DNA of 64,000 bases from Microlunatus flavus. GTDB taxonomy: Bacteria > Actinomycetota > Actinomycetes > Propionibacteriales > Propionibacteriaceae. The stretch is from the NCBI RefSeq assembly GCF_900110855.1, contig NZ_FOFA01000001.1:186001-250000 (forward strand), in the 5' to 3' direction. Shown here in pieces: positions 1-64,000 of the stretch. Every line of letters starts with the position of its first letter. Position 1 is the first letter of the stretch. A model generated the notes under the pieces. The model was not told where the DNA came from, ran no database searches, and saw only the letters and a list, made by a program, of their open reading frames with translations. A program made the position numbers and the translations under genes.

Positions 1-2739
1 CGACGCGCTGGTGCCCGAGGCGTTGGTCACGGTCAGCGAGACGTCGAAGCTGCCGGCCTTCTTGTAGGTGTGGCTGACCTTGGCGTCGCGGCCGTGGTAC
101 GGCACGCTGTCGTCGCCGAAGTCCCAGTCGTAGACGAGGTCGTCGCCGGGCGCGGACGTCACCGTCGAGGCCGGGGAGGGGGAGCTCCCGGCGTCGGCGG
201 CACCGCCCGTGCCCTCCCCCGCCACGAGGGCGGAGGAGGTCTGGGGGGCCGAGCCGGACGCGTCGTAGGAGCACGTCAGGCCCGAGCAGCTGGTGGTGAA
301 CGCGGCGGTCGGCGCGGTCGCCGCCGACCGGCCGGTGTCGCCGTAGTGGTCCTTCACCTGGGCCGCGCTGAGCGCCGCCGGGTAGACCGACACGTCGTCG
401 ATCGAGCCGGACAGGAAGCCCGTGGTGCCGGAGGGCAGGGTGTCGGCCCCGACCCGCCAGAAGCCGCCGTAGTCGCGGCCCGAGGTGATCGCGGCCCACG
501 AGGCGACCTTGGCCCCGTCGACGTACAGCACCATGCCCGAGGTCGAGGACAGCGTCGCGACCACCTGGTGCCAGGCCCCGTCGTTGTAGCTCTTGGTGCT
601 GGTGATGGCCCGCGAGGTGCCCTGCTGGTCGAGGTAGTAGACGATCTTGCCCGACGCGTTCAGGTAGACCTGCCGGTCGTGGCGGTAGCTGGTGCCGGTC
701 GGCACGTCGCCGAAGCCCACGACCTGGCCGCCCGCGGTCGACTTGGTCTGGAACCAGGCCTCCACGCTGTAGGTCTGCGGCGCCCGGACGAAGCCGTTGG
801 AGCTGGCGGCCGAGGCGTTGATCGTGCCGTTGACGGCCGCGCCCGTGTCGCCGTCGATCGCCCCCGCGGCGCCGAGCGTCATGCCCGAGGCCTTGGTGAG
901 GTCGGTGCTGCCGGCCCAGTCGGTGATCGCCGAGGCCGGGTCGTCGAGGCGCCAGTAGTTCGAGGCGCCGTCGGCGAGGACCTGCTGGGAGTAGGCCGAG
1001 GTGCCGACGGTCGCGCCGCTCGGGACGAGGCTGCGGGCGTTGCTCGTCGTCACGTTGCCGTCGACGTCGGTGATCCGCAGCTTGTAGCTGTACGTCGTGC
1101 CCGCCGTGATGTCGGTGTCGGTGTAGGCCACCGTCGTCTTCCACCACGGGGCCGTGACGTTGGTCTGGGTCTGCACCACGACGTTGTTGCGCAGCAGCTC
1201 GACCTTGGCCAGCACGGCGCTGTCACGGTCCCACGGCGCCGCGGTGACGCGGACGACGTTGGCGCCGACGACCTGCGCGCTCGGGGTGCCGACGGAGGTG
1301 CTCGCGCTGCCCGGGTCGGAGAAGTACACGCGCGGCGCGTCCTTCTTCGGGGCGAGCGAGCCCCGGGCGAAGCGGACGAGACCCTGCTGGGCCTTGCCGT
1401 TGACGGTCGGGAACTGCCCGCCGACCACGACGTAGTCGCTGGTGCTCTCGATGGTGAGGGTGGCCTGGCCGGAGTAGTAGCCGGTCGAGGTGTTGCCCAT
1501 CGCGAACTGCGGGAACCAGTTGATCAGCGCCGGCGCCTGGTAGCCCACGAAGTCCTTGAACTTCGTCGGCGAGTACGAGTTGCGCAGCACGTCGCCCTGG
1601 GCGTCGGCCGTGAACGCGTTGGCGCGCCACTCGACCTGCGTCGGGCGCTGCTGCGGGAAGGAGCCGATGTTGGAGCAGTCGTGCTGGTGGCTCGCGGCGT
1701 ACAGCACGCCGTTGGCGACGGTCGTGTCGTAGGTGTCGCCGTGGCAGTCGGCGAGCCACTTGATGGCGCCCCCTGCGGGGTCGACCGCCCAGGCGCCCTC
1801 GAAGTTGGAGTCGGTCCCGCCGAACCAGAAGCCGGCGCCGTAGACGGTGGTGCCGTCGGTCTTGAGCGACAGCACGCCGCCGTTCTGGCCGAACTGCTTG
1901 ACGACCTTGTTGACCGCCCAGGTCTGCGGGGCGCCCGTGGTCGGGTCGAGCGAGATGGACCCGTTGACGGTCGTGAGGGTCGAGCTCGTGAGGCTGCCGA
2001 CGCTGCCGAACTGGCCGCCGGCGATCACGTTGCCGTTGGGCGCGACGAGCAGGGCGCGGACGGCCTGGAAGTCGCCCGACTTGGGGACCCAGCCGGAGAG
2101 CAGCCCGCCGTCGGAGGCGCGGAAGGCGGCGAAACGGCCGCGGTTGACGCCGTTCGCCTGCGTGAAGGAGCCGCCGACGTAGACCGTGCTGCCCGTCGCG
2201 GAGATGGCGTAGACCGGGCCGCCGAGGTTGACGTTGAAGGTCGGGTCGACCTGGCCGGTGGCGGTGCTGAAGGCCACGAGGCGGTTGCGGGTCTGGCCGT
2301 CCACGCTGGTGAACTCGCCGCCCACGTACAGCCGGGACTGGTCGGGCGACAGGGCCAGGACGTGCACGACGCCGTTCAGCGTCGGCGCGAAGCTGCTGAC
2401 GAGGTCACCGGTGCTGATCGAGTAGGCCAGGAGGTTGGAGCGGACCGACTCGTTGCTGCCCGCGGCTGCGCCGGCCGGGCGCGCGGAGGCGAACTTGCCG
2501 CCCGCGTACACCGTGTCGCCGGCGATGGCCTGGTCCTCGACCCAGCCGTTCGGGTCGATCTGCGTCGTCGGCAGGACGTCGGTGGTCACCCCGCTCGAGG
2601 GGTCGGGCTGCACCACCGCGGGCGGTGCCGCGGCCGAGGCGGCCGGCAGCCCGAAGGCGCCCAGCAGGCTGACGAGCCCCAGGGCGAGCGTCAGCGGCAG
2701 CGTGACGGCGCGCCGCGTCGTCGTGGAAGTAGAAGTCAC
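1..2739 (-). CDS. Secreted multidomain protein: delta-60 propeller, Fn3/Ig-like, LamG and PKD domains (3' end outside window)
   Basis: Reads as 913 codons from a GTG at 2739 to the window edge without a stop, so the C-terminus is missing. Residues 1-37 form a signal peptide (arginine pair, hydrophobic core, Ala-rich cleavage region). Repeats of the YVGGxFT type at about 50-350 match delta-60/DUF5122 beta-propellers. An Fn3/Ig-like segment lies near 490-575, a LamG jelly-roll near 610-800 and a PKD domain near 810-913 (DWDFGDD near 870). It is a close paralog of the gene at 3004-5427, which ends after LamG, so the PKD part is specific to this copy. The start is chosen because the N-terminus aligns with the paralog at RRAVTLPLTL. 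Extracellular adhesion or glycan binding is inferred; the substrate is unknown. Confidence 0.85.
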   Translation of the reverse strand, partial: MTSTSTTTRRAVTLPLTLALGLVSLLGAFGLPAASAAAPPAVVQPDPSSGVTTDVLPTTQIDPNGWVEDQAIAGDTVYAGGKFASARPAGAAAGSNESVRSNLLAYSISTGDLVSSFAPTLNGVVHVLALSPDQSRLYVGGEFTSVDGQTRNRLVAFSTATGQVDPTFNVNLGGPVYAISATGSTVYVGGSFTQANGVNRGRFAAFRASDGGLLSGWVPKSGDFQAVRALLVAPNGNVIAGGQFGSVGSLTSSTLTTVNGSISLDPTTGAPQTWAVNKVVKQFGQNGGVLSLKTDGTTVYGAGFWFGGTDSNFEGAWAVDPAGGAIKWLADCHGDTYDTTVANGVLYAASHQHDCSNIGSFPQQRPTQVEWRANAFTADAQGDVLRNSYSPTKFKDFVGYQAPALINWFPQFAMGNTSTGYYSGQATLTIESTSDYVVVGGQFPTVNGKAQQGLVRFARGSLAPKKDAPRVYFSDPGSASTSVGTPSAQVVGANVVRVTAAPWDRDSAVLAKVELLRNNVVVQTQTNVTAPWWKTTVAYTDTDITAGTTYSYKLRITDVDGNVTTSNARSLVPSGATVGTSAYSQQVLADGASNYWRLDDPASAITDWAGSTDLTKASGMTLGAAGAIDGDTGAAVNGTINASAASSNGFVRAPQTYSVEAWFQTKSTAGGQVVGFGDVPTGTSYRHDRQVYLNASGKIVYYLDQQGTSRAITSTKSYNDGAWHQVVATLSSTSGMVLYVDGAKVASWAAITSGRDYGGFWRVGADTLPSGTTGFLSGSIDDVSVYPAALSAAQVKDHYGDTGRSAATAPTAAFTTSCSGLTCSYDASGSAPQTSSALVAGEGTGGAADAGSSPSPASTVTSAPGDDLVYDWDFGDDSVPYHGRDAKVSHTYKKAGSFDVSLTVTNASGTSAS

Positions 2740-2801
2740 CGCGAAAGTCCCCCGCAGTCGAAGAGATGTGAGGGGCAGTCGTGTCCCCGTGCCCCGCGAG
2801 G

Positions 2802-2807
2802 AGTATA
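2802..2807 (-). promoter_or_regulatory. Probable -10 element of the first LamG/PKD gene
   Basis: On the minus strand the hexamer TATACT lies 62 nt upstream of the GTG start at 2739. No clear -35 sequence is visible. The paralogous gene has a comparable hexamer (TACTAT) at a similar distance, which supports both calls. Confidence 0.4.
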
Positions 2808-2905
2808 AGGGCTTCCTGAATGACGTGTGGCCTTTTGCCCCTACCACCCGGCAAGAGCGGCAAGCCCTGTCGCTCACGTGGTGAGCGAGGTCACCGGCAG
2901 ATGGT

Positions 2906-2942
2906 GTGAGGGCGTGCCCCCCGCCTCGGGGCACGCCCTCAC
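2906..2942 (-). terminator. Hairpin terminator after the second LamG gene
   Basis: A perfect 15-bp stem (GTGAGGGCGTGCCCC and its complement) with a 7-nt loop lies between the stop at 3004 and the next gene start at 2739. There is no T-run, as is common for terminators in very GC-rich actinobacteria. Confidence 0.7.
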
Positions 2943-3003
2943 GTCGTTCCGGTCGTCGTCGTCGCCCGTCGCGCCGCCGTGCTGCCCGCACGGCGGCGCC
3001 AGG

Positions 3004-5427
3004 TCAGCGACCCGAGTCGGTCTTGTGGTCCTTGACCTGGGCGGCGCTGAGCGCCGTCGGGTAGACCGCCACGTCGTCGATCGTGCCGCTCAGGTAGCCG
3101 GTGGCGCTGCCGGGCAGCTTGTCCGCCCCGATGCGCCAGTAGCCGCCGTAGTTGCGCGACGACGTCACCCCCGAGCTCGACGACACCTTGGCGCCGTCCA
3201 CGTAGAGCACCATGCCGCTGCTCGACAGGGTGGCCACCACGTGGTGCCAGGCGTTGTTGTTGTAGCTGGAGGCGCTGGTCACCGTCCGCGACGTGCCGTT
3301 CTGGTCGAGGTAGAAGGCCAGCTTCCCCGCCGAGGTCAGGTAGACCTGCCGGTCGTGGCGGTAGCTCGTGCCGGTGGGCACGTCGCCGAAGCCGACGACC
3401 TGGCCGCCCGTGGTCGACGACGTCTTGAACCACGCCTCGACGCTGAACGTCTGCGGGGCGCGGACGAAGCCGTTGTTCGCCGCCGCGGACGCGCTGCCGC
3501 TGCCGTTCACGGTGGCCGCGCGGTCGGTGCCGATCGCGCCCGCGGTGCCGAGGGTCATCCCCGAGGCGCGGTTGAGGTCGGTGCTCCCGGCCCAGTCGGT
3601 GACCGTGCTGCTCGACGACGGGTCGTCCAGGCGCCAGTAGTTCGAGGCGCCGTCGGTGCGGACCTGGTTGTCGTAGGTCGAGCTCGGGATGGCCGACCCG
3701 CTCGGCGTGACGCTGCGGGCGTTGCTCGTCGTCACGTTGCCGTCGGCGTCGGTCATCCGCAGCCGGTAGCTGTACGACGTCCCCGAGCTGACGCTGCGGT
3801 CGGTGTAGGCGAGCGTCGTCTTCCACCAGGGCGCGGTGACGTTGGTCTGGGTGTAGATCGTCGAGCCGTTGCGCTGGAGCTCGACCTTGGCCAGCACCGC
3901 GTCGTCACGGTCCCAGGGCGCGGCGGTCACGCGCACGGCGTTGGAGCCCACGACCTGCACGGCCGGGGTGCCGACGGACGTGCTCGCACTGCCCGGGTCG
4001 GAGAAGTAGACCCGCGGGCCGTCCTTCTTGGGCGCGATGCCCCCGCGGGCGAAGCGCACGAGGCCCTGCTGCGCCTTGCCGTTCACCGTCGGGAACTGCC
4101 CGCCGACGACGACGTAGTCGCTCGTGCTCTCGATGGTGAGCGTCGGCTGGCCCGAGTAGTAGCCGGTGGTCGGGCCCATCGCGAACTGCGGGAACCAGTT
4201 GACCATCGCGGGCGCCTGGTAGGCCGAGTAGTCCTTGAACTTGGTCGGCGAGAGCGAGTTCGGCAGGACCTGGCCGCGGGCGGTGGCGGTGAACGCGTTG
4301 GCGCGCCACTCGACCTGGGTCGGCCGCTGCTGGGTGAAGCCGTTGATGTTCGAGCAGTCGTGCTGGTGGCTGGCCGCGTACACGACGCCGTTGGCGACGG
4401 TGGTGTCGTACGTGTCGCCGTGGCAGTCGGCGAGCCAGGTGATCGTGCCGTCGGAGGGCCGGACCGCCCACGCGCCCTCGTAGTTGGACTGCGTGCCGCC
4501 GAACCAGAAGCCGGCGCCGTACACGGTGGTGCCGTCGGTGTGCAGCGACAGCACGCCGCCGTCGGAGCCGTACTGCTTGACGACCTTGTTGACGTTCCAG
4601 GTCTTGGCGGCGCCGGTCGTCGGGTCGAGCGAGGCCGAGCCGGGCGCCGTGGTGAGCGTGGAGCTCGTGAGGCTGCCGATGCTGCCGAACGAGCCGCCCG
4701 CGACGACGTTGCCGCCTGGTGCGACGAGCAGTGCGCGGACGACCTGGTAGTCGCCGGACTTGGGCACCCAGCTGCTGAGCAGCGCGCCGTCCGTGGCCCG
4801 GAAGGCGGCGAGGCGGCCGCGGTTGACGCCGTTGGCGGAGGTGAACGACCCGCCGACGTACACGGTGCTGCTGGTCGCCGAGATCGCGTAGACCGGGCCG
4901 CCGACGTTCACGTTGAAGCTGCTGATGACTGCGCCGGTCGAGGTGCTGATGGCGACCAGGCGGTTGCGGGTCACGCCGCCGACGGTGGTGAACTCGCCAC
5001 CCACGTAGAGGCGCGACTTGTCGGGCGAGAGCGCGAGGACGCGGACGACGCCGTTGAGGTTCGGGTTGAAGGACTTGAGGGCGCCCGTGCTGATCGAGTA
5101 GGCCAGCAGGTTGTTGCGCGTGCTCTGGCTGGTGCCCGCCGCGGCGCCCGCCGGGCGCGCGGAGGTGAACTTGCCGCCGACGTAGACCGTGTCGCCCACG
5201 ATCGCCTGGTCGAGGACGTAGCCGCCGCTGTTGATCTGCGTGGTGGGCAGCACGTCGGCCGTCATGCCGTACGCGCTGTCGGGCTGGACGTCGGCCGGGG
5301 GCGCCGCCGCCTCAGCCTGCGGCAGCCCGAAGGCGCCGAGGAGACCTGCGAGCGTGAGCAGCAGGGTCAGGGGCAGCGTGACTGCCCGTCGGCCGTTCTG
5401 TATCGAGTCAGTCCTCGTGTGAGTCAA
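3004..5427 (-). CDS. Secreted protein with delta-60 beta-propeller, Fn3/Ig-like and LamG domains
   Basis: 807 aa from a TTG at 5427. Longer upstream in-frame starts exist, but the TTG gives a clean Sec signal peptide (RRAVTLPLTL, then a Leu/Ala core ending near AEAA at 40) that aligns with the paralog at 1-2739, and a G-rich stretch precedes it. Residues 50-350 hold repeats such as LYVGGEFTTVGG, typical of delta-60/DUF5122 propellers. Fn3/Ig-like sequence lies near 490-570 and a concanavalin-like LamG domain near 610-800 (VEAWFKTSS, WHHVVATL, IDDVAVY). It stops right after LamG, where the paralog continues into PKD. It is probably an exported surface or matrix protein; ligand and activity are not deducible. 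Confidence 0.85.
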   Translation of the reverse strand: MTHTRTDSIQNGRRAVTLPLTLLLTLAGLLGAFGLPQAEAAAPPADVQPDSAYGMTADVLPTTQINSGGYVLDQAIVGDTVYVGGKFTSARPAGAAAGTSQSTRNNLLAYSISTGALKSFNPNLNGVVRVLALSPDKSRLYVGGEFTTVGGVTRNRLVAISTSTGAVISSFNVNVGGPVYAISATSSTVYVGGSFTSANGVNRGRLAAFRATDGALLSSWVPKSGDYQVVRALLVAPGGNVVAGGSFGSIGSLTSSTLTTAPGSASLDPTTGAAKTWNVNKVVKQYGSDGGVLSLHTDGTTVYGAGFWFGGTQSNYEGAWAVRPSDGTITWLADCHGDTYDTTVANGVVYAASHQHDCSNINGFTQQRPTQVEWRANAFTATARGQVLPNSLSPTKFKDYSAYQAPAMVNWFPQFAMGPTTGYYSGQPTLTIESTSDYVVVGGQFPTVNGKAQQGLVRFARGGIAPKKDGPRVYFSDPGSASTSVGTPAVQVVGSNAVRVTAAPWDRDDAVLAKVELQRNGSTIYTQTNVTAPWWKTTLAYTDRSVSSGTSYSYRLRMTDADGNVTTSNARSVTPSGSAIPSSTYDNQVRTDGASNYWRLDDPSSSSTVTDWAGSTDLNRASGMTLGTAGAIGTDRAATVNGSGSASAAANNGFVRAPQTFSVEAWFKTSSTTGGQVVGFGDVPTGTSYRHDRQVYLTSAGKLAFYLDQNGTSRTVTSASSYNNNAWHHVVATLSSSGMVLYVDGAKVSSSSGVTSSRNYGGYWRIGADKLPGSATGYLSGTIDDVAVYPTALSAAQVKDHKTDSGR

Positions 5428-5494
5428 CGCGTGTGCCCCCCGGCCGCAGAAAAGAGTGGTGACCCCTGGGCGACGCAGCCCGGAGCCGGGCTCG

Positions 5495-5500
5495 ATAGTA
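5495..5500 (-). promoter_or_regulatory. Probable -10 element of the second LamG gene
   Basis: TACTAT on the minus strand, 67 nt upstream of the TTG start at 5427. Position and leader length resemble those of the paralog's promoter. Confidence 0.35.
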
Positions 5501-5534
5501 GGAAGTGTTCTGGCCGTCGTGCACATCACGCCCA

Positions 5535-5568
5535 GGTCACGGCGTCCCCTCCCGCTCACGCCGTGACC
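5535..5568 (-). terminator. Terminator-like inverted repeat after the glycan operon
   Basis: Perfect 10-bp arms (GGTCACGGCG / CGCCGTGACC) separated by 14 nt, immediately downstream of the deacetylase stop at 5573. It could equally be an operator for the gene starting at 5427, so the role is uncertain. Confidence 0.5.
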
Positions 5569-5572
5569 GATG

Positions 5573-6316
5573 TCACCTCCGGAAACGGGCCGCGCGCACC
5601 GGCGCGCCGCTGGCGAGCGCGTCGCCCAGCGACCGTGCGCGGAGCCCCTCGGCGGCGTACGCGGTGAGCACGCGGTCCACCAGGTCGCCCCGGTCGACGC
5701 TCGGCGCGCGCAGCGGCCCGTCGGGCGCCTCGGCACCGTCGGACTCGTCGGCGAAGGCGTCGTGGGCCAGCACGACCGCGCCCGCGCGGGCGCCCTGCCG
5801 CGCCTTGGCCACCCGTTCCTCCTGGGTGACGTCGCGCCAGTCCCAGGTCGTGGGTCCCCACAGCACGGGGACCATCCCCGCCCGCCGGACGGCGAGCCAG
5901 GTCGCCGGCGTCTGGGCGCCGTAGGGCGGGCGGAACCAGCGCACGGCCTCGCCGGTCAGCGCCTCGAGCTCGGCCTTCGCGGCGGCCGTGCGGGCGCGCA
6001 CCTCGGCCGGGGGCAGGTGCGTCAGGCGGGCGTGGTCGACCCCGTGGAGCGCGACCTCGTGCCCGGCGGCGCGCACCCGGGCGAGCAGCTCCGGGTGGCG
6101 GCGGACCCGGGTCAGCAGCACGAAGAACGTCGCCGTGGCGTCGTGGGCGGCCAGGGCCTCGAGCACGGCCGGCGTGCCCACCGGGTCCGGGCCGTCGTCG
6201 AACGTCAGCACGAGCTCCGGCCGCTGCGTGCGGACGGCCTCGACGGAGCCGACGACGCCGGCGGCGCGCCGCACGGTGTCCTTGAGCCCCCGGGGCACGC
6301 GGTCACGCAGCGGCAC
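5573..6316 (-). CDS. Polysaccharide deacetylase (NodB/CE4 family)
   Basis: 247 aa. The CE4 motifs are present in order: LTFDDGPD (metal/catalytic Asp40-Asp41), an H-x3-H pair (His91, His95) in HEVALHGVDH, and RPPYG near 129-133. The family removes N- or O-acetyl groups from polysaccharides using a divalent metal. The GTG start overlaps the upstream GT2 stop by 14 nt and has a GAGGGGGA ribosome-binding site. A longer frame reaching 6490 is only the shadow of the GT2 gene. No signal peptide is seen with this start, so it may act on a cytoplasmic glycolipid or need a partner for export. It is the last gene of a four-gene overlapping operon. Confidence 0.88.
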   Translation of the reverse strand: MPLRDRVPRGLKDTVRRAAGVVGSVEAVRTQRPELVLTFDDGPDPVGTPAVLEALAAHDATATFFVLLTRVRRHPELLARVRAAGHEVALHGVDHARLTHLPPAEVRARTAAAKAELEALTGEAVRWFRPPYGAQTPATWLAVRRAGMVPVLWGPTTWDWRDVTQEERVAKARQGARAGAVVLAHDAFADESDGAEAPDGPLRAPSVDRGDLVDRVLTAYAAEGLRARSLGDALASGAPVRAARFRR

Positions 6317-7250
6317 CGGTCCCCCTCGCGTACTCGGCGTGGTGCAGGCCGAGCGCACCGCGCACCATGCCCAGCCCGCGCAGGGCGGCGCGGAGACCGC
6401 GGGCCTGGTCGACGGGACGGCGCAGCGCGAGCCCGGCGCCGGCGCGCAGGCCGCCGACGACCACGCGCACCGAGCCGGCCAGGGCCGCACGGGCGCGGAC
6501 GACGGTGCGGGCGACCGGGCCGGGCGCCAGCCGCAGCCCCACCCGCACCCAGGCGTCCCCGTGGCTCATGGCCCGGCCCAGCACCCAGCGCCGCGTCATC
6601 CGCTCGGGCAGCACGCGGTCGACGGCGACGGACCCCGCGCACCAGACCATGGCCTCGCCGCGCGCGTGCAGCTGCCGGCTGAAGAGCGTGTCCTCCCCGC
6701 CCGCCAGGCCCACGCTCTCGTCGAAGCGCTGGCCGAGGGCGCGCAGCCGCCGGGCGTCGAGGAGCAGGTTCCCGGCCGCGGCGACGCTGATCGGTGCGCC
6801 GGTGGCGAGGTTGCGCCGGGTGTGGAAGCGGCCGGCGGCGACCCAGGGGTCGAGCGGCCCGGTGAACTCGGGCACCACCCGGCCGGCGACGAGGACGGCG
6901 CCGGTGGCCTCCTGGGTCTCGACGAGCGCCGCGAGCCAGCCGGGCTCGGGCCGCTCGTCGTCGTCGATCATCGCCACCAGGTCGCCGTCGAGGTCGTCGA
7001 GCGCCCCGTCGAGGATGCGGTTGCGGACGGCGGCGATGCCGGGCACCGGCTGGTGCGCGTAGTGCACCCGGCCGTCCGCGAGGGCGTCGACCGTGGCGCG
7101 CGCCGAGCCCTCCGGGTCGTTGTCGACGACGAGGACCGCGAACGGCCGCCCGGGCAGGTCGCGGGCCTGGTCGAGCAGGCGGGGCAGCAGGTCCGCCAGC
7201 TCGGCGGGCCGGCGGTAGGTCGGGACGCCGACGACGACGCTCGCGCGCAC
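6303..7250 (-). CDS. Family 2 glycosyltransferase
   Basis: 315 aa from GTG 7250, nine nt after the upstream stop. GT-A features are visible: an N-terminal VGVPTYRRP strand, VVDNDPEGS (42-49), an RNR motif near 76-78, and the nucleotide/metal-binding MIDDDE (94-99). The C-terminal part (GGEDTLFSRQL, then VLPERMTRRWVLGR) resembles rhamnosyl- and galactosyl-transferases of exopolysaccharide loci. The C-terminus is basic and helical, suggesting membrane association. It sits between a cytidylyltransferase and a deacetylase, so a role in building a surface glycan is inferred. Donor and acceptor cannot be read from the sequence. Confidence 0.88.
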   Translation of the reverse strand: MRASVVVGVPTYRRPAELADLLPRLLDQARDLPGRPFAVLVVDNDPEGSARATVDALADGRVHYAHQPVPGIAAVRNRILDGALDDLDGDLVAMIDDDERPEPGWLAALVETQEATGAVLVAGRVVPEFTGPLDPWVAAGRFHTRRNLATGAPISVAAAGNLLLDARRLRALGQRFDESVGLAGGEDTLFSRQLHARGEAMVWCAGSVAVDRVLPERMTRRWVLGRAMSHGDAWVRVGLRLAPGPVARTVVRARAALAGSVRVVVGGLRAGAGLALRRPVDQARGLRAALRGLGMVRGALGLHHAEYARGTGAAA

Positions 7251-7258
7251 CGGCGCCC

Positions 7259-8098
7259 TCAGCGGGCGGCGAGGACCGAGCGCAGCGCGGTGCTCGAGGT
7301 GTGCGGGGTGTACGGGAAGTAGCGCAGCTCGACGCCGACCTGCGCCATCTCGGCCTCCAGTCGGTCGCCCTTGGCGGTGCCGCGCCAGTCGTCGCCCTTG
7401 AACAGGACGTCGAAGCCGACCTTCTCCCAGGCCAGCAGCTTGTTGGAGGAGGTGTCGACGACGACGTCGTCGACCAGGCTGATCGCGTCGACCACCGCAG
7501 CGCGCTCGGCCAGCGTCACCATCGGCGGACGGCCCTTGGCGCGGACGAGGGCCTCGTCGGTCACGACGCCGACGACCAGGCGGTCGCACAGCGAGCGCGC
7601 CCGCTCGATGATCCGCAGGTGGCCGATGTGGAACATGTCCCAGCCGCCCGGCACGTAGCCCACGCGGACGCCGGGGTCGGACGCCTCGGTGCGGACGATG
7701 ACCTCGGCCACCGCGGGCAGCGCCGGCGCGTCGCTGCGGGGCCGCAGCACCTCCGCCGTCGCACCCGGGGCCTCGGCGGTGAAGAGGTAGGCCTGCTTGG
7801 GCCCCAGCCCGGCCGCGGCCTCGGCGGGGCCGACCACGTCGACGTCGTCGACGTCCTTGAGGGCGGCGACGAGGCTGATCCGCTCGTCGAGCGGCATGAC
7901 GGGGGCGAGGCCCTCCAGCCGCTCGACCTGCTCGTCGGTCCGCACCCGGGCCACGAGCCGCTCGCAGCGGCGCCGGGCCTGCGCGATCACGTCGAGCTGC
8001 CCGACCGTCAGCAGGTCGAAGGCACCGGTGAGCCGTCCGACCTCCACGGGTCCCACGCTACCGGCGCCGGAGGTGCGCCGTGGCTGCTCAGGCGACAT
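7259..8098 (-). CDS. Tandem cytidylyltransferase-fold protein with a degenerate first domain
   Basis: 279 aa containing two copies of the nucleotidyltransferase (TagD/CTP_transf_like) fold. The second (about 140-279) carries the intact motifs: GGWDMFHIGH (151-160), KGDDW near 231 and TPHTSST near 266-272, matching CTP:glycerol-3-phosphate-type enzymes. The first (about 18-115) has the same FDLLT..QLDVIAQARRRC layout, but the HxGH motif is replaced by TVGQ (31-34), so it should be catalytically dead. It is encoded with an 11-nt overlap after a CDP-alcohol phosphotransferase. The pair therefore probably makes and then uses a CDP-activated alcohol for a glycopolymer or phospholipid head group. 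Substrate unknown. Confidence 0.8.
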   Translation of the reverse strand: MSPEQPRRTSGAGSVGPVEVGRLTGAFDLLTVGQLDVIAQARRRCERLVARVRTDEQVERLEGLAPVMPLDERISLVAALKDVDDVDVVGPAEAAAGLGPKQAYLFTAEAPGATAEVLRPRSDAPALPAVAEVIVRTEASDPGVRVGYVPGGWDMFHIGHLRIIERARSLCDRLVVGVVTDEALVRAKGRPPMVTLAERAAVVDAISLVDDVVVDTSSNKLLAWEKVGFDVLFKGDDWRGTAKGDRLEAEMAQVGVELRYFPYTPHTSSTALRSVLAAR

Positions 8099-8933
8099 CG
8101 GCCCGGGCCTCCGCGCGGAGCCGGTCGAGGGCGACGACGTCGCGGCGCCACTTGAGCACGACCAGGAGCGTGTAGCCGACCGTGGCGGCGGCGAGGAACG
8201 TGTAGACGCCGACGAAGACCGCGTGGGCGCCGAGCAGCAGCATCGCCAGGCAGAGCACGCCGTAGTCGGTCGGCAGCTTGAGCAGCGCGCTCGAGGCGCC
8301 GGGCGCGGTCTTGGCCGGGGCCGGGACCCCGAGCTCGGCCCGCGTGGTCCGACCCAGCAGGTCGACGAGGATCATGCCGAAGAAGTGCACGCTCGAGGCG
8401 GCCGCGAAGGCCAGCGGCACGACGAGCCAGCCCGGCGCCAGGTCGAGGTGGAGGAACCACGTGACCAGCACGGCCATGTGCACCACGACGACCTTGAGCG
8501 AGTCGACCGTGTGGTCGAGCCACTCCCCCAGCAGGCTGCCGCCACCGCGCAGGCGGGCGAGCTGGCCGTCGGCGGAGTCGAGCGCGTAGCCGAGGACGAG
8601 CAGCAGCGCGACCCCGATCCCCGTGGCCCAGGTGGCGGGCGCGAGCGCCAGCAGCACGATGCCCGCGAACGTGGCGACGGCGCTCAGCGCGGTCACCTGG
8701 TTGGGCGTGAGCCCCGCGACGTACGCCAGCGCGGCGAGCACCCGGCCCAGCGGCCGGTTGACGAAGATCGAGTACGGGGGTCCGCCGCGGGCGCTCTTCT
8801 GCGCCCCGCGCAGGCGGGCGAGCGCCTCGCGGAACCCGGGGGCTCCGGTCGTGCCGGCCGCGGCCGGCGTGCCGGCGGTCGTGCCGGCGGGCGCGTGCGC
8901 GCCGGGGGCACCGGCTGTGCGTTCGGGGGGCAT
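8088..8933 (-). CDS. CDP-alcohol phosphatidyltransferase family membrane protein
   Basis: 281 aa. The family signature D-x2-D-G-x2-A-R-x8-G-x3-D-x3-D is present (DSADGQLAR at about 119-127, then EWLDHTVD at 137-144). At least five hydrophobic segments follow it. The ATG at 8933 is preferred over the one at 8975 because GAGAGG lies at good spacing before it. The Ala/Pro/Thr-rich N-terminus (about 35 residues) is probably disordered. The family transfers a phospho-alcohol from CDP to a lipid or sugar acceptor at the cytoplasmic membrane. It is the first gene of the operon running down to 5573; its stop overlaps the cytidylyltransferase start. Confidence 0.87.
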   Translation of the reverse strand: MPPERTAGAPGAHAPAGTTAGTPAAAGTTGAPGFREALARLRGAQKSARGGPPYSIFVNRPLGRVLAALAYVAGLTPNQVTALSAVATFAGIVLLALAPATWATGIGVALLLVLGYALDSADGQLARLRGGGSLLGEWLDHTVDSLKVVVVHMAVLVTWFLHLDLAPGWLVVPLAFAAASSVHFFGMILVDLLGRTTRAELGVPAPAKTAPGASSALLKLPTDYGVLCLAMLLLGAHAVFVGVYTFLAAATVGYTLLVVLKWRRDVVALDRLRAEARADVA

Positions 8934-9052
8934 GAGGTCCTCTCGGGCGGCCGCCGGCGGCGCGACCCGCGCCACTCAGCCCGGCTCGCGCCGACGATGG
9001 GGAACGCCAGAAGGATAAACCGTCGCAGGCCCCCGCCACCTACGATTCGCGC

Positions 9053-10213
9053 ATGCTCCCCGGACGGCCGACCCCCGACGACCCCCGCGCGGGCACCACG
9101 CTCATCTTCATCCACCCGAGCGACGAGCTGTACGGCGCCGACCGGATGCTGCTGGAGATGGTAGACGCAGCGCGGGCCGACGCGCGGGTCGGGGCCCTCG
9201 AGGTGTGGCTGCCGACCGACCTGACGCACCCGGAGCCGGCGATGGCGCTCTGCGGGGTCCTGGAGGGGCGCGGCGTACGGGTCCGGCACCTGGACCTGCC
9301 CGTGCTGCGGCGCGCGTACCGGACGCCCGTCGGGCTGGCCCGGCTCGCGGCCCGCGGGGCGCGGCTGCTCGTCGAGCTGCGCCGGGCGCAGGCCTCGGTC
9401 GTCTACTGCACGTCGAGCGCGACCCTGCTCGCCGCCCCTGTGGCGCGGCTCGCCGGCGTGCGGCAGGTGGTGGGCCACGTCCAGGAGATCTGGTCGGCGG
9501 CCGACCTGGCGGCCCTCGCCGGGCCGGCCCGGGCCTGCGGACGGCTCGTCGCCATCTCGAAGGCGTCGGCCGCCTCGCTGCCCGGCTGGCTCGGTCGTCG
9601 CACGACGGTGGTCGCCAACGGTTCGCCCGACCCCGGTGCCCCGGAACCGCTGGCGGGCCGCACGGGTCCGCTGCGCTTCGTCGTGGCCAGCCGCTGGAAC
9701 GGCTGGAAGGGCCACGCCACGCTGCTGGCGGCGTGGGACGCCGCCGGCGCACCGGGGCGGCTGGTGGTCCTCGGCGGACCTCCGGCCAGCGGGGACCGGA
9801 CCGACGTGCCCGCGCTCGTCGCCGGGCTGGGCGACCCCGGCTCGGTGGAGGTCGTCGGGGAGGTGCCCGACCCGTCGCCCTGGCTGCGTGCGGCGGACGT
9901 GGTCGTCATGCCCTCCGACCGGCCCGAGCCCTTCGGCCTGGTCGCCATCGAGGCCTTCGCTCGGGCGCGGCCCGTCGTCGCCAGCGCCGCGGGCGGGCTC
10001 CTCGACGTCGTGACGCCGGAGGTGGACGGCTGGCTCTTCGGTCCGGGCGAGGTCGACACCCTCGCCGCCGTGCTGCGCCGGCTCGACCGGGCCACGGTGG
10101 AGCGGGCCGGGGAGCGGGCGCGGGCGACCTACGAGGAGCGGTTCACCGAGCGTGCGTTCGCCCAGCGGTGGCGGTCCGCGGTGCTGGGCGGGCTTCCGGC
10201 GGTCGGGCGCTGA
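9053..10213 (+). CDS. GT4-type glycosyltransferase
   Basis: 386 aa GT-B fold protein. The C-terminal half has the usual retaining-transferase signatures: RFVVASRWNGWKGHATLL, LGGPP, VEVVGEVPDPSPWLRAADVVVMPSD and PEPFGLVAIEAFARARPVVAS (about 305-325). The N-terminal half has the DELYGADRML strand typical of surface-polysaccharide mannosyl/glucosyl-transferases. A -10-like TACGAT (9041-9046) ends six nt before the ATG, so the mRNA is probably leaderless. It is divergent from the CDP-alcohol operon and convergent with the next transferase. Acceptor and sugar donor are unknown. Confidence 0.85.
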   Translation: MLPGRPTPDDPRAGTTLIFIHPSDELYGADRMLLEMVDAARADARVGALEVWLPTDLTHPEPAMALCGVLEGRGVRVRHLDLPVLRRAYRTPVGLARLAARGARLLVELRRAQASVVYCTSSATLLAAPVARLAGVRQVVGHVQEIWSAADLAALAGPARACGRLVAISKASAASLPGWLGRRTTVVANGSPDPGAPEPLAGRTGPLRFVVASRWNGWKGHATLLAAWDAAGAPGRLVVLGGPPASGDRTDVPALVAGLGDPGSVEVVGEVPDPSPWLRAADVVVMPSDRPEPFGLVAIEAFARARPVVASAAGGLLDVVTPEVDGWLFGPGEVDTLAAVLRRLDRATVERAGERARATYEERFTERAFAQRWRSAVLGGLPAVGR

Positions 10214-10249
10214 GGGGCGGCCCCGCCGGCCGGAGGACGGCGGAAGGGG

Positions 10250-11503
10250 TCAGACGCGCGCGTCGGCGTGGCGACGCACGTCGGCGCGGGCCGTCGGCCG
10301 GGCGTCCTCGCCGGGACCGGTCGTCTCGACCGCCGACAGCTCGGCCGAGTCCGTCCAGGTCATGACGCGGCGTCCGCTGGGACGTCCGCTGCGCCGGCTC
10401 GAGCCGTTCTCGACGAGCCGGCGGCACAGCTCCTCGTAGCGCCGGGCGACGTCGTCCCAGTCGTAGCGGCGCACGGCCTCGCGGGCGAACCCGCCGAGGT
10501 CGACGGCCTGCTGCGGCTCGCGCTCGCTGGCGACCAGCAGCTCGGCGACGTCCTCCGAGGTGCGGAAGTAGTCGCCGTCGCCGTTGAGGACCTCGTGGTT
10601 GAAGATGCAGTCGTAGGCGACGACGTACGCGCCGGCGCCGAGGGCGCGCAGCAGCGACGGGTTGGTGCCGCCGACCGAGTGGCCGTGCACGTAGGTGAGC
10701 GAGTTGGCGTAGAGCTGGTCCAGCTGCTCCTGGTCCCACACCGCGCCGAGCAGGCGCACACGGTCGTCCGCCGCGGCCTCGATCTCGGCGGTGTACTCCT
10801 GCCCGTACGGCGCGGAGCCGACGACGACGAGCGGCAGCCGCGAGTCGCTGGCGACGTGGCCGCGCACGATCTCGAGGACGTGGTTCTCCGGCTCGAAGCG
10901 GGCCACGACGAGGTGGTAGCCCTTGGGCTCGAGCCCGAGCTCGGCGATCCGGTCGGAGCCCGGGTCGGTGATGATCGGCGCGCCGTACGCGATGAGCTCG
11001 GTCGGCGCGGCGAACTCGGTGCGGTAGTAGTCGGCGATCCCGACCGCGTCGGCGATCAGCGCGTCGGACCAGCGCACGGCCAGGGACTCGACCATGCGGT
11101 AGTAGCGCCGGCCCGCGCCGCGCCACTTGCTGCGGCGCCACTCGAGGCCGTCGACGTGCGTGGCCACCGGGATCTGGTGGGCGCGCAGGACCGGGATGAG
11201 CGGGGCGTTGCCGGCGTTGAAGACGATCGCGCAGTCCACGTCGGAGATCGAGCGGTGCAGCATCGAGACGGCCGTGTGCGACAGGGTCTCCAGGACGCGG
11301 TGCCGCACGGCCGGCAGGTGGACCAGCTCCATGCCCAGGTAGGACGAGGGCTGGTCCGCGGCCCGCTCGCCCTCGGGCGGGCGGCAGTAGACGACGACCT
11401 CGTGGCCCGCGTCGACCAGACGGCGGCCGACCTCCTCGACGCAGGTCTCGAAGCCGCCGTAGCGCGCGGGGACCCCGCGCGTACCGAGCATGGCGACCCG
11501 CAT
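10250..11503 (-). CDS. Rhamnosyltransferase-like glycosyltransferase (DUF1972 + GT4)
   Basis: 417 aa from ATG 11503 (a longer frame to 11725 lacks sense upstream of MRVAMLGTRG). The first 180 residues match DUF1972 (GTRGVPARYGGFET, HVDGLEWRRSKW). The C-terminal GT-B domain has VVARFEPENHVLEI and HGHSVGGTNPSLLRAL. Such proteins add rhamnose or related sugars to O-antigen and exopolysaccharide chains; the specific sugar is inferred only. A C-terminal tail of about 45 residues after the catalytic domain is Arg/Ser-rich and probably disordered. It converges on the GT4 gene with a 36-nt gap and is divergent from idi. Confidence 0.85.
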   Translation of the reverse strand: MRVAMLGTRGVPARYGGFETCVEEVGRRLVDAGHEVVVYCRPPEGERAADQPSSYLGMELVHLPAVRHRVLETLSHTAVSMLHRSISDVDCAIVFNAGNAPLIPVLRAHQIPVATHVDGLEWRRSKWRGAGRRYYRMVESLAVRWSDALIADAVGIADYYRTEFAAPTELIAYGAPIITDPGSDRIAELGLEPKGYHLVVARFEPENHVLEIVRGHVASDSRLPLVVVGSAPYGQEYTAEIEAAADDRVRLLGAVWDQEQLDQLYANSLTYVHGHSVGGTNPSLLRALGAGAYVVAYDCIFNHEVLNGDGDYFRTSEDVAELLVASEREPQQAVDLGGFAREAVRRYDWDDVARRYEELCRRLVENGSSRRSGRPSGRRVMTWTDSAELSAVETTGPGEDARPTARADVRRHADARV

Positions 11504-11801
11504 CGACCCGTTCGTGGGAGTCCTTCCCCGTGGGCGGCCCGCCCGACGTCCCGGCTGGGGTCGGCGCCTGGCCACACTGAATTCAAGCACTGTTCGTCTG
11601 TCGCCCCTTGCCCGCCGGGCAGGTGGCCGAGCCCTCGGGGGGTCAGCAAGGCTCAGCGGAATAATACGTGAGCCGCAGGGCGCCCGGCAGCGGTTCGGAG
11701 GCCCTCGGGGTGTGACGCCCGGCACCCTGGCGCCTCCAGGGCGCCCGCCACGGCCGCTCGTCGGGCCGGGCCGCGCGCGCCGCGCTGACTACAGTCGTGC
11801 C

Positions 11802-12371
11802 ATGGTCGCGACCGCAACCCCCTCGCCGCTCCACGCCGCCGACGAGGTCGTGCTCGTCGACGCGGACGGCACCCCCGTCGGCAGCGCGCCGCGCCTGAGC
11901 GTCCACGACGAGCAGACGCCCCTGCACCTGGCCTTCTCCTCCTACGTCGGCGACGGCGAGGGGCGGGTGCTCCTGACGCGGCGGGCCCTGGACAAGCGGA
12001 CCTGGCCCGGCGTGTGGACGAACACCTGCTGCGGGCACCCGCGCCCGGGCGAGCCCCTCGAGGACGCCGTCCGGCGCCGGATGGTCGACGAGCTCGGCCT
12101 GGAGGTCGGCGAGCTGACCTGCACCCTGCCCGACTTCGCCTACCGGGCCACCGACGCGAGCGGCGTCGTCGAGAACGAGGTGTGCCCGGTCTTCACCGCG
12201 CGCACGCATCCGGGCTCGACGCTCTCCCCGAACGCCTCGGAGGTCATGGAGTGGAGGTGGGTGGAGTGGGGTTCGCTGGCGCAGGCCGTACGCGCGACGC
12301 CGTTCGCCTTCAGCCCGTGGGCGGCGCTGCAGGTGCCCCAGCTCGACGAGCGGACGACGGCGTGGCTCTGA
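11802..12371 (+). CDS. idi: Isopentenyl-diphosphate delta-isomerase, type I
   Basis: 189 aa Nudix-fold protein. The catalytic Cys lies in TNTCCGHP (Cys77), the metal/active-site glutamates in ENEVCPVF (124-131), and a Nudix-like helix in RRRMVDELGLE. The reaction interconverts IPP and DMAPP in the cytoplasm. TACAGT (11790-11795) ends six nt before the ATG at 11802, so the message is probably leaderless. It heads the carotenoid gene run, 64 nt before crtE, and supplies the allylic primer for chain elongation. Confidence 0.95.
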   Translation: MVATATPSPLHAADEVVLVDADGTPVGSAPRLSVHDEQTPLHLAFSSYVGDGEGRVLLTRRALDKRTWPGVWTNTCCGHPRPGEPLEDAVRRRMVDELGLEVGELTCTLPDFAYRATDASGVVENEVCPVFTARTHPGSTLSPNASEVMEWRWVEWGSLAQAVRATPFAFSPWAALQVPQLDERTTAWL

Positions 12372-12435
12372 CCCGCCGGCCCACGCCCCGCCTGATCGGC
12401 GTGCCGCGCTGCGTGGTCGCGTCGCGGGGAGCCGC

Positions 12436-13638
12436 GTGAGCGCCGCGGCGGCAGGGCCGCTCCGGGCCGGTCCCGGCCGGGGCGACGGTTCGGTGAGCTC
12501 GCTCCCGCCGGCCTCGACCGGCGCGCTGACGCAGGACTACCTCGCCGAGGTGGACCGGGCGCTGCACGACGCCATCGCCCGGCTGGTGCACACCTGGCGC
12601 GTGGAGCTGGCGAGCCCGCTCGGACCGGGCAGCCCGCCGGCGCCGCCCGCCGACATCCTGCTCGACCACGACCTGCCGGAGATGCTGCAGGCGCTCAACG
12701 GCACCGGCGGCAAGCGGATCCGGCCGAGCATGGCGTACTGGGGCTGGGTCGCCTGCGGCGGTCCCGGGGCCGAGGGCGCCGGCACGACGGACGACGGCGG
12801 GGCGGCCCACGTCGTCCGGGCCGGGGCCGCGCTGGAGCTGCTCCACATCTTCGCGCTGATCCACGACGACGTGATGGACGAGTCGGACTCGCGCCGCGGC
12901 CAGCCCTCGGTCCACACGCTCGCAGCCCAGCTGCACCTGCACGCGGGCGCGCGGGGCGACGCGCGCCACTTCGGCGAGTCGATCGCGGTGCTGGTCGGCG
13001 ACCTCGCCCACGCCGAGGCCGACCACCTCGTCACCGAGCTCCCGCGGCCGATGCGCGAGATCTGGCGGCTGCTCGTGATCGAGCTCGTCCACGGCCAGAG
13101 CCGTGACCTGACGGGCAGCGCCGCGGGGCGGCGCGACCTCGACCACGCCCGCCGGGTGGCCCGGATGAAGTCGGGCCGCTACACCGTCCAGCGCCCCCTC
13201 GAGCTCGGCGCGGCCGCGGCCGGTGCGTCGGCCGAGGTGCGCGACGCGCTGCTCGACTACGGCGAGGAGGTCGGTGAGGCCTTCGCGCTGCGCGACGACC
13301 TGCTCGGGGTGTGGGGCGACCCGCGCTCGACCGGCAAGCCCGCCGGCGACGACCTGCTGAGCGGCAAGCCGACCGTGATCATGGCCCTCGCCGACGAGCG
13401 CCTGCACGGGAGCGCCCGGCGGGTGCTGCGCCGCGTCGGGACTCCGGAGCTGAGCCCGGCCGACGTGACGCTGCTGCAGTCGGCGCTCGCCGAGCAGGGC
13501 GTCGTCGAGGCGGTCGAGGCGCGCATCAGCGCCCACGTCCGCTCCGCGGGCGAGGCCCTCGCCCGCGTCGACCTCGCCGAGGACGGCGTCGCCGGCCTGA
13601 CCGGCATGGCCCACCTGATCGCCTGGAGGGACCGGTGA
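12436..13638 (+). CDS. crtE: Polyprenyl (geranylgeranyl) diphosphate synthase
   Basis: 400 aa. Trans-prenyltransferase signatures are in order: GGKRIRP (91-97), first Asp-rich motif DDVMD (144-148) followed by SDSRRG, and second Asp-rich motif DDLLGVWGD (288-296). The family condenses IPP onto allylic diphosphates; adjacency to crtI and crtB makes C20 GGPP the likely product. The first 30 residues are low-complexity, so the true start could be slightly downstream. It is followed after 43 nt by crtI. Confidence 0.92.
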   Translation: MSAAAAGPLRAGPGRGDGSVSSLPPASTGALTQDYLAEVDRALHDAIARLVHTWRVELASPLGPGSPPAPPADILLDHDLPEMLQALNGTGGKRIRPSMAYWGWVACGGPGAEGAGTTDDGGAAHVVRAGAALELLHIFALIHDDVMDESDSRRGQPSVHTLAAQLHLHAGARGDARHFGESIAVLVGDLAHAEADHLVTELPRPMREIWRLLVIELVHGQSRDLTGSAAGRRDLDHARRVARMKSGRYTVQRPLELGAAAAGASAEVRDALLDYGEEVGEAFALRDDLLGVWGDPRSTGKPAGDDLLSGKPTVIMALADERLHGSARRVLRRVGTPELSPADVTLLQSALAEQGVVEAVEARISAHVRSAGEALARVDLAEDGVAGLTGMAHLIAWRDR

Positions 13639-13681
13639 GCACCTGGCTCACCCTCCCGCCGGGCAGGACCTGGAGAACACG

Positions 13682-15172
13682 TTGAGCCCCGTCGTCGTCA
13701 TCGGAGCCGGCCTCGCCGGCCTCGCCGCCGCCTGCCACCTGACCGGGGCGGGCTACGAGGTGACGGTCGTCGAGCGCGCGTCCGGCCCCGGGGGCCGCAG
13801 CGGGCAGCTGCAGCGCGGGGGCTTCTCCTTCGACACCGGTCCCAAGGTCCTGACCATGCCCGACCTGATCTCGGACGCCCTGCGCGCCGCCGGGTCCGAC
13901 CTGTCGGCGCTGGGCCCGCTCAAGCGGCTCGACCCCGCGTACCGCGCCCGCTACGCCGACGGCAGCACGATCATGGTCCGCGGCAGCCGCGAGGAGATGC
14001 GCCAGGAGATCGCCGACACCTGCGGCAGCGTCGACGCGGCCGCGTTCGAGGAGTTCGTGGCCTGGCTGCGCAAGCTCTACCTCGCCGAGATGCCGCACTT
14101 CATCGACGTGAACTTCGACTCCCCGCTCGACCTGCTCCGCAGCCCGCGCGCCGCGGCGCAGCTCGTGCGCCTCGGCGCGTTCCGCAAGCTCGGTGACGCC
14201 GTCCGCTCCTTCTTCACCGACCCGCGGCTGGTCAAGCTGTTCAGCTTCCAGGCCATGTACGCCGGCCTCGCTCCCGAGAAGGCGTTGGCGATCTACGCCG
14301 TCATCACCTACATGGACAGCATCGAGGGCGTCTACTTCCCCGAGGGCGGCATGCACGCCGTCCCCCAGGCCCTGGCGGCCGCGGCCGAGAAGGCCGGCGC
14401 CCAGCTGATGTACGACTCCCCCGTGGAGGCCGTGCTCCGCTCGCCGAGCGGGCGGGTGGCCGGCGTCCGCCTCGCCGGCGGCGAGACCGTCCGCGCCGAC
14501 GCCGTGGTGTGCACGCTCGACACCCCCGTCGCATACGAGCAGCTGCTCCCCGACCTCCGCCCGCCACGGGCCGCCCGCCCCGGCAAGGGCGACTACTCCC
14601 CCTCGGCCGTCGTCTGGCACGTCGGCGTCAACGGGCTCCCGCCGGCCGAGGCCGCGCACCACAACATCCACTTCGGCGAGCAGTGGGACGAGAGCTTCGA
14701 TGCGCTGCTCGAGCGCGGCACGCTGATGCCCGACCCGTCACGGCTGGTCTCGGTGCACTCCCTCGACGCCCCCGACCAGGCGCCGGAGGGCTGCTCGTCG
14801 CTCTACGTGCTCGAGCCCGTCCCCAACCTGGACGCCGGGCGCATCGACTGGAAGCAGGAGGCGCCGCGGATGCGCGACCGCCTGCACGCCTTCCTCGGCC
14901 AGAACGGCTACCCCGACGACGTCGTCGTCGAGGAGCTGCTGACGCCGCTGGAGTGGAAGGAGCAGGGCATGGCGGCGGGCACGCCGTTCGCGCTGGCCCA
15001 CACGTTCCCCCAGACCGGACCCTTCCGGCCGCCGAACGTCGAGCGCCGTCTGCCGGGGCTGTTCTTCGCCGGCTCCGGCACGGTTCCCGGCGTCGGGGTG
15101 CCCATGGTCCTGATCTCGGGCAAGCTCGCCGCCCGCCGGGTGTCGGACTACCTGCCCGGGCCGGGCCGGTGA
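13682..15172 (+). CDS. crtI: Phytoene desaturase (CrtI family)
   Basis: 496 aa from a TTG with GGAG seven nt upstream. The FAD-binding Rossmann motif VIGAGLAGLAAA is at 6-17, the GGRSGQLQRGGFSFDTGPKV segment near 38-57, and the C-terminal CrtI signature PGVGVPMVLISGKLAA near 465-485. Family members desaturate 15-cis-phytoene, typically in four steps to lycopene; the number of steps here cannot be read from sequence. Its stop overlaps the crtB GTG by 3 nt, giving a coupled pair. Confidence 0.93.
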   Translation: MSPVVVIGAGLAGLAAACHLTGAGYEVTVVERASGPGGRSGQLQRGGFSFDTGPKVLTMPDLISDALRAAGSDLSALGPLKRLDPAYRARYADGSTIMVRGSREEMRQEIADTCGSVDAAAFEEFVAWLRKLYLAEMPHFIDVNFDSPLDLLRSPRAAAQLVRLGAFRKLGDAVRSFFTDPRLVKLFSFQAMYAGLAPEKALAIYAVITYMDSIEGVYFPEGGMHAVPQALAAAAEKAGAQLMYDSPVEAVLRSPSGRVAGVRLAGGETVRADAVVCTLDTPVAYEQLLPDLRPPRAARPGKGDYSPSAVVWHVGVNGLPPAEAAHHNIHFGEQWDESFDALLERGTLMPDPSRLVSVHSLDAPDQAPEGCSSLYVLEPVPNLDAGRIDWKQEAPRMRDRLHAFLGQNGYPDDVVVEELLTPLEWKEQGMAAGTPFALAHTFPQTGPFRPPNVERRLPGLFFAGSGTVPGVGVPMVLISGKLAARRVSDYLPGPGR

Positions 15173-16215
15173 CCGCGCCCGCCCGACCCGTCCGCCTCGC
15201 CACGGCCGTCGACGGCAGCGTGGAGGCCGCGAAGCTCGAGCGCGGCTACGCCGAGTGCGCGCGCCTGACCTGGCGCCACGGCACCACCTACTACTGGGGT
15301 GCGGCGCTGCTGCCGAAGGAACGCCGGCGCCACGTCTTCGCGGTGTACGCGCTGTGCCGGCTGGCCGACGACATCGTGGACCTGCCGCAGGAGGAGGGGC
15401 CGGACCCCGAGTCCCGGCGCCCCGAACCCGCCCAGGACCACCCGCGGACGGCCGCCCGGCTCGAGGCCTTCGCGCAGGGGTTCCGCGACGCGCTGGCCGC
15501 CGGGAGCAGCGAGGACCCCGTGATGGCCGCCATCGTGCACAGCGTCCGGGTCTGCGCGGTCGACCCCGAGTGCTTCGACCGGTTCTTCGCCGCCATGGCG
15601 ATGGACCTGACCACCACGACGTACGAGACGTGGGAGGACCTGCTGGGCTACATGGAGGGTTCGGCGGCCGTCATCGGGGAGATGATGCTGCCGGTCCTCC
15701 AGCCGACCTCGCCCGCGGCCAAGGAGCCGGCCCGCGCGCTCGGTTTCGCCTTCCAGCTCACGAACTTCCTCCGCGACGTCGGCGAGGACCTCGACCGCGG
15801 CCGTGTCTACGTGCCGCAGGAGGACCTGCGCCGGTTCGGGGTGGACCTGTCCCCGTTTGTCGCGGGGGGGCCCGGGGGGGTCGTCCCCCCCGCAGGGCAC
15901 GGCCCCGAGGGGCGGAAGGTCACCCCGGAGTGGCGCGCCTGCCTGTCGTTCGAGATCGCCCGCAACCGCGAGCTCTACACCTACGCCGACACCGGCATCG
16001 CGATGCTGCCGCCGCGCTCGGCGCGCTGCGTCGGCGCCGCCCGCGTGCTCTACGCGCGCATCCTCGAGCGGATCGAGCGGGCCGGGTACGACGTGTTCGG
16101 CGAGCGCGTCCGGGTCCCCACCTGGCGCAAGGCGCTGACCACCGGCCGGGTGCTGGTCGCCGGGCCGCCGCGGTCCCTCTCGCACCCGTCGCCGACCACG
16201 AAGGAGCTCGCGTGA
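15169..16215 (+). CDS. crtB: Phytoene synthase, with an unusual Gly-rich insertion
   Basis: 348 aa starting at the GTG that overlaps the crtI stop (GTGA). The two Asp-rich Mg-binding motifs are DDIVD (67-71) and RDVGED near 201-206 followed by LDRGRVYVP. The enzyme joins two GGPP molecules to phytoene. Between the second motif and the conserved VTPEWRACLSFEIARNREL stretch, residues about 229-247 are encoded by a G7-CCC-G7-TCGT-C7 tract. This looks like an insertion relative to typical family members and is a slippage-prone site. The frame is intact in this sequence. The stop overlaps the next GTG. Confidence 0.92.
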   Translation: MTAPARPVRLATAVDGSVEAAKLERGYAECARLTWRHGTTYYWGAALLPKERRRHVFAVYALCRLADDIVDLPQEEGPDPESRRPEPAQDHPRTAARLEAFAQGFRDALAAGSSEDPVMAAIVHSVRVCAVDPECFDRFFAAMAMDLTTTTYETWEDLLGYMEGSAAVIGEMMLPVLQPTSPAAKEPARALGFAFQLTNFLRDVGEDLDRGRVYVPQEDLRRFGVDLSPFVAGGPGGVVPPAGHGPEGRKVTPEWRACLSFEIARNRELYTYADTGIAMLPPRSARCVGAARVLYARILERIERAGYDVFGERVRVPTWRKALTTGRVLVAGPPRSLSHPSPTTKELA

Positions 16216-17282
16216 GCATCGAGGCCGAGCGCACCGCGCAGCCCGCCACCGGCGCCCGCGCACGCCGGACGCCGCCGAGCCCGCCGGCCGTCCCCGTCGC
16301 GGGCCGCACGCCGGCGCGCATCCCCATCGAGCGGGTGCCGCAGCCGCGCGAGGACAAGATGAGCGAGACCTGGCGGCTGGCACGCCCCTCGCGGATCGGG
16401 AAGTCCCTCGACCTGTCCCAGGCCCGGACCGGCGGCGGCTGGTTCGTCGCCGGCGTCAGCGCCGACGTGGGCCGGACCGAGTCGGTGACGCGCACCATCG
16501 CCGGCCGCGAGGTGGTCTTCTGGCGCGACGAGGACGGCGGTCTCGTGGCCGGCCCCGGCTCGTGCCCCCACCTGGGGGCGCTGATGGACCGCTGCCCCGT
16601 CATCGACGGGACGATGTACTGCCGCTGGCACGGCCTCGCCCTCACCCGCGAGGGCGACCGGACGTGGAGCCCGTACCGGACGTTCGACGACGGCGTGCTG
16701 ATCTGGGTCGGCCTGCCCACCGCGGGCGAGCCGCCCACGGACCGGCCGTCGCTGCCGGTGCGACCGCCCGCGAAGGGTTCCGTGGCGGCGGTCATCTCCG
16801 AGCCGGCGGTGTGCGAGCCGCAGGACGTGATCGCCAACCGCCTCGACCCGTGGCACGGCGCGTGGTTCCACCCGTACGCCTTCAGCCACCTGGTCGTGGA
16901 CGACGCCGCGAGCACGCCCGAGTGCCTCGTCGTGGACGTGACGTTCCGGATCAACAAGACCTGGGGCGTGCCGGTGCGCGCGGAGTTCGCCTGCCCCGAC
17001 CCGCGCACGATCGTCATGACGATCACCGACGGCGAGGGTGCCGGCAGCGTCGTGGAGACGCACGCGACGCCGCTCGGCGTCGACGCCGAGGGTCGTCCGC
17101 TGACGATGATCACCGAGGCGACCATCGCGTACAGCGAGCGCAAGGGCTTCAAGATCGCCAACCTGGCGGCCCCGCTGCTGATCCCGATGATCAAGAGGAC
17201 GGCGCACCAGCTCTGGGTCGACGACCGCGACTACGCCGAGCGGCGCTACGAGCTGCGGCGACGGGGCGAGTTCCCCGGCTGA
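16212..17282 (+). CDS. Rieske [2Fe-2S] protein, DUF5914-type, of the carotenoid cluster
   Basis: 356 aa, GTG overlapping the crtB stop. The Rieske ligands are CPH (about 117-119) and CRWH (about 136-139), set in a 2Fe-2S domain at about 75-180. The remainder (about 190-350) matches the C-terminal part of DUF5914 proteins that accompany actinobacterial carotenoid genes. The first 50 residues are Pro/Arg/Ala-rich and poorly conserved. By position it probably acts with crtU/crtT on carotenoid end groups, as an oxygenase or electron-transfer component. The reaction is not established from sequence. Confidence 0.82.
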   Translation: MSIEAERTAQPATGARARRTPPSPPAVPVAGRTPARIPIERVPQPREDKMSETWRLARPSRIGKSLDLSQARTGGGWFVAGVSADVGRTESVTRTIAGREVVFWRDEDGGLVAGPGSCPHLGALMDRCPVIDGTMYCRWHGLALTREGDRTWSPYRTFDDGVLIWVGLPTAGEPPTDRPSLPVRPPAKGSVAAVISEPAVCEPQDVIANRLDPWHGAWFHPYAFSHLVVDDAASTPECLVVDVTFRINKTWGVPVRAEFACPDPRTIVMTITDGEGAGSVVETHATPLGVDAEGRPLTMITEATIAYSERKGFKIANLAAPLLIPMIKRTAHQLWVDDRDYAERRYELRRRGEFPG

Positions 17283-17466
17283 TCATGGCCTGACCAGGAG
17301 CGGCCCCGGTCGCGATCATGGTCCGCCGCCGGCTCGGCCTCCTCGCCGACGATCGTCCTCAGGGTGTGGACAACCCTGTTGATCAGGCGTCCCAAGATCA
17401 GGTCCGACAGCCTGCGCACAGGTTCGCGACAGCCTGCTCTCAGTGTTGACCCGCCCGTGCCGGGAG

Positions 17467-17499
17467 GTTCACCCGCCGTTCACGCGGTGTTCCCCGGGG
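17467..17499 (+). promoter_or_regulatory. PHO box: three 11-bp direct repeat units
   Basis: Three contiguous 11-nt units begin at 17467, 17478 and 17489: GTTCACCCGCC, GTTCACGCGGT and GTTCCCCGGGG. This matches the direct-repeat PHO box bound by PhoP in Streptomyces. It lies 62 nt before the alkaline phosphatase start, so phosphate-starvation control of that gene is strongly suggested. Confidence 0.8.
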
Positions 17500-17560
17500 G
17501 TGGATCAGATCACCGTGCGACTCCTGCACGGGGCAGGAGCTCCGTAGCGAAGGTGCACAG

Positions 17561-19000
17561 ATGCCTCTCTCCCTCCCGCGACCGCGCGCACGTGCGCTCG
17601 TCGTCGGCCTCGCCGCGACCGCCGTGGCCTTCAGCGCCGGCGTCGCCGTCGCCGGGCCCGCGACGACCTCGCCGGCCCAGCTGGCCGCGCACGGCGGCGC
17701 CACGCGCCTCGACGGCGACCAGACCAAGAAGATCCGCAAGGCCGTCGAGGGCGGCAAGGCGCGCAACGTCATCCTGCTGATCGGCGACGGCATGGGCGAC
17801 TCCGAGATCACCTCGGCCCGCAACTACCGCTTCGGCGCCGACGGCCGCTTCCCCGGCATCGACGCCCTGCCGCTGACCGGCCAGTACACGACGTTCTCCC
17901 TCGACCAGGAGACCGGCAAGCCCAACTACGTCACCGACTCCGCGGCCAGCGGCAGCGGCTGGGCGACCGGCACCAAGACCTACAACGGCGCGATCTCGGT
18001 CGACGTCAAGGGCAAGAAGCAGGTCACCCTGCTCGAGCTCGCCAAGCAGCGCGGCCTCAAGACCGGTGACATCACCACCTCCGAGATCCAGGACGCCACC
18101 CCGGCCGTCCAGGTCTCCCACGTCACCGACCGTTCCTGCTACGGCCCCGAGGAGACGACGAAGACCTGCCCGACGAACGCGCTCGAGAACGGCGGCGACG
18201 GCTCGATCACCGAGCAGCTGCTCGCCACGCGCGCCGACATCACCATGGGTGGCGGGGCGGCGTCCTTCGCGGAGAAGGCGACCGCCGGGAAGTACAAGGG
18301 CCTGACCCTGGCCGACCAGGCCAAGGCCCGCGGCTACCGCGTCATCACGACCGACGGCGAGCTCAAGAGCGTCGCGAAGGCCGACCAGAAGAAGCCGCTG
18401 CTCGGCCTCTTCGCCGACGGCAACCTGCCGGTGCAGTGGACCGGCCCGGCCGCCACGAAGGACGGCGCGCTCGCCGACCCGGCCCGCTGCAAGCAGAACC
18501 CGGACCTGCCCCCGGCCCAGCCGCAGCTGGCGGCCATGACCTCCAAGTCGATCTCCCTGCTCAAGGGCGCCGACAAGGGCTTCTTCCTCCAGGTCGAGGG
18601 CGCGAGCATCGACAAGCGTGACCACGCCGCCGACGCGTGCGGCCAGATCGGCGAGACCGTCGGCTTCGACGCGGCCGTCAAGGTCGCGCTCGACTTCGCC
18701 AAGAAGGACGGCAACACCTCGGTCTTCGTCACCGCCGACCACGGCCACACGAGCCAGATCGTCTACGACGGGGAGACCACGCCCGGCCTGACGGTGCGCC
18801 TCGAGACCGCCGACAAGGCGCCGATGACGCTCAGCTACGGCACCGCCGCCGAGGGCTCCAGCCAGGAGCACACCGGCACCCAGGTGCGCATCGCCGGCTA
18901 CGGCCCGCAGGCCGCGAACATCGTCGGCCTGACCGACCAGACCGACCTGCACTTCACCATCGCCCGCGCGCTCAAGCTGAAGACGCCCGCCAAGGGCTGA
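17561..19000 (+). CDS. phoA: Secreted alkaline phosphatase
   Basis: 479 aa. A signal peptide spans about 1-31. Metal-site IGDGMGDSE lies at 74-82, the nucleophile in [10 protein letters not shown] (Ser127), and VTADHGHTS near 388-396 carries further Zn ligands. This is the classic phosphomonoesterase fold, releasing phosphate outside the cell. The start has AAGG seven nt upstream. A three-unit PHO box sits directly upstream and a strong hairpin follows the stop. It splits the carotenoid genes: the Rieske protein ends upstream on the same strand, and crtU lies downstream on the opposite strand. Confidence 0.93.
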
Positions 19001-19039
19001 CGCACCAGACGCCGCGCCGGCCTGACACCGGCGCAGCAC

Positions 19040-19071
19040 GAGGGGGACGGTCCGTACGGGCCGTCCCCCTC
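19040..19071. terminator. Bidirectional terminator between phoA and crtU
   Basis: An 11-bp perfect stem (GAGGGGGACGG / CCGTCCCCCTC) around a 10-nt loop, followed on the plus strand by CTTGCGT. It lies between two convergent genes. Confidence 0.75.
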
Positions 19072-19108
19072 TTGCGTCCCCACGTGTGCCCTCGGTTCGC
19101 TTGTCCGC

Positions 19109-19163
19109 GAGCGGTACGCCTTCCCGCTCCGACGAGGTTCGTGAGCGGGAAGGGCTACCGCTC
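19109..19163. repeat. 21-bp imperfect inverted repeat
   Basis: Arms at 19109-19129 and 19143-19163 pair over 21 bp with two mismatches (core CTTCCCGCTC / GAGCGGGAAG), around a 13-nt spacer. It lies just beyond the phoA terminator and before the crtU stop. It may be a second terminator facing crtU or a dispersed palindrome. Confidence 0.5.
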
Positions 19164-19211
19164 GCCGAGGTGGGACCACGCTCGACGTACCTCCGGCGCG
19201 ACCCCTCAGGG

Positions 19212-20756
19212 TCAGGAGGCGCGCTCGAGCAGGCGGTGCAGGGGCGGGCTGACGCGGTTGCGGGCCTGCATCGGGACGCTCCACAGGTCGTGGCCGCGGA
19301 CGTCGTGGCGGGCGAGCAGCGCGTTGGCCGCGAGGAACCCGGTGGTCGCCGCCCGTTCCATGAGCGCGACGGGCAGGTCGCAGCGGACACCGTCGCCCGC
19401 GAGCACGAGCCGGGGGTCGGGGGTCTCGACGGTCAGCCGGTCGAGCCACGGGGTCGGGGCGGCGAGCGGGCAGTCCTGCCGGACCAGCCACTCCTCGTGC
19501 ACGGCCTGCGCGTCGGCCAGCTCGGGGTAGGCCCGGGTGAGCTCGTCGCGCATCCGGCGGCGCAGCGCCGGCTCGTCGAGGTCGTCGAGCCCGCTGGGGA
19601 GCGCGTACGCGTGCAGCTCCACGACCGAGCCGCCGTGCTCCGCCGTCCAGGCGCGGGCGCCCTCCTCGAAGCGTTCGACCAGCGACACGTTGTCGACCGG
19701 GCCGAAGCCGCTGGTGCCCAGGAACGGCGGCCGCGAGGCGTCGGCGGTGCGGTCGAGCCACAGGCGCCAGACCGCGAACGGCGGGGCGAGTCGCTGGGCG
19801 GCCACCCGGTCGCGCCAGGACGGGTCGTCCACCCCGGCCTCGAGCAGCAGCCGCCGCGCGGTCGTCGGGTCGGCGGCGAGGACGACCGACCCGGCCTCGA
19901 GCAGCTCGCCCGAGGCGAGCAGGAGCGTCGCCGCGCCGGGCGCCGACAGGTCGAGCCCGACGACGGCCTCACCGGTCCGCACGTCCACCCCGAGCCCCTC
20001 GAGGTGGCGCCGCAGCGGGCCCCACACGCTCGTCTCGTAGTCGTCGACGGGGACGTCGAAGAGCAGGCCCTCCGACGAGCCCAGGAAGTAGGCGTGGAAC
20101 ATCGCCACCAGCTCCCCGGCGGCGAAGTCGTCCGGGTCGGCGAAGAAGCTGCGGGCGAAGACCTCCAGCGCCAGGTGCCGTGCGAGCTCGGGGAACCGCA
20201 GCCGGTCGAGGAACGCCGCCGCGCTCTCGCCGTCGTAGCGCGAGAACGTCTGCGGGAAGGACACGTCGAGCAGCTCCATCGCCGCCCCCGCGTCCACCCG
20301 CGCCAGGTCGGCGAGGGTGAAGGAGGGGCTCTTGGCGACGAAGGCGGCCAGGTTCAGCGGCGGGGTCCGCGGGATGCCGGTGAAGGAGTCCGAGGGCCCG
20401 TCGGCGAGCACCAGCGGGTAGTCCTCGATCGGCACCAGCCGCTCGAGGGCGGGGTCGGCGCGGCGCAGCAGCGCGCGCAGGTTGTAGTACTGCCGGAAGA
20501 AGGCGTGGAACCCGCGGCTCATGCTCCGCCCGTCGGCCAGCGGCCAGGCCCGGACGCGGCCGCCGAGCTGCTCCTCCGGCTCGACGAGCACGACCCGCGC
20601 CCCGCGCTCGGCCAACCCGGTGGCCGCGGCGATGCCGGCGATCCCGCCCCCGACGACGACGGTGGGTCCAGCGTCGTCGGGCAGCCGGCTCCGTCCGCCC
20701 GCGGCTGCGTGCCGGACGGCCCGCGGGTCACGCCCAGGCGTCCAGGCGCGGCTCAC
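19212..20756 (-). CDS. crtU: CrtU-type FAD-dependent carotenoid desaturase/methyltransferase
   Basis: 514 aa. FAD Rossmann motif VVVGGGIAGIAAATGLAERG lies near 33-52 and a second dinucleotide contact, GGRVRAWPL, near 65-73. The GFHAFFRQYYNLRALLRR block typical of CrtU (isorenieratene-type desaturase/methyltransferase) follows. In known systems CrtU aromatises beta-rings. The start is a GTG at 20756 with a weak ribosome-binding site, and the first 30 residues are poorly conserved. It follows the CrtT-like methyltransferase after 79 nt, probably in one operon. No lycopene cyclase to make its expected substrate is visible in the window. Confidence 0.82.
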   Translation of the reverse strand: MSRAWTPGRDPRAVRHAAAGGRSRLPDDAGPTVVVGGGIAGIAAATGLAERGARVVLVEPEEQLGGRVRAWPLADGRSMSRGFHAFFRQYYNLRALLRRADPALERLVPIEDYPLVLADGPSDSFTGIPRTPPLNLAAFVAKSPSFTLADLARVDAGAAMELLDVSFPQTFSRYDGESAAAFLDRLRFPELARHLALEVFARSFFADPDDFAAGELVAMFHAYFLGSSEGLLFDVPVDDYETSVWGPLRRHLEGLGVDVRTGEAVVGLDLSAPGAATLLLASGELLEAGSVVLAADPTTARRLLLEAGVDDPSWRDRVAAQRLAPPFAVWRLWLDRTADASRPPFLGTSGFGPVDNVSLVERFEEGARAWTAEHGGSVVELHAYALPSGLDDLDEPALRRRMRDELTRAYPELADAQAVHEEWLVRQDCPLAAPTPWLDRLTVETPDPRLVLAGDGVRCDLPVALMERAATTGFLAANALLARHDVRGHDLWSVPMQARNRVSPPLHRLLERAS

Positions 20757-20835
20757 GCGCCGACCCCGAGGACCCGGCCGGCCGCTGCGGGCCGGGTGGA
20801 CGAGGAGGAGCGGGGGCGTACGGAGGGGGAAGAGG

Positions 20836-21588
20836 TCACGCTGGCTTTCGGGCTCGGAAGGTGTGCAGGATGCCGTTCTGCCAGCCCGGGACCGTCCGGA
20901 CCTCCACGTCGACGAAGCCGGCGGCGTACAGGCGGTCGACGAACGTCTGCACCGAGTCGAACTCGCGCACGCTGCGCCACAGGTAGCGGTAGAGGCGCGT
21001 CTGGCGCGAGGTGATCCAGCTCAGCGGGATGACGACGGCCCATGAGACCAGCGTCCACACGGCCGAAGCGAGCGGGGAGCCCGCGACCGAGTACTCCTGG
21101 ACCACGAGCGTCCCGCCGTCGGAGACGAGGGCGTGCACGTCGGCGAGCACGGCGTCCCGCTCGACGACGTTGCGGAACAGGTACGCCGCCAGCACGCCGT
21201 CCGCCGGCGCCTGGAGCCCCCACTCCTCGCGGTGCGCGCCGAGGTCCTGCGCGAGCCCCTGGTGGAAGTCGACGCCGACGGGCCAGCGCTTGGCGCGGGC
21301 CTGCTCGAGCATGCCCCCCGACGCGTCGACGCCGGTGACACGGACGTCGGCACGCTCCGCCCGCGCGGCGGCCAGGAGGGCGCGGGTCGAGGCCCCGGAC
21401 CCGCAGCCGAGGTCGACGAGGCGCAGCAGGCGGTGGGGGTCCAGCGTCTCCAGCAGCCCGGCCGCGGCCGAGCGGAGGTGGCGGTGGTAGCCCGGGTTCA
21501 GCGAGACCATCCGGTCGTAGCGCGACGCGGCCTGGGTGAAGGCGTCGGGGACGTCGGCGGACTCGAGGTCAGAACCGAGGACGGTCAC
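20836..21588 (-). CDS. CrtT-like SAM-dependent methyltransferase
   Basis: 250 aa, GTG start with GGGAG upstream. SAM motif I is VDLGCGSGASTRAL (about 58-71) and the acidic loop GVDASGGMLEQAR follows near 86-98. The C-terminal half has a hydrophobic stretch (VWTLVSWAVVIPLSWI), consistent with membrane-bound lipid substrates. It resembles the UbiE/CrtT family found beside crtU in actinobacterial carotenoid clusters. The target carotenoid is unknown. A TAGGGT hexamer upstream on the minus strand may be the -10. It is divergent from the ROK gene. Confidence 0.78.
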   Translation of the reverse strand: MTVLGSDLESADVPDAFTQAASRYDRMVSLNPGYHRHLRSAAAGLLETLDPHRLLRLVDLGCGSGASTRALLAAARAERADVRVTGVDASGGMLEQARAKRWPVGVDFHQGLAQDLGAHREEWGLQAPADGVLAAYLFRNVVERDAVLADVHALVSDGGTLVVQEYSVAGSPLASAVWTLVSWAVVIPLSWITSRQTRLYRYLWRSVREFDSVQTFVDRLYAAGFVDVEVRTVPGWQNGILHTFRARKPA

Positions 21589-21983
21589 GTGAGCGGGCTC
21601 CCTGCAGCAGGACCGGCACGGCGCCGGCGCACCAGCACCCTAGTGGCCGTCCACGAGGGGCGGACCCAGCGACGCGTGGCGGTCGCCGACGGTGCGGTGG
21701 TGGCCCCTGGCGGGCTCGGTAAGGGCTTGCCCGCCCGACGGCCCGACGACACCGGCGTGGCGCGCCCGGAAGCCCGGTCAGGGGGTTGGCGGAGACCCTC
21801 CGACACCGTTATCGCAGCGTGACCAGGGATGTAGCCCGCTTCGACCCCTTCGGCGCGACTTTCCAACCAGGACGAGAAAAAGCGCTGTCAGGTTCGGGTT
21901 TCGTCAAGATTTCCACAAGGTTTCCCAACAGGCGTCAGTTTCTCTTTCAACGGTTAAGGTTCAATCTCATGGCAGGGATACGT
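21589..21983. other. Divergent intergenic region, AT-richer than surroundings
   Basis: 395 nt between the CrtT-like gene and the ROK regulator. The last 120 nt before the ROK start are clearly AT-richer than the rest of the window and hold the likely ROK promoter. On the minus strand TAGGGT near 21640 is a plausible -10 for crtT. No coding potential is recognised. Confidence 0.5.
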
Positions 21984-23243
21984 ATGGCTGAACCGACGGG
22001 GGTTCGGGACGGCTTCGCGCGGGGCGGAGGCTCGGGCGAGCTGCGCCAGAGCAACCTCACCGCGATCCTTCGCTACCTGCGTGACCACGGTCCCAGCAGC
22101 CGTCACGACACCGCCCGCGGCTGCGGCCTGGGCGTCTCGACGATGACCGACCTCGTGGGCGACCTGCGCTCGCGCCGCCTCGTCGTCGAGCTCGACCCCA
22201 TCCGGCGTCCCGGCGCCGGCCGGCCCACCCGTCCGATCGCCCTCGACGGCGAGCCGTGGGCCGTCATGGGCGTGCACGTCGAGGTCGACCGGATCCACGT
22301 CAAGGGCACGACCGTCGGCGGGACCGACCTGTGGCAGGAGACGGCCACGGCCTCCTTCACCGACCACCACGACGGCGCCGAGGTGCTCGCCCGGCTGGTC
22401 GTCGACCAGCTCGCCCACGTGGGTGAGGGTCTCCAGCTGGTCGCGGTCGAGATCGCCGTCCCGGGCTACGTCACCCCGGACGGCATGGCCGTCACGTCGC
22501 GCGCGCTCGGCTGGGACGGTGCGGGCGTGGGCAAGGCCGTGCGCGCCGCCCTGTCCGACGCCGGGCTCCCCGACGTCAGCGTCGGCCTGTCCTCCGACTT
22601 CCACCTCGCCGGCCTCTACGCGGCCCGCGCCCAGCTGAGCGACGCCTCCTCCACCGTCGTCGCCTACTTCGGCGGCGTCACCGAGATGGGCAGCGCGCTC
22701 GTCGTCAACGGCGAGATCTTCCGCGGCGCCGGCGGCGGCGCGGGCGACCTCGCCCACCTCCACGTCCAGGCCGACGGCGCCGAGTGCTGGTGCGGTCGCC
22801 ACGGCTGCCTGAACTCGGTGGTCCGCGTCCAGGAGCTCCTGGCGCACGCGGGCCTGCGGACGCCCGAGGAGGCCGCCGAGCTCGTCGTCACCGATCCGGA
22901 GGGAGCGGTCAAGCTGCTCGCCGACGGTGCGGCGGCGGGCGACGAGGCGGTCTGCCGGGCCCTCGACCGGGCCGGGACGGCCCTCGGCCGCGCGGTCGAC
23001 GACGTCCTCGGCTCCGTGAACCCGCACGCGGTGATCCTGGGCGGCTACGTCGGGCACCTGGCGTCGTACCTGATGCCGGCTCTCGACCGCCAGCTCCGGG
23101 CCCGGGTGCACGAGGGCCCGTACGCCGGCACGCGGATCCTCGTCACCGAGGAGGAGGCCCCGCCGGTGACGGAGGGCGCCGTCCTGGCCGCCCGCGACGC
23201 GTGCCTCTACGACCCGCTGGGCCTGACGACGCCGCTGCGCTGA
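21984..23243 (+). CDS. ROK-family transcriptional regulator
   Basis: 419 aa from ATG 21984 (CAGGGA upstream; ATG 21969 is the alternative). Residues about 15-75 form a winged helix-turn-helix (SNLTAILRYLRDHGPSSRHD..STMTDLV). The rest is a ROK actin-like sugar-binding domain with the zinc motif CWCGRHGCLN (about 259-268) and VNPHAVILGGYVG near the C-terminus. Such NagC/XylR-type proteins usually repress sugar-use genes and respond to a sugar or sugar phosphate. No sugar transporter is adjacent, so the target is unknown and may be elsewhere. Confidence 0.87.
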   Translation: MAEPTGVRDGFARGGGSGELRQSNLTAILRYLRDHGPSSRHDTARGCGLGVSTMTDLVGDLRSRRLVVELDPIRRPGAGRPTRPIALDGEPWAVMGVHVEVDRIHVKGTTVGGTDLWQETATASFTDHHDGAEVLARLVVDQLAHVGEGLQLVAVEIAVPGYVTPDGMAVTSRALGWDGAGVGKAVRAALSDAGLPDVSVGLSSDFHLAGLYAARAQLSDASSTVVAYFGGVTEMGSALVVNGEIFRGAGGGAGDLAHLHVQADGAECWCGRHGCLNSVVRVQELLAHAGLRTPEEAAELVVTDPEGAVKLLADGAAAGDEAVCRALDRAGTALGRAVDDVLGSVNPHAVILGGYVGHLASYLMPALDRQLRARVHEGPYAGTRILVTEEEAPPVTEGAVLAARDACLYDPLGLTTPLR

Positions 23244-23272
23244 GGCGCGCGGCACCGGCTCCCACCAGCACC

Positions 23273-23311
23273 GGGAAGGTTCCCGCACCACCATGGTGCA
23301 GGAACCTTCCC
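23273..23311. terminator. Bidirectional terminator after the ROK gene
   Basis: Arms GGGAAGGTTCC-C-GCACCA and TGGTGC-A-GGAACCTTCCC form a 17-bp stem with one mismatch and a 3-nt loop. It lies between convergent genes. Confidence 0.8.
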
Positions 23312-23350
23312 GTTCGTCGTCCTGGGCCGGCAGGACCCTCGGCGAGGCGG

Positions 23351-24154
23351 TCAGGCCTCGCGGCGGCGCAGCGTCAGGACGGTGACGAGGAGCGCGATGA
23401 GCACGCACGCCACCGCGGCGACCGTCCCGTCGCCGAGCCCGAGCCCCCCGCCGTGCGACGCGGGCTTGCCGCACCAGTCGGCGAGGGAGGCGCCCAGCGG
23501 GCGGGTGAGGACGTACGCGCTCCAGAAGGCGACGACCGGGTTCAGCCGCAGGAAGCGCCAGGCCAGGGCGGGGACGGCGATCGCGACCGCGAAGACGACG
23601 GCCGACGTCAGGTAGCCCAGCCCCAGCTGGTCGGCGGTGAGGTCTCCGGCCGCCGTGCCCAGCGCGAAGGTGGCCAGCACGGTCGCCCAGTAGAAGAGCT
23701 CACGGCGGCGCGTGGTGATGCTGTGCACCGAGAGCGTGCCCTCGCCGCGGTGCCAGGCGAGGAGCAGCCCGGCGACGACGAGCAGGTAGACCGCGGTCGT
23801 CACCGCGTACGGCAGCCCGACGAGGTGCACGGCGTCGGCCGCCATGGTCCCGAACACCGCCACCATGGCGACGGCCAGCCAGTAGACCGGCGTGCGGAGG
23901 CGACGGGTCCGCAGCTGCAGCCAGAGCGCGCCGGCCAGGCCGACGACCCCCACGGCCACGGCGACGACGACGTCGGAGTTCGCCAGGAAGTCCGAAAGTG
24001 CCTCCCCCATGCCCGTGGTGAGGGTCTTGACGACCCAGAACAGAACGGTCAGCGCCGGAACCTTCACGGCGAGGTCGGAGCGGGCACCCGTCGCGTCGGT
24101 GACGGCCGGGGTGTCGGCGGGGGCGGCGGCGGTGGGCACGGGGGCGGCGGTCAT
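23351..24154 (-). CDS. COG4705-like multi-pass membrane protein of unknown function
   Basis: 267 aa with about seven or eight hydrophobic segments. Two internally similar elements, VLFWVVKTLTTGMGEALSD (about 37-55) and FYWATVLATFALGTAAGD (about 153-170), suggest an internal duplication typical of COG4705 membrane proteins. No catalytic motif is seen. The first 27 residues are Ala/Pro/Thr-rich. The ATG has GAGGA upstream. About 100 nt upstream on this strand is one of five shared direct-repeat promoters, so it is probably controlled by the two-component system at 25-28 kb. Confidence 0.75.
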   Translation of the reverse strand: MTAAPVPTAAAPADTPAVTDATGARSDLAVKVPALTVLFWVVKTLTTGMGEALSDFLANSDVVVAVAVGVVGLAGALWLQLRTRRLRTPVYWLAVAMVAVFGTMAADAVHLVGLPYAVTTAVYLLVVAGLLLAWHRGEGTLSVHSITTRRRELFYWATVLATFALGTAAGDLTADQLGLGYLTSAVVFAVAIAVPALAWRFLRLNPVVAFWSAYVLTRPLGASLADWCGKPASHGGGLGLGDGTVAAVACVLIALLVTVLTLRRREA

Positions 24155-24254
24155 GGCGGTCCTCGGGACGGGCGGTCGGCGGGCGACCCGAGCGCGGCGC
24201 TGCCTCGGCGTCGCGGCCGGCGTCTGGTTGGGGCAGGACGACGGCCGCCGGGCC

Positions 24255-24288
24255 AGTGTTCGGTGCGCCCGCTGAGCCGCACCTGAAC
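24255..24288 (-). promoter_or_regulatory. Putative response-regulator box plus -10 (copy A)
   Basis: Minus strand: GTTCAG starts at 24288 and GCTCAG at 24277 (11-nt period). The hexamer AACACT at 24260-24255 begins 28 nt after the first base of the box. It lies upstream of the COG4705-like gene, inside the short gap after the FetB-like gene. Confidence 0.6.
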
Positions 24289-24295
24289 GCTCGGC

Positions 24296-25087
24296 TCAGA
24301 GCTCGACCGGCACCCCGTCCCGGGGTCGCCGCGGCCGGCGGATCGCGGCCCGCAGGTCCTCCGGCACGAGCAGGCCCCGCTCGACCAGCCAGGAACCGAC
24401 CACCACGACGACGGTCTGGGCGGCCAGCAGCCCGACCAGCACGAGCAGCTGGGCGGCGCCGGCCTGCGCGGGGCTGCCGCCGCCGAGGAGCACGCCGACG
24501 AACGCACCGGGCAGGGTCACGAGGCCGACCGTGCGGGTCTGGTCGAGCCCGGGCACGAGGGACTCCGCGCGGTGGCGGGCGACGACGAGCCGCACCGCGA
24601 CGGGCACCGGGAGGCCGAGCGCGAGGGCGCCCTCGTACGTGTCGCGCTCCTCGCGGAGGGCGGCGAACAGGCGGCGCCCGTTGAGGCTGCTGGCGGTCAT
24701 CGCGCCGCCGATGACGATGCCCGCCATCGGGACGACGGCGGCCCCGGTCCAGGGCACGGCACCCGAGGCGAAGACCACCACCAGCACCGGGACCGCACCC
24801 GAGGCCATCGCGACCAGGACCCACGGCCAGGCCCGTCCGGCGCCGATCCGGCGGGCCGAGGTGCCGACCGCGACGCCGAGCATCACCACGGCGAAGGCGA
24901 TCGAGAAGGACAGCCGGCCGAGGACGGCGACGAGGACGAGGGAGACGAGGGCCAGCTGGCCGAGCGCCCGGACGACCGCGACGGCGTCGGCCCGGGCGGT
25001 GCCCAGGCGCGCGAGCGCCGCGACGACGACCGCCAGCCCCGTCAGGACGGCGAGGGCCACGACCAGGTGCACCGACAGGCTCGTCAC
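24296..25087 (-). CDS. FetB/YbbM-family ABC transporter permease (UPF0014)
   Basis: 263 aa from GTG 25087 (GGGGA upstream); a GTG at 25114 would add nine residues. About seven transmembrane helices. The family motifs PMAGIVIGGAMTASSLN and DQTRTVGLVTLPGAFVGVLLGG are intact. FetB pairs with the ATPase FetA and is linked to iron export in E. coli, but no ATPase gene is adjacent here. The cytoplasmic tail is basic (RRPRRPRDG). Substrate and partner are therefore open. Confidence 0.8.
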   Translation of the reverse strand: MTSLSVHLVVALAVLTGLAVVVAALARLGTARADAVAVVRALGQLALVSLVLVAVLGRLSFSIAFAVVMLGVAVGTSARRIGAGRAWPWVLVAMASGAVPVLVVVFASGAVPWTGAAVVPMAGIVIGGAMTASSLNGRRLFAALREERDTYEGALALGLPVPVAVRLVVARHRAESLVPGLDQTRTVGLVTLPGAFVGVLLGGGSPAQAGAAQLLVLVGLLAAQTVVVVVGSWLVERGLLVPEDLRAAIRRPRRPRDGVPVEL

Positions 25088-25116
25088 CGGCTGGTTCCCC
25101 GGACCCGGTGGCACCG

Positions 25117-25150
25117 GCTCAGGCCCGGCTCAGCCGTCCGGTCGGACGCT
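25117..25150 (+). promoter_or_regulatory. Putative response-regulator box plus -10 (copy B)
   Basis: GCTCAG at 25117 and again at 25128 (11-nt period), then GACGCT at 25145-25150 starting 28 nt after the box begins. The hexamer ends six nt before the ATG at 25157, giving a leaderless start with the box at about -40 to -24. Confidence 0.6.
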
Positions 25151-25156
25151 GGACGG

Positions 25157-25423
25157 ATGAGCGTGCAGGCAGCGGTGCGGACGGTGAGCGACCCGACCTT
25201 CTGCGAGGTGCGGCGAGCGGCCGAGGCGCTGGTCACCGAGCTCGGCCGCCACCTCGACGCCCTGGCGGCGCTGCCCGAGGGCCCGGTCGGCCTCGTGCGG
25301 CTGGCCGACCTCAACGACCCTGTACGGCGAGCCGTGGCGCGCTGGGACCGGGCCGTGCTGGCCCACACCGGGACCTTGCCGCTGGCCGTCGACGACGGGT
25401 GGGGCGAGGACCTCTCCGACTGA
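25157..25423 (+). CDS. Small hypothetical protein
   Basis: 88 aa, soluble and acidic at the C-terminus (DDGWGEDLSD). No family is recognised. Codon third positions are strongly GC, as in neighbouring genes. The start is supported by a -10 hexamer ending six nt upstream and by a direct-repeat box shared with four other promoters nearby. It converges on the sensor kinase gene and is divergent from the FetB-like gene. It may be an accessory component of the same regulon; the function is unknown. Confidence 0.55.
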   Translation: MSVQAAVRTVSDPTFCEVRRAAEALVTELGRHLDALAALPEGPVGLVRLADLNDPVRRAVARWDRAVLAHTGTLPLAVDDGWGEDLSD

Positions 25424-25457
25424 CGACGTGCGCGGCCACCTCGCCGGCCGCCTCGCG

Positions 25458-26912
25458 TCACGCGCCTCCACCGCCGTCGGGGACGAGAGTGCCCGGACCG
25501 AGAGCGTCAGGTCCGTCGCCGACGGCTCCGCCGGCGTCGGGCAGCGGGAGGCGCACCTCGAAGCGGCACCAGCCCTCGGGGTGCTCGACGACCGCGAGCC
25601 GACCGCCCTGGGAGGCGATGCCCGCCCGCGCGATCGCGAGCCCGAGCCCGCTGCCCCCGGCGTCGCGGGAACGGCTGGCGTCGAGCCGGACGAACCGCTC
25701 GAACACCCGGTCGCGGTCGGCGGCGTCGATGGGCGGGCCGTCGTTGTCGATCCGGACGACCGCCTCGCGACCCTCCCGGACCAGCGTGAGCACGACCGTA
25801 CGGGCGGCGTGGCGGGCCGCGTTGTCGACGAGGTTCCGCAGGGGCTGCGCCACCCGGGCCGGCTCCGCGCTCACCCGGACCGCCTCCACGCGGCTCTGCA
25901 CCTCGAGGTCCGTCGTCGTCCGCAGGCGCCGCGCCTCGGTGTCCACCAGGTCGTCGAGGTCGACGTCGGCCGGGGCGGTGACGGTCTCGTGCGCGTCCAC
26001 CCGCGCCAGCGTCATCAGGTCCGCGACCAGGGCGCCGAGCCGGCCGAGCTCGGCGTTCATCGTGGCGAGCAGGCGGGCCCGCGCCTCGTCGTCGCCCGTC
26101 CTCGCCGCCAGCTCCCCTGCCGTCGTCAGCGTCGCCAGGGGGCTGCGCAGCTCGTGGCTGGCGTCGGACACGAACGTGCGCTGAGCGGTGTCGGAGGACT
26201 GCAGGCGGTCGAGCATCGCGTTCATCGTCCCGGCCAGCGCAGCGATCTCGTCCCGGGTCGGCGGCACCTCGAGCCGGGCGTCCAGCCGCCGCGCGTCGAT
26301 CTCGGCCACCGTCGCGCGGATCTGGTCGACCGAGCGCAGCGCCCGCCCGACCAGCACCCACACCGCGACGCCGACCGCGGCGAGCAGCAGCGGCGCGGCG
26401 GCCAGGAGCAGGACGGTGACGGTGCGGACGGTGTCACGCTGCACGCGGATCGGCACGGCCACCTGCACGAACCAGGTCCGGTCGGCCGACCGCAGGGCGG
26501 TGGTGACGACCTTCCACTCCCCGCCCTCGTCGAGGGTGTCGATGTCGCGCTCCACAGAGCTGTACGCGCCCACGTCCGGCCGCTCCAGGGACAGGGCCGC
26601 CGTCGCGGACCGGCGCGAGGAGCCGACCACCGTGCCCCGGTCGTCCAGGAGCAGCGTGACCGCGTCGGTCCGGCCACGCTCCCCCAGCGTCGCGGCGGTC
26701 GCCGGCACGCCGTCGGCCGCGACCTGGGAGACGACCTCCGCGGCCCGCGTGACCCCGGTCGCCTCGGCCGACTGCTCCAGCGACGTCCACAGCGCCAGCA
26801 CCAGCGCGGAACCGCCGAGCAGCAGCGCCACCAGCACCACGACGACCGCCACCAGCACCGACCGGACCCGTACGCCGGTCCGTGCGCCCAGGAGCTGCAG
26901 CCTGCGCCTCAT
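25458..26912 (-). CDS. Two-component sensor histidine kinase
   Basis: 484 aa from ATG 26912 (a GTG 12 nt upstream is an alternative). Transmembrane helix 1 at about 18-43, an extracytoplasmic sensor segment to about 150, helix 2 at about 150-175, then HAMP. The H-box FVSDASHELRSPLATL (His near 254), N-box NLVDNAARHA near 355-365 and G-box GLGLAIARAG follow. It should autophosphorylate and pass phosphate to the divergently encoded response regulator at 27210. The sensor domain has no recognised ligand motif, so the signal is unknown. Confidence 0.9.
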   Translation of the reverse strand: MRRRLQLLGARTGVRVRSVLVAVVVVLVALLLGGSALVLALWTSLEQSAEATGVTRAAEVVSQVAADGVPATAATLGERGRTDAVTLLLDDRGTVVGSSRRSATAALSLERPDVGAYSSVERDIDTLDEGGEWKVVTTALRSADRTWFVQVAVPIRVQRDTVRTVTVLLLAAAPLLLAAVGVAVWVLVGRALRSVDQIRATVAEIDARRLDARLEVPPTRDEIAALAGTMNAMLDRLQSSDTAQRTFVSDASHELRSPLATLTTAGELAARTGDDEARARLLATMNAELGRLGALVADLMTLARVDAHETVTAPADVDLDDLVDTEARRLRTTTDLEVQSRVEAVRVSAEPARVAQPLRNLVDNAARHAARTVVLTLVREGREAVVRIDNDGPPIDAADRDRVFERFVRLDASRSRDAGGSGLGLAIARAGIASQGGRLAVVEHPEGWCRFEVRLPLPDAGGAVGDGPDALGPGTLVPDGGGGA

Positions 26913-27132
26913 CGGCGTGCGCACCCCACCTCTCCCCGCCGCCACCTCGGGGCGATCGTCCCACGGCGGGCGCCACGACGCCGTCGGCACGACGCGAGCC
27001 GTCCGGACGGGGGCCCAGGGCCACGCCGGTCCGGACCTCGCGACGCGTCCTGGGGTCGGCACGCGCAGCACGGTCCTCCGCGGCGGCTGTGCCGGTCCTG
27101 AACGGCCCGCGGGCGCTGCCGGTCCGGGTCCT

Positions 27133-27166
27133 GCTCAGGTCGGGCTCAGCGGGCGCGGCGCACGAT
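27133..27166 (+). promoter_or_regulatory. Putative response-regulator box plus -10 (copy C, autoregulatory)
   Basis: GCTCAG at 27133 and at 27144, with CACGAT (27161-27166) starting 28 nt after the box begins. It lies upstream of the response regulator itself, as expected for autoregulation. The predicted transcript has a leader of about 37 nt with GGGAGGG before GTG 27210. Confidence 0.6.
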
Positions 27167-27209
27167 GCCGGACGAGCATGGCGACGGGCCTGCCGGGGAG
27201 GGCGTCGGG

Positions 27210-27884
27210 GTGAAGATCCTGCTGGTCGAGGACGAGCACCGCCTCGCCGAGGTGGTGAAGGAGGGGCTGGTCGCCGAGGGCTTCTCCGTCGACGTGGTGT
27301 CCGACGGGGTCACCGGCCTGTGGGCCGCGTCGTCGAACCCGTACGACGTCATCGTCCTCGACATCATGCTGCCCGGGCTGAACGGCTACGACGTCCTCAA
27401 GGAGCTCCGGAACCGCAAGGTGTGGGCCCCCGTGCTGATGCTCACGGCGAAGGACGGGGAGTACGACGAGACCGACGCCTTCGACCTCGGTGCCGACGAC
27501 TACCTCACCAAGCCCTTCAGCTTCATGATCCTGGTGGCCCGGCTGCGGGCGCTGATCCGGCGGGGCGCCCCGGAGCGGCCCGTCCTCCTCACCGTCGGCA
27601 GCCTCGTGCTCGACCCGTCGCGGCGCTCGGTCACGCGCCGCGGCACCGCGGTGACCCTGACGGCGCGCGAGTACGGCCTGCTGCTCTACCTGATGCGCAA
27701 CGCCGGCGACGTGCTGAGCAAGGCCCAGATCCTCGACAACGTGTGGGACTCCGCCTACGAGGGCGGCGACAACATCGTCGAGGTCTACATCGGCTACCTG
27801 CGCCGCAAGCTCGACGCGCCCTTCGGGCTCACCACCCTGCACACCCTGCGCGGCCTGGGCTACCGCCTCGACGCCGACCGCTGA
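27210..27884 (+). CDS. OmpR-family response regulator
   Basis: 224 aa, the usual length. Receiver domain 1-115 with acidic pocket Glu7-Asp8-Glu9, phospho-acceptor Asp51 in IVLDIMLPG and LTKPF near 99-103. The winged-helix domain spans about 130-222 (LTAREYGLLLYLMRN, then GLGYRL). The GTG at 27210 is chosen over ATG 27165 because it begins the conserved MKILLVEDE strand and has GGGAGGG eight nt upstream. It is divergent from its likely cognate kinase. The 11-bp direct repeats at five nearby promoters suit an OmpR-family dimer. Confidence 0.92.
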   Translation: MKILLVEDEHRLAEVVKEGLVAEGFSVDVVSDGVTGLWAASSNPYDVIVLDIMLPGLNGYDVLKELRNRKVWAPVLMLTAKDGEYDETDAFDLGADDYLTKPFSFMILVARLRALIRRGAPERPVLLTVGSLVLDPSRRSVTRRGTAVTLTAREYGLLLYLMRNAGDVLSKAQILDNVWDSAYEGGDNIVEVYIGYLRRKLDAPFGLTTLHTLRGLGYRLDADR

Positions 27885-27949
27885 GCCGGGGAGCGCACCT
27901 CCGGAGCGGGGCACACGGGCACGGCGGCGGCGCGTGCGAGCATCGCCGC

Positions 27950-28576
27950 GTGGCGCACGAGGCGGTCGGAGCGGCGTACGACACCTGGGCGGACGCGTAC
28001 GCCGAACGGTTCGGCGACGTGGACCGTGCGGCCCCGCCGGACCGGGCGCTGGTCGAGCGGTGGTGCGACGCCGCGGAGGGTCCGCTGCTGGACGCCGGCT
28101 GCGGACCCGGCCACTGGACCGCCCTCCTCGCCGCCCGCGGCCGGTCGGCGGTCGGCCTCGACCTCTCGGCACGGTTCCTGGCGCACGCCCGCGCGACGTG
28201 GCCGGGCGTCGCGTTCGTGCGCGCGTCCGCCGACGCCGTGCCGCTGCGCGACGGTTGCGTCGGGGGTGTGCTGGCCTGGTACTCGCTGATCCACCAGCCT
28301 CCGCAGGCCCTGCCGGCGACGTTCGCCGAGCTGCGGCGCGTGCTGCGCCCGGACAGCACGCTGCTGCTCGGCTTCGTGGACGGCGAGCCGGGCGCGGCGT
28401 TCGCGCACACGGTCGTGACCGCGTACGCGTGGTCGGCCGACGCGCTGGCCGACCTGCTGGCGGCGGCGGGCCTCGAGGTCGTCGAGGAGCACCACCGCCG
28501 CGACGAGGGGGTGCGTCCGCACGGCGCGCTGCTCGCGCGCGCCACCGAGGAGCCCTTGCGCGACGTCCGGTCCTAG
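27950..28576 (+). CDS. Class I SAM-dependent methyltransferase
   Basis: 208 aa from GTG 27950. Motif I LLDAGCGPGHWTALLA (about 47-62), the acidic AVGLDLSARFLAHAR strand and a VLAWYSLIH loop match small-molecule methyltransferases. The substrate is not evident. GAGCAT ends six nt before the GTG, a weak leaderless signal. It follows the response regulator after 65 nt and its stop overlaps the end of the convergent GT4 gene by 4 nt. Confidence 0.82.
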   Translation: MAHEAVGAAYDTWADAYAERFGDVDRAAPPDRALVERWCDAAEGPLLDAGCGPGHWTALLAARGRSAVGLDLSARFLAHARATWPGVAFVRASADAVPLRDGCVGGVLAWYSLIHQPPQALPATFAELRRVLRPDSTLLLGFVDGEPGAAFAHTVVTAYAWSADALADLLAAAGLEVVEEHHRRDEGVRPHGALLARATEEPLRDVRS

Positions 28577-29673
28577 CGCCGGGCCGCCGCGCCCGTGCTG
28601 ACCGCGGCGGCTGCGCCGGCCGGCAGCAGCGAGCCGTAGAGCGCGCGGTGCCGGTCGAGGACGGTCGCCCAGTCCAGGCCCTCGACCGGGCGGCGGGCCG
28701 TGCGCCGCAGCGCCTCGAGCGCACCCGGCTCCCGGACGAGGTCGACCAGCCGGTCGGCCAGCTCCTCGTCGCTGCCGACGAGGTGGCCGTCGACACCGTC
28801 GGTGACGAAGTCGGCCAGGCCCGTCCCGGCCATCCCGACCACGGGCAGCCCGGCGCAGCGGGCCTCGAGCGCGGCGATCCCGAACGACTCCTGCCGCGAC
28901 GGGGCCAGGTAGAGGTCGGCCCGCTCCAGCAGGCGCTGGATCTCGGGGCGGTCCAACCGCCCGGTCGCGGTGACCCACCCGGACAGGGCCGGCCGGGCGA
29001 TCCGGCGCCGGACCGCCGCGTCGAGCGGTCCCTCGCCGACGAGCAGGGCCCGCAGCGGCAGCTCTTCGCCGACCCGGCGCCTGACCTCCTCCAGCACCCG
29101 CAGGAGGGCGAGGGGTCGCTTGCGCGGGGCGAACCGCATCACCGAGACCAGCACCGGCGCCGGACCGGGCGTCAGCGGCGTCCGCGGGGCCCAGGCCGCC
29201 GGGTCGACCGCGTTCGGCAGCACGCCGACGGTGCGCCCGGGCAGCGCGGGGGCGAGGACGCGGGCCGCCACGGTGCTCACGGCGGTCCAGGCCGTGCCCT
29301 CCGGCACGTCGCGCAGCAGCGCCCCCAGCGCGCGACCCGGCGCGCCCTGCGGCCAGAGCGAGTGCAGGGTGACCACCGCCGGGACGCCCGCCGCCGCCGC
29401 GGCGCGGGTGCCCGCCCAGGCCAGCGGCGAGACGAGCGAGCTGTGGGCGTGCACGACGTCCACGTCGAGCCGGGCCACCAGCCGCTCGAGGTCCGCCTGC
29501 CGCCGGCCCGGGCGGTCGAGGCGGACGACGCCCTCCTCGGTGGGGCCGGCGGTCGCCGTGGCCACGGTGACGTCCTCGCCGGCCAGGGCCTGCCGGCGGG
29601 CGAGGTCGCTGACGTGCAGCTCCATACCGCCGAGCCGGGGCAGGTAGACGTCGCTGACGTGCAGGATCCTCAC
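28573..29673 (-). CDS. GT4-type glycosyltransferase
   Basis: 366 aa. Starts at a GTG overlapping the flippase stop (GTGA), so MRILHVSDVYLPRLGGME is the N-terminus. The donor-site block RQESFGIAALEARCAGLPVVGMAGTG, with the E-x7-E pair, lies near 270-295. The first half carries DVVHAHSSLVSPLAWAG. Such retaining enzymes transfer hexoses onto lipid-linked acceptors. Coupling to a UPF0104-type membrane protein suggests a glycolipid or envelope polysaccharide. Transcription probably starts at 30731 under the box D promoter. Confidence 0.86.
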   Translation of the reverse strand: MRILHVSDVYLPRLGGMELHVSDLARRQALAGEDVTVATATAGPTEEGVVRLDRPGRRQADLERLVARLDVDVVHAHSSLVSPLAWAGTRAAAAAGVPAVVTLHSLWPQGAPGRALGALLRDVPEGTAWTAVSTVAARVLAPALPGRTVGVLPNAVDPAAWAPRTPLTPGPAPVLVSVMRFAPRKRPLALLRVLEEVRRRVGEELPLRALLVGEGPLDAAVRRRIARPALSGWVTATGRLDRPEIQRLLERADLYLAPSRQESFGIAALEARCAGLPVVGMAGTGLADFVTDGVDGHLVGSDEELADRLVDLVREPGALEALRRTARRPVEGLDWATVLDRHRALYGSLLPAGAAAAVSTGAAARR

Positions 29674-30731
29674 GCGGCGCCCTCCGCGGCCGGCTCGGGC
29701 GCGAGGTCCCGGACGCCCCGGCCCCACGAGCGCCGCAACCCCCAGCCGAGCAGGACGGCCCCGCCGACCGGGACCTCCGCGGCGACGGTGAGCGCGCGGT
29801 AGAGCAGCACCGCCGCCAGTCCCGGTGCGGCCGGCAGCCCCCCGGCCAGGACGACGGCGGACAGCGCGGTCTCGACGACCCCGACCCCTCCGGGCGTCAC
29901 GGGCACGAGCGTGAGCAGCCGGTCGGTCGCGAAGAGGGCGGCCACGAGGGCGAGGCCAGGGTGGAGGCCGCAGACGCGCTGGCAGGCGGCGAGCAGGACG
30001 GCCTGGAGCAGGGCGTACGCGGTGCCGGCCGCGACGACCCGGGGCCAGGCCCGGCGCAGGAGCGTGACGCAGGAGGCACCCAGCTGCGGGAGCCGGTGCC
30101 GAAGGTCGGTGCGGAGCGGTCGCCGGACCACCCGCCCGAGGCGGGCCGCGGCCGTGTCCACCGCGCCGCCGACGGCCGTGGCCACACTCGTGCGGAGCAG
30201 CAGGAGGGCCCCGAGCAGCACGGCGCCGGCGACGCCGAGCGCCGTCGTCGCGAGCGCGCCGGGCAGCACCGCCTGCCCGGCGAGGAGCACGAGCACCGCG
30301 GCGACGGCCACCACGACGACCTTGCTCACGACGTCGAACAGATTCGTGACGACCGTGTAGGTCGCGAAGGCGGCGCGGCCGTGGCCCCAGGAGCGGACCA
30401 TCGCGTAGTTGGTGCCGATGCCCGCGGCGCCGCCGAGGGGCAGCACGTTGGCGACAGCGCTCCCGGCCAGGCTGAGGGCGAGGGCCCGGCGGACGAGGAG
30501 CCCGGGCAGGCAGGCGGCGAGACCGGTGGCGCTGGCCACCAGCCCCGCGAGCCAGAGGACGGCGAGGGCCGCGAGGTCCGGGGCGGAGACCTCACGGACG
30601 ACCTGCGCGACGCCGCTCCAGCTGCTGCCGCTCTGCCCGGGCACCCACGCGACGAGCGCCACGGCGACGCCGGCGACCCCCACCGACGCCAGGAGCCGGA
30701 GGGGGGACCGCCGGCCCTCGTGGACGCTCAT
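29670..30731 (-). CDS. Lysylphosphatidylglycerol-synthase-TM / UPF0104 family membrane protein
   Basis: 353 aa with about eight to ten hydrophobic segments. Family signatures include LPLGGAAGIGTNYAMVRSWG and the C-terminal TPGGVGVVETALSAVVLAGG with LLYRALT. The family includes flippase-like and AglD-related proteins; the soluble lysyl-transferase domain of MprF is absent. CACCAT ends seven nt before the ATG, suggesting a leaderless message, and a direct-repeat box sits at about -41 to -25. It is coupled to the downstream GT4 gene and divergent from the PIG-L deacetylase. A role in moving or presenting a lipid-linked glycan is inferred. Confidence 0.8.
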   Translation of the reverse strand: MSVHEGRRSPLRLLASVGVAGVAVALVAWVPGQSGSSWSGVAQVVREVSAPDLAALAVLWLAGLVASATGLAACLPGLLVRRALALSLAGSAVANVLPLGGAAGIGTNYAMVRSWGHGRAAFATYTVVTNLFDVVSKVVVVAVAAVLVLLAGQAVLPGALATTALGVAGAVLLGALLLLRTSVATAVGGAVDTAAARLGRVVRRPLRTDLRHRLPQLGASCVTLLRRAWPRVVAAGTAYALLQAVLLAACQRVCGLHPGLALVAALFATDRLLTLVPVTPGGVGVVETALSAVVLAGGLPAAPGLAAVLLYRALTVAAEVPVGGAVLLGWGLRRSWGRGVRDLAPEPAAEGAA

Positions 30732-30738
30732 CGAGGCG

Positions 30739-30772
30739 ATGGTGCGCAGCCGGTCCTGTGCCGAACCTGAGC
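30739..30772 (-). promoter_or_regulatory. Putative response-regulator box plus -10 (copy D)
   Basis: Minus strand: GCTCAG starts at 30772 and GCACAG at 30761. CACCAT (30744-30739) begins 28 nt after the box starts and lies seven nt before the ATG at 30731. The box also lies upstream of the divergent PIG-L gene, which has its own hexamer TAGGCT at 30786-30791. Confidence 0.6.
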
Positions 30773-30797
30773 AGCGTCGCCGACCTAGGCTGCCCCG

Positions 30798-31592
30798 GTG
30801 CCGTTCACCCTGGTGTCGTTCCACGCGCATCCCGACGACGAGGTCCTCTACACCGGCGGCACCCTGGCCCGGGCCGCGGCGGAGGGGCACCGCGTGGTCG
30901 TCGCGGTCGCCACGAACGGTTCCGCGGGCCTCGCCGCACCGCAGCACCACCGGGGCGGGCTGGCCGCGCGGCGCCTCGCCGAGCTCGAGGCGTCGGCCGC
31001 CGCCCTGGGCTGCGCGGACGTCGTGCGCCTCGACTTCGCCGACTCCGGCTACCGGACCGCGGCGCCGCCCGGGTCGTTCAGCCGGCTCCCGGTCCCGGAG
31101 GCGGCCGCGCCGCTGGTCGAGCTGCTGCGCCGCGAGCGGGCCGACGCGCTCACCGTCTACGACCCCGCGGGCGGCTACGGGCACCCCGACCACGTCCAGG
31201 TGCACGCCGTCGGGACGTACGCGGCCCGGGTCGCCGGGACCCCGCTCGTGCTGGAGGCGACGGTCGACCGGTCCCGCATCCGGCCCCTGATCCGGCTGGT
31301 CGCCGCGACGCCGGGGCTGCTGCCCGAGGTGGTGCTGGCCGACTACGACCGCAACTACAGCGGGCCCGAGGAGATCACCCACCGCGTCGACGTCCGCGCG
31401 TACGCCGACGTCAAGCGGCGGGCCATGCGCGCCCACGTCAGCCAGGCCAGCTCCGCGGGCGGGGCCCGCACCCTCTCGCTGCTGCTGCGCCTGCCAAGGC
31501 CCCTGTTCCGCCGGGTGCTCGGGACGGAGTGGTTCGTCGAGCGGGGCCGCACCGGGCCGGTCGTGGACGACGTCTTCGCCAGCCTGCGCTGA
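30798..31592 (+). CDS. PIG-L family deacetylase
   Basis: 264 aa. The zinc/catalytic motif AHPDDE lies at 10-15 and the second metal motif GHPDHVQVH near 131-139. Family enzymes remove N-acetyl groups from GlcNAc-containing glycolipids or mycothiol precursors. Lack of overall mycothiol-enzyme features and the glycosyltransferase context favour a glycan or glycolipid substrate. TAGGCT ends six nt before the GTG, so the message is probably leaderless. It shares its upstream region with the divergent flippase gene. Confidence 0.85.
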   Translation: MPFTLVSFHAHPDDEVLYTGGTLARAAAEGHRVVVAVATNGSAGLAAPQHHRGGLAARRLAELEASAAALGCADVVRLDFADSGYRTAAPPGSFSRLPVPEAAAPLVELLRRERADALTVYDPAGGYGHPDHVQVHAVGTYAARVAGTPLVLEATVDRSRIRPLIRLVAATPGLLPEVVLADYDRNYSGPEEITHRVDVRAYADVKRRAMRAHVSQASSAGGARTLSLLLRLPRPLFRRVLGTEWFVERGRTGPVVDDVFASLR

Positions 31593-31628
31593 GCCCCCGC
31601 CCGCCCGGCACCCCTCCGGCCGGGCACC

Positions 31629-31662
31629 GCTCAGGCCGGGCACAGGGGACGCGGCCGACGAT
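31629..31662 (+). promoter_or_regulatory. Putative response-regulator box plus -10 (copy E)
   Basis: GCTCAG at 31629 and GCACAG at 31640 (11-nt period), then GACGAT at 31657-31662, again 28 nt from the first base. Predicted start about 31669, leaving a short leader with GGAGG before GTG 31690. Confidence 0.6.
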
Positions 31663-31689
31663 GACCTCCCGCCCACCCTGGAGGTCCTG

Positions 31690-33198
31690 GTGCTCCTGCC
31701 CGTCCGCTCGCGCTCCCGGCGCGTCGACGTCGCCTGGGTCCTGGGGCTCGCCGCGCTCGCCTTCGCGGTCCCGCTCGCGGTCGACCTGCGCAGCGGCGGG
31801 CTGCACGGGCGCATCGGCTACGACGGCTCGGTCTACTACGCCTCCGCGGTGGCCCTCGCGCACGGGGTGCTCCCCTACCGCGACTTCCTCCTGCTGCACC
31901 CGCCGGGGATCGTGCTGGCCCTGCTGCCCTTCGCCGCGCTCGGCGCCGTCGTCGGCGACCCGGACGCCCTCGCGCTGGCCCGGCTGGCCTGGTTCGCCGC
32001 GGGCGCGGTGAGCGCCGCGCTCGTCTTCGTCGTCCTGCGCCGGCGCGGGCGCTGGCCGGCGGTGCTGGGCGCGGCCGCATACGCGCTCTGCGTCCCGGCC
32101 GTGGTCAGCGAGCACACAACCTCGCTGGAGGCGGTGGGTTCGTCGTGCCTGCTCGGCGCGGTGGCCCTGCTGACCGCGGGGCGCGACCGGCGTACCGGGC
32201 CGGTCTGGCCGCTGGTGGCCGCGGGCGCGCTGGTGGGGGTGTCGACGGGGACCAAGATCTGGGGCGCCGCGGTCGTGCTCACCCTGGTCGGCTGGGCCAC
32301 GGCCCGGCTGGGCGTGCGCCGGGCGGGGCTGGTGCTCGCCGGGGCCGTCGGGACGACGGTCCTCGTCTGCCTGCCGTTCTTCGTGGCGGCCCCGGGTCCG
32401 ATGTGGCGGATGGTCGTGCTGGACCAGCTGGGCCGCCGCCGCGTGCCGGGCGGGCTGGCCCAGCGGGTGGTCGACGTCGCCGGGTGGTCGGGCCTGCACG
32501 GGATCGCGAGCACGAGGGTGCTGGCCGGCGCCGCGCTCGTCCTGGGCGCGGCGGCGCTCGTGCTGGCCGTGCGTGACCCGGTCGGCCGGCTCGCCGCGCT
32601 GCTGCTCGTGGTCACGACGGCCGTGCTGCTGGCGACCCCGCCCTGGTCGGTCGCCTACACCGGGCTCGCCGCCCCGTCGGTGGCCCTCGTCGTCGGCTCC
32701 GCGGTCGCCCGCCTCGGCGAGCGGGGCCGTCCGCTCCGGGCCGCCGCCGGGGTGCTCGTGGTCGCGGCCGTCCTGGGCTGCGCCGCGGTGTCGCTGCCGG
32801 CCCTGCACCCCGGCTCACGCTTCCCGGGCGCGTCCCTGGAGCGGGTCCTGGCGCAGGTGCCGGGCTGCGTCACCACCGACGACCCGATCGCCCTGGTCGA
32901 GACGGGCGCCCTGCGGCGCGACCTCGCCCTGCGCTGCCCGGTCGTCGTCGACCCGAGCGGCTACTCCTACGACCTCCAGCCGTCGGCGGCCCGGCACGTG
33001 AGCCGGCCCGCGAACCAGCAGTGGCAGGCGTTCCTCACCGACCACCTCGCGAGCGGCCGGCTGGCCGTGGTGGTCCGGTTCCGGACGGCGCCGGGCCTCA
33101 GCCGCGCGACCCGCCGCACGATCGGGCGCTGGCCGGTGGTGGCCACGGTGGGCGGCTACCAGGTCCGCCGCCCGACCGTGCCCCCGTCGGGGGGCTAG
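31690..33198 (+). CDS. GT-C-type membrane glycosyltransferase (GT39/GT87-like)
   Basis: 502 aa with about ten to twelve transmembrane segments. The first external loop holds GYDGSVYYASAVALAHG followed by PYRDFLLLHPPG, as in polyprenyl-phosphate-dependent mannosyl/arabinosyl-transferases, with the catalytic Asp in the YDG motif. A soluble region of about 130 residues after the last helix (LERVLAQVPGCVTTDD onward) is probably periplasmic. GTG start with GGAGG six nt upstream. It lies downstream of the fifth shared regulatory box. The lipid-linked sugar donor is unknown. Confidence 0.8.
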   Translation: MLLPVRSRSRRVDVAWVLGLAALAFAVPLAVDLRSGGLHGRIGYDGSVYYASAVALAHGVLPYRDFLLLHPPGIVLALLPFAALGAVVGDPDALALARLAWFAAGAVSAALVFVVLRRRGRWPAVLGAAAYALCVPAVVSEHTTSLEAVGSSCLLGAVALLTAGRDRRTGPVWPLVAAGALVGVSTGTKIWGAAVVLTLVGWATARLGVRRAGLVLAGAVGTTVLVCLPFFVAAPGPMWRMVVLDQLGRRRVPGGLAQRVVDVAGWSGLHGIASTRVLAGAALVLGAAALVLAVRDPVGRLAALLLVVTTAVLLATPPWSVAYTGLAAPSVALVVGSAVARLGERGRPLRAAAGVLVVAAVLGCAAVSLPALHPGSRFPGASLERVLAQVPGCVTTDDPIALVETGALRRDLALRCPVVVDPSGYSYDLQPSAARHVSRPANQQWQAFLTDHLASGRLAVVVRFRTAPGLSRATRRTIGRWPVVATVGGYQVRRPTVPPSGG

Positions 33199-33212
33199 GA
33201 CCCCGGACGCAC

Positions 33213-33243
33213 GACGCCCCAGACCTCGCGGGTCTGGGGCGTC
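33213..33243. terminator. Bidirectional terminator hairpin
   Basis: Perfect 13-bp stem (GACGCCCCAGACC / GGTCTGGGGCGTC) with a 5-nt loop, 14 nt after the GT-C stop and before the convergent SRPBCC gene. Confidence 0.8.
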
Positions 33244-33296
33244 GGAGGCGGTCGCGACCCGGCAGGGCCGTCACCGCCCGGAGGTGCGGACGGTCG

Positions 33297-33767
33297 TCAG
33301 TGCGCGCTGCCGCCGGAGACGTCGCCGCGCCACTCGCCGGTGGAGGTGCCGCGGGACTCGATGAAGGTCTTGAAGTCGCGGGTCGAGGAGTCGACCTGAC
33401 GCTGGTCGAAGCCGAGCGCCGCGCCGGCCTTCTCGACGATGCCCTCGGGCTCCCAGCCCAGCTCGACGTCGACCTTGGTGCGCGAGGCACCGAGGGAGGT
33501 GAAGAGGACGCGGCCGGAGTGGCCGCCGGTGTCCCCACCCGTCGAGCTCCAGGCGATGACCTGGTCGGGGGTCTGCTCGGTGATCTGGGTGTCGAACTCA
33601 CGCTCGACGCCGCCCACCTTGACCTTCCAGTGGTTGCTGGTCTCCGTGGCCTGCGTGATCGACTCGACGCCGTCCATGAACTGCGGGAACGACTCGAACT
33701 GGGTCCACTGGTTGTACGCGGTGCTGACGGGGACGTCGACCTCGACACTGCTCTTGACGGTGCTCAT
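33297..33767 (-). CDS. SRPBCC-family (polyketide cyclase/dehydrase-like) protein
   Basis: 156 aa. The sequence follows the COG5637/START-like pattern: VEVDVPVSTAYNQWTQFESFPQFM at the N-terminus, then W-x-V-x-V-G-G-x-x-R and a GGHSGRVLF strand. These proteins form a hydrophobic cavity for lipids or aromatic ligands; no enzyme activity is implied. ATG with GGAAGG upstream. It lies on the same strand downstream of the OhrR-like regulator with a 112-nt gap, so it may have its own promoter. Confidence 0.83.
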   Translation of the reverse strand: MSTVKSSVEVDVPVSTAYNQWTQFESFPQFMDGVESITQATETSNHWKVKVGGVEREFDTQITEQTPDQVIAWSSTGGDTGGHSGRVLFTSLGASRTKVDVELGWEPEGIVEKAGAALGFDQRQVDSSTRDFKTFIESRGTSTGEWRGDVSGGSAH

Positions 33768-33879
33768 GGAACCTTCCTCCTGGGGCCTCTGGTCGCCGCG
33801 CGGGGTCTGCCCGGCGCCGAGTGCGTGTTACCCAGCCCTCGTGGCGACAACGTGTCGTGCGCGAGGTGACAGCAGATTC

Positions 33880-34380
33880 TCAGAGCCGTGAGCCACCCGT
33901 ACGGCTCGCCAGCGCGGCCCGGCTCCGGGTGATCAGCGGGACCAGCGCCGCGTGCAGGGAGACGACGTCGTCCTCGGTCAGCTCGAGCTGTTCCATGACC
34001 GCGCCCGGCACCTTGAGCGCCTCCTCCCGCAGAGCCCGGCCGCTCTCGGTCAGGCTCACCTGCAAGCTGCGCTCGTCCGCCGGGTTGCGGCGCCGGTCCA
34101 CGTGGCCCAGCGCCTCGAGCCTCTTGAGCAGGGGCGACAGCGTCGGCAGGTCGAGCTGCAGCAGGCGCCCGATCTCGGTCACGGTCAGCGGCGAGCGCTC
34201 CCACAGGGCGAGCATCACCAGGTACTGCGGGTGGGTCAGGTCGAGCCGCTCGAGGATCGGCCGGTAGACCCCGATCACGTTCCGCGCGGCCACGGCGAGG
34301 GCGAAGCAGACCTGGCGCTCGAGGGCGAGCGGGTCGACGCCCGCTTCGGTACCGGCGTTCGCTGGTGTTTCGGTCGTCAC
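33880..34380 (-). CDS. OhrR-like MarR-family redox regulator
   Basis: 166 aa from GTG 34380. The conserved reactive cysteine of OhrR is present in RQVCFALAVAARNV (Cys25). The signature YRPILERLDLTHPQYLVMLALWE follows, then a winged helix (LPTLSPLLKRLEALGHVDRRRNPADERS). OhrR proteins repress organic-hydroperoxide resistance genes until the Cys is oxidised. No ohr gene is seen in the window, so the target could be the SRPBCC gene, the divergent small membrane protein or a distant locus. An AT-richer intergenic segment with TACACT (plus) and AAAGTT (minus) hexamers separates it from the divergent gene. Confidence 0.85.
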   Translation of the reverse strand: MTTETPANAGTEAGVDPLALERQVCFALAVAARNVIGVYRPILERLDLTHPQYLVMLALWERSPLTVTEIGRLLQLDLPTLSPLLKRLEALGHVDRRRNPADERSLQVSLTESGRALREEALKVPGAVMEQLELTEDDVVSLHAALVPLITRSRAALASRTGGSRL

Positions 34381-34426
34381 ACCGCAGAACTTTACGCGCC
34401 CGCTAACACTTCGTACACTAACTGTT

Positions 34427-34738
34427 GTGACGCGAAGCAAGCAGAACATTCCGGCTCAGGACAGCTTCGGGCTCTGGTACCGCTTCAAGGCCCTCGTGGT
34501 CTTCAACCTGCTCTACGTCGCCGGGCCCGCCCAGCTCGACGGGCGCCAGGACCCGCGCAAGGCGGTCGAGCACGACTACGAGCGGCGCCGCGACCTGCAC
34601 CGCGCCCGTCGCGGCCTCCCGCCGGTGGTCAAGGAGCCGCCGACCAAGGGCGGCCTCGACGTGGTCGTGCTGCTCGCCGCCGGCGGCGGCGTCGCGCTGG
34701 TGCTGCTGCTCGTCTGGGCGATCCTCAGCTCCCGCTGA
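34427..34738 (+). CDS. Small single-span membrane protein, hypothetical
   Basis: 103 aa. An N-terminal soluble half (SFGLWYRFKALVVFNLLYVAGP, then charged residues) is followed by a C-terminal transmembrane helix at about 77-98. No recognised domain. TACACT (34414-34419) ends seven nt before the GTG, consistent with a leaderless start. It is divergent from the OhrR-like regulator and could be one of its targets. Confidence 0.65.
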   Translation: MTRSKQNIPAQDSFGLWYRFKALVVFNLLYVAGPAQLDGRQDPRKAVEHDYERRRDLHRARRGLPPVVKEPPTKGGLDVVVLLAAGGGVALVLLLVWAILSSR

Positions 34739-34779
34739 CCACGCGCACGCTCGCTCTCTGAGCCCGCCGAACGCTCCCT

Positions 34780-35027
34780 GAGCGCAGGAACGCTCCCTGA
34801 GCCCGTCGAAGGGCCTCGAAGAGGTCAGCGCAACAACGCTCCCCGAGCGCAGGAACGCTCCCTGAGCCCGTCGAAGGGCCTCGAAGAGGTCAGCGCAACA
34901 ACGCTCCCCGAGCGCAGGAACGCTCCCTGAGCCCGTCGAAGGGCCTCGAAGAGGTCAGCGCAACAACGCTCCCCGAGCGCAGGAACGCTCCCTGAGCCCG
35001 TCGAAGGGCCTCGAAGAGGTCAGCGCT
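34780..35027. repeat. Tandem array of a 65-bp unit (about four copies)
   Basis: Identical 65-bp periods begin at 34791, 34856, 34921 and 34986, each with CCTGAGCCCGTCGAAGGG, then CTCGAAGAGGTCAGCG, then a linker. The last copy runs into the stop codon of the GH15-like gene: the TCA at 35020-35022 within GAGGTCAGCG is that gene's TGA. The core motif recurs at 37774-38086. It is not CRISPR-like, because the whole period repeats and there are no unique spacers. Confidence 0.9.
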
Positions 35028-36393
35028 CCGCATCCCCCGCGGGCGCCAGCAGGTCGGCCGTGAGCACGACCGCGGCCGCGGTCCAGGCGAGCGGGGCGAC
35101 GGCGGCCGGGTGGCCGTCGGCGAGGACCTTCTCCGGCAGCGAACCTTCCGCCGTCCGGTGCTCGGCCAGCCAGCGGAGGCGGTCCAGCGCCTGCCTGGTG
35201 TCGCCGCTGCCCGCGGCTGCGAGGGCCCAGGTCGCCGTCGTCGGCGTCCAGCTGACGCCGTCGCGCTTCCACGAACCGCCGGGCGCGAGGCCCCCGGCCG
35301 GGCGGGCCAGCAGCGATCCCGCCTGCTCGAAGCGCGCGTACGCCGCCGGGTCCACGTCCGTCGCGAACGGGGGCAGCAGGAAGGCCACACCGAGGTCGAC
35401 GCTACCCGCCCGACCCCCGAGCCGACGGGGATACCCGTGCGCGCCGAAGGTCGCCGCGATCGCGGAGCCCAGGCGCTCCTCCCCCGCCCTCGCCCGGTCC
35501 GTGGCGACCGCGTCGCCGTTCCAGGTCTGCACGCGGGCGGCGGCCTGGAGGCCCGAACGCAGCACCGCGGCGGTGGCCAGCGTGGTGCGCGTCTCGCGCA
35601 CCTCCCAGTAGTCGGGCGAGGCGGGCGGCAGCCCGCTCGGCCCGGCCGTGGCGGCGAGGGCCGCGCGGGTCGAACGGTCGACGAGCCCCCGGTGGCGCGC
35701 GAGGAAGGCGGTTCGGGCGGCAGGCGGCAGCGTCGCGGCCACCTCGGCGGTCGCCCAGAGCGCCCAGCCGACCCCGTCCAGCTGGGCTCCGCGGTCGTCG
35801 GGCACCCCGCTGCCGTCGGGCAGATAGCGCGCCTGGAAGACCCCCGACGCGGGCTGCACCCGGCCGAGGAAATCGAGGATCCGCCCCGCGTCGTCGAGGT
35901 GGCCGGTGCGCGCAAAAGCGACCGCCGCAAAGGCCGCGTCCCGCGGCCAGACGTAGCGCCAGGCGGGGCTCCAGCCCGCCACCGGCACCCCGTACGCCTG
36001 CGTCAGGACGTGCAGGTCGAGCAGCGCGCCGCGCACCAGGTCGCCGTCGAGGCCGGGGACGACCGGGGCGGTGCCGGCGTCGAGCCACGCCTGCTCGGCC
36101 GCGACGGCCGCGGCGCTGCCCGGGCCCGCGAGCACCCGGGTCCCCGGCACCAGCGCCGCGTCCCCGGTCGCGACCTCGGTCACGACGCCGCCGGCACTGA
36201 CGGCGACCGTCCCGCTGTAGAGGGGGACGTCGGCGTCCTGCGGCGCGACCCGGGCCAGGACCACCCCGCCGGCGGTGAGCAGCAGCGCCAGGCAGAGGCC
36301 GAGGGTCAGCGGGCGCGGGAGGCGACGCAGCAGCGCGACGGCCGGCGCCAGGCGCACGGGTGCCGCGCCCGGGAGCACCGCCGCGACCGCCAT
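35020..36393 (-). CDS. GH15-like (six-hairpin) glycoside hydrolase, membrane-anchored
   Basis: 457 aa. One transmembrane segment at about 27-47 (LTLGLCLALLLTAGGVVLARV) leaves the rest outside. The block WRYVWPRDAAFAAVAFARTGH (near 143-163), the QLDGVGWALWA motif and GGSWKRDGVSWTPTTATWALAA match glucoamylase/trehalase-type (alpha/alpha)6 proteins. Substrate unknown. The start is supported by TAGGGT ending six nt before the ATG. Its TGA lies inside the last copy of a 65-bp repeat, so the original C-terminus may have been altered by repeat insertion. Confidence 0.75.
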   Translation of the reverse strand: MAVAAVLPGAAPVRLAPAVALLRRLPRPLTLGLCLALLLTAGGVVLARVAPQDADVPLYSGTVAVSAGGVVTEVATGDAALVPGTRVLAGPGSAAAVAAEQAWLDAGTAPVVPGLDGDLVRGALLDLHVLTQAYGVPVAGWSPAWRYVWPRDAAFAAVAFARTGHLDDAGRILDFLGRVQPASGVFQARYLPDGSGVPDDRGAQLDGVGWALWATAEVAATLPPAARTAFLARHRGLVDRSTRAALAATAGPSGLPPASPDYWEVRETRTTLATAAVLRSGLQAAARVQTWNGDAVATDRARAGEERLGSAIAATFGAHGYPRRLGGRAGSVDLGVAFLLPPFATDVDPAAYARFEQAGSLLARPAGGLAPGGSWKRDGVSWTPTTATWALAAAGSGDTRQALDRLRWLAEHRTAEGSLPEKVLADGHPAAVAPLAWTAAAVVLTADLLAPAGDAER

Positions 36394-36427
36394 GGCCCGA
36401 CCCTAGTGCGACGGGGACACTGGCGGG

Positions 36428-37354
36428 GTGCCCGAGGGAGACAGCATCTACGTGCTGGCGCGCAAGCTGCGCCCCGCGCTGGTCGGGCGCCGGGTGACGC
36501 GGGCCGAGCTCCGCGTCCCCGCGTACGCGACGCTCGACCTGGCCGGGGCGTCGATCGCCTCGATCGAGACGCACGGCAAGCACCAGCTCACGCGTTTCGT
36601 GACGACCGAGGCCGAGGCGCTGACCCTCCACACGCACCTCAAGATGTCGGGCAGCTGGACGGTCGTCGGCGCGGGCAAGCGGCTGCCGGCGCGGCTGATG
36701 GACTCGGTGCGGGTGCTGCTGGCCCTGGACAGCGGCGCCACGGCGTACGGGCTCGACCTGCCGGTGGTGGAGGTGCTGCCGACGTCACGGGAGGTCGACG
36801 CGGTCGGGCACCTCGGCCCCGACCCGCTGCGCGAGGACTGGGCCGCGCCGGAGGCGGTGCGCCGGCTGGAGTCGCAGCCGGACCGGCCCGTGGCGGCCGC
36901 CCTCCTCGACCAGCGCAACCTCGCCGGGCTCGGCAACCTGTGGGTCAACGAGCTCTGCTTCCTGCGCGGGACGAGCCCCTGGACGCCCGTCGGCGAGCTC
37001 GACGTGCCCGCCCTGGTGACGCTCGCGGCCCGCTGCCTGCGGCACTCGGCGCTGGTGCCCGGCGCCTACCAGGTCACCACCGGCGACACCCGCGACGGCC
37101 GCTCGCACTGGGTCTCGGGCCGGGCCGGCAAGGCGTGCCTGCGCTGCGGCACGCCCGTCCGCGTCGTCGACGAGGTGCCCGGCGACGCCGAGCGCCGCCG
37201 CACCTGGTGGTGCCCGCGCTGCCAGCCCGGCCCCGGTCCCGACCCCGCGCGCAGCGGACCGGCCGCGCCGGACGTGGCCTGGGACCGGCCCCTCGAGGGC
37301 CGGTCGGGCCTCACTCCTCGATCACCGAGCAGACGTTCCCGGCGGGGTCGGTGA
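36428..37354 (+). CDS. Endonuclease VIII-like DNA glycosylase/AP lyase (Fpg/Nei family)
   Basis: 308 aa. The catalytic N-terminus is MPEGDSIY (Pro2, Glu3). The helix-two-turn-helix region has [19 protein letters not shown], and a C-terminal zinc finger has CLRCGTPV (near 238) and WCPRCQ (near 258). The enzyme removes oxidised bases and nicks the strand. MPEGDS rather than MPELPE points to Nei rather than Fpg. GACACT ends six nt before the GTG. About 35 residues follow the zinc finger; the last 14 codons overlap the convergent VOC gene and may be non-essential. Confidence 0.88.
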
Positions 37355-37676
37355 ACCAGGCGATCGTCGGGCCCCACGCGCGCTGGATGCCCTTGGGGTC
37401 GTCGATCCCGGGGTAGTGCTCGAAGGCCACGCCCCGCTCGACGAGGGCGTCCACCGCCGCCTCGACGTCGGGCACCGGGAAGTTCAGGACGGTGTACGTC
37501 GCCGGCGCGTGGTCCCGCTTGGGGTAGACGAGCGTGCGGGTGCCCTGCGCCAGGTGGAGCCAGAGCATCCCGTTCTCCTCGCTCACCTCCAGCCCGAGCA
37601 CGTCGGCGTAGAAGGCCCGTGCCGCAGGGATGTCGTCGACCGAGAAGCCGTGGAAGGCGGGTGAACCGGCGAGCAT
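37311..37676 (-). CDS. VOC (glyoxalase/bleomycin-resistance) family protein
   Basis: 121 aa from ATG 37676 with AGGAGG at ideal spacing; an upstream frame to 37712 is less likely. A single VOC module: [24 protein letters not shown] at the N-terminus and a C-terminal [15 protein letters not shown] strand with a metal-ligand Glu. The family covers glyoxalases, dioxygenases and binding proteins; the reaction is not predictable. It overlaps the Nei gene end by 44 nt in convergent orientation. Confidence 0.82.
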
Positions 37677-37773
37677 GCGTTCCTCCTGGATGGTTCGCCT
37701 CGTGACGGGCATGCGCCCGCGCCTCTACGACCGGCCTCGACGCCCGCGCTCATCGGCCGGGCCCCACGAACGC

Positions 37774-38086
37774 CCCCTGAGCCTGTCGAAGCGCCGCCGA
37801 ACGCTCCCCAGAGCCCGTCGAAGGGCAAGCACGCTCCCTGAGCCTGTCGAAGGGCAAGCACGCTCCCTGAGCCTGTCGAAGGGCCCGGAACGGGTTAGCG
37901 TGCGGCGGCTTCGGCACGCCGACCTCTCCGAGGCCCTTCGACAAGCTCAGGGAGCGTTCCACCGCGTTGGGCTCGATTCGGCACGCCGACCTCTCCGAGG
38001 CCCTTCGACAAGCTCAGGAAGCATTCCACCGCGTGCTGCTCGGGTCGGAACGCCGACCTCTCCGAGGCCCTTCGACGAGCTCAGGG
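37774..38086. repeat. Head-to-head cluster of seven dispersed repeat units
   Basis: Four copies of CCTGAGCCTGTCGAAGGG-type units in plus orientation (near 37774, 37807, 37836, 37865) face three copies in minus orientation (CCCTTCGACAAGCTCAGGG near 37934, 38001, 38068). The inverted ones carry the same CGCCGACCTCTCCGAGG flank that appears, reverse-complemented, in the 34780-35027 array. No gene is recognised in this stretch. Confidence 0.88.
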
Positions 38087-38158
38087 AGCGTTCTCGGTTC
38101 CGCTCTCGCGGAACTACGCCGCCTATCGTGCCGCACCTGCTGACGTAAGATCGCGCTC

Positions 38159-38572
38159 GTGCCGAAGATCCGCATCCGGGACGCCGCGGCCTTCCTCAGC
38201 GTCAGCGACGACACCGTGCGCCGCTGGATCGAGGCCGGGTCGCTGCCGGTGGAGACCGACGCGAGCAACCGCAAGGTCGTCGACGGGCGGGCGCTCGCCG
38301 AGTTCGCCCGCGCGCACGCCAACCCGGCGGCTGACCCCTCGCGCGTCGAGCGCTCGGCCCGCAACCGCTTCGTCGGCCTGGTCACCGCGGTGCAGGCCGA
38401 CACGGTGATGGCGCAGGTCGAACTCCAGTGCGGGCCGTTCCGGGTGGTCTCCCTGATGAGCAGCGAGGCCGTGCGCGAGCTCGGCCTCGAACCGGGATCC
38501 GTCGCCGTCGCGGTCGTCAAGGCCACCACGGTGATCGTCGAGACCCCCGGCGGCTCCGGGTCCGCAGCGTGA
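38159..38572 (+). CDS. HTH + TOBE (molbindin) regulator of the molybdate operon
   Basis: 137 aa. An N-terminal excisionase/MerR-like helix-turn-helix (RIRDAAAFLSVSDDTVRRWIEAG, about 4-26) is joined to a C-terminal TOBE/Mop oxyanion-binding domain (RNRFVGLVTAVQADTVMAQVELQCG, about 69-93). The stop overlaps modA by 3 nt, so it is probably the molybdate-responsive regulator of modABC. TAAGAT ends seven nt before the GTG, consistent with a leaderless start. Confidence 0.85.
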   Translation: MPKIRIRDAAAFLSVSDDTVRRWIEAGSLPVETDASNRKVVDGRALAEFARAHANPAADPSRVERSARNRFVGLVTAVQADTVMAQVELQCGPFRVVSLMSSEAVRELGLEPGSVAVAVVKATTVIVETPGGSGSAA

Positions 38573-39357
38573 GGCCGCGTTCGCGCGTCGCGCCGGCGCT
38601 CGCGAGCACGGCCCTCCTGGCCCTGGTGGCGGCGTGCGGTGCGACGCCCGGCGCGTCCGGTCCGACGAGCAGCTCGGCGGGCACGCAGACGCTCACCGTC
38701 TTCGCGGCCGCGTCGCTGAAGCAGACGTTCACGACGCTCGGCACGACGTTCGAGGCTGCTCACCCCGGCACGACGGTGACGTTCAGCTTCGCGGGGTCGT
38801 CCGACCTCGTCACCCAGCTCCAGCAGGGCGCTCCCGCCGACGTCTTCGCCTCCGCCGACACGAAGAACATGCAGAAGGCCGTCGACGACCAGCTCGTCGC
38901 GGGCTCCCCCGTGGACTTCGCGACCAACACCCTCGAGATCGCGGTCCCGCCGGACAACCCGGCCGGGGTCACCTCCTTCGCCGACCTGACCAGGCCCGGG
39001 GTCAAGGTCGTCCTCTGCGCCCCGCAGGTGCCGTGCGGGGCCGCTGCGCAGACGATCGAGAAGGCGACGAACACGACCCTGGAGCCGGTGAGCGAGGAGA
39101 ACGCGGTCACCGACGTGCTGGGCAAGGTCACCTCCGGCGAGGCCGACGCCGGCCTGGTCTACGTCACCGACGTCAAGGGGGCGGGCGACCAGGTCAAGGG
39201 CATCCCCTTCGCCGAGTCGAAGCAGGCCGTGAACACCTACCCGGTCGCCGCCCTGAGCGGGAGCAGGCAGGGCGAGCTCGCCGGCCAGTTCGTCCGGCTG
39301 GTCACGGGGACGGAGGGCCAGAAGGTGCTGGCCGACGCCGGTTTCGGCCCGGCCTGA
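38569..39357 (+). CDS. modA: Molybdate ABC transporter substrate-binding lipoprotein
   Basis: 262 aa. Lipobox LLALVAACG near 17-25 (lipidated Cys near 24). The ModA signature [15 protein letters not shown], then [22 protein letters not shown], is clear, with the oxyanion-binding Ser residues in AAASL and GSSDL. It captures molybdate or tungstate outside the membrane and delivers it to ModBC. The GTG start overlaps the regulator's stop (GTGA). Confidence 0.93.
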
Positions 39358-39373
39358 CCGGGACCCGGGATCG

Positions 39374-40162
39374 ATGGCTCGCCGCTGGTCGGGCGTACCC
39401 CTCTGGGTCTACGTCCCCGCGACGCTCGGGGCGCTCTTCGTGGTGCTGCCCCTCGTCGCCATGGCCACGCGCGTGGACTGGGCGCGCTTCGGCGCGCTGG
39501 TCACGAGCCCCGCGTCGCTCGACGCCCTCGGGCTGAGCCTGCGGACGTCCCTGGCCTCGACGCTGCTGTGCCTGGTCCTGGGGGTGCCGATGGCGCTGGT
39601 GCTCGCCCGAACGGCGTTCCCCGGCCAGCGCGTCGTCCGCGCCCTGGTGCTGCTGCCGCTGGTGCTGCCGCCGGTGGTCGGCGGCATCGCGCTGCTCTAC
39701 ACGTTCGGCCGGCGGGGACTGCTCGGGCACGCGCTCGAGGTCCTGGGGCTCCAGGTCGCCTTCTCCACGACCGCGGTGGTGCTGGCGCAGACGTTCGTCT
39801 CGCTGCCCTTCCTGGTGGTCAGCCTCGAGGGCACCCTGCGGGCGGTCGGGCAGCGCTACGAGACCGTTGCCGCCACGCTCGGGGCGGGGCCGACGCTCGT
39901 GCTGCGCCGTGTGACGCTGCCGCTGGTGCTGCCCGGCCTGCTGTCGGGGTCGGTCCTGGCGTTCGCGCGCGCCCTCGGGGAGTTCGGCGCGACGCTCACG
40001 TTCGCCGGCAGCCTCCAGGGGGTCACGCGCACCCTCCCGCTGGAGATCTACCTGCAGCGTGAGACCGACGCGAGCACCGCCGTCGCGCTCTCGCTGCTGC
40101 TGGTGGCCGTCGCCGTCGGCGTGGTCGGCCTGGCCGCCGGCCGTACGGGGCGGGTGCTCTGA
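39374..40162 (+). CDS. modB: Molybdate ABC transporter permease
   Basis: 262 aa with about six transmembrane helices. The EAA-type cytoplasmic loop [27 protein letters not shown] (near 160-186) contacts Mod[27 protein letters not shown] is the family's characteristic C-terminal stretch. It starts 16 nt after modA and ends 1 nt before the modC start. Confidence 0.93.
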
Positions 40163-40163
40163 G

Positions 40164-41219
40164 GTGGCCCTGTCCTTCTCCGCACGGCTCCAGGAGCGCG
40201 GGTTCGACGTCGCCTTCGAGGTCGGCGACGGCGAGCGGCTCGCGGTGCTCGGCCCGAACGGCGCGGGAAAGTCGACCCTCCTCGGCGTCCTCGCCGGCAC
40301 GGTGCGGCCGGACACCGGCCGTGCCGAGCTCGACGGGGAGCCGCTCTTCGACGTGGCTGCGCGGCGCTGGCCGGCTCCCCACCGGCGGCGCGTCGGGCTG
40401 CTCGCCCAGGACCCGCTGCTCTTCCCGCACCTCACCGTCCTCGCGAACGTCGCCTTCGGACCTCGCGCCGCCGGGGTGGGCCGCCCCGCGGCCGAGCAGG
40501 CTGCGCGGACCTGCCTCGCGGCGGTGGAGGCCGAGCACCTCGCGGGGCGCCGGCCCGCGCAGCTGTCCGGCGGCCAGGCGCAGCGCGTCGCCATCGCCCG
40601 GGCGGTGGCGACGGACCCGCGGCTGCTCCTCCTCGACGAGCCGCTCGCCGCGCTCGACGTCACGCTCGCCCCCCTGGTGCGCCGCGTGCTGCGCCAGGTC
40701 CTCGTCGGGCGCACGAGCGTCCTGGTCACCCACGACCTCCTCGACGCCCTCCTGCTCAGCGACCGGGTCGTCGTCCTCGACGCCGGTCGCGTGGTCGAGG
40801 CGGGCCCGACGGCGGAGGTGCTGCGCCACCCGCGGACCCCGTTCGCGGCCCGGCTCGCCGGGCTGAACCTCCTGCTCGGGACCGCCGGACCCGCCGGCGT
40901 CACCACGGCCTTCGGTCTGCACGTCGGGGCGAGCACCGCCGGGCTGCCCGCGGGGTCGCCGGTCGCCGCGGCGTTCGCGCCGTCGGTGGTGTCGGTGTTC
41001 GTCGACGCGCCGCACGGCAGCCCCCGCACGGTGCTGACGGCGCGCGTGGTCGAGCTCGAGCCGTACGCCGACGAGGTCCGCGTGACCACCGAGACCACCT
41101 CGGGAGAGACGGTGACCGCCGCGGTGACGGCGGCGGCGGTCGGCGAGCTGGACCTCTACCCGGGGCGCGCGGTGCACCTGGCGGTGAAGGCGACGGCGGT
41201 CACCGTCTACCCGGTCTGA
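40164..41219 (+). CDS. modC: Molybdate ABC transporter ATP-binding protein
   Basis: 351 aa from GTG 40164. Walker A GPNGAGKST (near 31-39), signature LSGGQAQR (near 134-141), Walker B LLLLDEPLAALD and the H-loop VTHDLLDAL. A C-terminal TOBE-like region (about 285-350) probably gives molybdate-dependent feedback. It completes the modABC importer. Confidence 0.92.
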   Translation: MALSFSARLQERGFDVAFEVGDGERLAVLGPNGAGKSTLLGVLAGTVRPDTGRAELDGEPLFDVAARRWPAPHRRRVGLLAQDPLLFPHLTVLANVAFGPRAAGVGRPAAEQAARTCLAAVEAEHLAGRRPAQLSGGQAQRVAIARAVATDPRLLLLDEPLAALDVTLAPLVRRVLRQVLVGRTSVLVTHDLLDALLLSDRVVVLDAGRVVEAGPTAEVLRHPRTPFAARLAGLNLLLGTAGPAGVTTAFGLHVGASTAGLPAGSPVAAAFAPSVVSVFVDAPHGSPRTVLTARVVELEPYADEVRVTTETTSGETVTAAVTAAAVGELDLYPGRAVHLAVKATAVTVYPV

Positions 41220-41338
41220 CCCCGTCCGCCAGAGCCGGGCAGGGCGCGTACGACCCGGGTCTCGGGCTGCTCCGACCTGCGTCCCCGGACCGGGCCGAGG
41301 CCTTCCGCCGCTGCCGCACGGCGGCGAGGCTGCCGTAC

Positions 41339-41821
41339 GTGGACCAGCTGACGCCCTACTCCCACCGCCCCTCCCCCACCCGCCCGCTCACCCTCGGGCC
41401 CGGCGCCGCGCTGCGCGTCGGCGAGGTCGAGCGGGCCGCCGCCTGCGACGCCCTCGCCGACCACTACGCCGCGGGACGGCTCGACCCGGCCGAGCTGGAC
41501 GACCGGCTCGCCCGCGCAATGGCCGCCCGCTCGCAGGGCGACCTGCGGGTGCTGTTCGCCGACCTCGGTCCGCGCCGGACGCCGCCGCCGGCGCTGCGCG
41601 CCGAGCCCGCGGAGCCGGTCGAGACCCGCCCCTCCGGCGCGCTCGTGCCCCTGCTCGCCGCGGTGATGGTGATGGCCCTGCTCGTCGCGGGAGGGATGCT
41701 CATGGTCCTCGGCGCGTACAACCCGGCGCTGTTCGTGGGCGCGCTGGTCGGCGGGACGGCGACGGCCGTGGCCGGCGTCTGCGGGACGGTCGTCGCGCGG
41801 ACGACCTGGCGGCGCCGCTGA
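41339..41821 (+). CDS. DUF1707 domain membrane protein
   Basis: 160 aa. DUF1707 lies at about 24-75 (LRVGEVERAAACDALADHYAAGRL, then ELDDRLARAMAARSQGDL). Two hydrophobic helices follow at about 100-150. DUF1707 proteins are common in actinobacteria, often with DUF2154 or 2TM partners; the function is unknown. GAGGCT ends seven nt before the GTG, a weak leaderless signal. Confidence 0.75.
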   Translation: MDQLTPYSHRPSPTRPLTLGPGAALRVGEVERAAACDALADHYAAGRLDPAELDDRLARAMAARSQGDLRVLFADLGPRRTPPPALRAEPAEPVETRPSGALVPLLAAVMVMALLVAGGMLMVLGAYNPALFVGALVGGTATAVAGVCGTVVARTTWRRR

Positions 41822-41930
41822 GGCATGTCGCCCCCCAGCAGGGCCTCCCGCTGGTGGGCGCCAGGCGTCGTTAGCGTGAGCATGCGTCCGGCACCGCCGG
41901 AGGCGTCCACGCCGACCCGCCGGAGCCGTC

Positions 41931-43361
41931 ATGAGCATCTCGTCCGCCACGCCCGACCAGGCCATGTCGGTCCACGGCGCCCCGCTGCCGGACACCCCGA
42001 TCCGCACGCTCGTCCTGCTCGGCGCGAGCGGCGACCTCGCCCACCGCCTCCTGATGCCCGCGCTCGGCAAGCTGCTCGACGCGGAACCGCAGCGCCGCGA
42101 CCTGGTGCTCGTCGGCGCCGGGGCCGAGGACTGGGACGCGGCGGCCTGGCACGACCGGCTCGAGGACTCGCTCACCAAGGGCGACGTGTCGCGCGAGACG
42201 ATCGACGCGCTGCTCGCGACGACCTCGTACCAGCGCGCGGACGTGACGAAGGCCGACGACCTGCGCCGGCTCGTGCAGGCGGGCGAGGCGGCCCCCGCGC
42301 TGTACTTCGCGCTGCCGCCGGCCGTCACCGCCAAGGCGTGCGACGCGCTCGTCGACGTCGAGCTCCCCGAGGGCACCGTGCTCGTGCTGGAGAAGCCGTT
42401 CGGCACCGACGAGGCCAGCGCGAAGGCGCTCAACGCCCGCCTCGCCGGCCTGGTGCCCGAGGACCGCACGTTCCGCGTCGACCACTTCCTCGGGCGGGCC
42501 ACCGTGCTGAACCTGCTGGGCGTGCGCTTCGCCAACCGCATCTTCGAGCCCGTCTGGAACGCCGGGCACGTCGCCAGCGTGGACATCGTCTTCGACGAGC
42601 CGCTGACGCTCGAGGGTCGCGCCGGCTACTACGACAAGGCCGGCGCGCTGGTCGACATGATCCAGAGCCACCTGCTGCAGGTGATGGCCCTCGTGGCGAT
42701 GGACCCCGTCGGGTCGGTCTCGGCGTTCGACCTGCGCGAGTCCAAGGCCGAGGTGCTGCGCGCCACCCGCGTCTGGGGCGGGGACGCCGCCTTGGCGTCC
42801 CGCCGCGCCCGCTACAGCGCCGGCTCCATCGGCGGTCGGGAGGTGCCCGACTACGTGCACGAGCCCGGCGTCGACCCGGCACGGAACACGGAGACCCTGG
42901 CCGAGGTGACGCTGGAGATCGACAACTGGCGCTGGGCCGGCGTGCCCTTCCGGCTGCGCTCGGGCAAGTCGGTCGGGACCCAGCGCAAGGAGGTCGTCGT
43001 CACCTTCAAGCCGGTGCCGCACCTCCCCACCGGGCTGACCGGCACCTGCGAGCCCGACCGGCTGCGGCTGGTCATGGGCCCCGACGCCATCGCGCTCGAC
43101 CTCAACGTCAACGGCGAGGACGACCCGATGGGCATCGACCACGTGACCCTCGACACCGAGCTCAGCCCCGGCCGCCTGCCCGCGTACGGCGAGGTCCTCG
43201 CCGGCGTCCTCGACGGCGACCCCCTGCTCGCCGTCCGCGGCGACACGGCCGTCGAGTGCTGGCGCATCGTCGACTCCGTGCTGAAGGCCTGGGCCGCCGA
43301 CGAGACGCCCATGGAGACGTACGCCGCCGGCACCCAGGGCCCGGAGGGCTGGCCCGTCTGA
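41931..43361 (+). CDS. zwf: Glucose-6-phosphate 1-dehydrogenase
   Basis: 476 aa. NADP-binding LLGASGDLAHR (29-39), EKPFGTD near 153-159, the catalytic-region RVDHFLGRATVLNLL (near 182-196; RIDHYLGK in most family members) and FRLRSGKSV near 345. It oxidises G6P to 6-phosphogluconolactone. No pgl or gnd gene is adjacent, so it is unlike the usual actinobacterial tkt-tal-zwf-opcA-pgl operon and may be a paralog tied to the polyol genes downstream. TAGCGT at 41872-41877 is a likely -10; GGAG precedes the ATG. Confidence 0.9.
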   Translation: MSISSATPDQAMSVHGAPLPDTPIRTLVLLGASGDLAHRLLMPALGKLLDAEPQRRDLVLVGAGAEDWDAAAWHDRLEDSLTKGDVSRETIDALLATTSYQRADVTKADDLRRLVQAGEAAPALYFALPPAVTAKACDALVDVELPEGTVLVLEKPFGTDEASAKALNARLAGLVPEDRTFRVDHFLGRATVLNLLGVRFANRIFEPVWNAGHVASVDIVFDEPLTLEGRAGYYDKAGALVDMIQSHLLQVMALVAMDPVGSVSAFDLRESKAEVLRATRVWGGDAALASRRARYSAGSIGGREVPDYVHEPGVDPARNTETLAEVTLEIDNWRWAGVPFRLRSGKSVGTQRKEVVVTFKPVPHLPTGLTGTCEPDRLRLVMGPDAIALDLNVNGEDDPMGIDHVTLDTELSPGRLPAYGEVLAGVLDGDPLLAVRGDTAVECWRIVDSVLKAWAADETPMETYAAGTQGPEGWPV

Positions 43362-43425
43362 GCCGGGCCTCGCGTTCCGCGGACCCCGCCCGCCCCTCGC
43401 CAGCCAGGTCCCACTGGCCTCAGGT

Positions 43426-43445
43426 TTTTCACGTTCACGTGAAAA
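43426..43445. promoter_or_regulatory. Short palindrome after zwf
   Basis: TTTTCACG - TTCA - CGTGAAAA, perfect 8-bp arms, 65 nt after the zwf stop. It is notable for its A/T arms in a very GC-rich background. It could be a terminator or an operator for a LacI/GntR-type factor; no decision is possible. Confidence 0.45.
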
Positions 43446-43588
43446 GCCGGTGGTTCCCGCGACAGATGCGCTGCGGGAAGCACCAGCTCTCTGCGGGTAC
43501 CGGCGCGCGCGTGCGGGCTGACCCCGGCTCGGCGTCCCCGCGCCCCAGGGAGCCGCACGGCCGAACCCCGTCCTGCTGCAGCCGGTCC

Positions 43589-43664
43589 GCGCAAAAGGAA
43601 GCGCCAGCTGAGCTGTCGGGCTGCGTAGGGGCCCTTCGGAGCCAGCTGGCGCTTCCTTCTGCGC
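43589..43664. repeat. 22-bp inverted repeat with 32-nt loop
   Basis: Arms 43589-43610 and 43643-43664 pair over 22 bp with one mismatch (cores AAGGAAGCGCCAGCTG and CAGCTGGCGCTTCCTT). They sit in the 576-nt gap between zwf and the PadR gene, which otherwise holds no recognised gene. It may be a strong terminator/attenuator or the ends of a small non-coding mobile element. Confidence 0.65.
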
Positions 43665-43847
43665 AGAACGACCGGCAGCAGCGCCCCTGCGCCCGGCTCG
43701 GCCGGTCGGGCGGGTACGGCCTCGCGCACCCTCTGCTGCCGCGCGCAGCCTGCGAGGTGCGCGTCGTGGAGGACGGTGCCGCCTCGCGCCTGGACCGCGG
43801 GCGGCCGCCCCTTCCCCTGCACTCCCCGACGTCCCGAGGACAACCCC

Positions 43848-43896
43848 TTGAAGAACACTCGGAATATCTTCTAGACTATCGGCGATATATCGGTGA
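43848..43896 (+). promoter_or_regulatory. Promoter and probable PadR operator
   Basis: TTGAAG (43848-43853), an 18-nt spacer and TAGACT (43872-43877) form a good housekeeping-type promoter. Overlapping the start site are direct repeats TATCGGCGA (43877) and TATCGGTGA (43888) with 11-nt period, and a perfect 10-bp palindrome CGATATATCG (43883-43892). Autoregulation by the downstream PadR protein is inferred. Confidence 0.7.
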
Positions 43897-43937
43897 CGCC
43901 GCCACGAGGACGGCGACCAGACAGTCCAGGAGACACC

Positions 43938-44624
43938 ATGCGACACCACTTCAACGCAGCCCCGCAGGGCTTCATCCCGCCCAAGGCCTTCCGTCGGATG
44001 GCCGCCATGGCCGCGGCCGGCGCCGAGGGCTTCGGCCCCGGTCGTGACGGTGGCCCCGGCTTCGGCCCCGGCTTCGGTCCGGGCTTCGGCCGTGAGGGCG
44101 ACCGCGACGGCGGCCCGGGCTTCGGCCCCGGTCGTGGCTTCGGCGGCGGCCACCGCGGCTTCGGCCCGGGTCGCGGCTTCGGCCCCGGCGGCCCCCGCGC
44201 CCGCCGCGGCGACGTCCGCAGCGCGATCCTCGGCCTCCTCGCCGAGGGCCCGTCCAACGGCTACGGCCTCATCAAGGCCATCGCCGACAAGACCGACGGC
44301 GCCTGGAAGCCGAGCCCCGGCTCGGTCTACCCGACGCTGGCCCAGCTCGTCGACGAGGGCCTCGTCACCAAGGAGGACGGCCCGCGTGGCGCGTACTCCC
44401 TGACCGAGGAGGGCACGGCCCACGTGGCCGAGAACCGCGAGTCGATCGACGCCGCGCTCGACAACGCCCGCGAGGGCGGGGCCGGCTCGGACCTGCGCGA
44501 CGCCGCCCGCAAGCTGATGGGCAGCCTGCAGCAGTTCCGCGGCGCGAACGCCGACCAGCAGGCCCGCGCCAAGGAGAAGGTCGACCAGCTCCGCCGCGAG
44601 CTGTACGGCATCCTCGCCGAGTGA
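43938..44624 (+). CDS. PadR-family regulator with Gly-rich N-terminal extension
   Basis: 228 aa from ATG 43938 with AGGAGA upstream. Residues about 32-95 are a low-complexity stretch of GFGPG-type repeats. The PadR winged helix follows at about 97-170 (RSAILGLLAEGPSNGYGLIKAI, then PSPGSVYPTLAQLVDEGLV), and a helical dimerisation tail ends the protein. PadR proteins are ligand-responsive repressors. It sits before the polyol kinase gene but has its own terminator, so control of that operon is only suggested by position. Confidence 0.88.
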   Translation: MRHHFNAAPQGFIPPKAFRRMAAMAAAGAEGFGPGRDGGPGFGPGFGPGFGREGDRDGGPGFGPGRGFGGGHRGFGPGRGFGPGGPRARRGDVRSAILGLLAEGPSNGYGLIKAIADKTDGAWKPSPGSVYPTLAQLVDEGLVTKEDGPRGAYSLTEEGTAHVAENRESIDAALDNAREGGAGSDLRDAARKLMGSLQQFRGANADQQARAKEKVDQLRRELYGILAE

Positions 44625-44649
44625 GCTGAACCGCTCGGTGCACGTCCCC

Positions 44650-44681
44650 GAGGGGGTGGTCGGTCCGCCGGCCACCCCCTC
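44650..44681 (+). terminator. Terminator after the PadR gene
   Basis: Stem GAGGGGGTGG / CCACCCCCTC (10 bp, extended by three inner G-C pairs), 26 nt after the stop. Confidence 0.8.
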
Positions 44682-44809
44682 TGGCGTCGGGGTGCCGCAC
44701 GGGCGCCGGAGGACCGCCTGCACGATGGTGCCTGGAGCGCGTGCCGGACCGGGGTCGTGAGCACCCCGTACGCCTCCCGCCCCGCCCGCCGACGTCAGAG
44801 GAGACGCCC

Positions 44810-46546
44810 GTGACCCACGTCTACGACGACCCCGCCGCCTTCAAGGACGACGTCCTGGCCGGGTTCGCGCTGGCCTACCCCGACCACGTCCAGCGGGTGC
44901 CCGACGCGTCCGGCTTCGTCCGGGCCGGTGGGCCGCTCGAGGGCAAGGTGGGCCTCGTCATCGGCGGCGGCGCCGGCCACTACCCCTCGTACAACGGGGT
45001 GATCGGCACCGGCTTCGCCGACGCGGCCGTCCTCGGCGGACTCTTCTCCTCCCCCTCGGCCGAGCAGGTCTACCGCGTCTGCCGCGCGGCGGACGGCGGC
45101 GCCGGCGTGGTCATGGGCTTCGGGAACTACGCCGGCGACCGGCTGAACTTCGGCGTCGCGGCCGACCGCCTCCGCGCCGAGGGGATCGACACCCGCATCG
45201 TCTACGTCACCGACGACATCGCCTCGGCGCCGCCGGCCGAGCAGGGCGACCGGCGCGGCATCGCCGGGACCTTCACCGTCTACAAGATCGCCGGCGCGGC
45301 CTCCGAGGCCGGCCTCGACCTCGACGGGGTCGAGCGGGTGATGCGCGCCGCGAACGCGGCCACCTTCTCCTTCGGCGTCGCCTTCGACGGCTGCACGATG
45401 CCCGGCGCCGGGGAACCGCTCTTCCACGTCGAGCGCGGCCGGATGGACTTCGGGCTCGGCATCCACGGCGAGCCGGGCATCACCTCCGACGCGTGGATGC
45501 CGGCACCCGACCTCGCCGCCAAGCTCGTCGAGACCGTCCTCGCCGAACGGCCCGCCGACGCCGACGGACGCGCGGCGGTCCTCGTGAACGGTCTGGGCGC
45601 GACCAAGTACGACGAGCTCTTCGTCCTCTTCGGGCTCGTCGCCCCGCTGCTCGAGCAGGCCGGCGTCCGCCTCGTACGCCCCGAGGTCGGCGAGCTCGTC
45701 ACCAGCCTCGACATGGCGGGCTGCTCGCTCTCGGTGACGTGGCTGGACGACGAGCTCGAGACCTTCTGGACCGCGCCCGCCGACACCCCGGCGTTCCGCC
45801 GCGGCACCCCGGCGACGAGCACCCGCTTCACGACGCACCGCCAGGTGAGCAGCGAGTCGGCCCGGACCACCGTCGCGGAGGCCACCGAGGAGTCGCGGGC
45901 CGCGGCCGAGGTGGCCCGCCGGGCACTGGCCGCGCTCAGCGCGACGGTCGAGGAGCACAAGGACGAGCTGGGCCGCCTGGACGCCGTCGCCGCCGACGGC
46001 GACCACGGCATCGGGATGTCGCGCGGCGCCCTGGCGGCCACCGAGGCCGCCGACGCCACCGCGGCCCAGGGCGGCGGGGTGCAGAGCGTCCTCGCCGCGG
46101 CCGGCTCGGCCTTCGGCGACAAGGCCGGCGGCACCAGCGGGATCCTCTGGGGCCTGCTGCTCGACCGCACGGGTCAGCAGCTCGGCAACACCGACGCCGT
46201 CACGGGCGACGCCCTCGCGCACGCCGTCCGCAGCGCCGCCGACCAGCTCAAGGAGTTCAGCGGCGCCGACCTGGGCGACAAGACGATGCTCGACGCCCTC
46301 TTCCCCTTCGTCGACGCCCTGGTCGGCGCGGTCGACGCGGGCGAGCCGGTGGGCACCGCCTGGCCGGCCGCGGCGCGCACCGCGACCGAGGCCGCCCGCG
46401 AGACCGCCGCGCTCCGGCCGAGAGTCGGTCGGGCGCGCCCGCTGGCCGAGCGCAGCGTGGGTACCCCGGACCCGGGCGCGGTCTCCCTCGCGCTCATCGT
46501 CACCGCGGTCGGGGACGTCCTCGCCGACGCCCCCGTCCGCTCCTGA
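44810..46546 (+). CDS. derK: DhaK-DhaL fusion kinase, probable erythrulose kinase
   Basis: 578 aa from GTG 44810 with AGAGGAG upstream. The DhaK half (about 1-330) has GGGAGHYPSYNGVIGTGFADAA and the hemiaminal-forming histidine in GLGIHGEPG (near 219). The DhaL half (about 375-578) has DAVAADGDHGIGMSRG and GDKTMLDAL, the ATP/Mg site. ATP-dependent dihydroxyacetone-kinase-like fusions of this length include the D-erythrulose kinase DerK of mycobacteria. Adjacency to an RpiB-type isomerase and an EltD-like dehydrogenase favours a tetrulose over dihydroxyacetone. CACGAT at 44721-44726 may be the -10. Confidence 0.85.
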   Translation: MTHVYDDPAAFKDDVLAGFALAYPDHVQRVPDASGFVRAGGPLEGKVGLVIGGGAGHYPSYNGVIGTGFADAAVLGGLFSSPSAEQVYRVCRAADGGAGVVMGFGNYAGDRLNFGVAADRLRAEGIDTRIVYVTDDIASAPPAEQGDRRGIAGTFTVYKIAGAASEAGLDLDGVERVMRAANAATFSFGVAFDGCTMPGAGEPLFHVERGRMDFGLGIHGEPGITSDAWMPAPDLAAKLVETVLAERPADADGRAAVLVNGLGATKYDELFVLFGLVAPLLEQAGVRLVRPEVGELVTSLDMAGCSLSVTWLDDELETFWTAPADTPAFRRGTPATSTRFTTHRQVSSESARTTVAEATEESRAAAEVARRALAALSATVEEHKDELGRLDAVAADGDHGIGMSRGALAATEAADATAAQGGGVQSVLAAAGSAFGDKAGGTSGILWGLLLDRTGQQLGNTDAVTGDALAHAVRSAADQLKEFSGADLGDKTMLDALFPFVDALVGAVDAGEPVGTAWPAAARTATEAARETAALRPRVGRARPLAERSVGTPDPGAVSLALIVTAVGDVLADAPVRS

Positions 46547-46575
46547 ACCACCACCTGAGGAAGAAGGTCGATCAC

Positions 46576-47052
46576 GTGCCCGAGGGCATCCGTCTCCTGC
46601 TCGGCGGCGACAGCGCCGGCTACCGCTACAAGGACGCGCTGCTGGCCGACGCGCGCGAGGACCCGCGCGTGGCCAGCGTCGAGGACCTCGGCGTCAACGA
46701 GTCCGACCCCACCGCCGGCACCTACCCGTCGGTCGCGATCGCCGCGGCGACCAAGATCATGAAGGGCGAGGCGGACCGGGCGATCCTCGTCTGCGGCACC
46801 GGCATCGGTGTGGCGATCTCCGCCAACAAGGTCAAGGGCATCCGCGCGACGGTCGCGCACGACTCGTTCAGCGTCGAGCGCTCGATCCTGTCCAACGACT
46901 GCCAGATCCTCACCCTGGGCGAGCGCGTCATCGGCCTGCAGCTCGCCCGTCGGCTCGCGCGGGAGTGGCTCGGGTACGCCTTCGACCCGTCCAGCCACTC
47001 GAAGGCCAACGTGGACGAGATCGTCGACTACGAGGACAGCCTGACCGACTGA
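46576..47052 (+). CDS. derI: RpiB/LacAB-family sugar-phosphate isomerase, probable erythrulose-4-phosphate isomerase
   Basis: 158 aa, GTG with GGAAGAAGG upstream, 29 nt after the kinase. Active-site base Cys73 in VCGTGIGVAISANK and the ERSILSNDCQILTLGERVIG substrate loop are intact. RpiB proper interconverts ribose-5-P and ribulose-5-P. In tetritol pathways the homolog DerI converts erythrulose-4-P to erythrose-4-P, and the operon context favours that role. The assignment to C4 rather than C5 substrate is inference. Confidence 0.85.
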   Translation: MPEGIRLLLGGDSAGYRYKDALLADAREDPRVASVEDLGVNESDPTAGTYPSVAIAAATKIMKGEADRAILVCGTGIGVAISANKVKGIRATVAHDSFSVERSILSNDCQILTLGERVIGLQLARRLAREWLGYAFDPSSHSKANVDEIVDYEDSLTD

Positions 47053-47185
47053 GGCGACCGCCCGGTCGGTGCGGACGCGGGTCCCTGCGGCCGCGCGCCG
47101 GGCGGTGGTTAGCGTGGAGCCGTCTTCCCGCGCCCGGTCCGGCTCCCGCCTGCCCGCGCACCACCCCACCAGAGAGGTCCGCCCG

Positions 47186-48298
47186 ATGACGTCCGAGGCC
47201 ACCCAGACCACGACGAGCAGCGCGCTCCCCGAGACGATGCAGGCCGTCGTCTGCCACGGGCCGGAGGACTACCGGATGGAGGAGGTGCCGGTCCCCCAGC
47301 CGGGCCCGGGCGAGGCCCTCGTCCAGGTCGAGGCCGTCGGCATCTGCGCGAGCGACCTGAAGTGTTACCACGGCGCGGTCAAGTTCTGGGGCGACGAGCA
47401 CCGCACGGCGTACGTCGAGACCCCCGTGATCCCCGGTCACGAGTTCGTCGGGCGGATCGTCCAGGTCGACGACGCGGCGGCCGCCAAGTGGGGCGTGTCG
47501 CCGGGCGACCGGGTCGTCGCCGAGCAGATCGTCCCGGACTGGACGTGCCGCTACTGCCTCGACGGGGCGTACCACATGTGCGCGACCCACGACATCTTCG
47601 GCTTCCGGCACGCCACCCCGGGCGCGATGGCGTCGTACATGATCTTCCCGGCCGGCTCGCTCGTCCACAAGATCAGCGCCGACCTGCCGCCGGCCCACGC
47701 GGCCTTCGCCGAGCCGCTGTCGTGCGCGCTGCACGCGGTCGAGCGGGCCCAGCTGACCTTCGACGACGTCGTCGTCGTCGCGGGCTGCGGACCGATCGGC
47801 CTGGGCATGATCGCCGGCGCCAAGGCGAAGAACCCCAAGCTCGTCGTCGGCCTGGACATGGACGACACCAAGCTCGGCATCGCGCGGGCCACCGGCGCCG
47901 ACGTGACGATCAACATCGCCTCGGAGGACGCCGTGGCCAGGGTCCTGGAGCTCACCGACGGCTGGGGCGCCGACGTCTACCTCGAGGGCAGCGGGCACCC
48001 GTCCGCGGTCGGCCAGGGCCTGAACCTGCTGCGCAAGATGGGTCGCTACGTCGAGTACAGCGTCTTCGGCGCGGAGGCCAGCGTCGACTGGACGATCATC
48101 AGCGACGACAAGGAGCTGAACGTCCTGGGCGCCCACCTCGGCCCCCACACCTGGGGTGCGGCGATCCGGCTGATCGAGTCGGGCGCGCTCCCCCTGGACC
48201 AGATCTGCACCCACCAGCTCCCGCTCGCCGACTTCCAGCACGGCCTCGACCTCGTCGGCAGCGGCAAGGAGTCGATCAAGGTCAGCCTGATCCCCTGA
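47186..48298 (+). CDS. eltD: Zinc-dependent polyol dehydrogenase, EltD-like (erythritol/L-threitol)
   Basis: 370 aa medium-chain dehydrogenase, ATG with AGAGAGG upstream. Catalytic zinc ligands are in GICASDLKCYHG and PGHEFVG; NAD-binding CGPIGLGMI near 195. The stretch KFWGDEHRTAYVETPVIPGHEF is characteristic of erythritol/L-threitol dehydrogenases. The structural-zinc lobe reads PDWTCRYCLDGAYHMC: the first of the usual four cysteines is replaced, so this site may be altered. It would oxidise a tetritol to erythrulose. TAGCGT (47110-47115) suggests a separate promoter. Confidence 0.82.
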   Translation: MTSEATQTTTSSALPETMQAVVCHGPEDYRMEEVPVPQPGPGEALVQVEAVGICASDLKCYHGAVKFWGDEHRTAYVETPVIPGHEFVGRIVQVDDAAAAKWGVSPGDRVVAEQIVPDWTCRYCLDGAYHMCATHDIFGFRHATPGAMASYMIFPAGSLVHKISADLPPAHAAFAEPLSCALHAVERAQLTFDDVVVVAGCGPIGLGMIAGAKAKNPKLVVGLDMDDTKLGIARATGADVTINIASEDAVARVLELTDGWGADVYLEGSGHPSAVGQGLNLLRKMGRYVEYSVFGAEASVDWTIISDDKELNVLGAHLGPHTWGAAIRLIESGALPLDQICTHQLPLADFQHGLDLVGSGKESIKVSLIP

Positions 48299-48349
48299 CC
48301 CGCTGACCCGCTGACCTCTGCCTCCGCTTCGGTTCGGCACGTACCGGGG

Positions 48350-48381
48350 CCCTGCATCTCACGACAGCGTGAGATGCAGGG
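48350..48381 (+). terminator. Terminator after the polyol genes
   Basis: Perfect 14-bp stem (CCCTGCATCTCACG / CGTGAGATGCAGGG) with the 4-nt loop ACAG, 51 nt after the dehydrogenase stop. The remaining 175 nt to 48557 hold nothing recognisable. Confidence 0.8.
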
Positions 48382-48557
48382 GCTCTGCCGCACCGGCAGG
48401 GCGAGAAGAGCACCCGCAACCGGGGACAAGTGCCGCCGGCGAGCCTCGCCCATCGGCGATGGCTGGATGTGGCGTGCTCGCCCCCTCGGCCCGGCTCGCT
48501 CCGGGCTCAGGGGTCGACCGGCAGTCCCGGATCGACGCGGAGGCAGGAGGTACGCGG

Positions 48558-49127
48558 CTACGACTTCTTGAGCGTCAGGCTCGCGTTGGGGAGGGTGACG
48601 GCGGCGGTGCCGGCGGCGTCGTCGCAGGTGACCTGGGCGGTGACGCCCTTGCCGAGCAGCTGGCCGGCGAGCTCGCTGGCCGAGCGGGTCCGGGTGAAGC
48701 CGAAGCCTTTGATGCTCACGTCGCCGTCGGCGCTCTTCGTGGTCAGGCGCAGCGCCGAGGGCTCCCCCGCGTACGTGCCGCTGATCGTGCCGTCGAAGCG
48801 CAGCTGCGCGTTCGTCGGGCCGATGTCCACCGTGACGGGCTGGGCGCCGTCGGAGCTGATGGTGAACGTCCCGTCGGTGAAGTCGGCGTCGATGTCGCCG
48901 CCGGTGCCCTTGCCGATGGCGGCCGCCTCGCCGCGGCCCTCGAGGCCGGTCACGCGGTAGGACCCGTCCGGGCAGGCGCCGGCGGACGCGGTCTCCGACG
49001 GGGTCGGCGACTCGAACGTCACGGTCGGTCCGGGGGTCTGCGCGGGCTCCGGGGTCGCCGAGCATGCGGTCGCCAGCAGCGCGGCGGCACCCGCCACCAG
49101 CAGCCCGGCCCTGACCACGATCACCAC
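48558..49127 (-). CDS. Putative lipoprotein of unknown function
   Basis: 189 aa. A lipoprotein signal ends in LLATACSATP (lipidated Cys near 22), followed by a Pro/Thr/Ser-rich linker to about 45 and one compact beta-rich domain (two cysteines, near 52 and 168, could form a disulfide). No family is recognised with confidence. It is transcribed alone, divergent from the gap before the sugar-isomerase operon end. Confidence 0.7.
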   Translation of the reverse strand: MVIVVRAGLLVAGAAALLATACSATPEPAQTPGPTVTFESPTPSETASAGACPDGSYRVTGLEGRGEAAAIGKGTGGDIDADFTDGTFTISSDGAQPVTVDIGPTNAQLRFDGTISGTYAGEPSALRLTTKSADGDVSIKGFGFTRTRSASELAGQLLGKGVTAQVTCDDAAGTAAVTLPNASLTLKKS

Positions 49128-49208
49128 GTACGCACCTCCGTCTCGGGCGTCAGCGTAGGTGACCGGCCCCAGCCCTGCGGGCCTTCCGGGCGATCGGGCA
49201 CCACCGAC

Positions 49209-49314
49209 GAGCGGGCCTGACGCGGCCCGCTCCCGGCCCCGGACGCAGCAGCACCGGGCACCGCCGGCCGTCGAGCGTCCCCCCTCGGTGCTCGACGCGG
49301 CCGCCGGTGCCCGG
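49209..49314 (-). terminator. Two hairpins after the sugar isomerase gene
   Basis: First downstream of the stop at 49330: arms 49254-49276 and 49290-49314 pair over about 22 bp with small imperfections (CCGGGCACCG / GCCGGTGCCCGG). Second: a perfect 9-bp stem GAGCGGGCC / GGCCCGCTC at 49209-49232. Together they form a strong tandem terminator. Confidence 0.75.
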
Positions 49315-49329
49315 CGCCGGTCTGCGTGC

Positions 49330-50130
49330 TCAGCCCTCGAGCTGGCCCTTCAGCCAGGCGTAGCTCTGGCGGATGCCCTCGAACGTGTCGCCCTCGTAGT
49401 GGTCGTACTCGATGACGGCGTACTGCGCGCTGCTCGCCGCCTTGAGCGCCTCCGCGAGCGGCACGTCGCCGGTGCCGGCCGGGGCCTGGTCCTTCGGCAG
49501 CTGCCGCGAGGTGATGCCCTCGCGCATGGGCCCGTCCTTGACGTGCACGGCGACCACGCGGTCCCCGAGACCCTGCAGCAGCCGGACCGGGTCGACGCCG
49601 CCGGCGGTGGCCCAGTAGAGGTCGACCTCGAGCAGCACCGACTCGTCGAGCAGGCCCGCGAACACCTCGAGCGCCGACCGGCCGTCGATCTTCGAGGAGA
49701 GCTCGTGGTCGTGGTTGTGGTAGCCGACGCGCAGGCCCTGCTCCGCGGCCTGGGCCGAGACCTCGTTCAGCCGCTCGGCCGTGCGCTGCACGTCCTCGCG
49801 CGTCTGCCACTTGGCCAGCGGGACGTGCGGGTCGATGACGACCTCGACGCCGAGGGTCTTGGCCGCGGCGAAGACCTCCTCGGCCGGCGGGCGGGTGAGC
49901 AGCCCGTCGGGCGTGTTCGCCGTCTGCTCGACGAGGACCGCGTGCGCGGTCGGCGAGCGGAGGCCGTAGCGCTCGAACGACGCCTTGAGCGCGTCCGCGC
50001 GGCGGACGAAGTCGAAGGCCTCGACCGTCGTCAGGCCGGTCTCCGCGAGCTTGGCCAGCGAACCGTCGAGGTCCTGGTCGAGCTCGTGGTGGATCGAGTA
50101 CAGCTGCACCGAGATCTCGGGCTTGGGCAT
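49330..50130 (-). CDS. Sugar phosphate isomerase/epimerase (xylose-isomerase-like TIM barrel)
   Basis: 266 aa. AP-endonuclease-2/XylI-like barrel: VQLYSIHHELDQDLDG at strand 1, YHNHDHE (near 137-143) and ELVDLYW-type metal sites (LLEVDLYWA near 168), VHVKDG near 195 and VIEYDHYEGD near 238. These residues bind a divalent metal in inosose/keto-sugar isomerases. Encoded 57 nt after a Gfo/Idh/MocA oxidoreductase, it probably acts on the keto-sugar that enzyme makes. Exact sugar unknown. Confidence 0.82.
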   Translation of the reverse strand: MPKPEISVQLYSIHHELDQDLDGSLAKLAETGLTTVEAFDFVRRADALKASFERYGLRSPTAHAVLVEQTANTPDGLLTRPPAEEVFAAAKTLGVEVVIDPHVPLAKWQTREDVQRTAERLNEVSAQAAEQGLRVGYHNHDHELSSKIDGRSALEVFAGLLDESVLLEVDLYWATAGGVDPVRLLQGLGDRVVAVHVKDGPMREGITSRQLPKDQAPAGTGDVPLAEALKAASSAQYAVIEYDHYEGDTFEGIRQSYAWLKGQLEG

Positions 50131-50187
50131 GGTGGTGCTCCGTCCTGCGTTGGGGAGTCGCTGCGGTGGGGGTGTGGCCCGTACGGG

Positions 50188-51345
50188 TCAGAGGGTCGAG
50201 GCGAAGGGGTCGAAGTCGTCGGCCACCAGCGGCACGCGGTCGACCCGGCTCTCGACGTCGACGACCCGGCCCTCGCGGACGGAGTCCTCGATCGCGAGGA
50301 GCGTGTCGAGCACGTGGTACGCGAGGTCGCCGGACGCGAGCGGGCGGCCGCCCGTCCGGGCGGCACGGGCGAGGTCGAGGACCCCGAGCCCGCGCTCGGC
50401 GTACACGCCCTTGACCTCGACGTCCTCCCAGGTCTGCGGGGCCGAGTTGACCTCGCGCACCTCCTCGGGGGTGGTGGCGTTGCCGAGCACCGGACCGCGG
50501 GCGATCCGGACCTCGCCGGTGAAGCGGTTCGGGTCCGGGACGACGAGCGTGCCCTCCGTCCCGGTGATCTCCACGACCCCCTGGCGCTTGAGCGGGGACT
50601 CGAAGCTGAAGAGGCTCTGGCTGACGCCGCCGTCGACGTAGGAGGCGATGGCCGACACGAAGGTCGGGACCGTGACGTCGAAGGTCTGACCCGTGCGCGG
50701 GCCCACCTGCACGGAGCGCTGGCCGCGCCCGATGCCGCCGAAGGCGGCGATGCTGCCCACCGAGCCGAAGACCTGCACCAGGGTGGTCAGGTAGTACGGG
50801 CCCATGTCCAGGACTGGGCCGCCGCCGGGGGCGAAGTAGAAGTCGGGGTTCGGGTGGAAGATGTCCGGCCCCGCGTACTGCATGACGGTCTGGGCCGACA
50901 GGGGCTCGCCGATGTCGCCGCGGGCGATCGCCCGGCGGGCGCTCTGGACGCCCGGGCCGAGGACGGTGTCGGGCGCGCAGCCGACGAGGACGCCCGCCGC
51001 CGCGGCCTGCGCCAGCAGCTCGCGCCCGCTCTCGCGGTCGGTGCTGATCGGCTTCTCCGACCAGACGTGCTTGCCGGCGGCGACCGCGCGGCTCGCCACC
51101 TCGGCGTGGAACGCGGGCAGGGTCAGGTTGACGACGAGCTCCACCTCGGGGTGCGCCAGCACCTCGTCGGGGCTGCCCCAGGTCGGGATCCCGAACCGTT
51201 CGGCCTGGGCGCGCGCGACCTCGGTGTTGAGGTCGCCGAGGGCGACCACCTTCACGTCCGGGAACCGGGTCAGGTTCTCCAGGTAGGTCGTGCTGATCAT
51301 GCCGGTGCCGATGAACCCGACGCCGACGGGACCGCTGGAAGCCAT
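50188..51345 (-). CDS. Gfo/Idh/MocA-family NAD(P)-dependent sugar oxidoreductase
   Basis: 385 aa from ATG 51345 with GAGGAG upstream. Rossmann GFIGTGMISTTYLENL (about 10-25), the catalytic-region EKPISTDRESG near 97-107 and GPVLDMGPYYLTTL near 178-191. The family oxidises sugars, inositols or their derivatives. It is followed by a TIM-barrel isomerase in the same operon and is divergent from a TetR gene. A clear promoter (TTGCAT - 18 nt - TAGTAT on the minus strand) drives it. Confidence 0.87.
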   Translation of the reverse strand: MASSGPVGVGFIGTGMISTTYLENLTRFPDVKVVALGDLNTEVARAQAERFGIPTWGSPDEVLAHPEVELVVNLTLPAFHAEVASRAVAAGKHVWSEKPISTDRESGRELLAQAAAAGVLVGCAPDTVLGPGVQSARRAIARGDIGEPLSAQTVMQYAGPDIFHPNPDFYFAPGGGPVLDMGPYYLTTLVQVFGSVGSIAAFGGIGRGQRSVQVGPRTGQTFDVTVPTFVSAIASYVDGGVSQSLFSFESPLKRQGVVEITGTEGTLVVPDPNRFTGEVRIARGPVLGNATTPEEVREVNSAPQTWEDVEVKGVYAERGLGVLDLARAARTGGRPLASGDLAYHVLDTLLAIEDSVREGRVVDVESRVDRVPLVADDFDPFASTL

Positions 51346-51393
51346 CGTTCTCCTCGTCCGCTGCACGGCCGCCCTGGCCGTCGCTTCCCACGA

Positions 51394-51423
51394 ATACTAA
51401 CCACCTGCTAATTTTTCATGCAA
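51394..51423 (-). promoter_or_regulatory. Promoter of the oxidoreductase-isomerase operon
   Basis: Minus strand: TTGCAT (51423-51418), 18-nt spacer, TAGTAT (51399-51394), in an AT-rich patch. Within the spacer lie TTAGCAGG and GGTTAGTA half-sites that could bind the divergent TetR protein. Confidence 0.6.
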
Positions 51424-51445
51424 CGCGGGGTCGAGGGGGTGAGCG

Positions 51446-52099
51446 GTGACGGTCGGACCGGGTACGACCTCGGACGGACGGGTGGAGCAGCAGGGCGTCG
51501 TGCGCCCCGGGCGAGGCCCGTACCGCAAGGGGGTCGAGCGCCGCTCGGCCATCGTCCGCTCGGCGACGCAGGTGTTCGCCGAGCGCGGCTACCACGGTGC
51601 CTCGCTGCGCACCATCGGCGAGCGCGTCGGGGTCTCCTCGGCCTCCCTGGTGCAGTACTTCGGCACCAAGGAGGGCCTGCTCGCCGCGGTGCTGGAGGAG
51701 TGGGCCCGCGAGAGCCGCCCGGCCGGGATCGACGGGCTGCGCGGGCTCGACTGGATCCGCAGCATGCGCGAGGCCATGCTCTTCAACGCCGACCACCCCG
51801 GCCTGATCGAGCTGTTCCTCACGCTCACGGCCGAGGCCACGAGCCCCGACCACCCGGCCCGGCCCTTCGTCCAGCAGCGCTACGCCGCGGTCGTCGCCGA
51901 GCACGTCGTGCACCTGCGGGAGGCGGTCGCGGACGGGGAGGTCGCGGCCATGGGCGACGCCCAGCTACGGCAGGAGGCCCGGCTGTTCGTCGCCGCGATG
52001 GACGGCATCGAGCTGCAGTGGCTGCTCGACCCGGCGGTCGACCTCCTCGAGCTCTTCGACCGGCTGCTCGCTCAGACGCTGAGCCGCTGGGCGCCGTGA
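51446..52099 (+). CDS. TetR/AcrR-family regulator
   Basis: 217 aa. The HTH lies at about 33-80 (RSAIVRSATQVFAERGYHGASLRTIGERVGVSSASLVQYFGTKEGLL), after a 30-residue flexible N-terminus. The C-terminal ligand domain is all-helical. GTG with GAGGGGG upstream. Divergent from the Gfo/Idh-type operon, it is the likely regulator of those genes. Its stop overlaps the DUF1990 start (GTGA). Confidence 0.87.
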   Translation: MTVGPGTTSDGRVEQQGVVRPGRGPYRKGVERRSAIVRSATQVFAERGYHGASLRTIGERVGVSSASLVQYFGTKEGLLAAVLEEWARESRPAGIDGLRGLDWIRSMREAMLFNADHPGLIELFLTLTAEATSPDHPARPFVQQRYAAVVAEHVVHLREAVADGEVAAMGDAQLRQEARLFVAAMDGIELQWLLDPAVDLLELFDRLLAQTLSRWAP

Positions 52100-52620
52100 G
52101 CCGCGCGCGGGACCTCCGGTCGCTGGGAGCGCTGCGGCTCACCTACCCCGAGGTCGGGGCCACGGCCGATCCCCTGCCACCGGGGTACCACCATCTCGAC
52201 GTCCGCCGGACCGTCGGCCAGGGACGCGCGTGGTTCGACGTCGCGACCGCACGGCTGCTGGCCTGGGAGGTTCAGCGTCGGGCCGGCGTCCGCGTCACGG
52301 CCGCGGGCGACGTCGCGCTCGGCGCCCGGGCGGTGCTCACCCTCGGCGTCGGGCCGGTCCTCGTCCGCGCCCCGGTCGAGGTCGTCGCCCTGACCCGCGA
52401 GGCGGAGCGGGTCGGCTTCGCGTACGGGACGCTCGAGGGCCACCCGGAGCGAGGCGAGGAGCGCTTCGAGGTGACGCTGGTGGGTGACGTCGTCGAGGCG
52501 CGCATTCGGGCGTTCTCCGTGCCGGGGCGCTGGTTCACCCGGCTGGCCGGACCCGTGGGACGCGGCCTGCAGCAGCGGATGACGGAGCGCTACCTCGCCG
52601 CCCTCACCGCGCCGCACTGA
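52096..52620 (+). CDS. DUF1990 family protein
   Basis: 174 aa, starting at a GTG that overlaps the TetR stop. It shows the DUF1990 pattern: LTYPEVGATADPLPPGYHHL near 15-34, GRAWFDVATARLLAWEVQRRAGV and a FAYGTLEGHPERGEERF strand near 110-126. The fold is expected to be START-like. Function unknown; translational coupling with the TetR gene suggests joint expression. Confidence 0.82.
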   Translation: MSRARDLRSLGALRLTYPEVGATADPLPPGYHHLDVRRTVGQGRAWFDVATARLLAWEVQRRAGVRVTAAGDVALGARAVLTLGVGPVLVRAPVEVVALTREAERVGFAYGTLEGHPERGEERFEVTLVGDVVEARIRAFSVPGRWFTRLAGPVGRGLQQRMTERYLAALTAPH

Positions 52621-52653
52621 CCCGCTGGCGACGGCCGCGCCCGGCGTCCCGGC

Positions 52654-53541
52654 TCAGCGGTGGGCGGCGAGGTGCGCCAGCACGAGGTCGGCCACGGCGT
52701 CCGGCGCCTCCCGCTGCGGGAAGTGCCCGACGCCGTCGAGCACGACGCGCCGGTAGGCGTCGAAGTGGTCCTCGAGCCCCTCGGACTCCGACGGCGGGTC
52801 GCACGTGTCCGCGGCGCCCTGCACCATCAGCGTCGGCACCGTCAGGTGGTCGACCTGCGCGACCCGGCGGCGCAGGTCGTCGTGGCGGGGGTCGACCGGC
52901 TCGTCGGCGAGGAAGCGCGAGAGGTAGCCGTTGAGCGTCGTGGCCGGCCAGTCCGGGTGCCGGAACGCGGCGTCCGCCGTCGCCTCGAGCTCGGCCTCGT
53001 CCCACCAGCCCGGCGGGCTCCACGTCTCCCACTGCCGGCGCGCGAAGCCGACGGGGTCCTCCCGCACGGCCTGCGCGCCCGCGTCGACGTACATCAGCCA
53101 CTGGTACCAGAAGTTCTGCGCCTGGGCCCACGACGGGAAGCGGAACTCGCCGCGCGGCTGGTACGCCAGCGCGAGCCCGGCGATGCTGCTCAGCCGCTCG
53201 GGCACGAGCGCGGCGAGCACGTACGCGACCCGTGCACCCCAGTCGTGCCCGACGACCGCGAACCGATCGAGCCCGAGGCCGTCGGCGAGGTCGAGCACGT
53301 CGGCCGCGAGCGCGTACGCCGTGGCGTCGCGCACCGTCTCCGCCGACCGGAAGCGGGTGCCCCCGGTGCCCCGCCAGTCGGGCAGCAGCACCCGGTGCCC
53401 CACGTCGGTCAGCCGGCGCGCCACCGGCGCCCAACCGCGGGCGGCGTCCGGCCACCCGTGCAGCAGGAGCACCGGGTCGCCGTCGCGCGGGCCCTCGTCG
53501 GCGTACGCGAGCTCGAGCGCGGCGGTGGTGAGCGTGGGCAC
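52654..53541 (-). CDS. Alpha/beta hydrolase (epoxide-hydrolase/haloalkane-dehalogenase-like)
   Basis: 295 aa. Oxyanion HGWPDAARGW (near 28-37), nucleophile elbow VVGHDWGARVAY (Asp nucleophile near 103) and catalytic His in GVGHFPQREAP near 270. An Asp nucleophile in GHDWG is typical of epoxide hydrolases and dehalogenases rather than esterases. TACGCT ends six nt before the GTG at 53541, so the message is probably leaderless. Substrate unknown. It is divergent from an SDR gene. Confidence 0.86.
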   Translation of the reverse strand: MPTLTTAALELAYADEGPRDGDPVLLLHGWPDAARGWAPVARRLTDVGHRVLLPDWRGTGGTRFRSAETVRDATAYALAADVLDLADGLGLDRFAVVGHDWGARVAYVLAALVPERLSSIAGLALAYQPRGEFRFPSWAQAQNFWYQWLMYVDAGAQAVREDPVGFARRQWETWSPPGWWDEAELEATADAAFRHPDWPATTLNGYLSRFLADEPVDPRHDDLRRRVAQVDHLTVPTLMVQGAADTCDPPSESEGLEDHFDAYRRVVLDGVGHFPQREAPDAVADLVLAHLAAHR

Positions 53542-53595
53542 GCGCGGAGCGTAGCCGCGCACCGGGCCCGAGGGCCCCGGTGGTGGGATGGGCCG

Positions 53596-54381
53596 GTGCC
53601 CGTGCCCGACGTCCCCGCCCTGTTCGACCTGACCGGGACGGTCGTGCTCGTGACCGGCTCCAGCCGCGGCATCGGGCGCGCGCTCGCCGAGGGGCTGGCC
53701 GGGGCGGGGGCGACGGTCGTCCTCAACGGTCGCGACCCCGAGCGGCTGGCGCGGACCCGCGACGAGCTGGCCGCCGAGCTCGGGGAAGGCCGGGTGCACG
53801 CGTACGGGTTCGACGTCACCGACGCCGACCAGGTCGAGCGCGCCGTCGCCGCGGTGGAGGCCGAGGTGGGCCCGGTCGGGGTGCTGGTCAACAACGCCGG
53901 CGTGCAGCACCGCGTGCCGCTGGTCGACCTCGACGTCGCCGACTGGCGCCGGGTCGTCGAGACCGACCTGACCAGCGCCTTCCTCGTCGGCCGTGCCGTC
54001 GCGCGGAGCATGATCAGCAGGGGGCGCGGCAAGATCATCAACGTCGCGTCGGTGCAGTCCGACCTCGCGCGGCCCGGCATCGCCCCGTACACGGCGGCCA
54101 AGGGCGGGCTGCGCACGCTGACCCGCGCGATGGCCGCCGAGTGGGCCGGCTCGGGCGTGCACGTCAACGCGCTCGCGCCCGGCTACCTGGCGACGGAGAT
54201 GACCCAGGCGCTCGTCGACGACGAGCAGTTCACCCAGTGGGTCGTCGGCCGCACCCCGGCCCGGCGCTGGGGCACGACCGCCGACCTCGTCGGACCCGCG
54301 GTCTGGCTCGCGTCCCCCGCCTCCGACTTCGTCGACGGGCAGACGGTGTTCGTCGACGGCGGGATGACGGTCGTCGTCTGA
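53596..54381 (+). CDS. SDR-family oxidoreductase (gluconate 5-dehydrogenase-like)
   Basis: 261 aa. Cofactor motif TGSSRGIGRALAEGLAGAGA (20-39), NNAG near 94-97, catalytic Ser in INVASVQS and Tyr-x3-Lys in YTAAKGG near 157-163, and a C-terminal VFVDGGMTVVV. NADP or NAD sugar-acid or polyol dehydrogenases of the Gno type are the closest pattern. It starts at GTG 53596; GTG 53602 is an alternative. Confidence 0.85.
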   Translation: MPVPDVPALFDLTGTVVLVTGSSRGIGRALAEGLAGAGATVVLNGRDPERLARTRDELAAELGEGRVHAYGFDVTDADQVERAVAAVEAEVGPVGVLVNNAGVQHRVPLVDLDVADWRRVVETDLTSAFLVGRAVARSMISRGRGKIINVASVQSDLARPGIAPYTAAKGGLRTLTRAMAAEWAGSGVHVNALAPGYLATEMTQALVDDEQFTQWVVGRTPARRWGTTADLVGPAVWLASPASDFVDGQTVFVDGGMTVVV

Positions 54382-54426
54382 GCCCCCGCCCTCCGTCCGC
54401 CAGCCACTTGCCGCTCACCGGGTGGC

Positions 54427-54492
54427 GTCTGCTCGATCTTGCCAAGTCTGCGCGCTTCGCAAGGCGCGCAGGCTCGAGAAGGTCGAGCAGAC
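54427..54492. terminator. Large imperfect hairpin between convergent genes
   Basis: Arms beginning GTCTGCTCGA at 54427 and ending TCGAGCAGAC at 54492 pair over about 27 bp with a few mismatches, closed by a TTCGCA-type loop near 54456. It lies between the SDR stop and the convergent epimerase stop. Confidence 0.65.
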
Positions 54493-54508
54493 GTCGGGCA
54501 GACCGCCC

Positions 54509-55387
54509 TCAGGCCTGCGGGGTGAAGTAGGCCTCGTCCAGGTCCTGCAGGAGGCCCGGCCCGGTCGGCTCCCAGCCGAGCAGCTCGCTGGTCAGGGCGT
54601 GCGACGCACGGACGTCCATCGCGAACATCCGCGCCATCCAGCCGAAGTGCTCCTCCGCCGCCGCGCCGGGCTCGACGGCGGTGACGGGCAGGCCGAGGTG
54701 GCGGCCGATGGCCTCGGCGATCGCGCGCGTCTCGACGCCCTCCTCCGCGGTCGCGTGCAGCGTCGATCCCGCGGGCGCCGACTCGACGGCCAGCCGGAAC
54801 AACCGGGCGGCGTCGGAGCGGTGGACGGCCGGCCAGGTGTTGCGCCCGTCCCCGATCGTCGCGGAGACGCCCTGCCGCTGCGCGATGCCGATCAGCGCGG
54901 GCACGAACCCGTGGTCACCGGCCCCGTGCACCGTGGGCGCCAGCCGTACGGCGGACGCCCGCACCCCGCGCCCGGCGAAGGCGAGGGCGGTGGCCCGGTG
55001 CGCCTGGGCGGGTTCGTCGCGCTCGGTGACGACCCGGCCCGCGGGCAGCCCGAGGACGCCCGACGCGGTGACGAGGGCCTTGCCCGTGCCCTCCAGCGCC
55101 TCGGCCATCGCGGTGATCGCGGTCGCGTCGGTGACGCCGGCGGCGGCGAAGTTCGCGAAGTCGTGGACGAAGCCGAGGTGGATGGTCCCGTCGGCCTCGC
55201 TCGCCCCGCGCCGGAGCACGTCGAGGTCGGCCAGCTCGCCGCGCAGGACGTCCGCGCCGGCGGCGGCCAGCCGTTCGGCCGAAGCGTCAGAGCGCGCGAG
55301 GCCCACCACGGTGTGCCCCGCGCCGAGCAGCTCGGGGACGACCGCCGAGCCGATGAAGCCGGACCCGCCGGTGACGAAGACGTGCAT
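54509..55387 (-). CDS. NAD-dependent epimerase/dehydratase-like extended SDR
   Basis: 292 aa, ATG with AGGAGG upstream. N-terminal VTGGSGFIGSAVVPELLGAGH (5-25) is the NADP-binding motif; ARSDASAERL follows at strand 2. The usual YxxxK catalytic pair is not obvious, so it may act as an atypical SDR reductase (NmrA/flavonoid-reductase side). It is divergent from a TetR gene with a palindromic operator between them and is almost certainly its target. Confidence 0.83.
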   Translation of the reverse strand: MHVFVTGGSGFIGSAVVPELLGAGHTVVGLARSDASAERLAAAGADVLRGELADLDVLRRGASEADGTIHLGFVHDFANFAAAGVTDATAITAMAEALEGTGKALVTASGVLGLPAGRVVTERDEPAQAHRATALAFAGRGVRASAVRLAPTVHGAGDHGFVPALIGIAQRQGVSATIGDGRNTWPAVHRSDAARLFRLAVESAPAGSTLHATAEEGVETRAIAEAIGRHLGLPVTAVEPGAAAEEHFGWMARMFAMDVRASHALTSELLGWEPTGPGLLQDLDEAYFTPQA

Positions 55388-55399
55388 GGTTCCTCCTCG

Positions 55400-55446
55400 A
55401 TGTCAGTGACTGACATGAGCGTAGCACCGTGATGTCAGTAGCTGTC
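55400..55446. promoter_or_regulatory. TetR operator: perfect 17-bp palindrome plus a second imperfect site
   Basis: ATGTCAGTGACTGACAT at 55400-55416 is a perfect palindrome about a central G. A second ATGTCAGT half-site at 55432 with a degraded right arm follows. The first covers the region just upstream of the epimerase start; the second abuts the -10 (TAGGAT, 55453-55458) of the TetR gene. Confidence 0.8.
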
Positions 55447-55464
55447 GTCGCCTAGGATCGCCTC

Positions 55465-56025
55465 ATGGGTCGCTGGCAGCCGGACGCACGGAGCCGGCTC
55501 ACGCAGGCCGGGTTGGCGCTGTTCGAGGAGCGCGGCTACGACGCCACGACCGTCGCCGACATCGCCGCGGCCGCCGGGCTCACCGAGCGCACCTTCTTCC
55601 GCCACTTCAGCGATAAGCGCGAGGTCCTCTTCGACGGGTCCGTGGCGCTGGCCCAGGCCATGGTCGAGGCCGTCGAAGATGCCCCGCCCGAGGCCTCGCC
55701 GCAGGAGGCCGTCCGGGCCGGGCTCGGGGCGAGCGCGGCGTTCTTCGCGGACCGCCGCGCGCACGCCGGCCGTCGCCAGGCCGTGCTCGCGGACAACCCC
55801 GTGCTGCTCGAGCGCGAGCTGATGAAGCTGGCGACGCTGACCGACGCGCTCCGGGGTGCCCTCCGGGTGCGCGGCGTCGACGAGGCGACCGCCACGCTCG
55901 CCGCCGAGGTCGGGGTGCTCGTGTTCCGGGTCGGCTTCACCCGCTGGCTCGAGGAGGACCGCCCGCTCACGGAGCTGTTCGACGAGACGTACGCCGCGGT
56001 GCAGGCCGCCACCACCGGAGCCTGA
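55465..56025 (+). CDS. TetR-family regulator
   Basis: 186 aa. HTH at about 8-55 (RSRLTQAGLALFEERGYDATTVADIAAAAGLTERTFFRHF). Leaderless start: TAGGAT ends six nt before the ATG. The divergent SDR and the shared palindromic sites point to local repression of both genes. Ligand unknown. Confidence 0.9.
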   Translation: MGRWQPDARSRLTQAGLALFEERGYDATTVADIAAAAGLTERTFFRHFSDKREVLFDGSVALAQAMVEAVEDAPPEASPQEAVRAGLGASAAFFADRRAHAGRRQAVLADNPVLLERELMKLATLTDALRGALRVRGVDEATATLAAEVGVLVFRVGFTRWLEEDRPLTELFDETYAAVQAATTGA

Positions 56026-56046
56026 CCCCTCCGGTCGGGCGCGACC

Positions 56047-56766
56047 TCAGGCTCGCGGAACCGCCCAGTCGGGCTCGCCCCTGCTCGCGGCCGCTGCGGC
56101 GACCAGCGCCGCCGCCGTGACGGCGACCACCGCCACGAGGGCTGCCGGCACACCCTCGCCGAGGACCAGGAGGGCGCCGACCAGGGCGCCGACCAGCATG
56201 CTCACGACGGCGACGACGCGTCGGGCCGCCGTGGCGAGGTCACCCCGGCGGAGGTCGGCGCCGATGCCGGTCAGGGTCATGGTGAGGACGGTCGTGGTCA
56301 TGTCCGGCACGGCGAGGTGGCGCACCACCGAGTTCTGGACGCCGAGGGGGAACGCCGCCACCCCCAGCACGGCCAGCTGCACCGCGAGGTCCGCCAGGTC
56401 GGGGGTGATGCCCAGCGCGACCAGGAACAGCAGGAGCTGCGCGAGCAGCGCGTTGCGCAGGAGCCGCCCCCGGTGGCCGGCGAAGCGGCCGATGAGGAAC
56501 CCTCCCACCGCAGCACCCAGCAGGAACGTCACCAGGGCGACGACCGAGCCGAGGAGCGAGAAGCCCGGGGCCCCGGCGAGGGCGAACCCGATGAAGACGA
56601 CGTTGCCCGTCATGTTCGCCACGAAGACCCGCCCGAGCCGCAGGATGCTGATCGCGTCGACCAGCCCGGTGCCCAGCGTGAGCAGCAGCAGGATCGCGGG
56701 GAGCGGTCCGTGGCGAGGGTGCCCCGTCCAGCTCGCGAGCGTCGGTCGCGACGTCGACCCAGGCAC
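56047..56766 (-). CDS. DUF1275 (YoaK-like) membrane protein
   Basis: 239 aa with about six transmembrane helices. The family signature GLVDAISILRLGRVFVANMTGNVVFIGFAL (about 34-63) and NSVVRHLAVPDMTTTVLTMTLTG (near 143-165) are clear. Function not established for the family; often annotated as a YoaK-type transporter-like protein. It lies alone, convergent with the TetR gene. Confidence 0.85.
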   Translation of the reverse strand: MPGSTSRPTLASWTGHPRHGPLPAILLLLTLGTGLVDAISILRLGRVFVANMTGNVVFIGFALAGAPGFSLLGSVVALVTFLLGAAVGGFLIGRFAGHRGRLLRNALLAQLLLFLVALGITPDLADLAVQLAVLGVAAFPLGVQNSVVRHLAVPDMTTTVLTMTLTGIGADLRRGDLATAARRVVAVVSMLVGALVGALLVLGEGVPAALVAVVAVTAAALVAAAAASRGEPDWAVPRA

Positions 56767-56907
56767 CGGTGCGACCCTCCTCGTCCTGAGCGAACCCTCT
56801 GCCCCAGGAACCTACGACGAGGGCCACGGGCCGTGGGCGCCGGCTCCTCGGTGGCCGGCAGGAGCAGATCAGGGTTGGATCCGGCCGCCGGCCGGAGCCG
56901 GCGCCGC

Positions 56908-57387
56908 TCAGCTCCAGGCGCGGTGCGTGGGCGCGTCGGCGGGCGCGTCGAGCTGGGCCATCAGGCCGGCGAAGTCCTCGAGGTGCCAGGTGGCGACGAT
57001 CTTGCCGTCGCGGACCTGGTGGACGTCCATGGTGCGCATCTCGATGCGCCGGCCGGTGGGCTGGACGCCCACGAACGCGCCCTGGTGGGTGCCGCTGACG
57101 GTGTTGCGGACGGCGACCTTGTCGCCCTGGACGATGACGTCCTCGTGGGTGACGGCGTAGTCGGGCATGGCGTGGCGGAACGCGGCGATCTGGCCGGCCA
57201 TCCCGCCGGGTCCCTGCTCCTGCCCGGGGGCGAGGGGGACGTCGATCCACTCGGGCGCGAGGACCTCGTCGTACGCGCTGGTGTCGCCGGTGCGGAAGGG
57301 CTCGTAGAAGCGGCGGACGACCGCGGCGACGGTCGCGTCGTCCGTGGTGGCGGTGGTCGGGTCGGCCTGCTGGTCGGGCGTGCTCAT
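56908..57387 (-). CDS. SnoaL-like / ester cyclase family protein
   Basis: 159 aa from ATG 57387. NTF2-like fold: VVRRFYEPFRTGDTSAYDEVLAPEWIDV at the N-terminus, FRHAMPDYAVTHEDVIVQGDKVAVRNTVSGTH in the core and IVATWHLEDFAGLM at the end, the usual SnoaL/ester-cyclase layout. The reaction is unknown. It follows the DUF4267 gene in one operon controlled from the divergent TetR region. Confidence 0.82.
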   Translation of the reverse strand: MSTPDQQADPTTATTDDATVAAVVRRFYEPFRTGDTSAYDEVLAPEWIDVPLAPGQEQGPGGMAGQIAAFRHAMPDYAVTHEDVIVQGDKVAVRNTVSGTHQGAFVGVQPTGRRIEMRTMDVHQVRDGKIVATWHLEDFAGLMAQLDAPADAPTHRAWS

Positions 57388-57467
57388 GGTCGTGTCCTTC
57401 CGCTCGGTGGGTGCGGGGCGGGGCAGCGCGGTGGGTGTGGTGCGGGGCGGAAGGAGCGAGCGGCTGG

Positions 57468-57830
57468 TCAGCCCAGGGCGAGGACGAGGCCGGCGACGAC
57501 GAGGACGAGCGCGGTCGAGGCGTGGACGCTGAGCGCGTGCCGGAGGGTGCCGCCGTTGGTGACGACGATGATCGCGTCGCCGACCGGGGTGATCGTGGCG
57601 GCCAGGAGCGCCCAGCCGAACACGTGCGGTCCGCCGGCGGCGAGGACCACCAGGGGCACGATGCCGGAGGTGATGTCGCGGACGCCCTTGGTGCTGGTGA
57701 AGGCGCGGGGCCGGTCCTGCGGGACGCCGAAGCCGGCGGTGGCGACCGCGGGCGCGATGAGGAAACGGGCGCCGATGAAGAGGATGAAGAGGCAGCCGGC
57801 GATGGCGACGACGAGTGCGGCGATGGACAT
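57468..57830 (-). CDS. DUF4267 membrane protein
   Basis: 120 aa from ATG 57830 (AAGG upstream). Four hydrophobic segments; the motif GFGVPQDRPRAFTSTKGVRDITSGIV (about 33-58) is the DUF4267 core. Function unknown. It is the first gene of an operon with the SnoaL-like gene and is divergent from a TetR regulator with palindromic sites between. Confidence 0.82.
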   Translation of the reverse strand: MSIAALVVAIAGCLFILFIGARFLIAPAVATAGFGVPQDRPRAFTSTKGVRDITSGIVPLVVLAAGGPHVFGWALLAATITPVGDAIIVVTNGGTLRHALSVHASTALVLVVAGLVLALG

Positions 57831-57855
57831 CTGGGGAACCTTCCAAGGTTGTCTA

Positions 57856-57911
57856 ACAACGTTGTGTAACGACGCTAGCACACGATGTCGTCGGTTCGCT
57901 AGCGTCGTTAC
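57856..57911. promoter_or_regulatory. Operator region between DUF4267 operon and TetR gene
   Basis: A perfect 10-bp palindrome ACAACGTTGT (57856-57865) is followed by a perfect 14-bp inverted repeat GTAACGACGCTAGC (57866-57879) / GCTAGCGTCGTTAC (57898-57911). The right arm ends 10 nt before the -10 TAGGTT of the TetR gene. TetR binding is inferred. Confidence 0.75.
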
Positions 57912-57934
57912 GTACTTCTGCTAGGTTGCGGGTC

Positions 57935-58486
57935 GTGGCTCCTCGACCCGCTCCGGACCTCGACCTGCGGCGGGACCGGATCACGGGCGCCGCGCGGAGG
58001 GTGGCGGAGGCCGAGGGGTGGGAGGCGGTCACCATGCGGCGGCTCGCCGCCGAGCTCGGCGTGACCCAGCCTGTCCTCTACTCCGCCTTCCCCGCGGGCC
58101 GGCAGGCGCTGCTCGACGCCGTGGCCCTGGCCGGGTTCAGCGCGATCGCGGACGCCCTGGAGGCCGTCGAGGCCGAGCCGCGCGCCCGGATGCGCGCCTA
58201 CCTCGACTTCGCCCGGAGCAACCCACGCGTGTACGACGCGATGTTCTCCATGCCGACCGGCATGGCCTTCGGGACCGGCGACGGCCCCGAACCGCTCCGC
58301 CGTGCCTTCGCTGCCGTCCAGGCCGCCGTGGCCGATCGCGACGAGGTCGAGGCCGAGGTCGTCTGGGCCACCCTGCACGGGCTCGCCGCCCTCGAGATCA
58401 GCCGGCGCCTGCCGGCGGTCCGGGCCGAGGCCCGCCTGGAGCGCGCGGGCACGATGATCACGGAACGCCGGTCGACGGCGACCTGA
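57935..58486 (+). CDS. TetR-family regulator
   Basis: 183 aa from GTG 57935. HTH at about 11-55 (RDRITGAARRVAEAEGWEAVTMRRLAAELGVTQPVLYSAF), with a TetR_C-like helical domain. TAGGTT ends seven nt before the GTG, so it is probably leaderless; a TTG nine nt upstream is less likely. It is divergent from the DUF4267-SnoaL operon, its probable target. Confidence 0.88.
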   Translation: MAPRPAPDLDLRRDRITGAARRVAEAEGWEAVTMRRLAAELGVTQPVLYSAFPAGRQALLDAVALAGFSAIADALEAVEAEPRARMRAYLDFARSNPRVYDAMFSMPTGMAFGTGDGPEPLRRAFAAVQAAVADRDEVEAEVVWATLHGLAALEISRRLPAVRAEARLERAGTMITERRSTAT

Positions 58487-58582
58487 GCGGCACGTGGCCG
58501 CCGGAGCGGTCCTCGAGGCCACCGTCCGCCTGGACGACCGGGGCCGTACGTTCCTCGGGACCGATCCGTCGCAGGAGGAACG

Positions 58583-58978
58583 ATGAGGCTCCACCACGTG
58601 CAGGTCGCCGGTCCTCGCGGCGGCGAGGACGACGCCCGCCGCTTCTACGCCGAGGGCCTCGGGATGACCGAGGTCGAGAAGCCCGAGGACCTGAAGGCGA
58701 AGGGCGGCGTCTGGTTCCGCTCCTTCGCCGCCGACGAGACGGTCCTGGCGGAGGTGCACGTCGGGGTGGAGGAACCCTTCACGCCGGCGCTCAAGGCGCA
58801 CCCGGCGCTGCAGCTCGACAGCGTCGCCGAGCTGGAGGCGGTCGCCGACCGGCTGGCCCGGCTCGGCTTCGTGGCCGACTGGACCCAGCGCCACAGCTTC
58901 CCCGGCAACGAGCGCTGCCACACCGCAGACGGGCACGGCAACCGGGTCGAGCTGCTGGCGCCCGCGCCGGCCGGATGA
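58583..58978 (+). CDS. VOC-family protein
   Basis: 131 aa, ATG with AGGAGGA upstream. One VOC module: MRLHHVQVAGPRGGEDDARRFYAEGLGM at the start and CHTADGHGNRVELLAP at the end (metal-ligand His and Glu positions kept). No specific activity can be assigned. Confidence 0.85.
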   Translation: MRLHHVQVAGPRGGEDDARRFYAEGLGMTEVEKPEDLKAKGGVWFRSFAADETVLAEVHVGVEEPFTPALKAHPALQLDSVAELEAVADRLARLGFVADWTQRHSFPGNERCHTADGHGNRVELLAPAPAG

Positions 58979-59037
58979 CCGCAGGCGACTCCGCGCCCCC
59001 GGTGACCGCCTCGCCGACGCGGCAGGAGTCCCGGCGC

Positions 59038-59856
59038 TCAGAACTCGTCCGCGTGCTCGACCGCCCAGACGTCGAACGCGGTGGCCGGCCGCCCGAGGAC
59101 CCGGCGCACGGTGTCGGTGGCCGGCGAGCTGCCGGCGGCCGCGTCGTCGAGGAACTGCAGCACCGCCTCGGCCTCCGCCGGTGGCATGAACCGCGCGAAG
59201 CGTGCCGACGCCTGGTCGCGCGGCAGCTCGGCGACGGTGACGTCCTCGCCGATGGCGGCCGCGATGGCCCGCACCTGGTGCCGCTGGGTGATCCGCTCCG
59301 GACCGGTCAACAGCTCGCTCACCGTCGCCGAGTCGTTCCCGGTGAGGGCGGCGACGGCCACCGCGGCGACGTCGCGCTCGTGGACGGGCGCGGTCAGCGC
59401 GTCCGGCTGGTACAGCGCGACCGAGCGGGCGGCCTTGATCGGGCCGGCCCAGGCGAGTGCGTTCGTCGCGAGCACGAGCGGTCGGATCGGGACCACCTCG
59501 AGCCCCGAGCCGGCGAAGGCGTTCTCGACCTCGCGGTGCTCCTCGGTGATCGCGTTGCCGGCCGAGCTCGGGTGGATGACGCTGCCCGACGACATCAGGA
59601 CGATCCGGGAGACACCCGCAGACCTGGCCGTCTCGATGACGCCGTCGACACCCTCGTGGTTCGCGTGGAGGAACAGCTGACCCATGCCCTCGAACGCCGG
59701 CCCGAGGCTGGCTCGGTCGGTGAGGTCGGCCTGGACGACGTCGAGCCCGGGGGCGAGCTGACCGGGTCGGGGCTGGCGGGCTGACACCCGGACGGGCACG
59801 CCCCGCTCCAGCAGACCGCTGAGGACGAACCTGCCGACGCTCCCGCGGGCACCCAT
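59038..59856 (-). CDS. NmrA-like NAD(P)-binding SDR with unresolved 5' end
   Basis: At least 272 aa. Motif GARGSVGRFVLSGLLERGV begins at the ATG 59856, and the body (GVSRIVLMSSGSVIHPSS, PIRPLVLATNALAW, PVHERDVAAVAVAALTG) matches NmrA/QOR2-type atypical SDRs. The frame clearly continues upstream as LPTLV, the expected first beta strand, but no ATG, GTG or TTG is available until 60039. That longer extension runs antisense to a ricin-lectin remnant and is not protein-like. The native start may therefore be lost, non-canonical or mutated. Confidence 0.7.
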   Translation of the reverse strand: MGARGSVGRFVLSGLLERGVPVRVSARQPRPGQLAPGLDVVQADLTDRASLGPAFEGMGQLFLHANHEGVDGVIETARSAGVSRIVLMSSGSVIHPSSAGNAITEEHREVENAFAGSGLEVVPIRPLVLATNALAWAGPIKAARSVALYQPDALTAPVHERDVAAVAVAALTGNDSATVSELLTGPERITQRHQVRAIAAAIGEDVTVAELPRDQASARFARFMPPAEAEAVLQFLDDAAAGSSPATDTVRRVLGRPATAFDVWAVEHADEF

Positions 59857-59897
59857 GACGAGGGTCGGCAGCGGTAGAGGCTGGTGGTCCTTCGTGA

Positions 59898-60041
59898 GCG
59901 CCCCGGCCGAGCACCCTGTTCCACGGACAGTCAGGGCTGTGCCTCGACATCCCCCGTGGCAAGGAGGTGTCCCGGGTCCAGCTCCAGCTCTACAGCTGCA
60001 ACTGGACGGACGCCCAGCGGTGGGACGTTCCCGGCGCATGA
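59898..60041 (+). pseudogene. Ricin B-type beta-trefoil lectin remnant
   Basis: In the frame ending at TGA 60039-60041, about 40 codons read SGLCLDIPRGKEVSRVQLQL, then YSCNWTDAQRWDV. This is the G-x-CLD ... VQL ... C-N-x-T-D-A-Q-x-W pattern of a ricin-B (QxW) repeat. A stop lies in frame at 59895 and no start codon precedes it, so only the C-terminal fragment of a lectin-domain gene remains. Confidence 0.6.
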
Positions 60042-60312
60042 GCCGTCACCGTCAGCGGCGGCTGTCGACTCCGTCCGGCGAAGGCCTGGGCACCTCTTCT
60101 GCGGCGACGACGCTCGACGTCTGCGTGGACCTGCTCGCCGACGCCCTCGGGCAGCTCCCCTGAGGAAGTCCCCGCTCGACGACCTGGGCGATTCGTCGTA
60201 GAGGGAGTTGACGCGTCGCGCGCCACGTCGCCTCGTGCGACTGGTGCTGCTGTGGAGACCGCTCCCACGGCCATCCTCTGCTGGTCCCTCGTGAAGAGCA
60301 GGTGGGCGCGCA
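60042..60312. other. No gene recognised
   Basis: 271 nt after the lectin remnant. Short open frames exist on both strands but none shows family similarity, a ribosome-binding site or a convincing codon pattern. Base composition is slightly less GC-biased than in the neighbouring genes. Confidence 0.4.
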
Positions 60313-60444
60313 TCAGCGAGCGACCGGCGCCGGTGCAGTGCGTCGCCCTCGCAGCCGGTGGAGCAACCACGTCAGCCCGATGAACGGGATCAGCGCGAGG
60401 AGGAGCCAGAGCGGCAGGAAGAGGAGCAGCAGGACGCCGGTCAG
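60313..60444 (-). CDS. Possible small membrane protein with a CTG start
   Basis: 43 residues: a strongly hydrophobic helix (VLLLLFLPLWLLLALIPFIG) followed by a basic tail (HRLRGRRTAP). The only nearby start is a CTG at 60444 that overlaps the upstream stop as CTGA, mirroring the GTGA overlaps elsewhere in the window. Real coding is plausible but unproven. Confidence 0.35.
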   Translation of the reverse strand: MTGVLLLLFLPLWLLLALIPFIGLTWLLHRLRGRRTAPAPVAR

Positions 60445-60731
60445 CTGTCGTCCGTCGCCAGCACGATCATCGCGGCGACAACCGCTGCGCTGAAGAGCAC
60501 GCACGTCATCACGGCCGCGGACATACCTCGAGGCAGGCGCTTCGCCGTGAGCATGACAAGAGCGACGAGTGCTGCAGGGACGGAGGCGTTCCAGGCCAGC
60601 ACGGCCAGCGAAGAACCGATCTGCCCGACGAGGGCCGTACCCGTCCACGCGTCCGGTCCCGTGCAGTAGGGCACACCCAGGTGGACGAGTTCCGCCACGA
60701 GAGACAGCAGCGCCGCCGCTGGGAACACCAT
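60441..60731 (-). CDS. Small multi-pass membrane protein, hypothetical
   Basis: 96 aa from ATG 60731 with three hydrophobic stretches (PAAALLSLVAELVHLG, SLAVLAWNASVPAALVALVML, SAAVMTCVLFSAAVVAAMIVLA). No family recognised. Two longer in-frame starts exist upstream (60827, 60854). GACACT (60819-60814) precedes an ATG at 60807 by six nt, but that ATG is in a different frame, so the transcription start may lie there or the 5' end may carry a frameshift. Confidence 0.45.
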   Translation of the reverse strand: MVFPAAALLSLVAELVHLGVPYCTGPDAWTGTALVGQIGSSLAVLAWNASVPAALVALVMLTAKRLPRGMSAAVMTCVLFSAAVVAAMIVLATDDS

Positions 60732-60914
60732 CAGGCACCGGACGCTCCTGCTGGTGGCGCCTGGTCCGCTGCGCTCGGCACACCTGAGCCGGCGCGGGTC
60801 TGGACATGACTCCAGTGTCGGGTACATCCGGAGCTCGAGGGCGGCATGGAGCACGTCGCTCCCCTACGCCGTTCTCCGGTCAGACGGCATCGCCGTCGGC
60901 GAGAACCGTCGGCG

Positions 60915-61298
60915 CTAGCCGGCGAACAGCCACCGGCTGGTCTCGACCTCGATGAGCACCCGTGGCCCGTCGGGCTCCTCCGACGCGATGTCCCAGTCGT
61001 CGTACTTGGCAGCGAAGGCTTGCGACACCGCAGCAGGGAACTCCGACCAGTGGATGCGGGCCCGACCCTGCGCGACCACTGGTCGATCCGGGTCTGGCAG
61101 GGCCAGCGACACCTGGTCCTCGAGCTGGAGGTTGCGGACCTTGACGTTGCGGCGCGCCGTCGCGACCCACCAGGTGCCTTCGGCGAAGACGAACCACACC
61201 GGAGTCACGTGCGGCGACCCGTCAGGACCCACGCAGACGAACCATGCGACACGCTCTCGACGAAGACGCGCCAGATCAGGTCCCGGAAACGCCGTCAC
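60915..61298 (-). CDS. PPOX-class (pyridoxamine 5'-phosphate oxidase fold) flavin/F420-binding protein
   Basis: 127 aa, GTG overlapping the upstream stop (GTGA). Split-barrel pattern: RVAWFVCVGPDGSPHVTPVWFVFAEGTWWVAT (about 17-48), then VRNLQLEDQVSLALPDPDRPVVAQGRARI. This is typical of F420- or FMN-dependent actinobacterial PPOX proteins. Substrate unknown. It is coupled to the frameshifted nucleotidyltransferase gene. Confidence 0.82.
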   Translation of the reverse strand: MTAFPGPDLARLRRERVAWFVCVGPDGSPHVTPVWFVFAEGTWWVATARRNVKVRNLQLEDQVSLALPDPDRPVVAQGRARIHWSEFPAAVSQAFAAKYDDWDIASEEPDGPRVLIEVETSRWLFAG

Positions 61299-61988
61299 GA
61301 CACCGGGTCCTGCTCGCGACGGGTCAGCTCGCCCAGGACGCCCGCGAGGTCGGCCGACACCTGAACGCCGTGGCGCTCAGCCTCGTCGAGAAGCAGACGC
61401 GCCACGACCTCGAAGCACGCCGACAGCGGCTCGAGCTCGACCCTGCTCGGGTGGGTCCGCACCAGCCCGTCGAGCAGGTCGGCCGGCAGCCGGTCGACCC
61501 CGCGCCCTTCAGCCTGGGGCAGATCGAGTCGCTGGCAGTAGAGCCCGACGACGACGTCACGGACCGACTGCAGCATCCACAACGCCTGCCACCACCGACC
61601 GCGCCCGAGGGCCGAGCGCAGGTGCAACGCGTACAACCATCCCATCCGAACGGCTGAGCGCGACCGATCGAGCTCGCCCACTGCGGCGACGACGGGATTG
61701 CGCGGGAACTCGCCGAAGAGCACATCGACAGGGGAACCGCCGGCGAGGGGCTGGACATGCGGCCAGAACAACGGGGTCCGACTGCGCGACCAGCTCGGTC
61801 CACGCCTCGACCACCTCGTCCACCTCGACCCCGGGAGCAAGACGTAGCGCGAGGTCGACGTCGGACCACCGGTCCAGCTCTCCACGCGCTGCCGATCCCA
61901 GCGAGGCTGCAGCGACAACCCGAGCATCCTCGCGAGCGAACCCGATCAGCCGGGTACGCAGCGCCTCGCGCTCCTCCTCGGTGAACAT
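61295..61988 (-). pseudogene. Nucleotidyltransferase-like gene split by a frameshift
   Basis: The N-terminal frame from ATG 61988 reads a nucleotidyltransferase core: SLGSAARGELDRWSDVDLAL (G-S near 31, D-x-D near 43-45). After about residue 72 it turns into nonsense. From about 61775 the next frame continues sensibly (LFWPHVQPLAGGSPVDVLFGEF, then LYALHLRSALGRGRWWQALW) to a TGA at 61295 that is coupled to the PPOX gene. A one-base insertion or two-base loss near 61765-61780 explains this. It resembles small-molecule adenylyltransferase-type proteins. Either a true pseudogene or a sequencing error. Confidence 0.7.
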
Positions 61989-62149
61989 GGCGCGCAGCCT
62001 TGCACGACCGGCTCGACCGGGTAGGCAAGAAGCCTCGCGCCCGCCGAAGGTCCGCCCGTCGTCGTACGCTGACCGGCTGACGGGCCGACTTCGGGAGCGG
62101 CCCGCGTCTCACACGTCGCGCTCGACCGCCGTACGACCACAATGGCTCG

Positions 62150-62611
62150 ATGGACACGGTGACGCGTCGAACCGGTCGGGTGCTGCCGATCCACCGGGCC
62201 CGGGTGCTGCTGATCCGTGGTGGCGACCCCGGCCGACCCGACGCAGGTGAATGGTGGTTCACCGTCGGCGGTGGCTGCGAGCTCGCGGAGTCGCCCGCGG
62301 AAGCGGCGCGTCGCGAGGCGTTCGAAGAGGCCGGGCTGGTCCTCCCCACCGATCTGGGACCGGTCGTGCTGCGACGCGAGGCCGACTTCGAGTTCGACGG
62401 CGAGTGGCTCCAGCAGACCGAGGAGTACTACCTCTGCGAGGTCGACAGCGATGTCCTGACCGATGCGGGATGGAACGAGCTCGAGCAGCGCGTCTTCACC
62501 GCCCAACGCTGGTGGTCGATCGACGAGCTGCGGACCACGACCGAGGTCGTCTTTCCGTCCGATCTTGCCGACGTGCTCACCCGCCTCGACGACCCTGACG
62601 AATCGCCGTAG
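62150..62611 (+). CDS. Nudix hydrolase
   Basis: 153 aa. The Nudix box is complete: GGGCELAESPAEAARREAFE followed by EAGL (about 40-63), with the REFEE-type metal-binding glutamates. WWFTVGGG precedes it. These enzymes hydrolyse nucleoside-diphosphate-linked compounds; the substrate is not evident. CACAAT (62138-62143) ends six nt before the ATG, so the message is probably leaderless. Confidence 0.88.
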   Translation: MDTVTRRTGRVLPIHRARVLLIRGGDPGRPDAGEWWFTVGGGCELAESPAEAARREAFEEAGLVLPTDLGPVVLRREADFEFDGEWLQQTEEYYLCEVDSDVLTDAGWNELEQRVFTAQRWWSIDELRTTTEVVFPSDLADVLTRLDDPDESP

Positions 62612-62632
62612 CGGACCCTCCACCGACGTCGG

Positions 62633-62893
62633 TCAGACCCTTGCTTCCTCGGCCCAGGTCGGCCAGGTGCTCGGGTCGGCCGGCGGATCGACGCCTCGCA
62701 GCCGGATGAGTTCGACGTCCTCGCCGCTTCGCACCACCGCCCACAGGCTGTGCGGCCGGCCACCGCTGTCGGCCCGCACCCAGTCCAGCACCTCGTCGAG
62801 GTCCGCCCCGGTGAGCTCCCGTTCGTCGCAGGCTCCGGGGCTGTCCCAGAAGTAGGCGCGGTAGGCGGGATCGTCGACCCTCGGCGGTCTGAT
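62633..62893 (-). CDS. Hypothetical ORF without a canonical start codon
   Basis: About 86 codons of clear protein-like, GC3-rich sequence (DDPAYRAYFWDSPGACDE, GRPHSLWAVVRSGEDVELIR, DPPADPSTWPTWAEEARV) ending at TGA 62635-62633. The frame opens after a TGA near 62911 and no ATG, GTG or TTG precedes RPPRVDDPAYRAY. An ATC at 62893 is the best-placed codon by homology-like appearance. It may use ATC, be 5'-truncated, or start at an internal GTG. Function unknown. Confidence 0.4.
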   Translation of the reverse strand: MRPPRVDDPAYRAYFWDSPGACDERELTGADLDEVLDWVRADSGGRPHSLWAVVRSGEDVELIRLRGVDPPADPSTWPTWAEEARV

Positions 62894-63006
62894 CCCGTGG
62901 GTCGACGGGCGACGCGATCACCGCTCGAGTCTGGCGCACGTCGCGGCGACGTCAGCCGACCGCCGGGCGGAGCACGCCTGCTGACCGTTCAGCGGGAAGG
63001 GCGGGT

Positions 63007-63717
63007 TCAGTCCGAGCAGCAGGCGTCGGTACAGCTCGCCCCGCACCCGCAGGCGGTCGGGGTGGTTCTCCCGCTGCTGCGCAGGGCGGCGTCGGGGCTG
63101 CAGCAAGCGTCTCCACGCCAGGCCTCCACGCCCTCGCGGATCGCGACCGCGGCGATGACCAGAGCCGCGACGGGATCCGCCCAGGACCAGCCGAGGAGGC
63201 TGTTCAGGGCGAGGCCGACGAGCAGGACCGCGGAGAGGTACGTGCAGAGCAACGTCTGCTTGGAGTCGGCGACCGCCGACAGGGAACCCAGCTCGCGACC
63301 GGTCCGGCGCTGGCCGTACGACAGCAGCGGCATCACGGCGAGGCTGACCGCGGCGAGGACCAACCCGACGGTGGAGTGCTGGGCCCCCCCGGCGCCGAGC
63401 AGGGACCGGAGGGCGTCGACGGTGACGAAGGCGGCGAGGCCGAAGAAGGAGAACGCGATGATGCGCAACGCGGTCTTCTCCCTGGCCTCCGGGTCCCGTC
63501 CGGCGAACTGCCAGGCGACGGCAGCGGCCGAGGCCACCTCGATGACGGAGTCGAGACCGAAGCCGATCAACGCGCTCGAGGAGGCGTGGCTGCCCGCCGT
63601 GATCGCGACGACGGCCTCGATCACGTTGTAGCTGATCGTCGCGGTCACGAACCACCGGATGCGCCGACCGAGAACTGCCCTGCGGGCCGGCGACGGACCA
63701 AGAGCCAGCAGTGTCAC
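63007..63717 (-). CDS. Cation diffusion facilitator (CDF) metal transporter
   Basis: 236 aa, GTG overlapping the upstream ArsR stop. About five to six transmembrane segments. The metal-site motif GFGLDSVIEV (near 53-62) and the later ADSKQTLLCTYLS (near 150-162) match the paired helices of CDF exporters. The C-terminus is Cys-rich (ACCSPDAA, then CGCGASCTDACCSD), likely a soft-metal-binding tail. With a CmtR-like sensor upstream, Cd/Pb/Zn efflux is inferred. Confidence 0.87.
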   Translation of the reverse strand: MTLLALGPSPARRAVLGRRIRWFVTATISYNVIEAVVAITAGSHASSSALIGFGLDSVIEVASAAAVAWQFAGRDPEAREKTALRIIAFSFFGLAAFVTVDALRSLLGAGGAQHSTVGLVLAAVSLAVMPLLSYGQRRTGRELGSLSAVADSKQTLLCTYLSAVLLVGLALNSLLGWSWADPVAALVIAAVAIREGVEAWRGDACCSPDAALRSSGRTTPTACGCGASCTDACCSD

Positions 63718-64000
63718 ACCCGCACACCCTCCGTCGGAGCCGACGCCGTCGACACCATCACCCCATCCGCTGACGACGCGGTGGCGCCGTCGGCGTCCTC
63801 GCCGCCGCAGCAGGCCGGATCGACCACCAGGACGACGTCGAGCAGATCATCGAGCGCGTGACCGAGTCGCGCGTCCGTCAGCTCGTAGCGGGTCCGGCGC
63901 CCGTCAGGCCTGGCCACGACCAGGCCGCAGCCGCGCAGGCAGCCCAGATGGTTCGACATCGCCTGACGCGAGACCCCGATCCGGTCGGCGAGATCGGCGG
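63714..64000 (-). CDS. ArsR/SmtB-family metal sensor, CmtR-like (5' end outside window)
   Basis: Reads into the window edge in frame: ADLADRIGVSRQAMSNHLGC (recognition helix), then GLVVARPDGRRTRYELTDARLGHAL and a C-terminal VDPACCGGEDADG. Cysteines in the recognition-helix region and the tail parallel the Cd/Pb ligands of mycobacterial CmtR. The stop overlaps the CDF start (GTGA), giving a sensor-exporter operon. The N-terminus is missing here. Confidence 0.83.
   Translation of the reverse strand, partial: ADLADRIGVSRQAMSNHLGCLRGCGLVVARPDGRRTRYELTDARLGHALDDLLDVVLVVDPACCGGEDADGATASSADGVMVSTASAPTEGVRV

Follow-up and report, generated by a model that had tools for sequence, protein, structure and literature searches.

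The PhoP box of Mycobacterium tuberculosis is given in the excerpted text of PMC4832192 as TCACAGC-N4-TCACAGC, a direct repeat bound by a tandem dimer, and PhoP boxes that overlap the -35 element are taken as class II (PMC4832192 and the excerpted text of PMC3413638). According to the latter excerpt, PhoP sites vary in position, the autoregulatory site of PhoP lies downstream of +1, and the Pho box of E. coli PhoB replaces the -35 element (PMC3413638). The PolR box of Microlunatus phosphovorus and the Streptomyces PhoP box (GTTCAC-N5-GTTCAC) are actinobacterial 6-nt direct repeats with an 11-nt period, and PolR is described as DevR-like (excerpted text of PMC6754071).

The window analysed here, a 64,000-nt stretch of the high-GC Microlunatus flavus genome, contains a box which has the same 11-nt period as that of M. 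tuberculosis PhoP. Its half-sites are GYTCAGG and GCWCAGS instead of TCACAGC; C5 (C or T here), C7, A8 and G9 are shared. The recognition helix of the local regulator (NIVEVYIGYLRRK) keeps the base-contacting residues Asn212, Glu215, Tyr217 and Tyr220 of the PhoP helix (NVVESYVSYLRRK), as these are described in the excerpt of PMC4832192. The PolR and Streptomyces PhoP boxes differ from the local one in having GTTCAC and not GYTCAG, and in serving phosphate and poly-P genes (excerpt of PMC6754071). The original prediction had recognised the box from no described system; the half-sites do differ from the M. tuberculosis PhoP box, but the architecture matches it. Among the matches listed in motif, regulator and target searches, in which figure logos are unsearchable, no published description of this box was recognised.

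Orthology to PhoP was not preferred, the regulator scoring 168.3 bits with PhoP, 168.9 with RegX3 and 170 with 1kgs. The NCBIfam PhoB model gave 175.9 bits, under its cut-off of 296.2, and E. coli PhoB has another half-site and another stimulus than the local system. The best NCBIfam matches of both local proteins were the CztR/SilR/CopR heavy-metal regulators and kinases (TIGR01387/TIGR01386); both proteins were below the curated cut-offs (regulator, 223.3 bits against 279.2 for TIGR01387), and no metal-efflux pump was seen among the named targets. PmrAB, with an OmpR-class regulator of envelope genes and with GT-C and DedA-like genes among its targets, offers an analogy; the PmrA box differs from the local one, and the score with the PmrA model NF007928 was 158.3 bits against a cut-off of 330. 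The MprA box of M. tuberculosis is CTCAG-like. The Streptomyces CutR regulon was rejected, as the CutR site TAWATAAA given in the excerpt of PMC12802291 has no resemblance to the box in the window. The best reading is that of a new regulon of a known class, OmpR/PhoB-type, in which a head-to-tail regulator dimer would serve instead of the -35 contact. The same has been suggested for PhoP of M. tuberculosis and for PhoB of E. coli.

Six sites around a two-component system

Five sites of 34 nt had been predicted. All five are present letter for letter with the 11-nt period, and at each the -10-like hexamer begins 28 nt after the first base of the repeat, as had been stated. The count is six, a site at 27103-27070 on the minus strand having been overlooked. 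The six sites are as follows.

Site 1, 24255..24288, minus strand: GTTCAG-N5-GCTCAG-N11-AACACT, in the putative promoter of the DUF347 (COG4705-like) gene, ATG about 100 nt downstream
Site 2, 25117..25150, plus strand: GCTCAG-N5-GCTCAG-N11-GACGCT, putative promoter of an orphan ORF, ATG 6 nt past the hexamer
Site 3, 27133..27166, plus strand: GCTCAG-N5-GCTCAG-N11-CACGAT, putative promoter of the response regulator itself
Site 6, 27070..27103, minus strand: GTTCAG-gaccg-GCACAG-N11-GACCGT, pointing towards the histidine kinase and divergent from the adjoining site 3
Site 4, 30739..30772, minus strand: GCTCAG-N5-GCACAG-N11-CACCAT, putative flippase-GT4 promoter, ATG 7 nt past the hexamer
Site 5, 31629..31662, plus strand: GCTCAG-N5-GCACAG-N11-GACGAT, putative promoter of the GT-C-like gene

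The genes concerned are the following.

23351..24154, minus strand: DUF347 membrane protein with four repeats, predicted target of site 1
24296..25114, minus strand: FetB/UPF0014 permease, a neighbour without a box of its own
25157..25423, plus strand: orphan ORF of 88 aa, predicted target of site 2
25458..26912, minus strand: histidine kinase (HAMP, HisKA and HATPase_c), likely start ATG 26912
27210..27884, plus strand: response regulator (Response_reg and Trans_reg_C, OmpR/PhoB class), GTG start 27210
28573..29676, minus strand: GT4 glycosyltransferase, probably co-transcribed from site 4 as its second gene
29670..30731, minus strand: LPG_synthase_TM flippase-like membrane protein, predicted target of site 4
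30798..31592, plus strand: PIG-L family deacetylase that points away from site 4 and is outside the box geometry
31690..33198, plus strand: GT-C-like polytopic glycosyltransferase, predicted target of site 5

For the regulator, GTG 27210 was taken as the start, since a start at 27165, where the ORF opens, would overlap the hexamer; for the same reason the kinase probably begins at ATG 26912 and not where its ORF opens, at 27071. Regulator and kinase form a two-component pair of the OmpR/PhoB type, all five Pfam models scoring above the gathering score. Asp8, Glu9, Asp51 and Lys101 were invariant among 18 aligned regulators. At the level of sequence, the box is found in the promoters of both regulator (site 3) and kinase (site 6), the arrangement looked for in autoregulation. 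Sites 2 and 4, two of the six, would give leaderless transcripts that start at the ATG.

The DUF347 membrane protein, the orphan ORF, the OmpR-type regulator and the flippase-GT4 genes facing PIG-L are as they had been named. The GT-C assignment behind site 5 was borne out in part: the protein itself has no family match, but its homologues match PMT_2 (L220) and GT87 (L055, below cut-off). The orphan ORF belongs to no family, is present in a single copy in the genome and has no match in the relatives' loci L055-L074. In L055, the FetB/UPF0014 permease is preceded by GT4 and kinase, all three pointing the same way. A methyltransferase-like ORF lies near 27950-28576.

Rarity of the box and its offset to the -10 element

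The pattern G[CT]TCAG-N5-GC[AT]CAG had six matches in the window; 60 Markov shuffles averaged 0.07, with never more than one. With the -10 element added the count was six against none. When one mismatch per half-site was allowed, the box alone was not above chance (11 matches, shuffle mean 7.8, maximum 14), while the box plus -10 again gave six matches against a mean of 0.03. The 33-nt motif with one mismatch allowed gave six against 0.15 in dinucleotide shuffles.

The whole genome of 4.79 Mb was scanned with IUPAC patterns, mismatches being allowed. The extended motif GYTCAGGNNNGGCWCAG-N11-NANNNT, which was built from the six window sites themselves, had six perfect matches, all inside the 7.4 kb of the cluster. 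No match was found at one mismatch and six at two mismatches, which is near background (reversed control, 2). Without the spacer or -10 constraint the motif had 12 matches, six of them in the cluster, and the control had none. Box and hexamer also occur together at two places elsewhere in the genome: next to a paralogous regulator, and ahead of an Rpf-like gene. The genome scan had been named beforehand as a possible refutation, and in this genome it left the prediction standing, perfect sites being confined to the cluster.

The offset of the -10 element was determined on boxes found without any -10 criterion, which avoids circularity. NANNNT lay exactly 11 nt past the box at 6 of 6 boxes in the window, at 37 of 41 in 20 loci of the same order and at 24 of 27 in 27 named Actinomycetota loci; at other offsets it occurred at about 2%. 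The 53 control loci of other phyla, which with the 27 Actinomycetota loci make up 80 named loci sorted by title, contained 14 boxes, with NANNNT at offset 11 in two and at offset 10 in five. Over 66 sites the region between box and -10 holds little information, and an ATG is found at +6 or +7 past the hexamer in 21; the core positions of the 66-site matrix were fixed by the search pattern and hence are no measure of conservation. Class II activation is marked by such a layout, a direct-repeat box that replaces the -35 and keeps a constant short spacing to the -10.

Regulator homologues were grouped by identity, and the 250 nt before each were searched for a strict box. One was present for four of five homologues with more than 80% identity, for 11 of 18 with 60-80%, for 19 of 27 with 50-60% and for neither of two under 50%, against a background of 1.3%. 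The box was absent in 18 of these 52 homologues and in all four additional Actinomycetota loci, and occurred in 2 of 53 loci of other phyla. An unbiased repeat search of the regions upstream of 47 of the 52 regulators (L053, L054, L121, L127 and L132 omitted) ranked TCAG with period 11 first, in 23 of 47 regions versus 2% of 400 background stretches. Over 40 genomes, the number of boxes per genome tracked regulator similarity (Spearman 0.65). In the 15 genomes that have a close homologue the box matched 78 times and the control 13 times; in the 12 that have none, 11 and 9 times. After removal of 14 sigma-factor-element matches, three similarity classes gave 69 versus 13, 28 versus 9 and 9 versus 9, the classes having been chosen after the fact and the relatives not being independent samples. 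This lack of box excess where no close orthologue is present supports the assignment of the regulon to this regulator class. A phylum-wide scan matched 105 of 246 genomes, taken here as a raw count and not as enrichment.

The genes behind the boxes in relatives, chosen mechanically and in 30 selected cases scanned with Pfam, included the regulator, DUF347, GT-C, GT4/GT2, flippase, DedA-like, PAP2, phosphoesterase and PepSY. Site 1 has counterparts in L055 (5920) and L056 (14331), where they stand at the end of FetB ahead of DUF347; site 4 has them in the PIG-L/flippase gap of L066 and L068, and site 5 in L055 (17197), L056 (7793) and L058 (10396). A divergent box pair adjoins the regulator also in L055-L058, where the box opposite the regulator precedes GT4 (L055-L057) or GT-C (L058) and not the kinase. 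In genome G003 a distal GT-C paralogue is preceded by both box and -10, its start lying at +5; as this box lies about 0.5 Mb from the regulator, it suggests action in trans.

Alternative explanations of the sites

The sites may be operators for repression, or sites that activate some genes and repress others, PIG-L perhaps among the latter, which we hold to be improbable though the strongest of the alternatives. The box is reversed relative to PIG-L, which has a separate -10-like hexamer, TAGGCT (30786-30791), on the opposite strand and 13 nt past the box. In three species PIG-L has a -10-like hexamer of its own with a GTG at +6, at unequal distance to the box. Against repression speaks the locked 11-nt offset to the -10, no other element being conserved: class II activation calls for such an offset, whereas a repressor would need no fixed phase.

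A little less probable still is that the box is read mainly, or jointly with the local regulator, by the paralogous OmpR-type regulator G000:C11:90712 of the same genome, which is 70% identical to the local one. Its recognition helix NVVEIYVGYLRRK is mostly shared with the local regulator and it has box-like sites of its own, CTCAGTCTGACCACAG and CACAGCGTGCGCACAG. These sites, however, are of another spacer flavour, and the six sites of the cluster surround the local system. The cluster (L056) and the paralogue locus (L072) of G003 are likewise of different flavour.

It is very unlikely that an alternative sigma factor uses the repeats as its -35 element. The distance between box and -10 is indeed fixed, but the gap from the end of the half-site to the -10 is 22 nt for one half-site and 11 nt for the other, while a usual -35 spacing is 16-19 nt. 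This reading would also leave unexplained why there is a repeat and why it is linked to the regulator gene. An origin by chance, or by duplication of a promoter segment within the cluster, to which the clustering of every perfect site in the genome might point, can be dismissed almost entirely in view of the shuffle tests, of spacers and flanks that are unlike from site to site in the window, and of the same geometry at other genes in other genera; the cross-species 11-nt offset speaks against it as well.

The proposed envelope regulon

We give a probability of about 0.86 to the whole model, in which a regulator dimer at the six boxes would activate an autoregulated envelope regulon via a bare -10. 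An envelope signal would lead the kinase (25458-26912) to phosphorylate the OmpR/PhoB-type regulator (27210-27884), two molecules of which would bind head to tail at half-sites 11 nt apart. The bound dimer would stand in for the -35 and recruit RNA polymerase to a -10 that is no more than NANNNT and lies exactly 11 nt past the box. Regulator and kinase would switch themselves on through the divergent back-to-back boxes, and the DUF347, orphan, flippase-GT4 and GT-C genes would also be switched on, for lipid-linked glycan or envelope handling. From the sequence we infer that the local regulator binds the boxes and that it activates and does not repress; the nature of the signal and the role in the envelope are inferred likewise.

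An autoregulated regulon under the kinase and regulator at 25.5-27.9 kb, as originally predicted, is supported by the fixed -10 spacing and by the box before orthologous regulators. The label "envelope glycolipid" fits most targets but neither DUF347 nor the orphan. The box is very probably the switch by which the regulator turns on itself and envelope-sugar genes.

Many actinomycete two-component systems are, to our knowledge, without known targets. With the box to -10 distance locked, targets may be read from sequence alone. The box also indicates transcription starts and true start codons, contradicting the mechanical starts 27165, 27071 and 31661, and gives a functional context to the DUF347 and orphan genes, by which the envelope role becomes directly testable. 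More tentatively, and with the odds somewhat against it, the box and the locked 11-nt phase to a bare -10 may be the regulatory code of a large, apparently undescribed actinobacterial two-component clade, which in this lineage would govern the lipid-carrier side of the envelope (GT-C, GT4/GT2, flippase, DedA-like, PAP2 and DUF347) as a counterpart of PmrAB, often through leaderless transcripts.

Six promoter boxes in the window

The five 34-nt sites claimed as a regulon in the original prediction were all present in the window letter for letter. The same pattern, a box of two half-sites (GYTCAG/GCWCAG type) with an 11-nt period and a -10-like NANNNT hexamer 28 nt after the first repeat base, yielded a sixth site, so that the total of five did not hold. 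Site 6 faces the histidine kinase gene; it and the regulator's own site (27133) stand back to back.

Features around site 6
27103-27070, minus: site 6, pattern match, GTTCAG-gaccg-GCACAG-ccgccgcggag-GACCGT
25458-26912, minus: histidine kinase (HAMP, HisKA and HATPase_c domains)
27210-27884, plus: response regulator (receiver and Trans_reg_C domains)
27950-28576: methyltransferase-like ORF, between the regulator and GT4 genes

The window has a G+C content of 74.5%. It contained six box matches, where 60 Markov shuffles averaged 0.07; with the -10 included the count was again six, against none in the shuffles. With one mismatch allowed per half-site, the box alone was no more frequent than expected by chance (11 matches, shuffle mean 7.8), and the contrast was restored only by the -10 (6 against 0.03). 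Dinucleotide shuffling, applied separately to the whole motif with a single mismatch allowed, gave 6 against 0.15. The boxes are real and far in excess of chance expectation.

A genome scan had been named as the test that could refute the regulon reading. The motif GYTCAGGNNNGGCWCAG-N11-NANNNT, derived from the six window sites themselves, had six perfect matches in the 4.79-Mb assembly, every one inside the 7.4-kb stretch; there were none at one mismatch and six at two, and the reversed control pattern gave two matches overall. The scan did not refute the regulon reading, and with so few matches the box is not a common background sequence. When the spacer and -10 constraints were dropped, six of 12 genome matches were in the 7.4-kb stretch. 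A looser motif, YTCAGN6YWCAG-N11-NANNNT, found eight sites: the six in the window, one on contig 11 adjoining a paralogous regulator gene, and one on contig 9 (G000:C9:354305; L213:1306), where the hexamer reads GATCTT, again at the same offset, and a secreted G5/transglycosylase (Rpf-like) gene follows after 44 nt. The contig 9 site is possibly a distal member or a chance match. The paralogue (G000:C11:90563-90712; L069:9596-9713) is 70% identical to the regulator, with two box-like sites of its own, CTCAGTCTGACCACAG and CACAGCGTGCGCACAG, which differ in flavour from those of the cluster.

Spacing of the -10 and start codons

Boxes were searched without the -10 criterion, and occurrences of NANNNT were then counted for 38 offsets. 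The hexamer stood at offset 11 in 6/6 window boxes, in 37/41 boxes in 20 loci of the order (18 from other genomes, and two that surround paralogues in the own genome; 36/40 without the own genome) and in 24/27 boxes in the named actinobacterial loci; other offsets had 0 to 4 boxes. Binomial p-values, formal since related sequences are not independent, were 7e-10 for the window, 4e-52 for the order and 2e-32 for a first version of the named loci (23/26), with a background floor of 3%. Offset 11 clearly stands apart from its neighbours. Loci of other phyla (53) yielded 14 boxes, two with the hexamer at offset 11 and five at offset 10.

An ATG lay at +6 or +7 past the hexamer at 21 of 66 sites, including in the window the orphan ORF (25157, +6) and the flippase gene (30731, +7), whose transcripts would be leaderless. 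The mechanical ORF starts 27165 (regulator) and 27071 (kinase) and the ATG at 31661 overlap hexamers and are therefore unusable from these promoters; 27210, 26912 and 31690 (GT-C-like gene) appear to be the better starts. The PIG-L gene has its own -10-like TAGGCT in the window and GATCCT in two relatives, with a GTG at +6 in each case. Its hexamer-to-box distance differs among loci, which places PIG-L outside the box geometry.

The box and the regulator in other genomes

The strict box was counted up to 250 nt upstream of regulator homologues, with random stretches of the same loci as background (1.3%). It was present in 4/5 loci with regulators of >80% identity, 11/18 at 60-80%, 19/27 at 50-60% and 0/2 below 50%, in none of four further actinobacterial loci and in 2/53 loci of other phyla. 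A motif-free search of all 4-letter direct repeats with periods of 7 to 22 in 47 regulator-upstream regions of 200 nt ranked TCAG (and its complement) at period 11 first, in 23/47 regions against 2% of background stretches. In a set of 40 genomes the looser motif matched 120 times and the control 31 times: 78 against 13 in the 15 genomes carrying a close regulator (at least 320 bits), 31 against 9 in the middle 13, and 11 against 9 in the 12 without a close regulator.

A box on one strand or the other directly precedes the regulator in Kocuria, Agreia, six Streptomyces, Herbidospora, Microtetraspora, Microbacterium, two Nonomuraea, Tessaracoccus and one Acidimicrobiia MAG, among others. Among the named loci, none was found there in, for example, Antrihabitans, Williamsia, Pseudonocardia, Frigoribacterium and a second Acidimicrobiia MAG. 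The regulator is closely preceded by a box in two loci titled Bryobacteraceae and Acidobacteriia as well (L145, L158), but there the hexamer stands at different offsets. A third half-site, 10 nt upstream of the pair, was seen before the regulator in seven loci (L111, L112, L113, L118, L120, L126, L129) from Herbidospora, Microtetraspora, Streptomyces and an Acidimicrobiia MAG; such boxes may therefore bind more than one dimer.

Another element, YTCAGNG-N4-TTCAGGG, ending GGAATCCT with CGTT ~18 nt further, recurs in relatives' genomes near position 1501 of L090, L093, L096 and L102, ahead of a group-2 sigma-factor gene that looks SigB-like by eye in the four loci translated. By hand count, 14/20 genus genomes have one site each. 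It resembles a further repeat box placed over an ECF SigR/SigH-type promoter, reminiscent of the control of sigB by MprA.

Five of the six window sites have positional counterparts in relatives; site 2 and its orphan ORF have none in the 20 loci of the order (L055-L074). A divergent box pair stands beside the regulator in G015, G003, G011 and G019 (L055-L058). In L055-L057 the gene opposite is a GT4, beyond which lies the kinase in the same orientation; in L058 a GT-C takes this place. Thus relatives keep a box in the position of site 6 but not the direct connection to the kinase. Boxes also lie between FetB and DUF347 (G015, G003), before GT-C homologues (G015, G003, G019) and between PIG-L and the flippase (G024, G036; L066, L068).

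Pfam families of box-preceded genes (30 proteins selected by the author; 9 without a Pfam family)
Glycosyltransferases: GT4 L055; GT2 L057; PMT_2 GT-C L220
VTT/DedA-like: L055, L066
PAP2: L106, L219
Phosphoesterase: L058, L068, L216
Putative esterase: L072
NAGPA: L056
DUF347 and MspA: L214
ApbE: L218
DUF1345: L222
PepSY: L118, L120
DUF2092: L131

The GT-C gene of L220 (G003), 48% identical to that of the window and starting 5 nt past its hexamer, lies ~0.5 Mb from the regulator, which speaks for regulator action in trans. In G024, a 140-aa ORF with its own box (L216:7045-7464), possibly a shortened second regulator copy, is divergent from the boxed phosphoesterase gene.

Regulator class and proposed mode of action

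The recognition helix of the regulator, NIVEVYIGYLRRK, was aligned with NVVESYVSYLRRK of M. tuberculosis PhoP. Of the base-contacting residues named in the paper on the PhoP-DNA structure (Asn212, Val213, Glu215, Ser216, Tyr217 and Tyr220; PMC4832192), four of six are kept, with Val213 replaced by Ile and Ser216 by Val. The same paper shows PhoP bound as a tandem dimer to repeats of 7 bp at a strict 4-bp spacing, an 11-nt period identical to that of the present box. Class II activation has been proposed where PhoP repeats overlap the -35, and E. coli PhoB promoters have a Pho box in place of the -35, according to PMC3413638. A regulator dimer would occupy the box and activate by class II as in PhoP/PhoB; this mechanism predicts a locked box-to-(-10) distance, as observed here. 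Binding by the regulator, its sign, signal and physiological output are what we infer from sequence.

No curated NCBIfam cut-off was reached by the regulator or the kinase among the best 25 of 98 and of 69 models; the top scores among the best 25 for each were 223.3 bits for TIGR01387 (cut-off 279.2) and 182.9 for TIGR01386 (cut-off 292.55). The scores for PmrA, PhoB, CseB and MtrA were far under the respective cut-offs. The solved regulators PhoP, RegX3 and 1kgs scored similarly against the regulator, which by analogy probably works like PhoP/PhoB, with orthology to neither demonstrated. The boxes compared were those of M. tuberculosis PhoP (TCACAGC; PMC4832192), PolR (GTTCACn5GTTCAC; PMC6754071), CutR (TAWATAAA; PMC12802291) and S. 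coelicolor MtrA (PMC5650626). The present box was not found in this limited literature search, figure logos not being text-searchable. The system appears to be of an ordinary kind, an autoregulated OmpR/PhoB-type regulon; its promoter code is unusually clean across genera, and its set of envelope genes is interesting.
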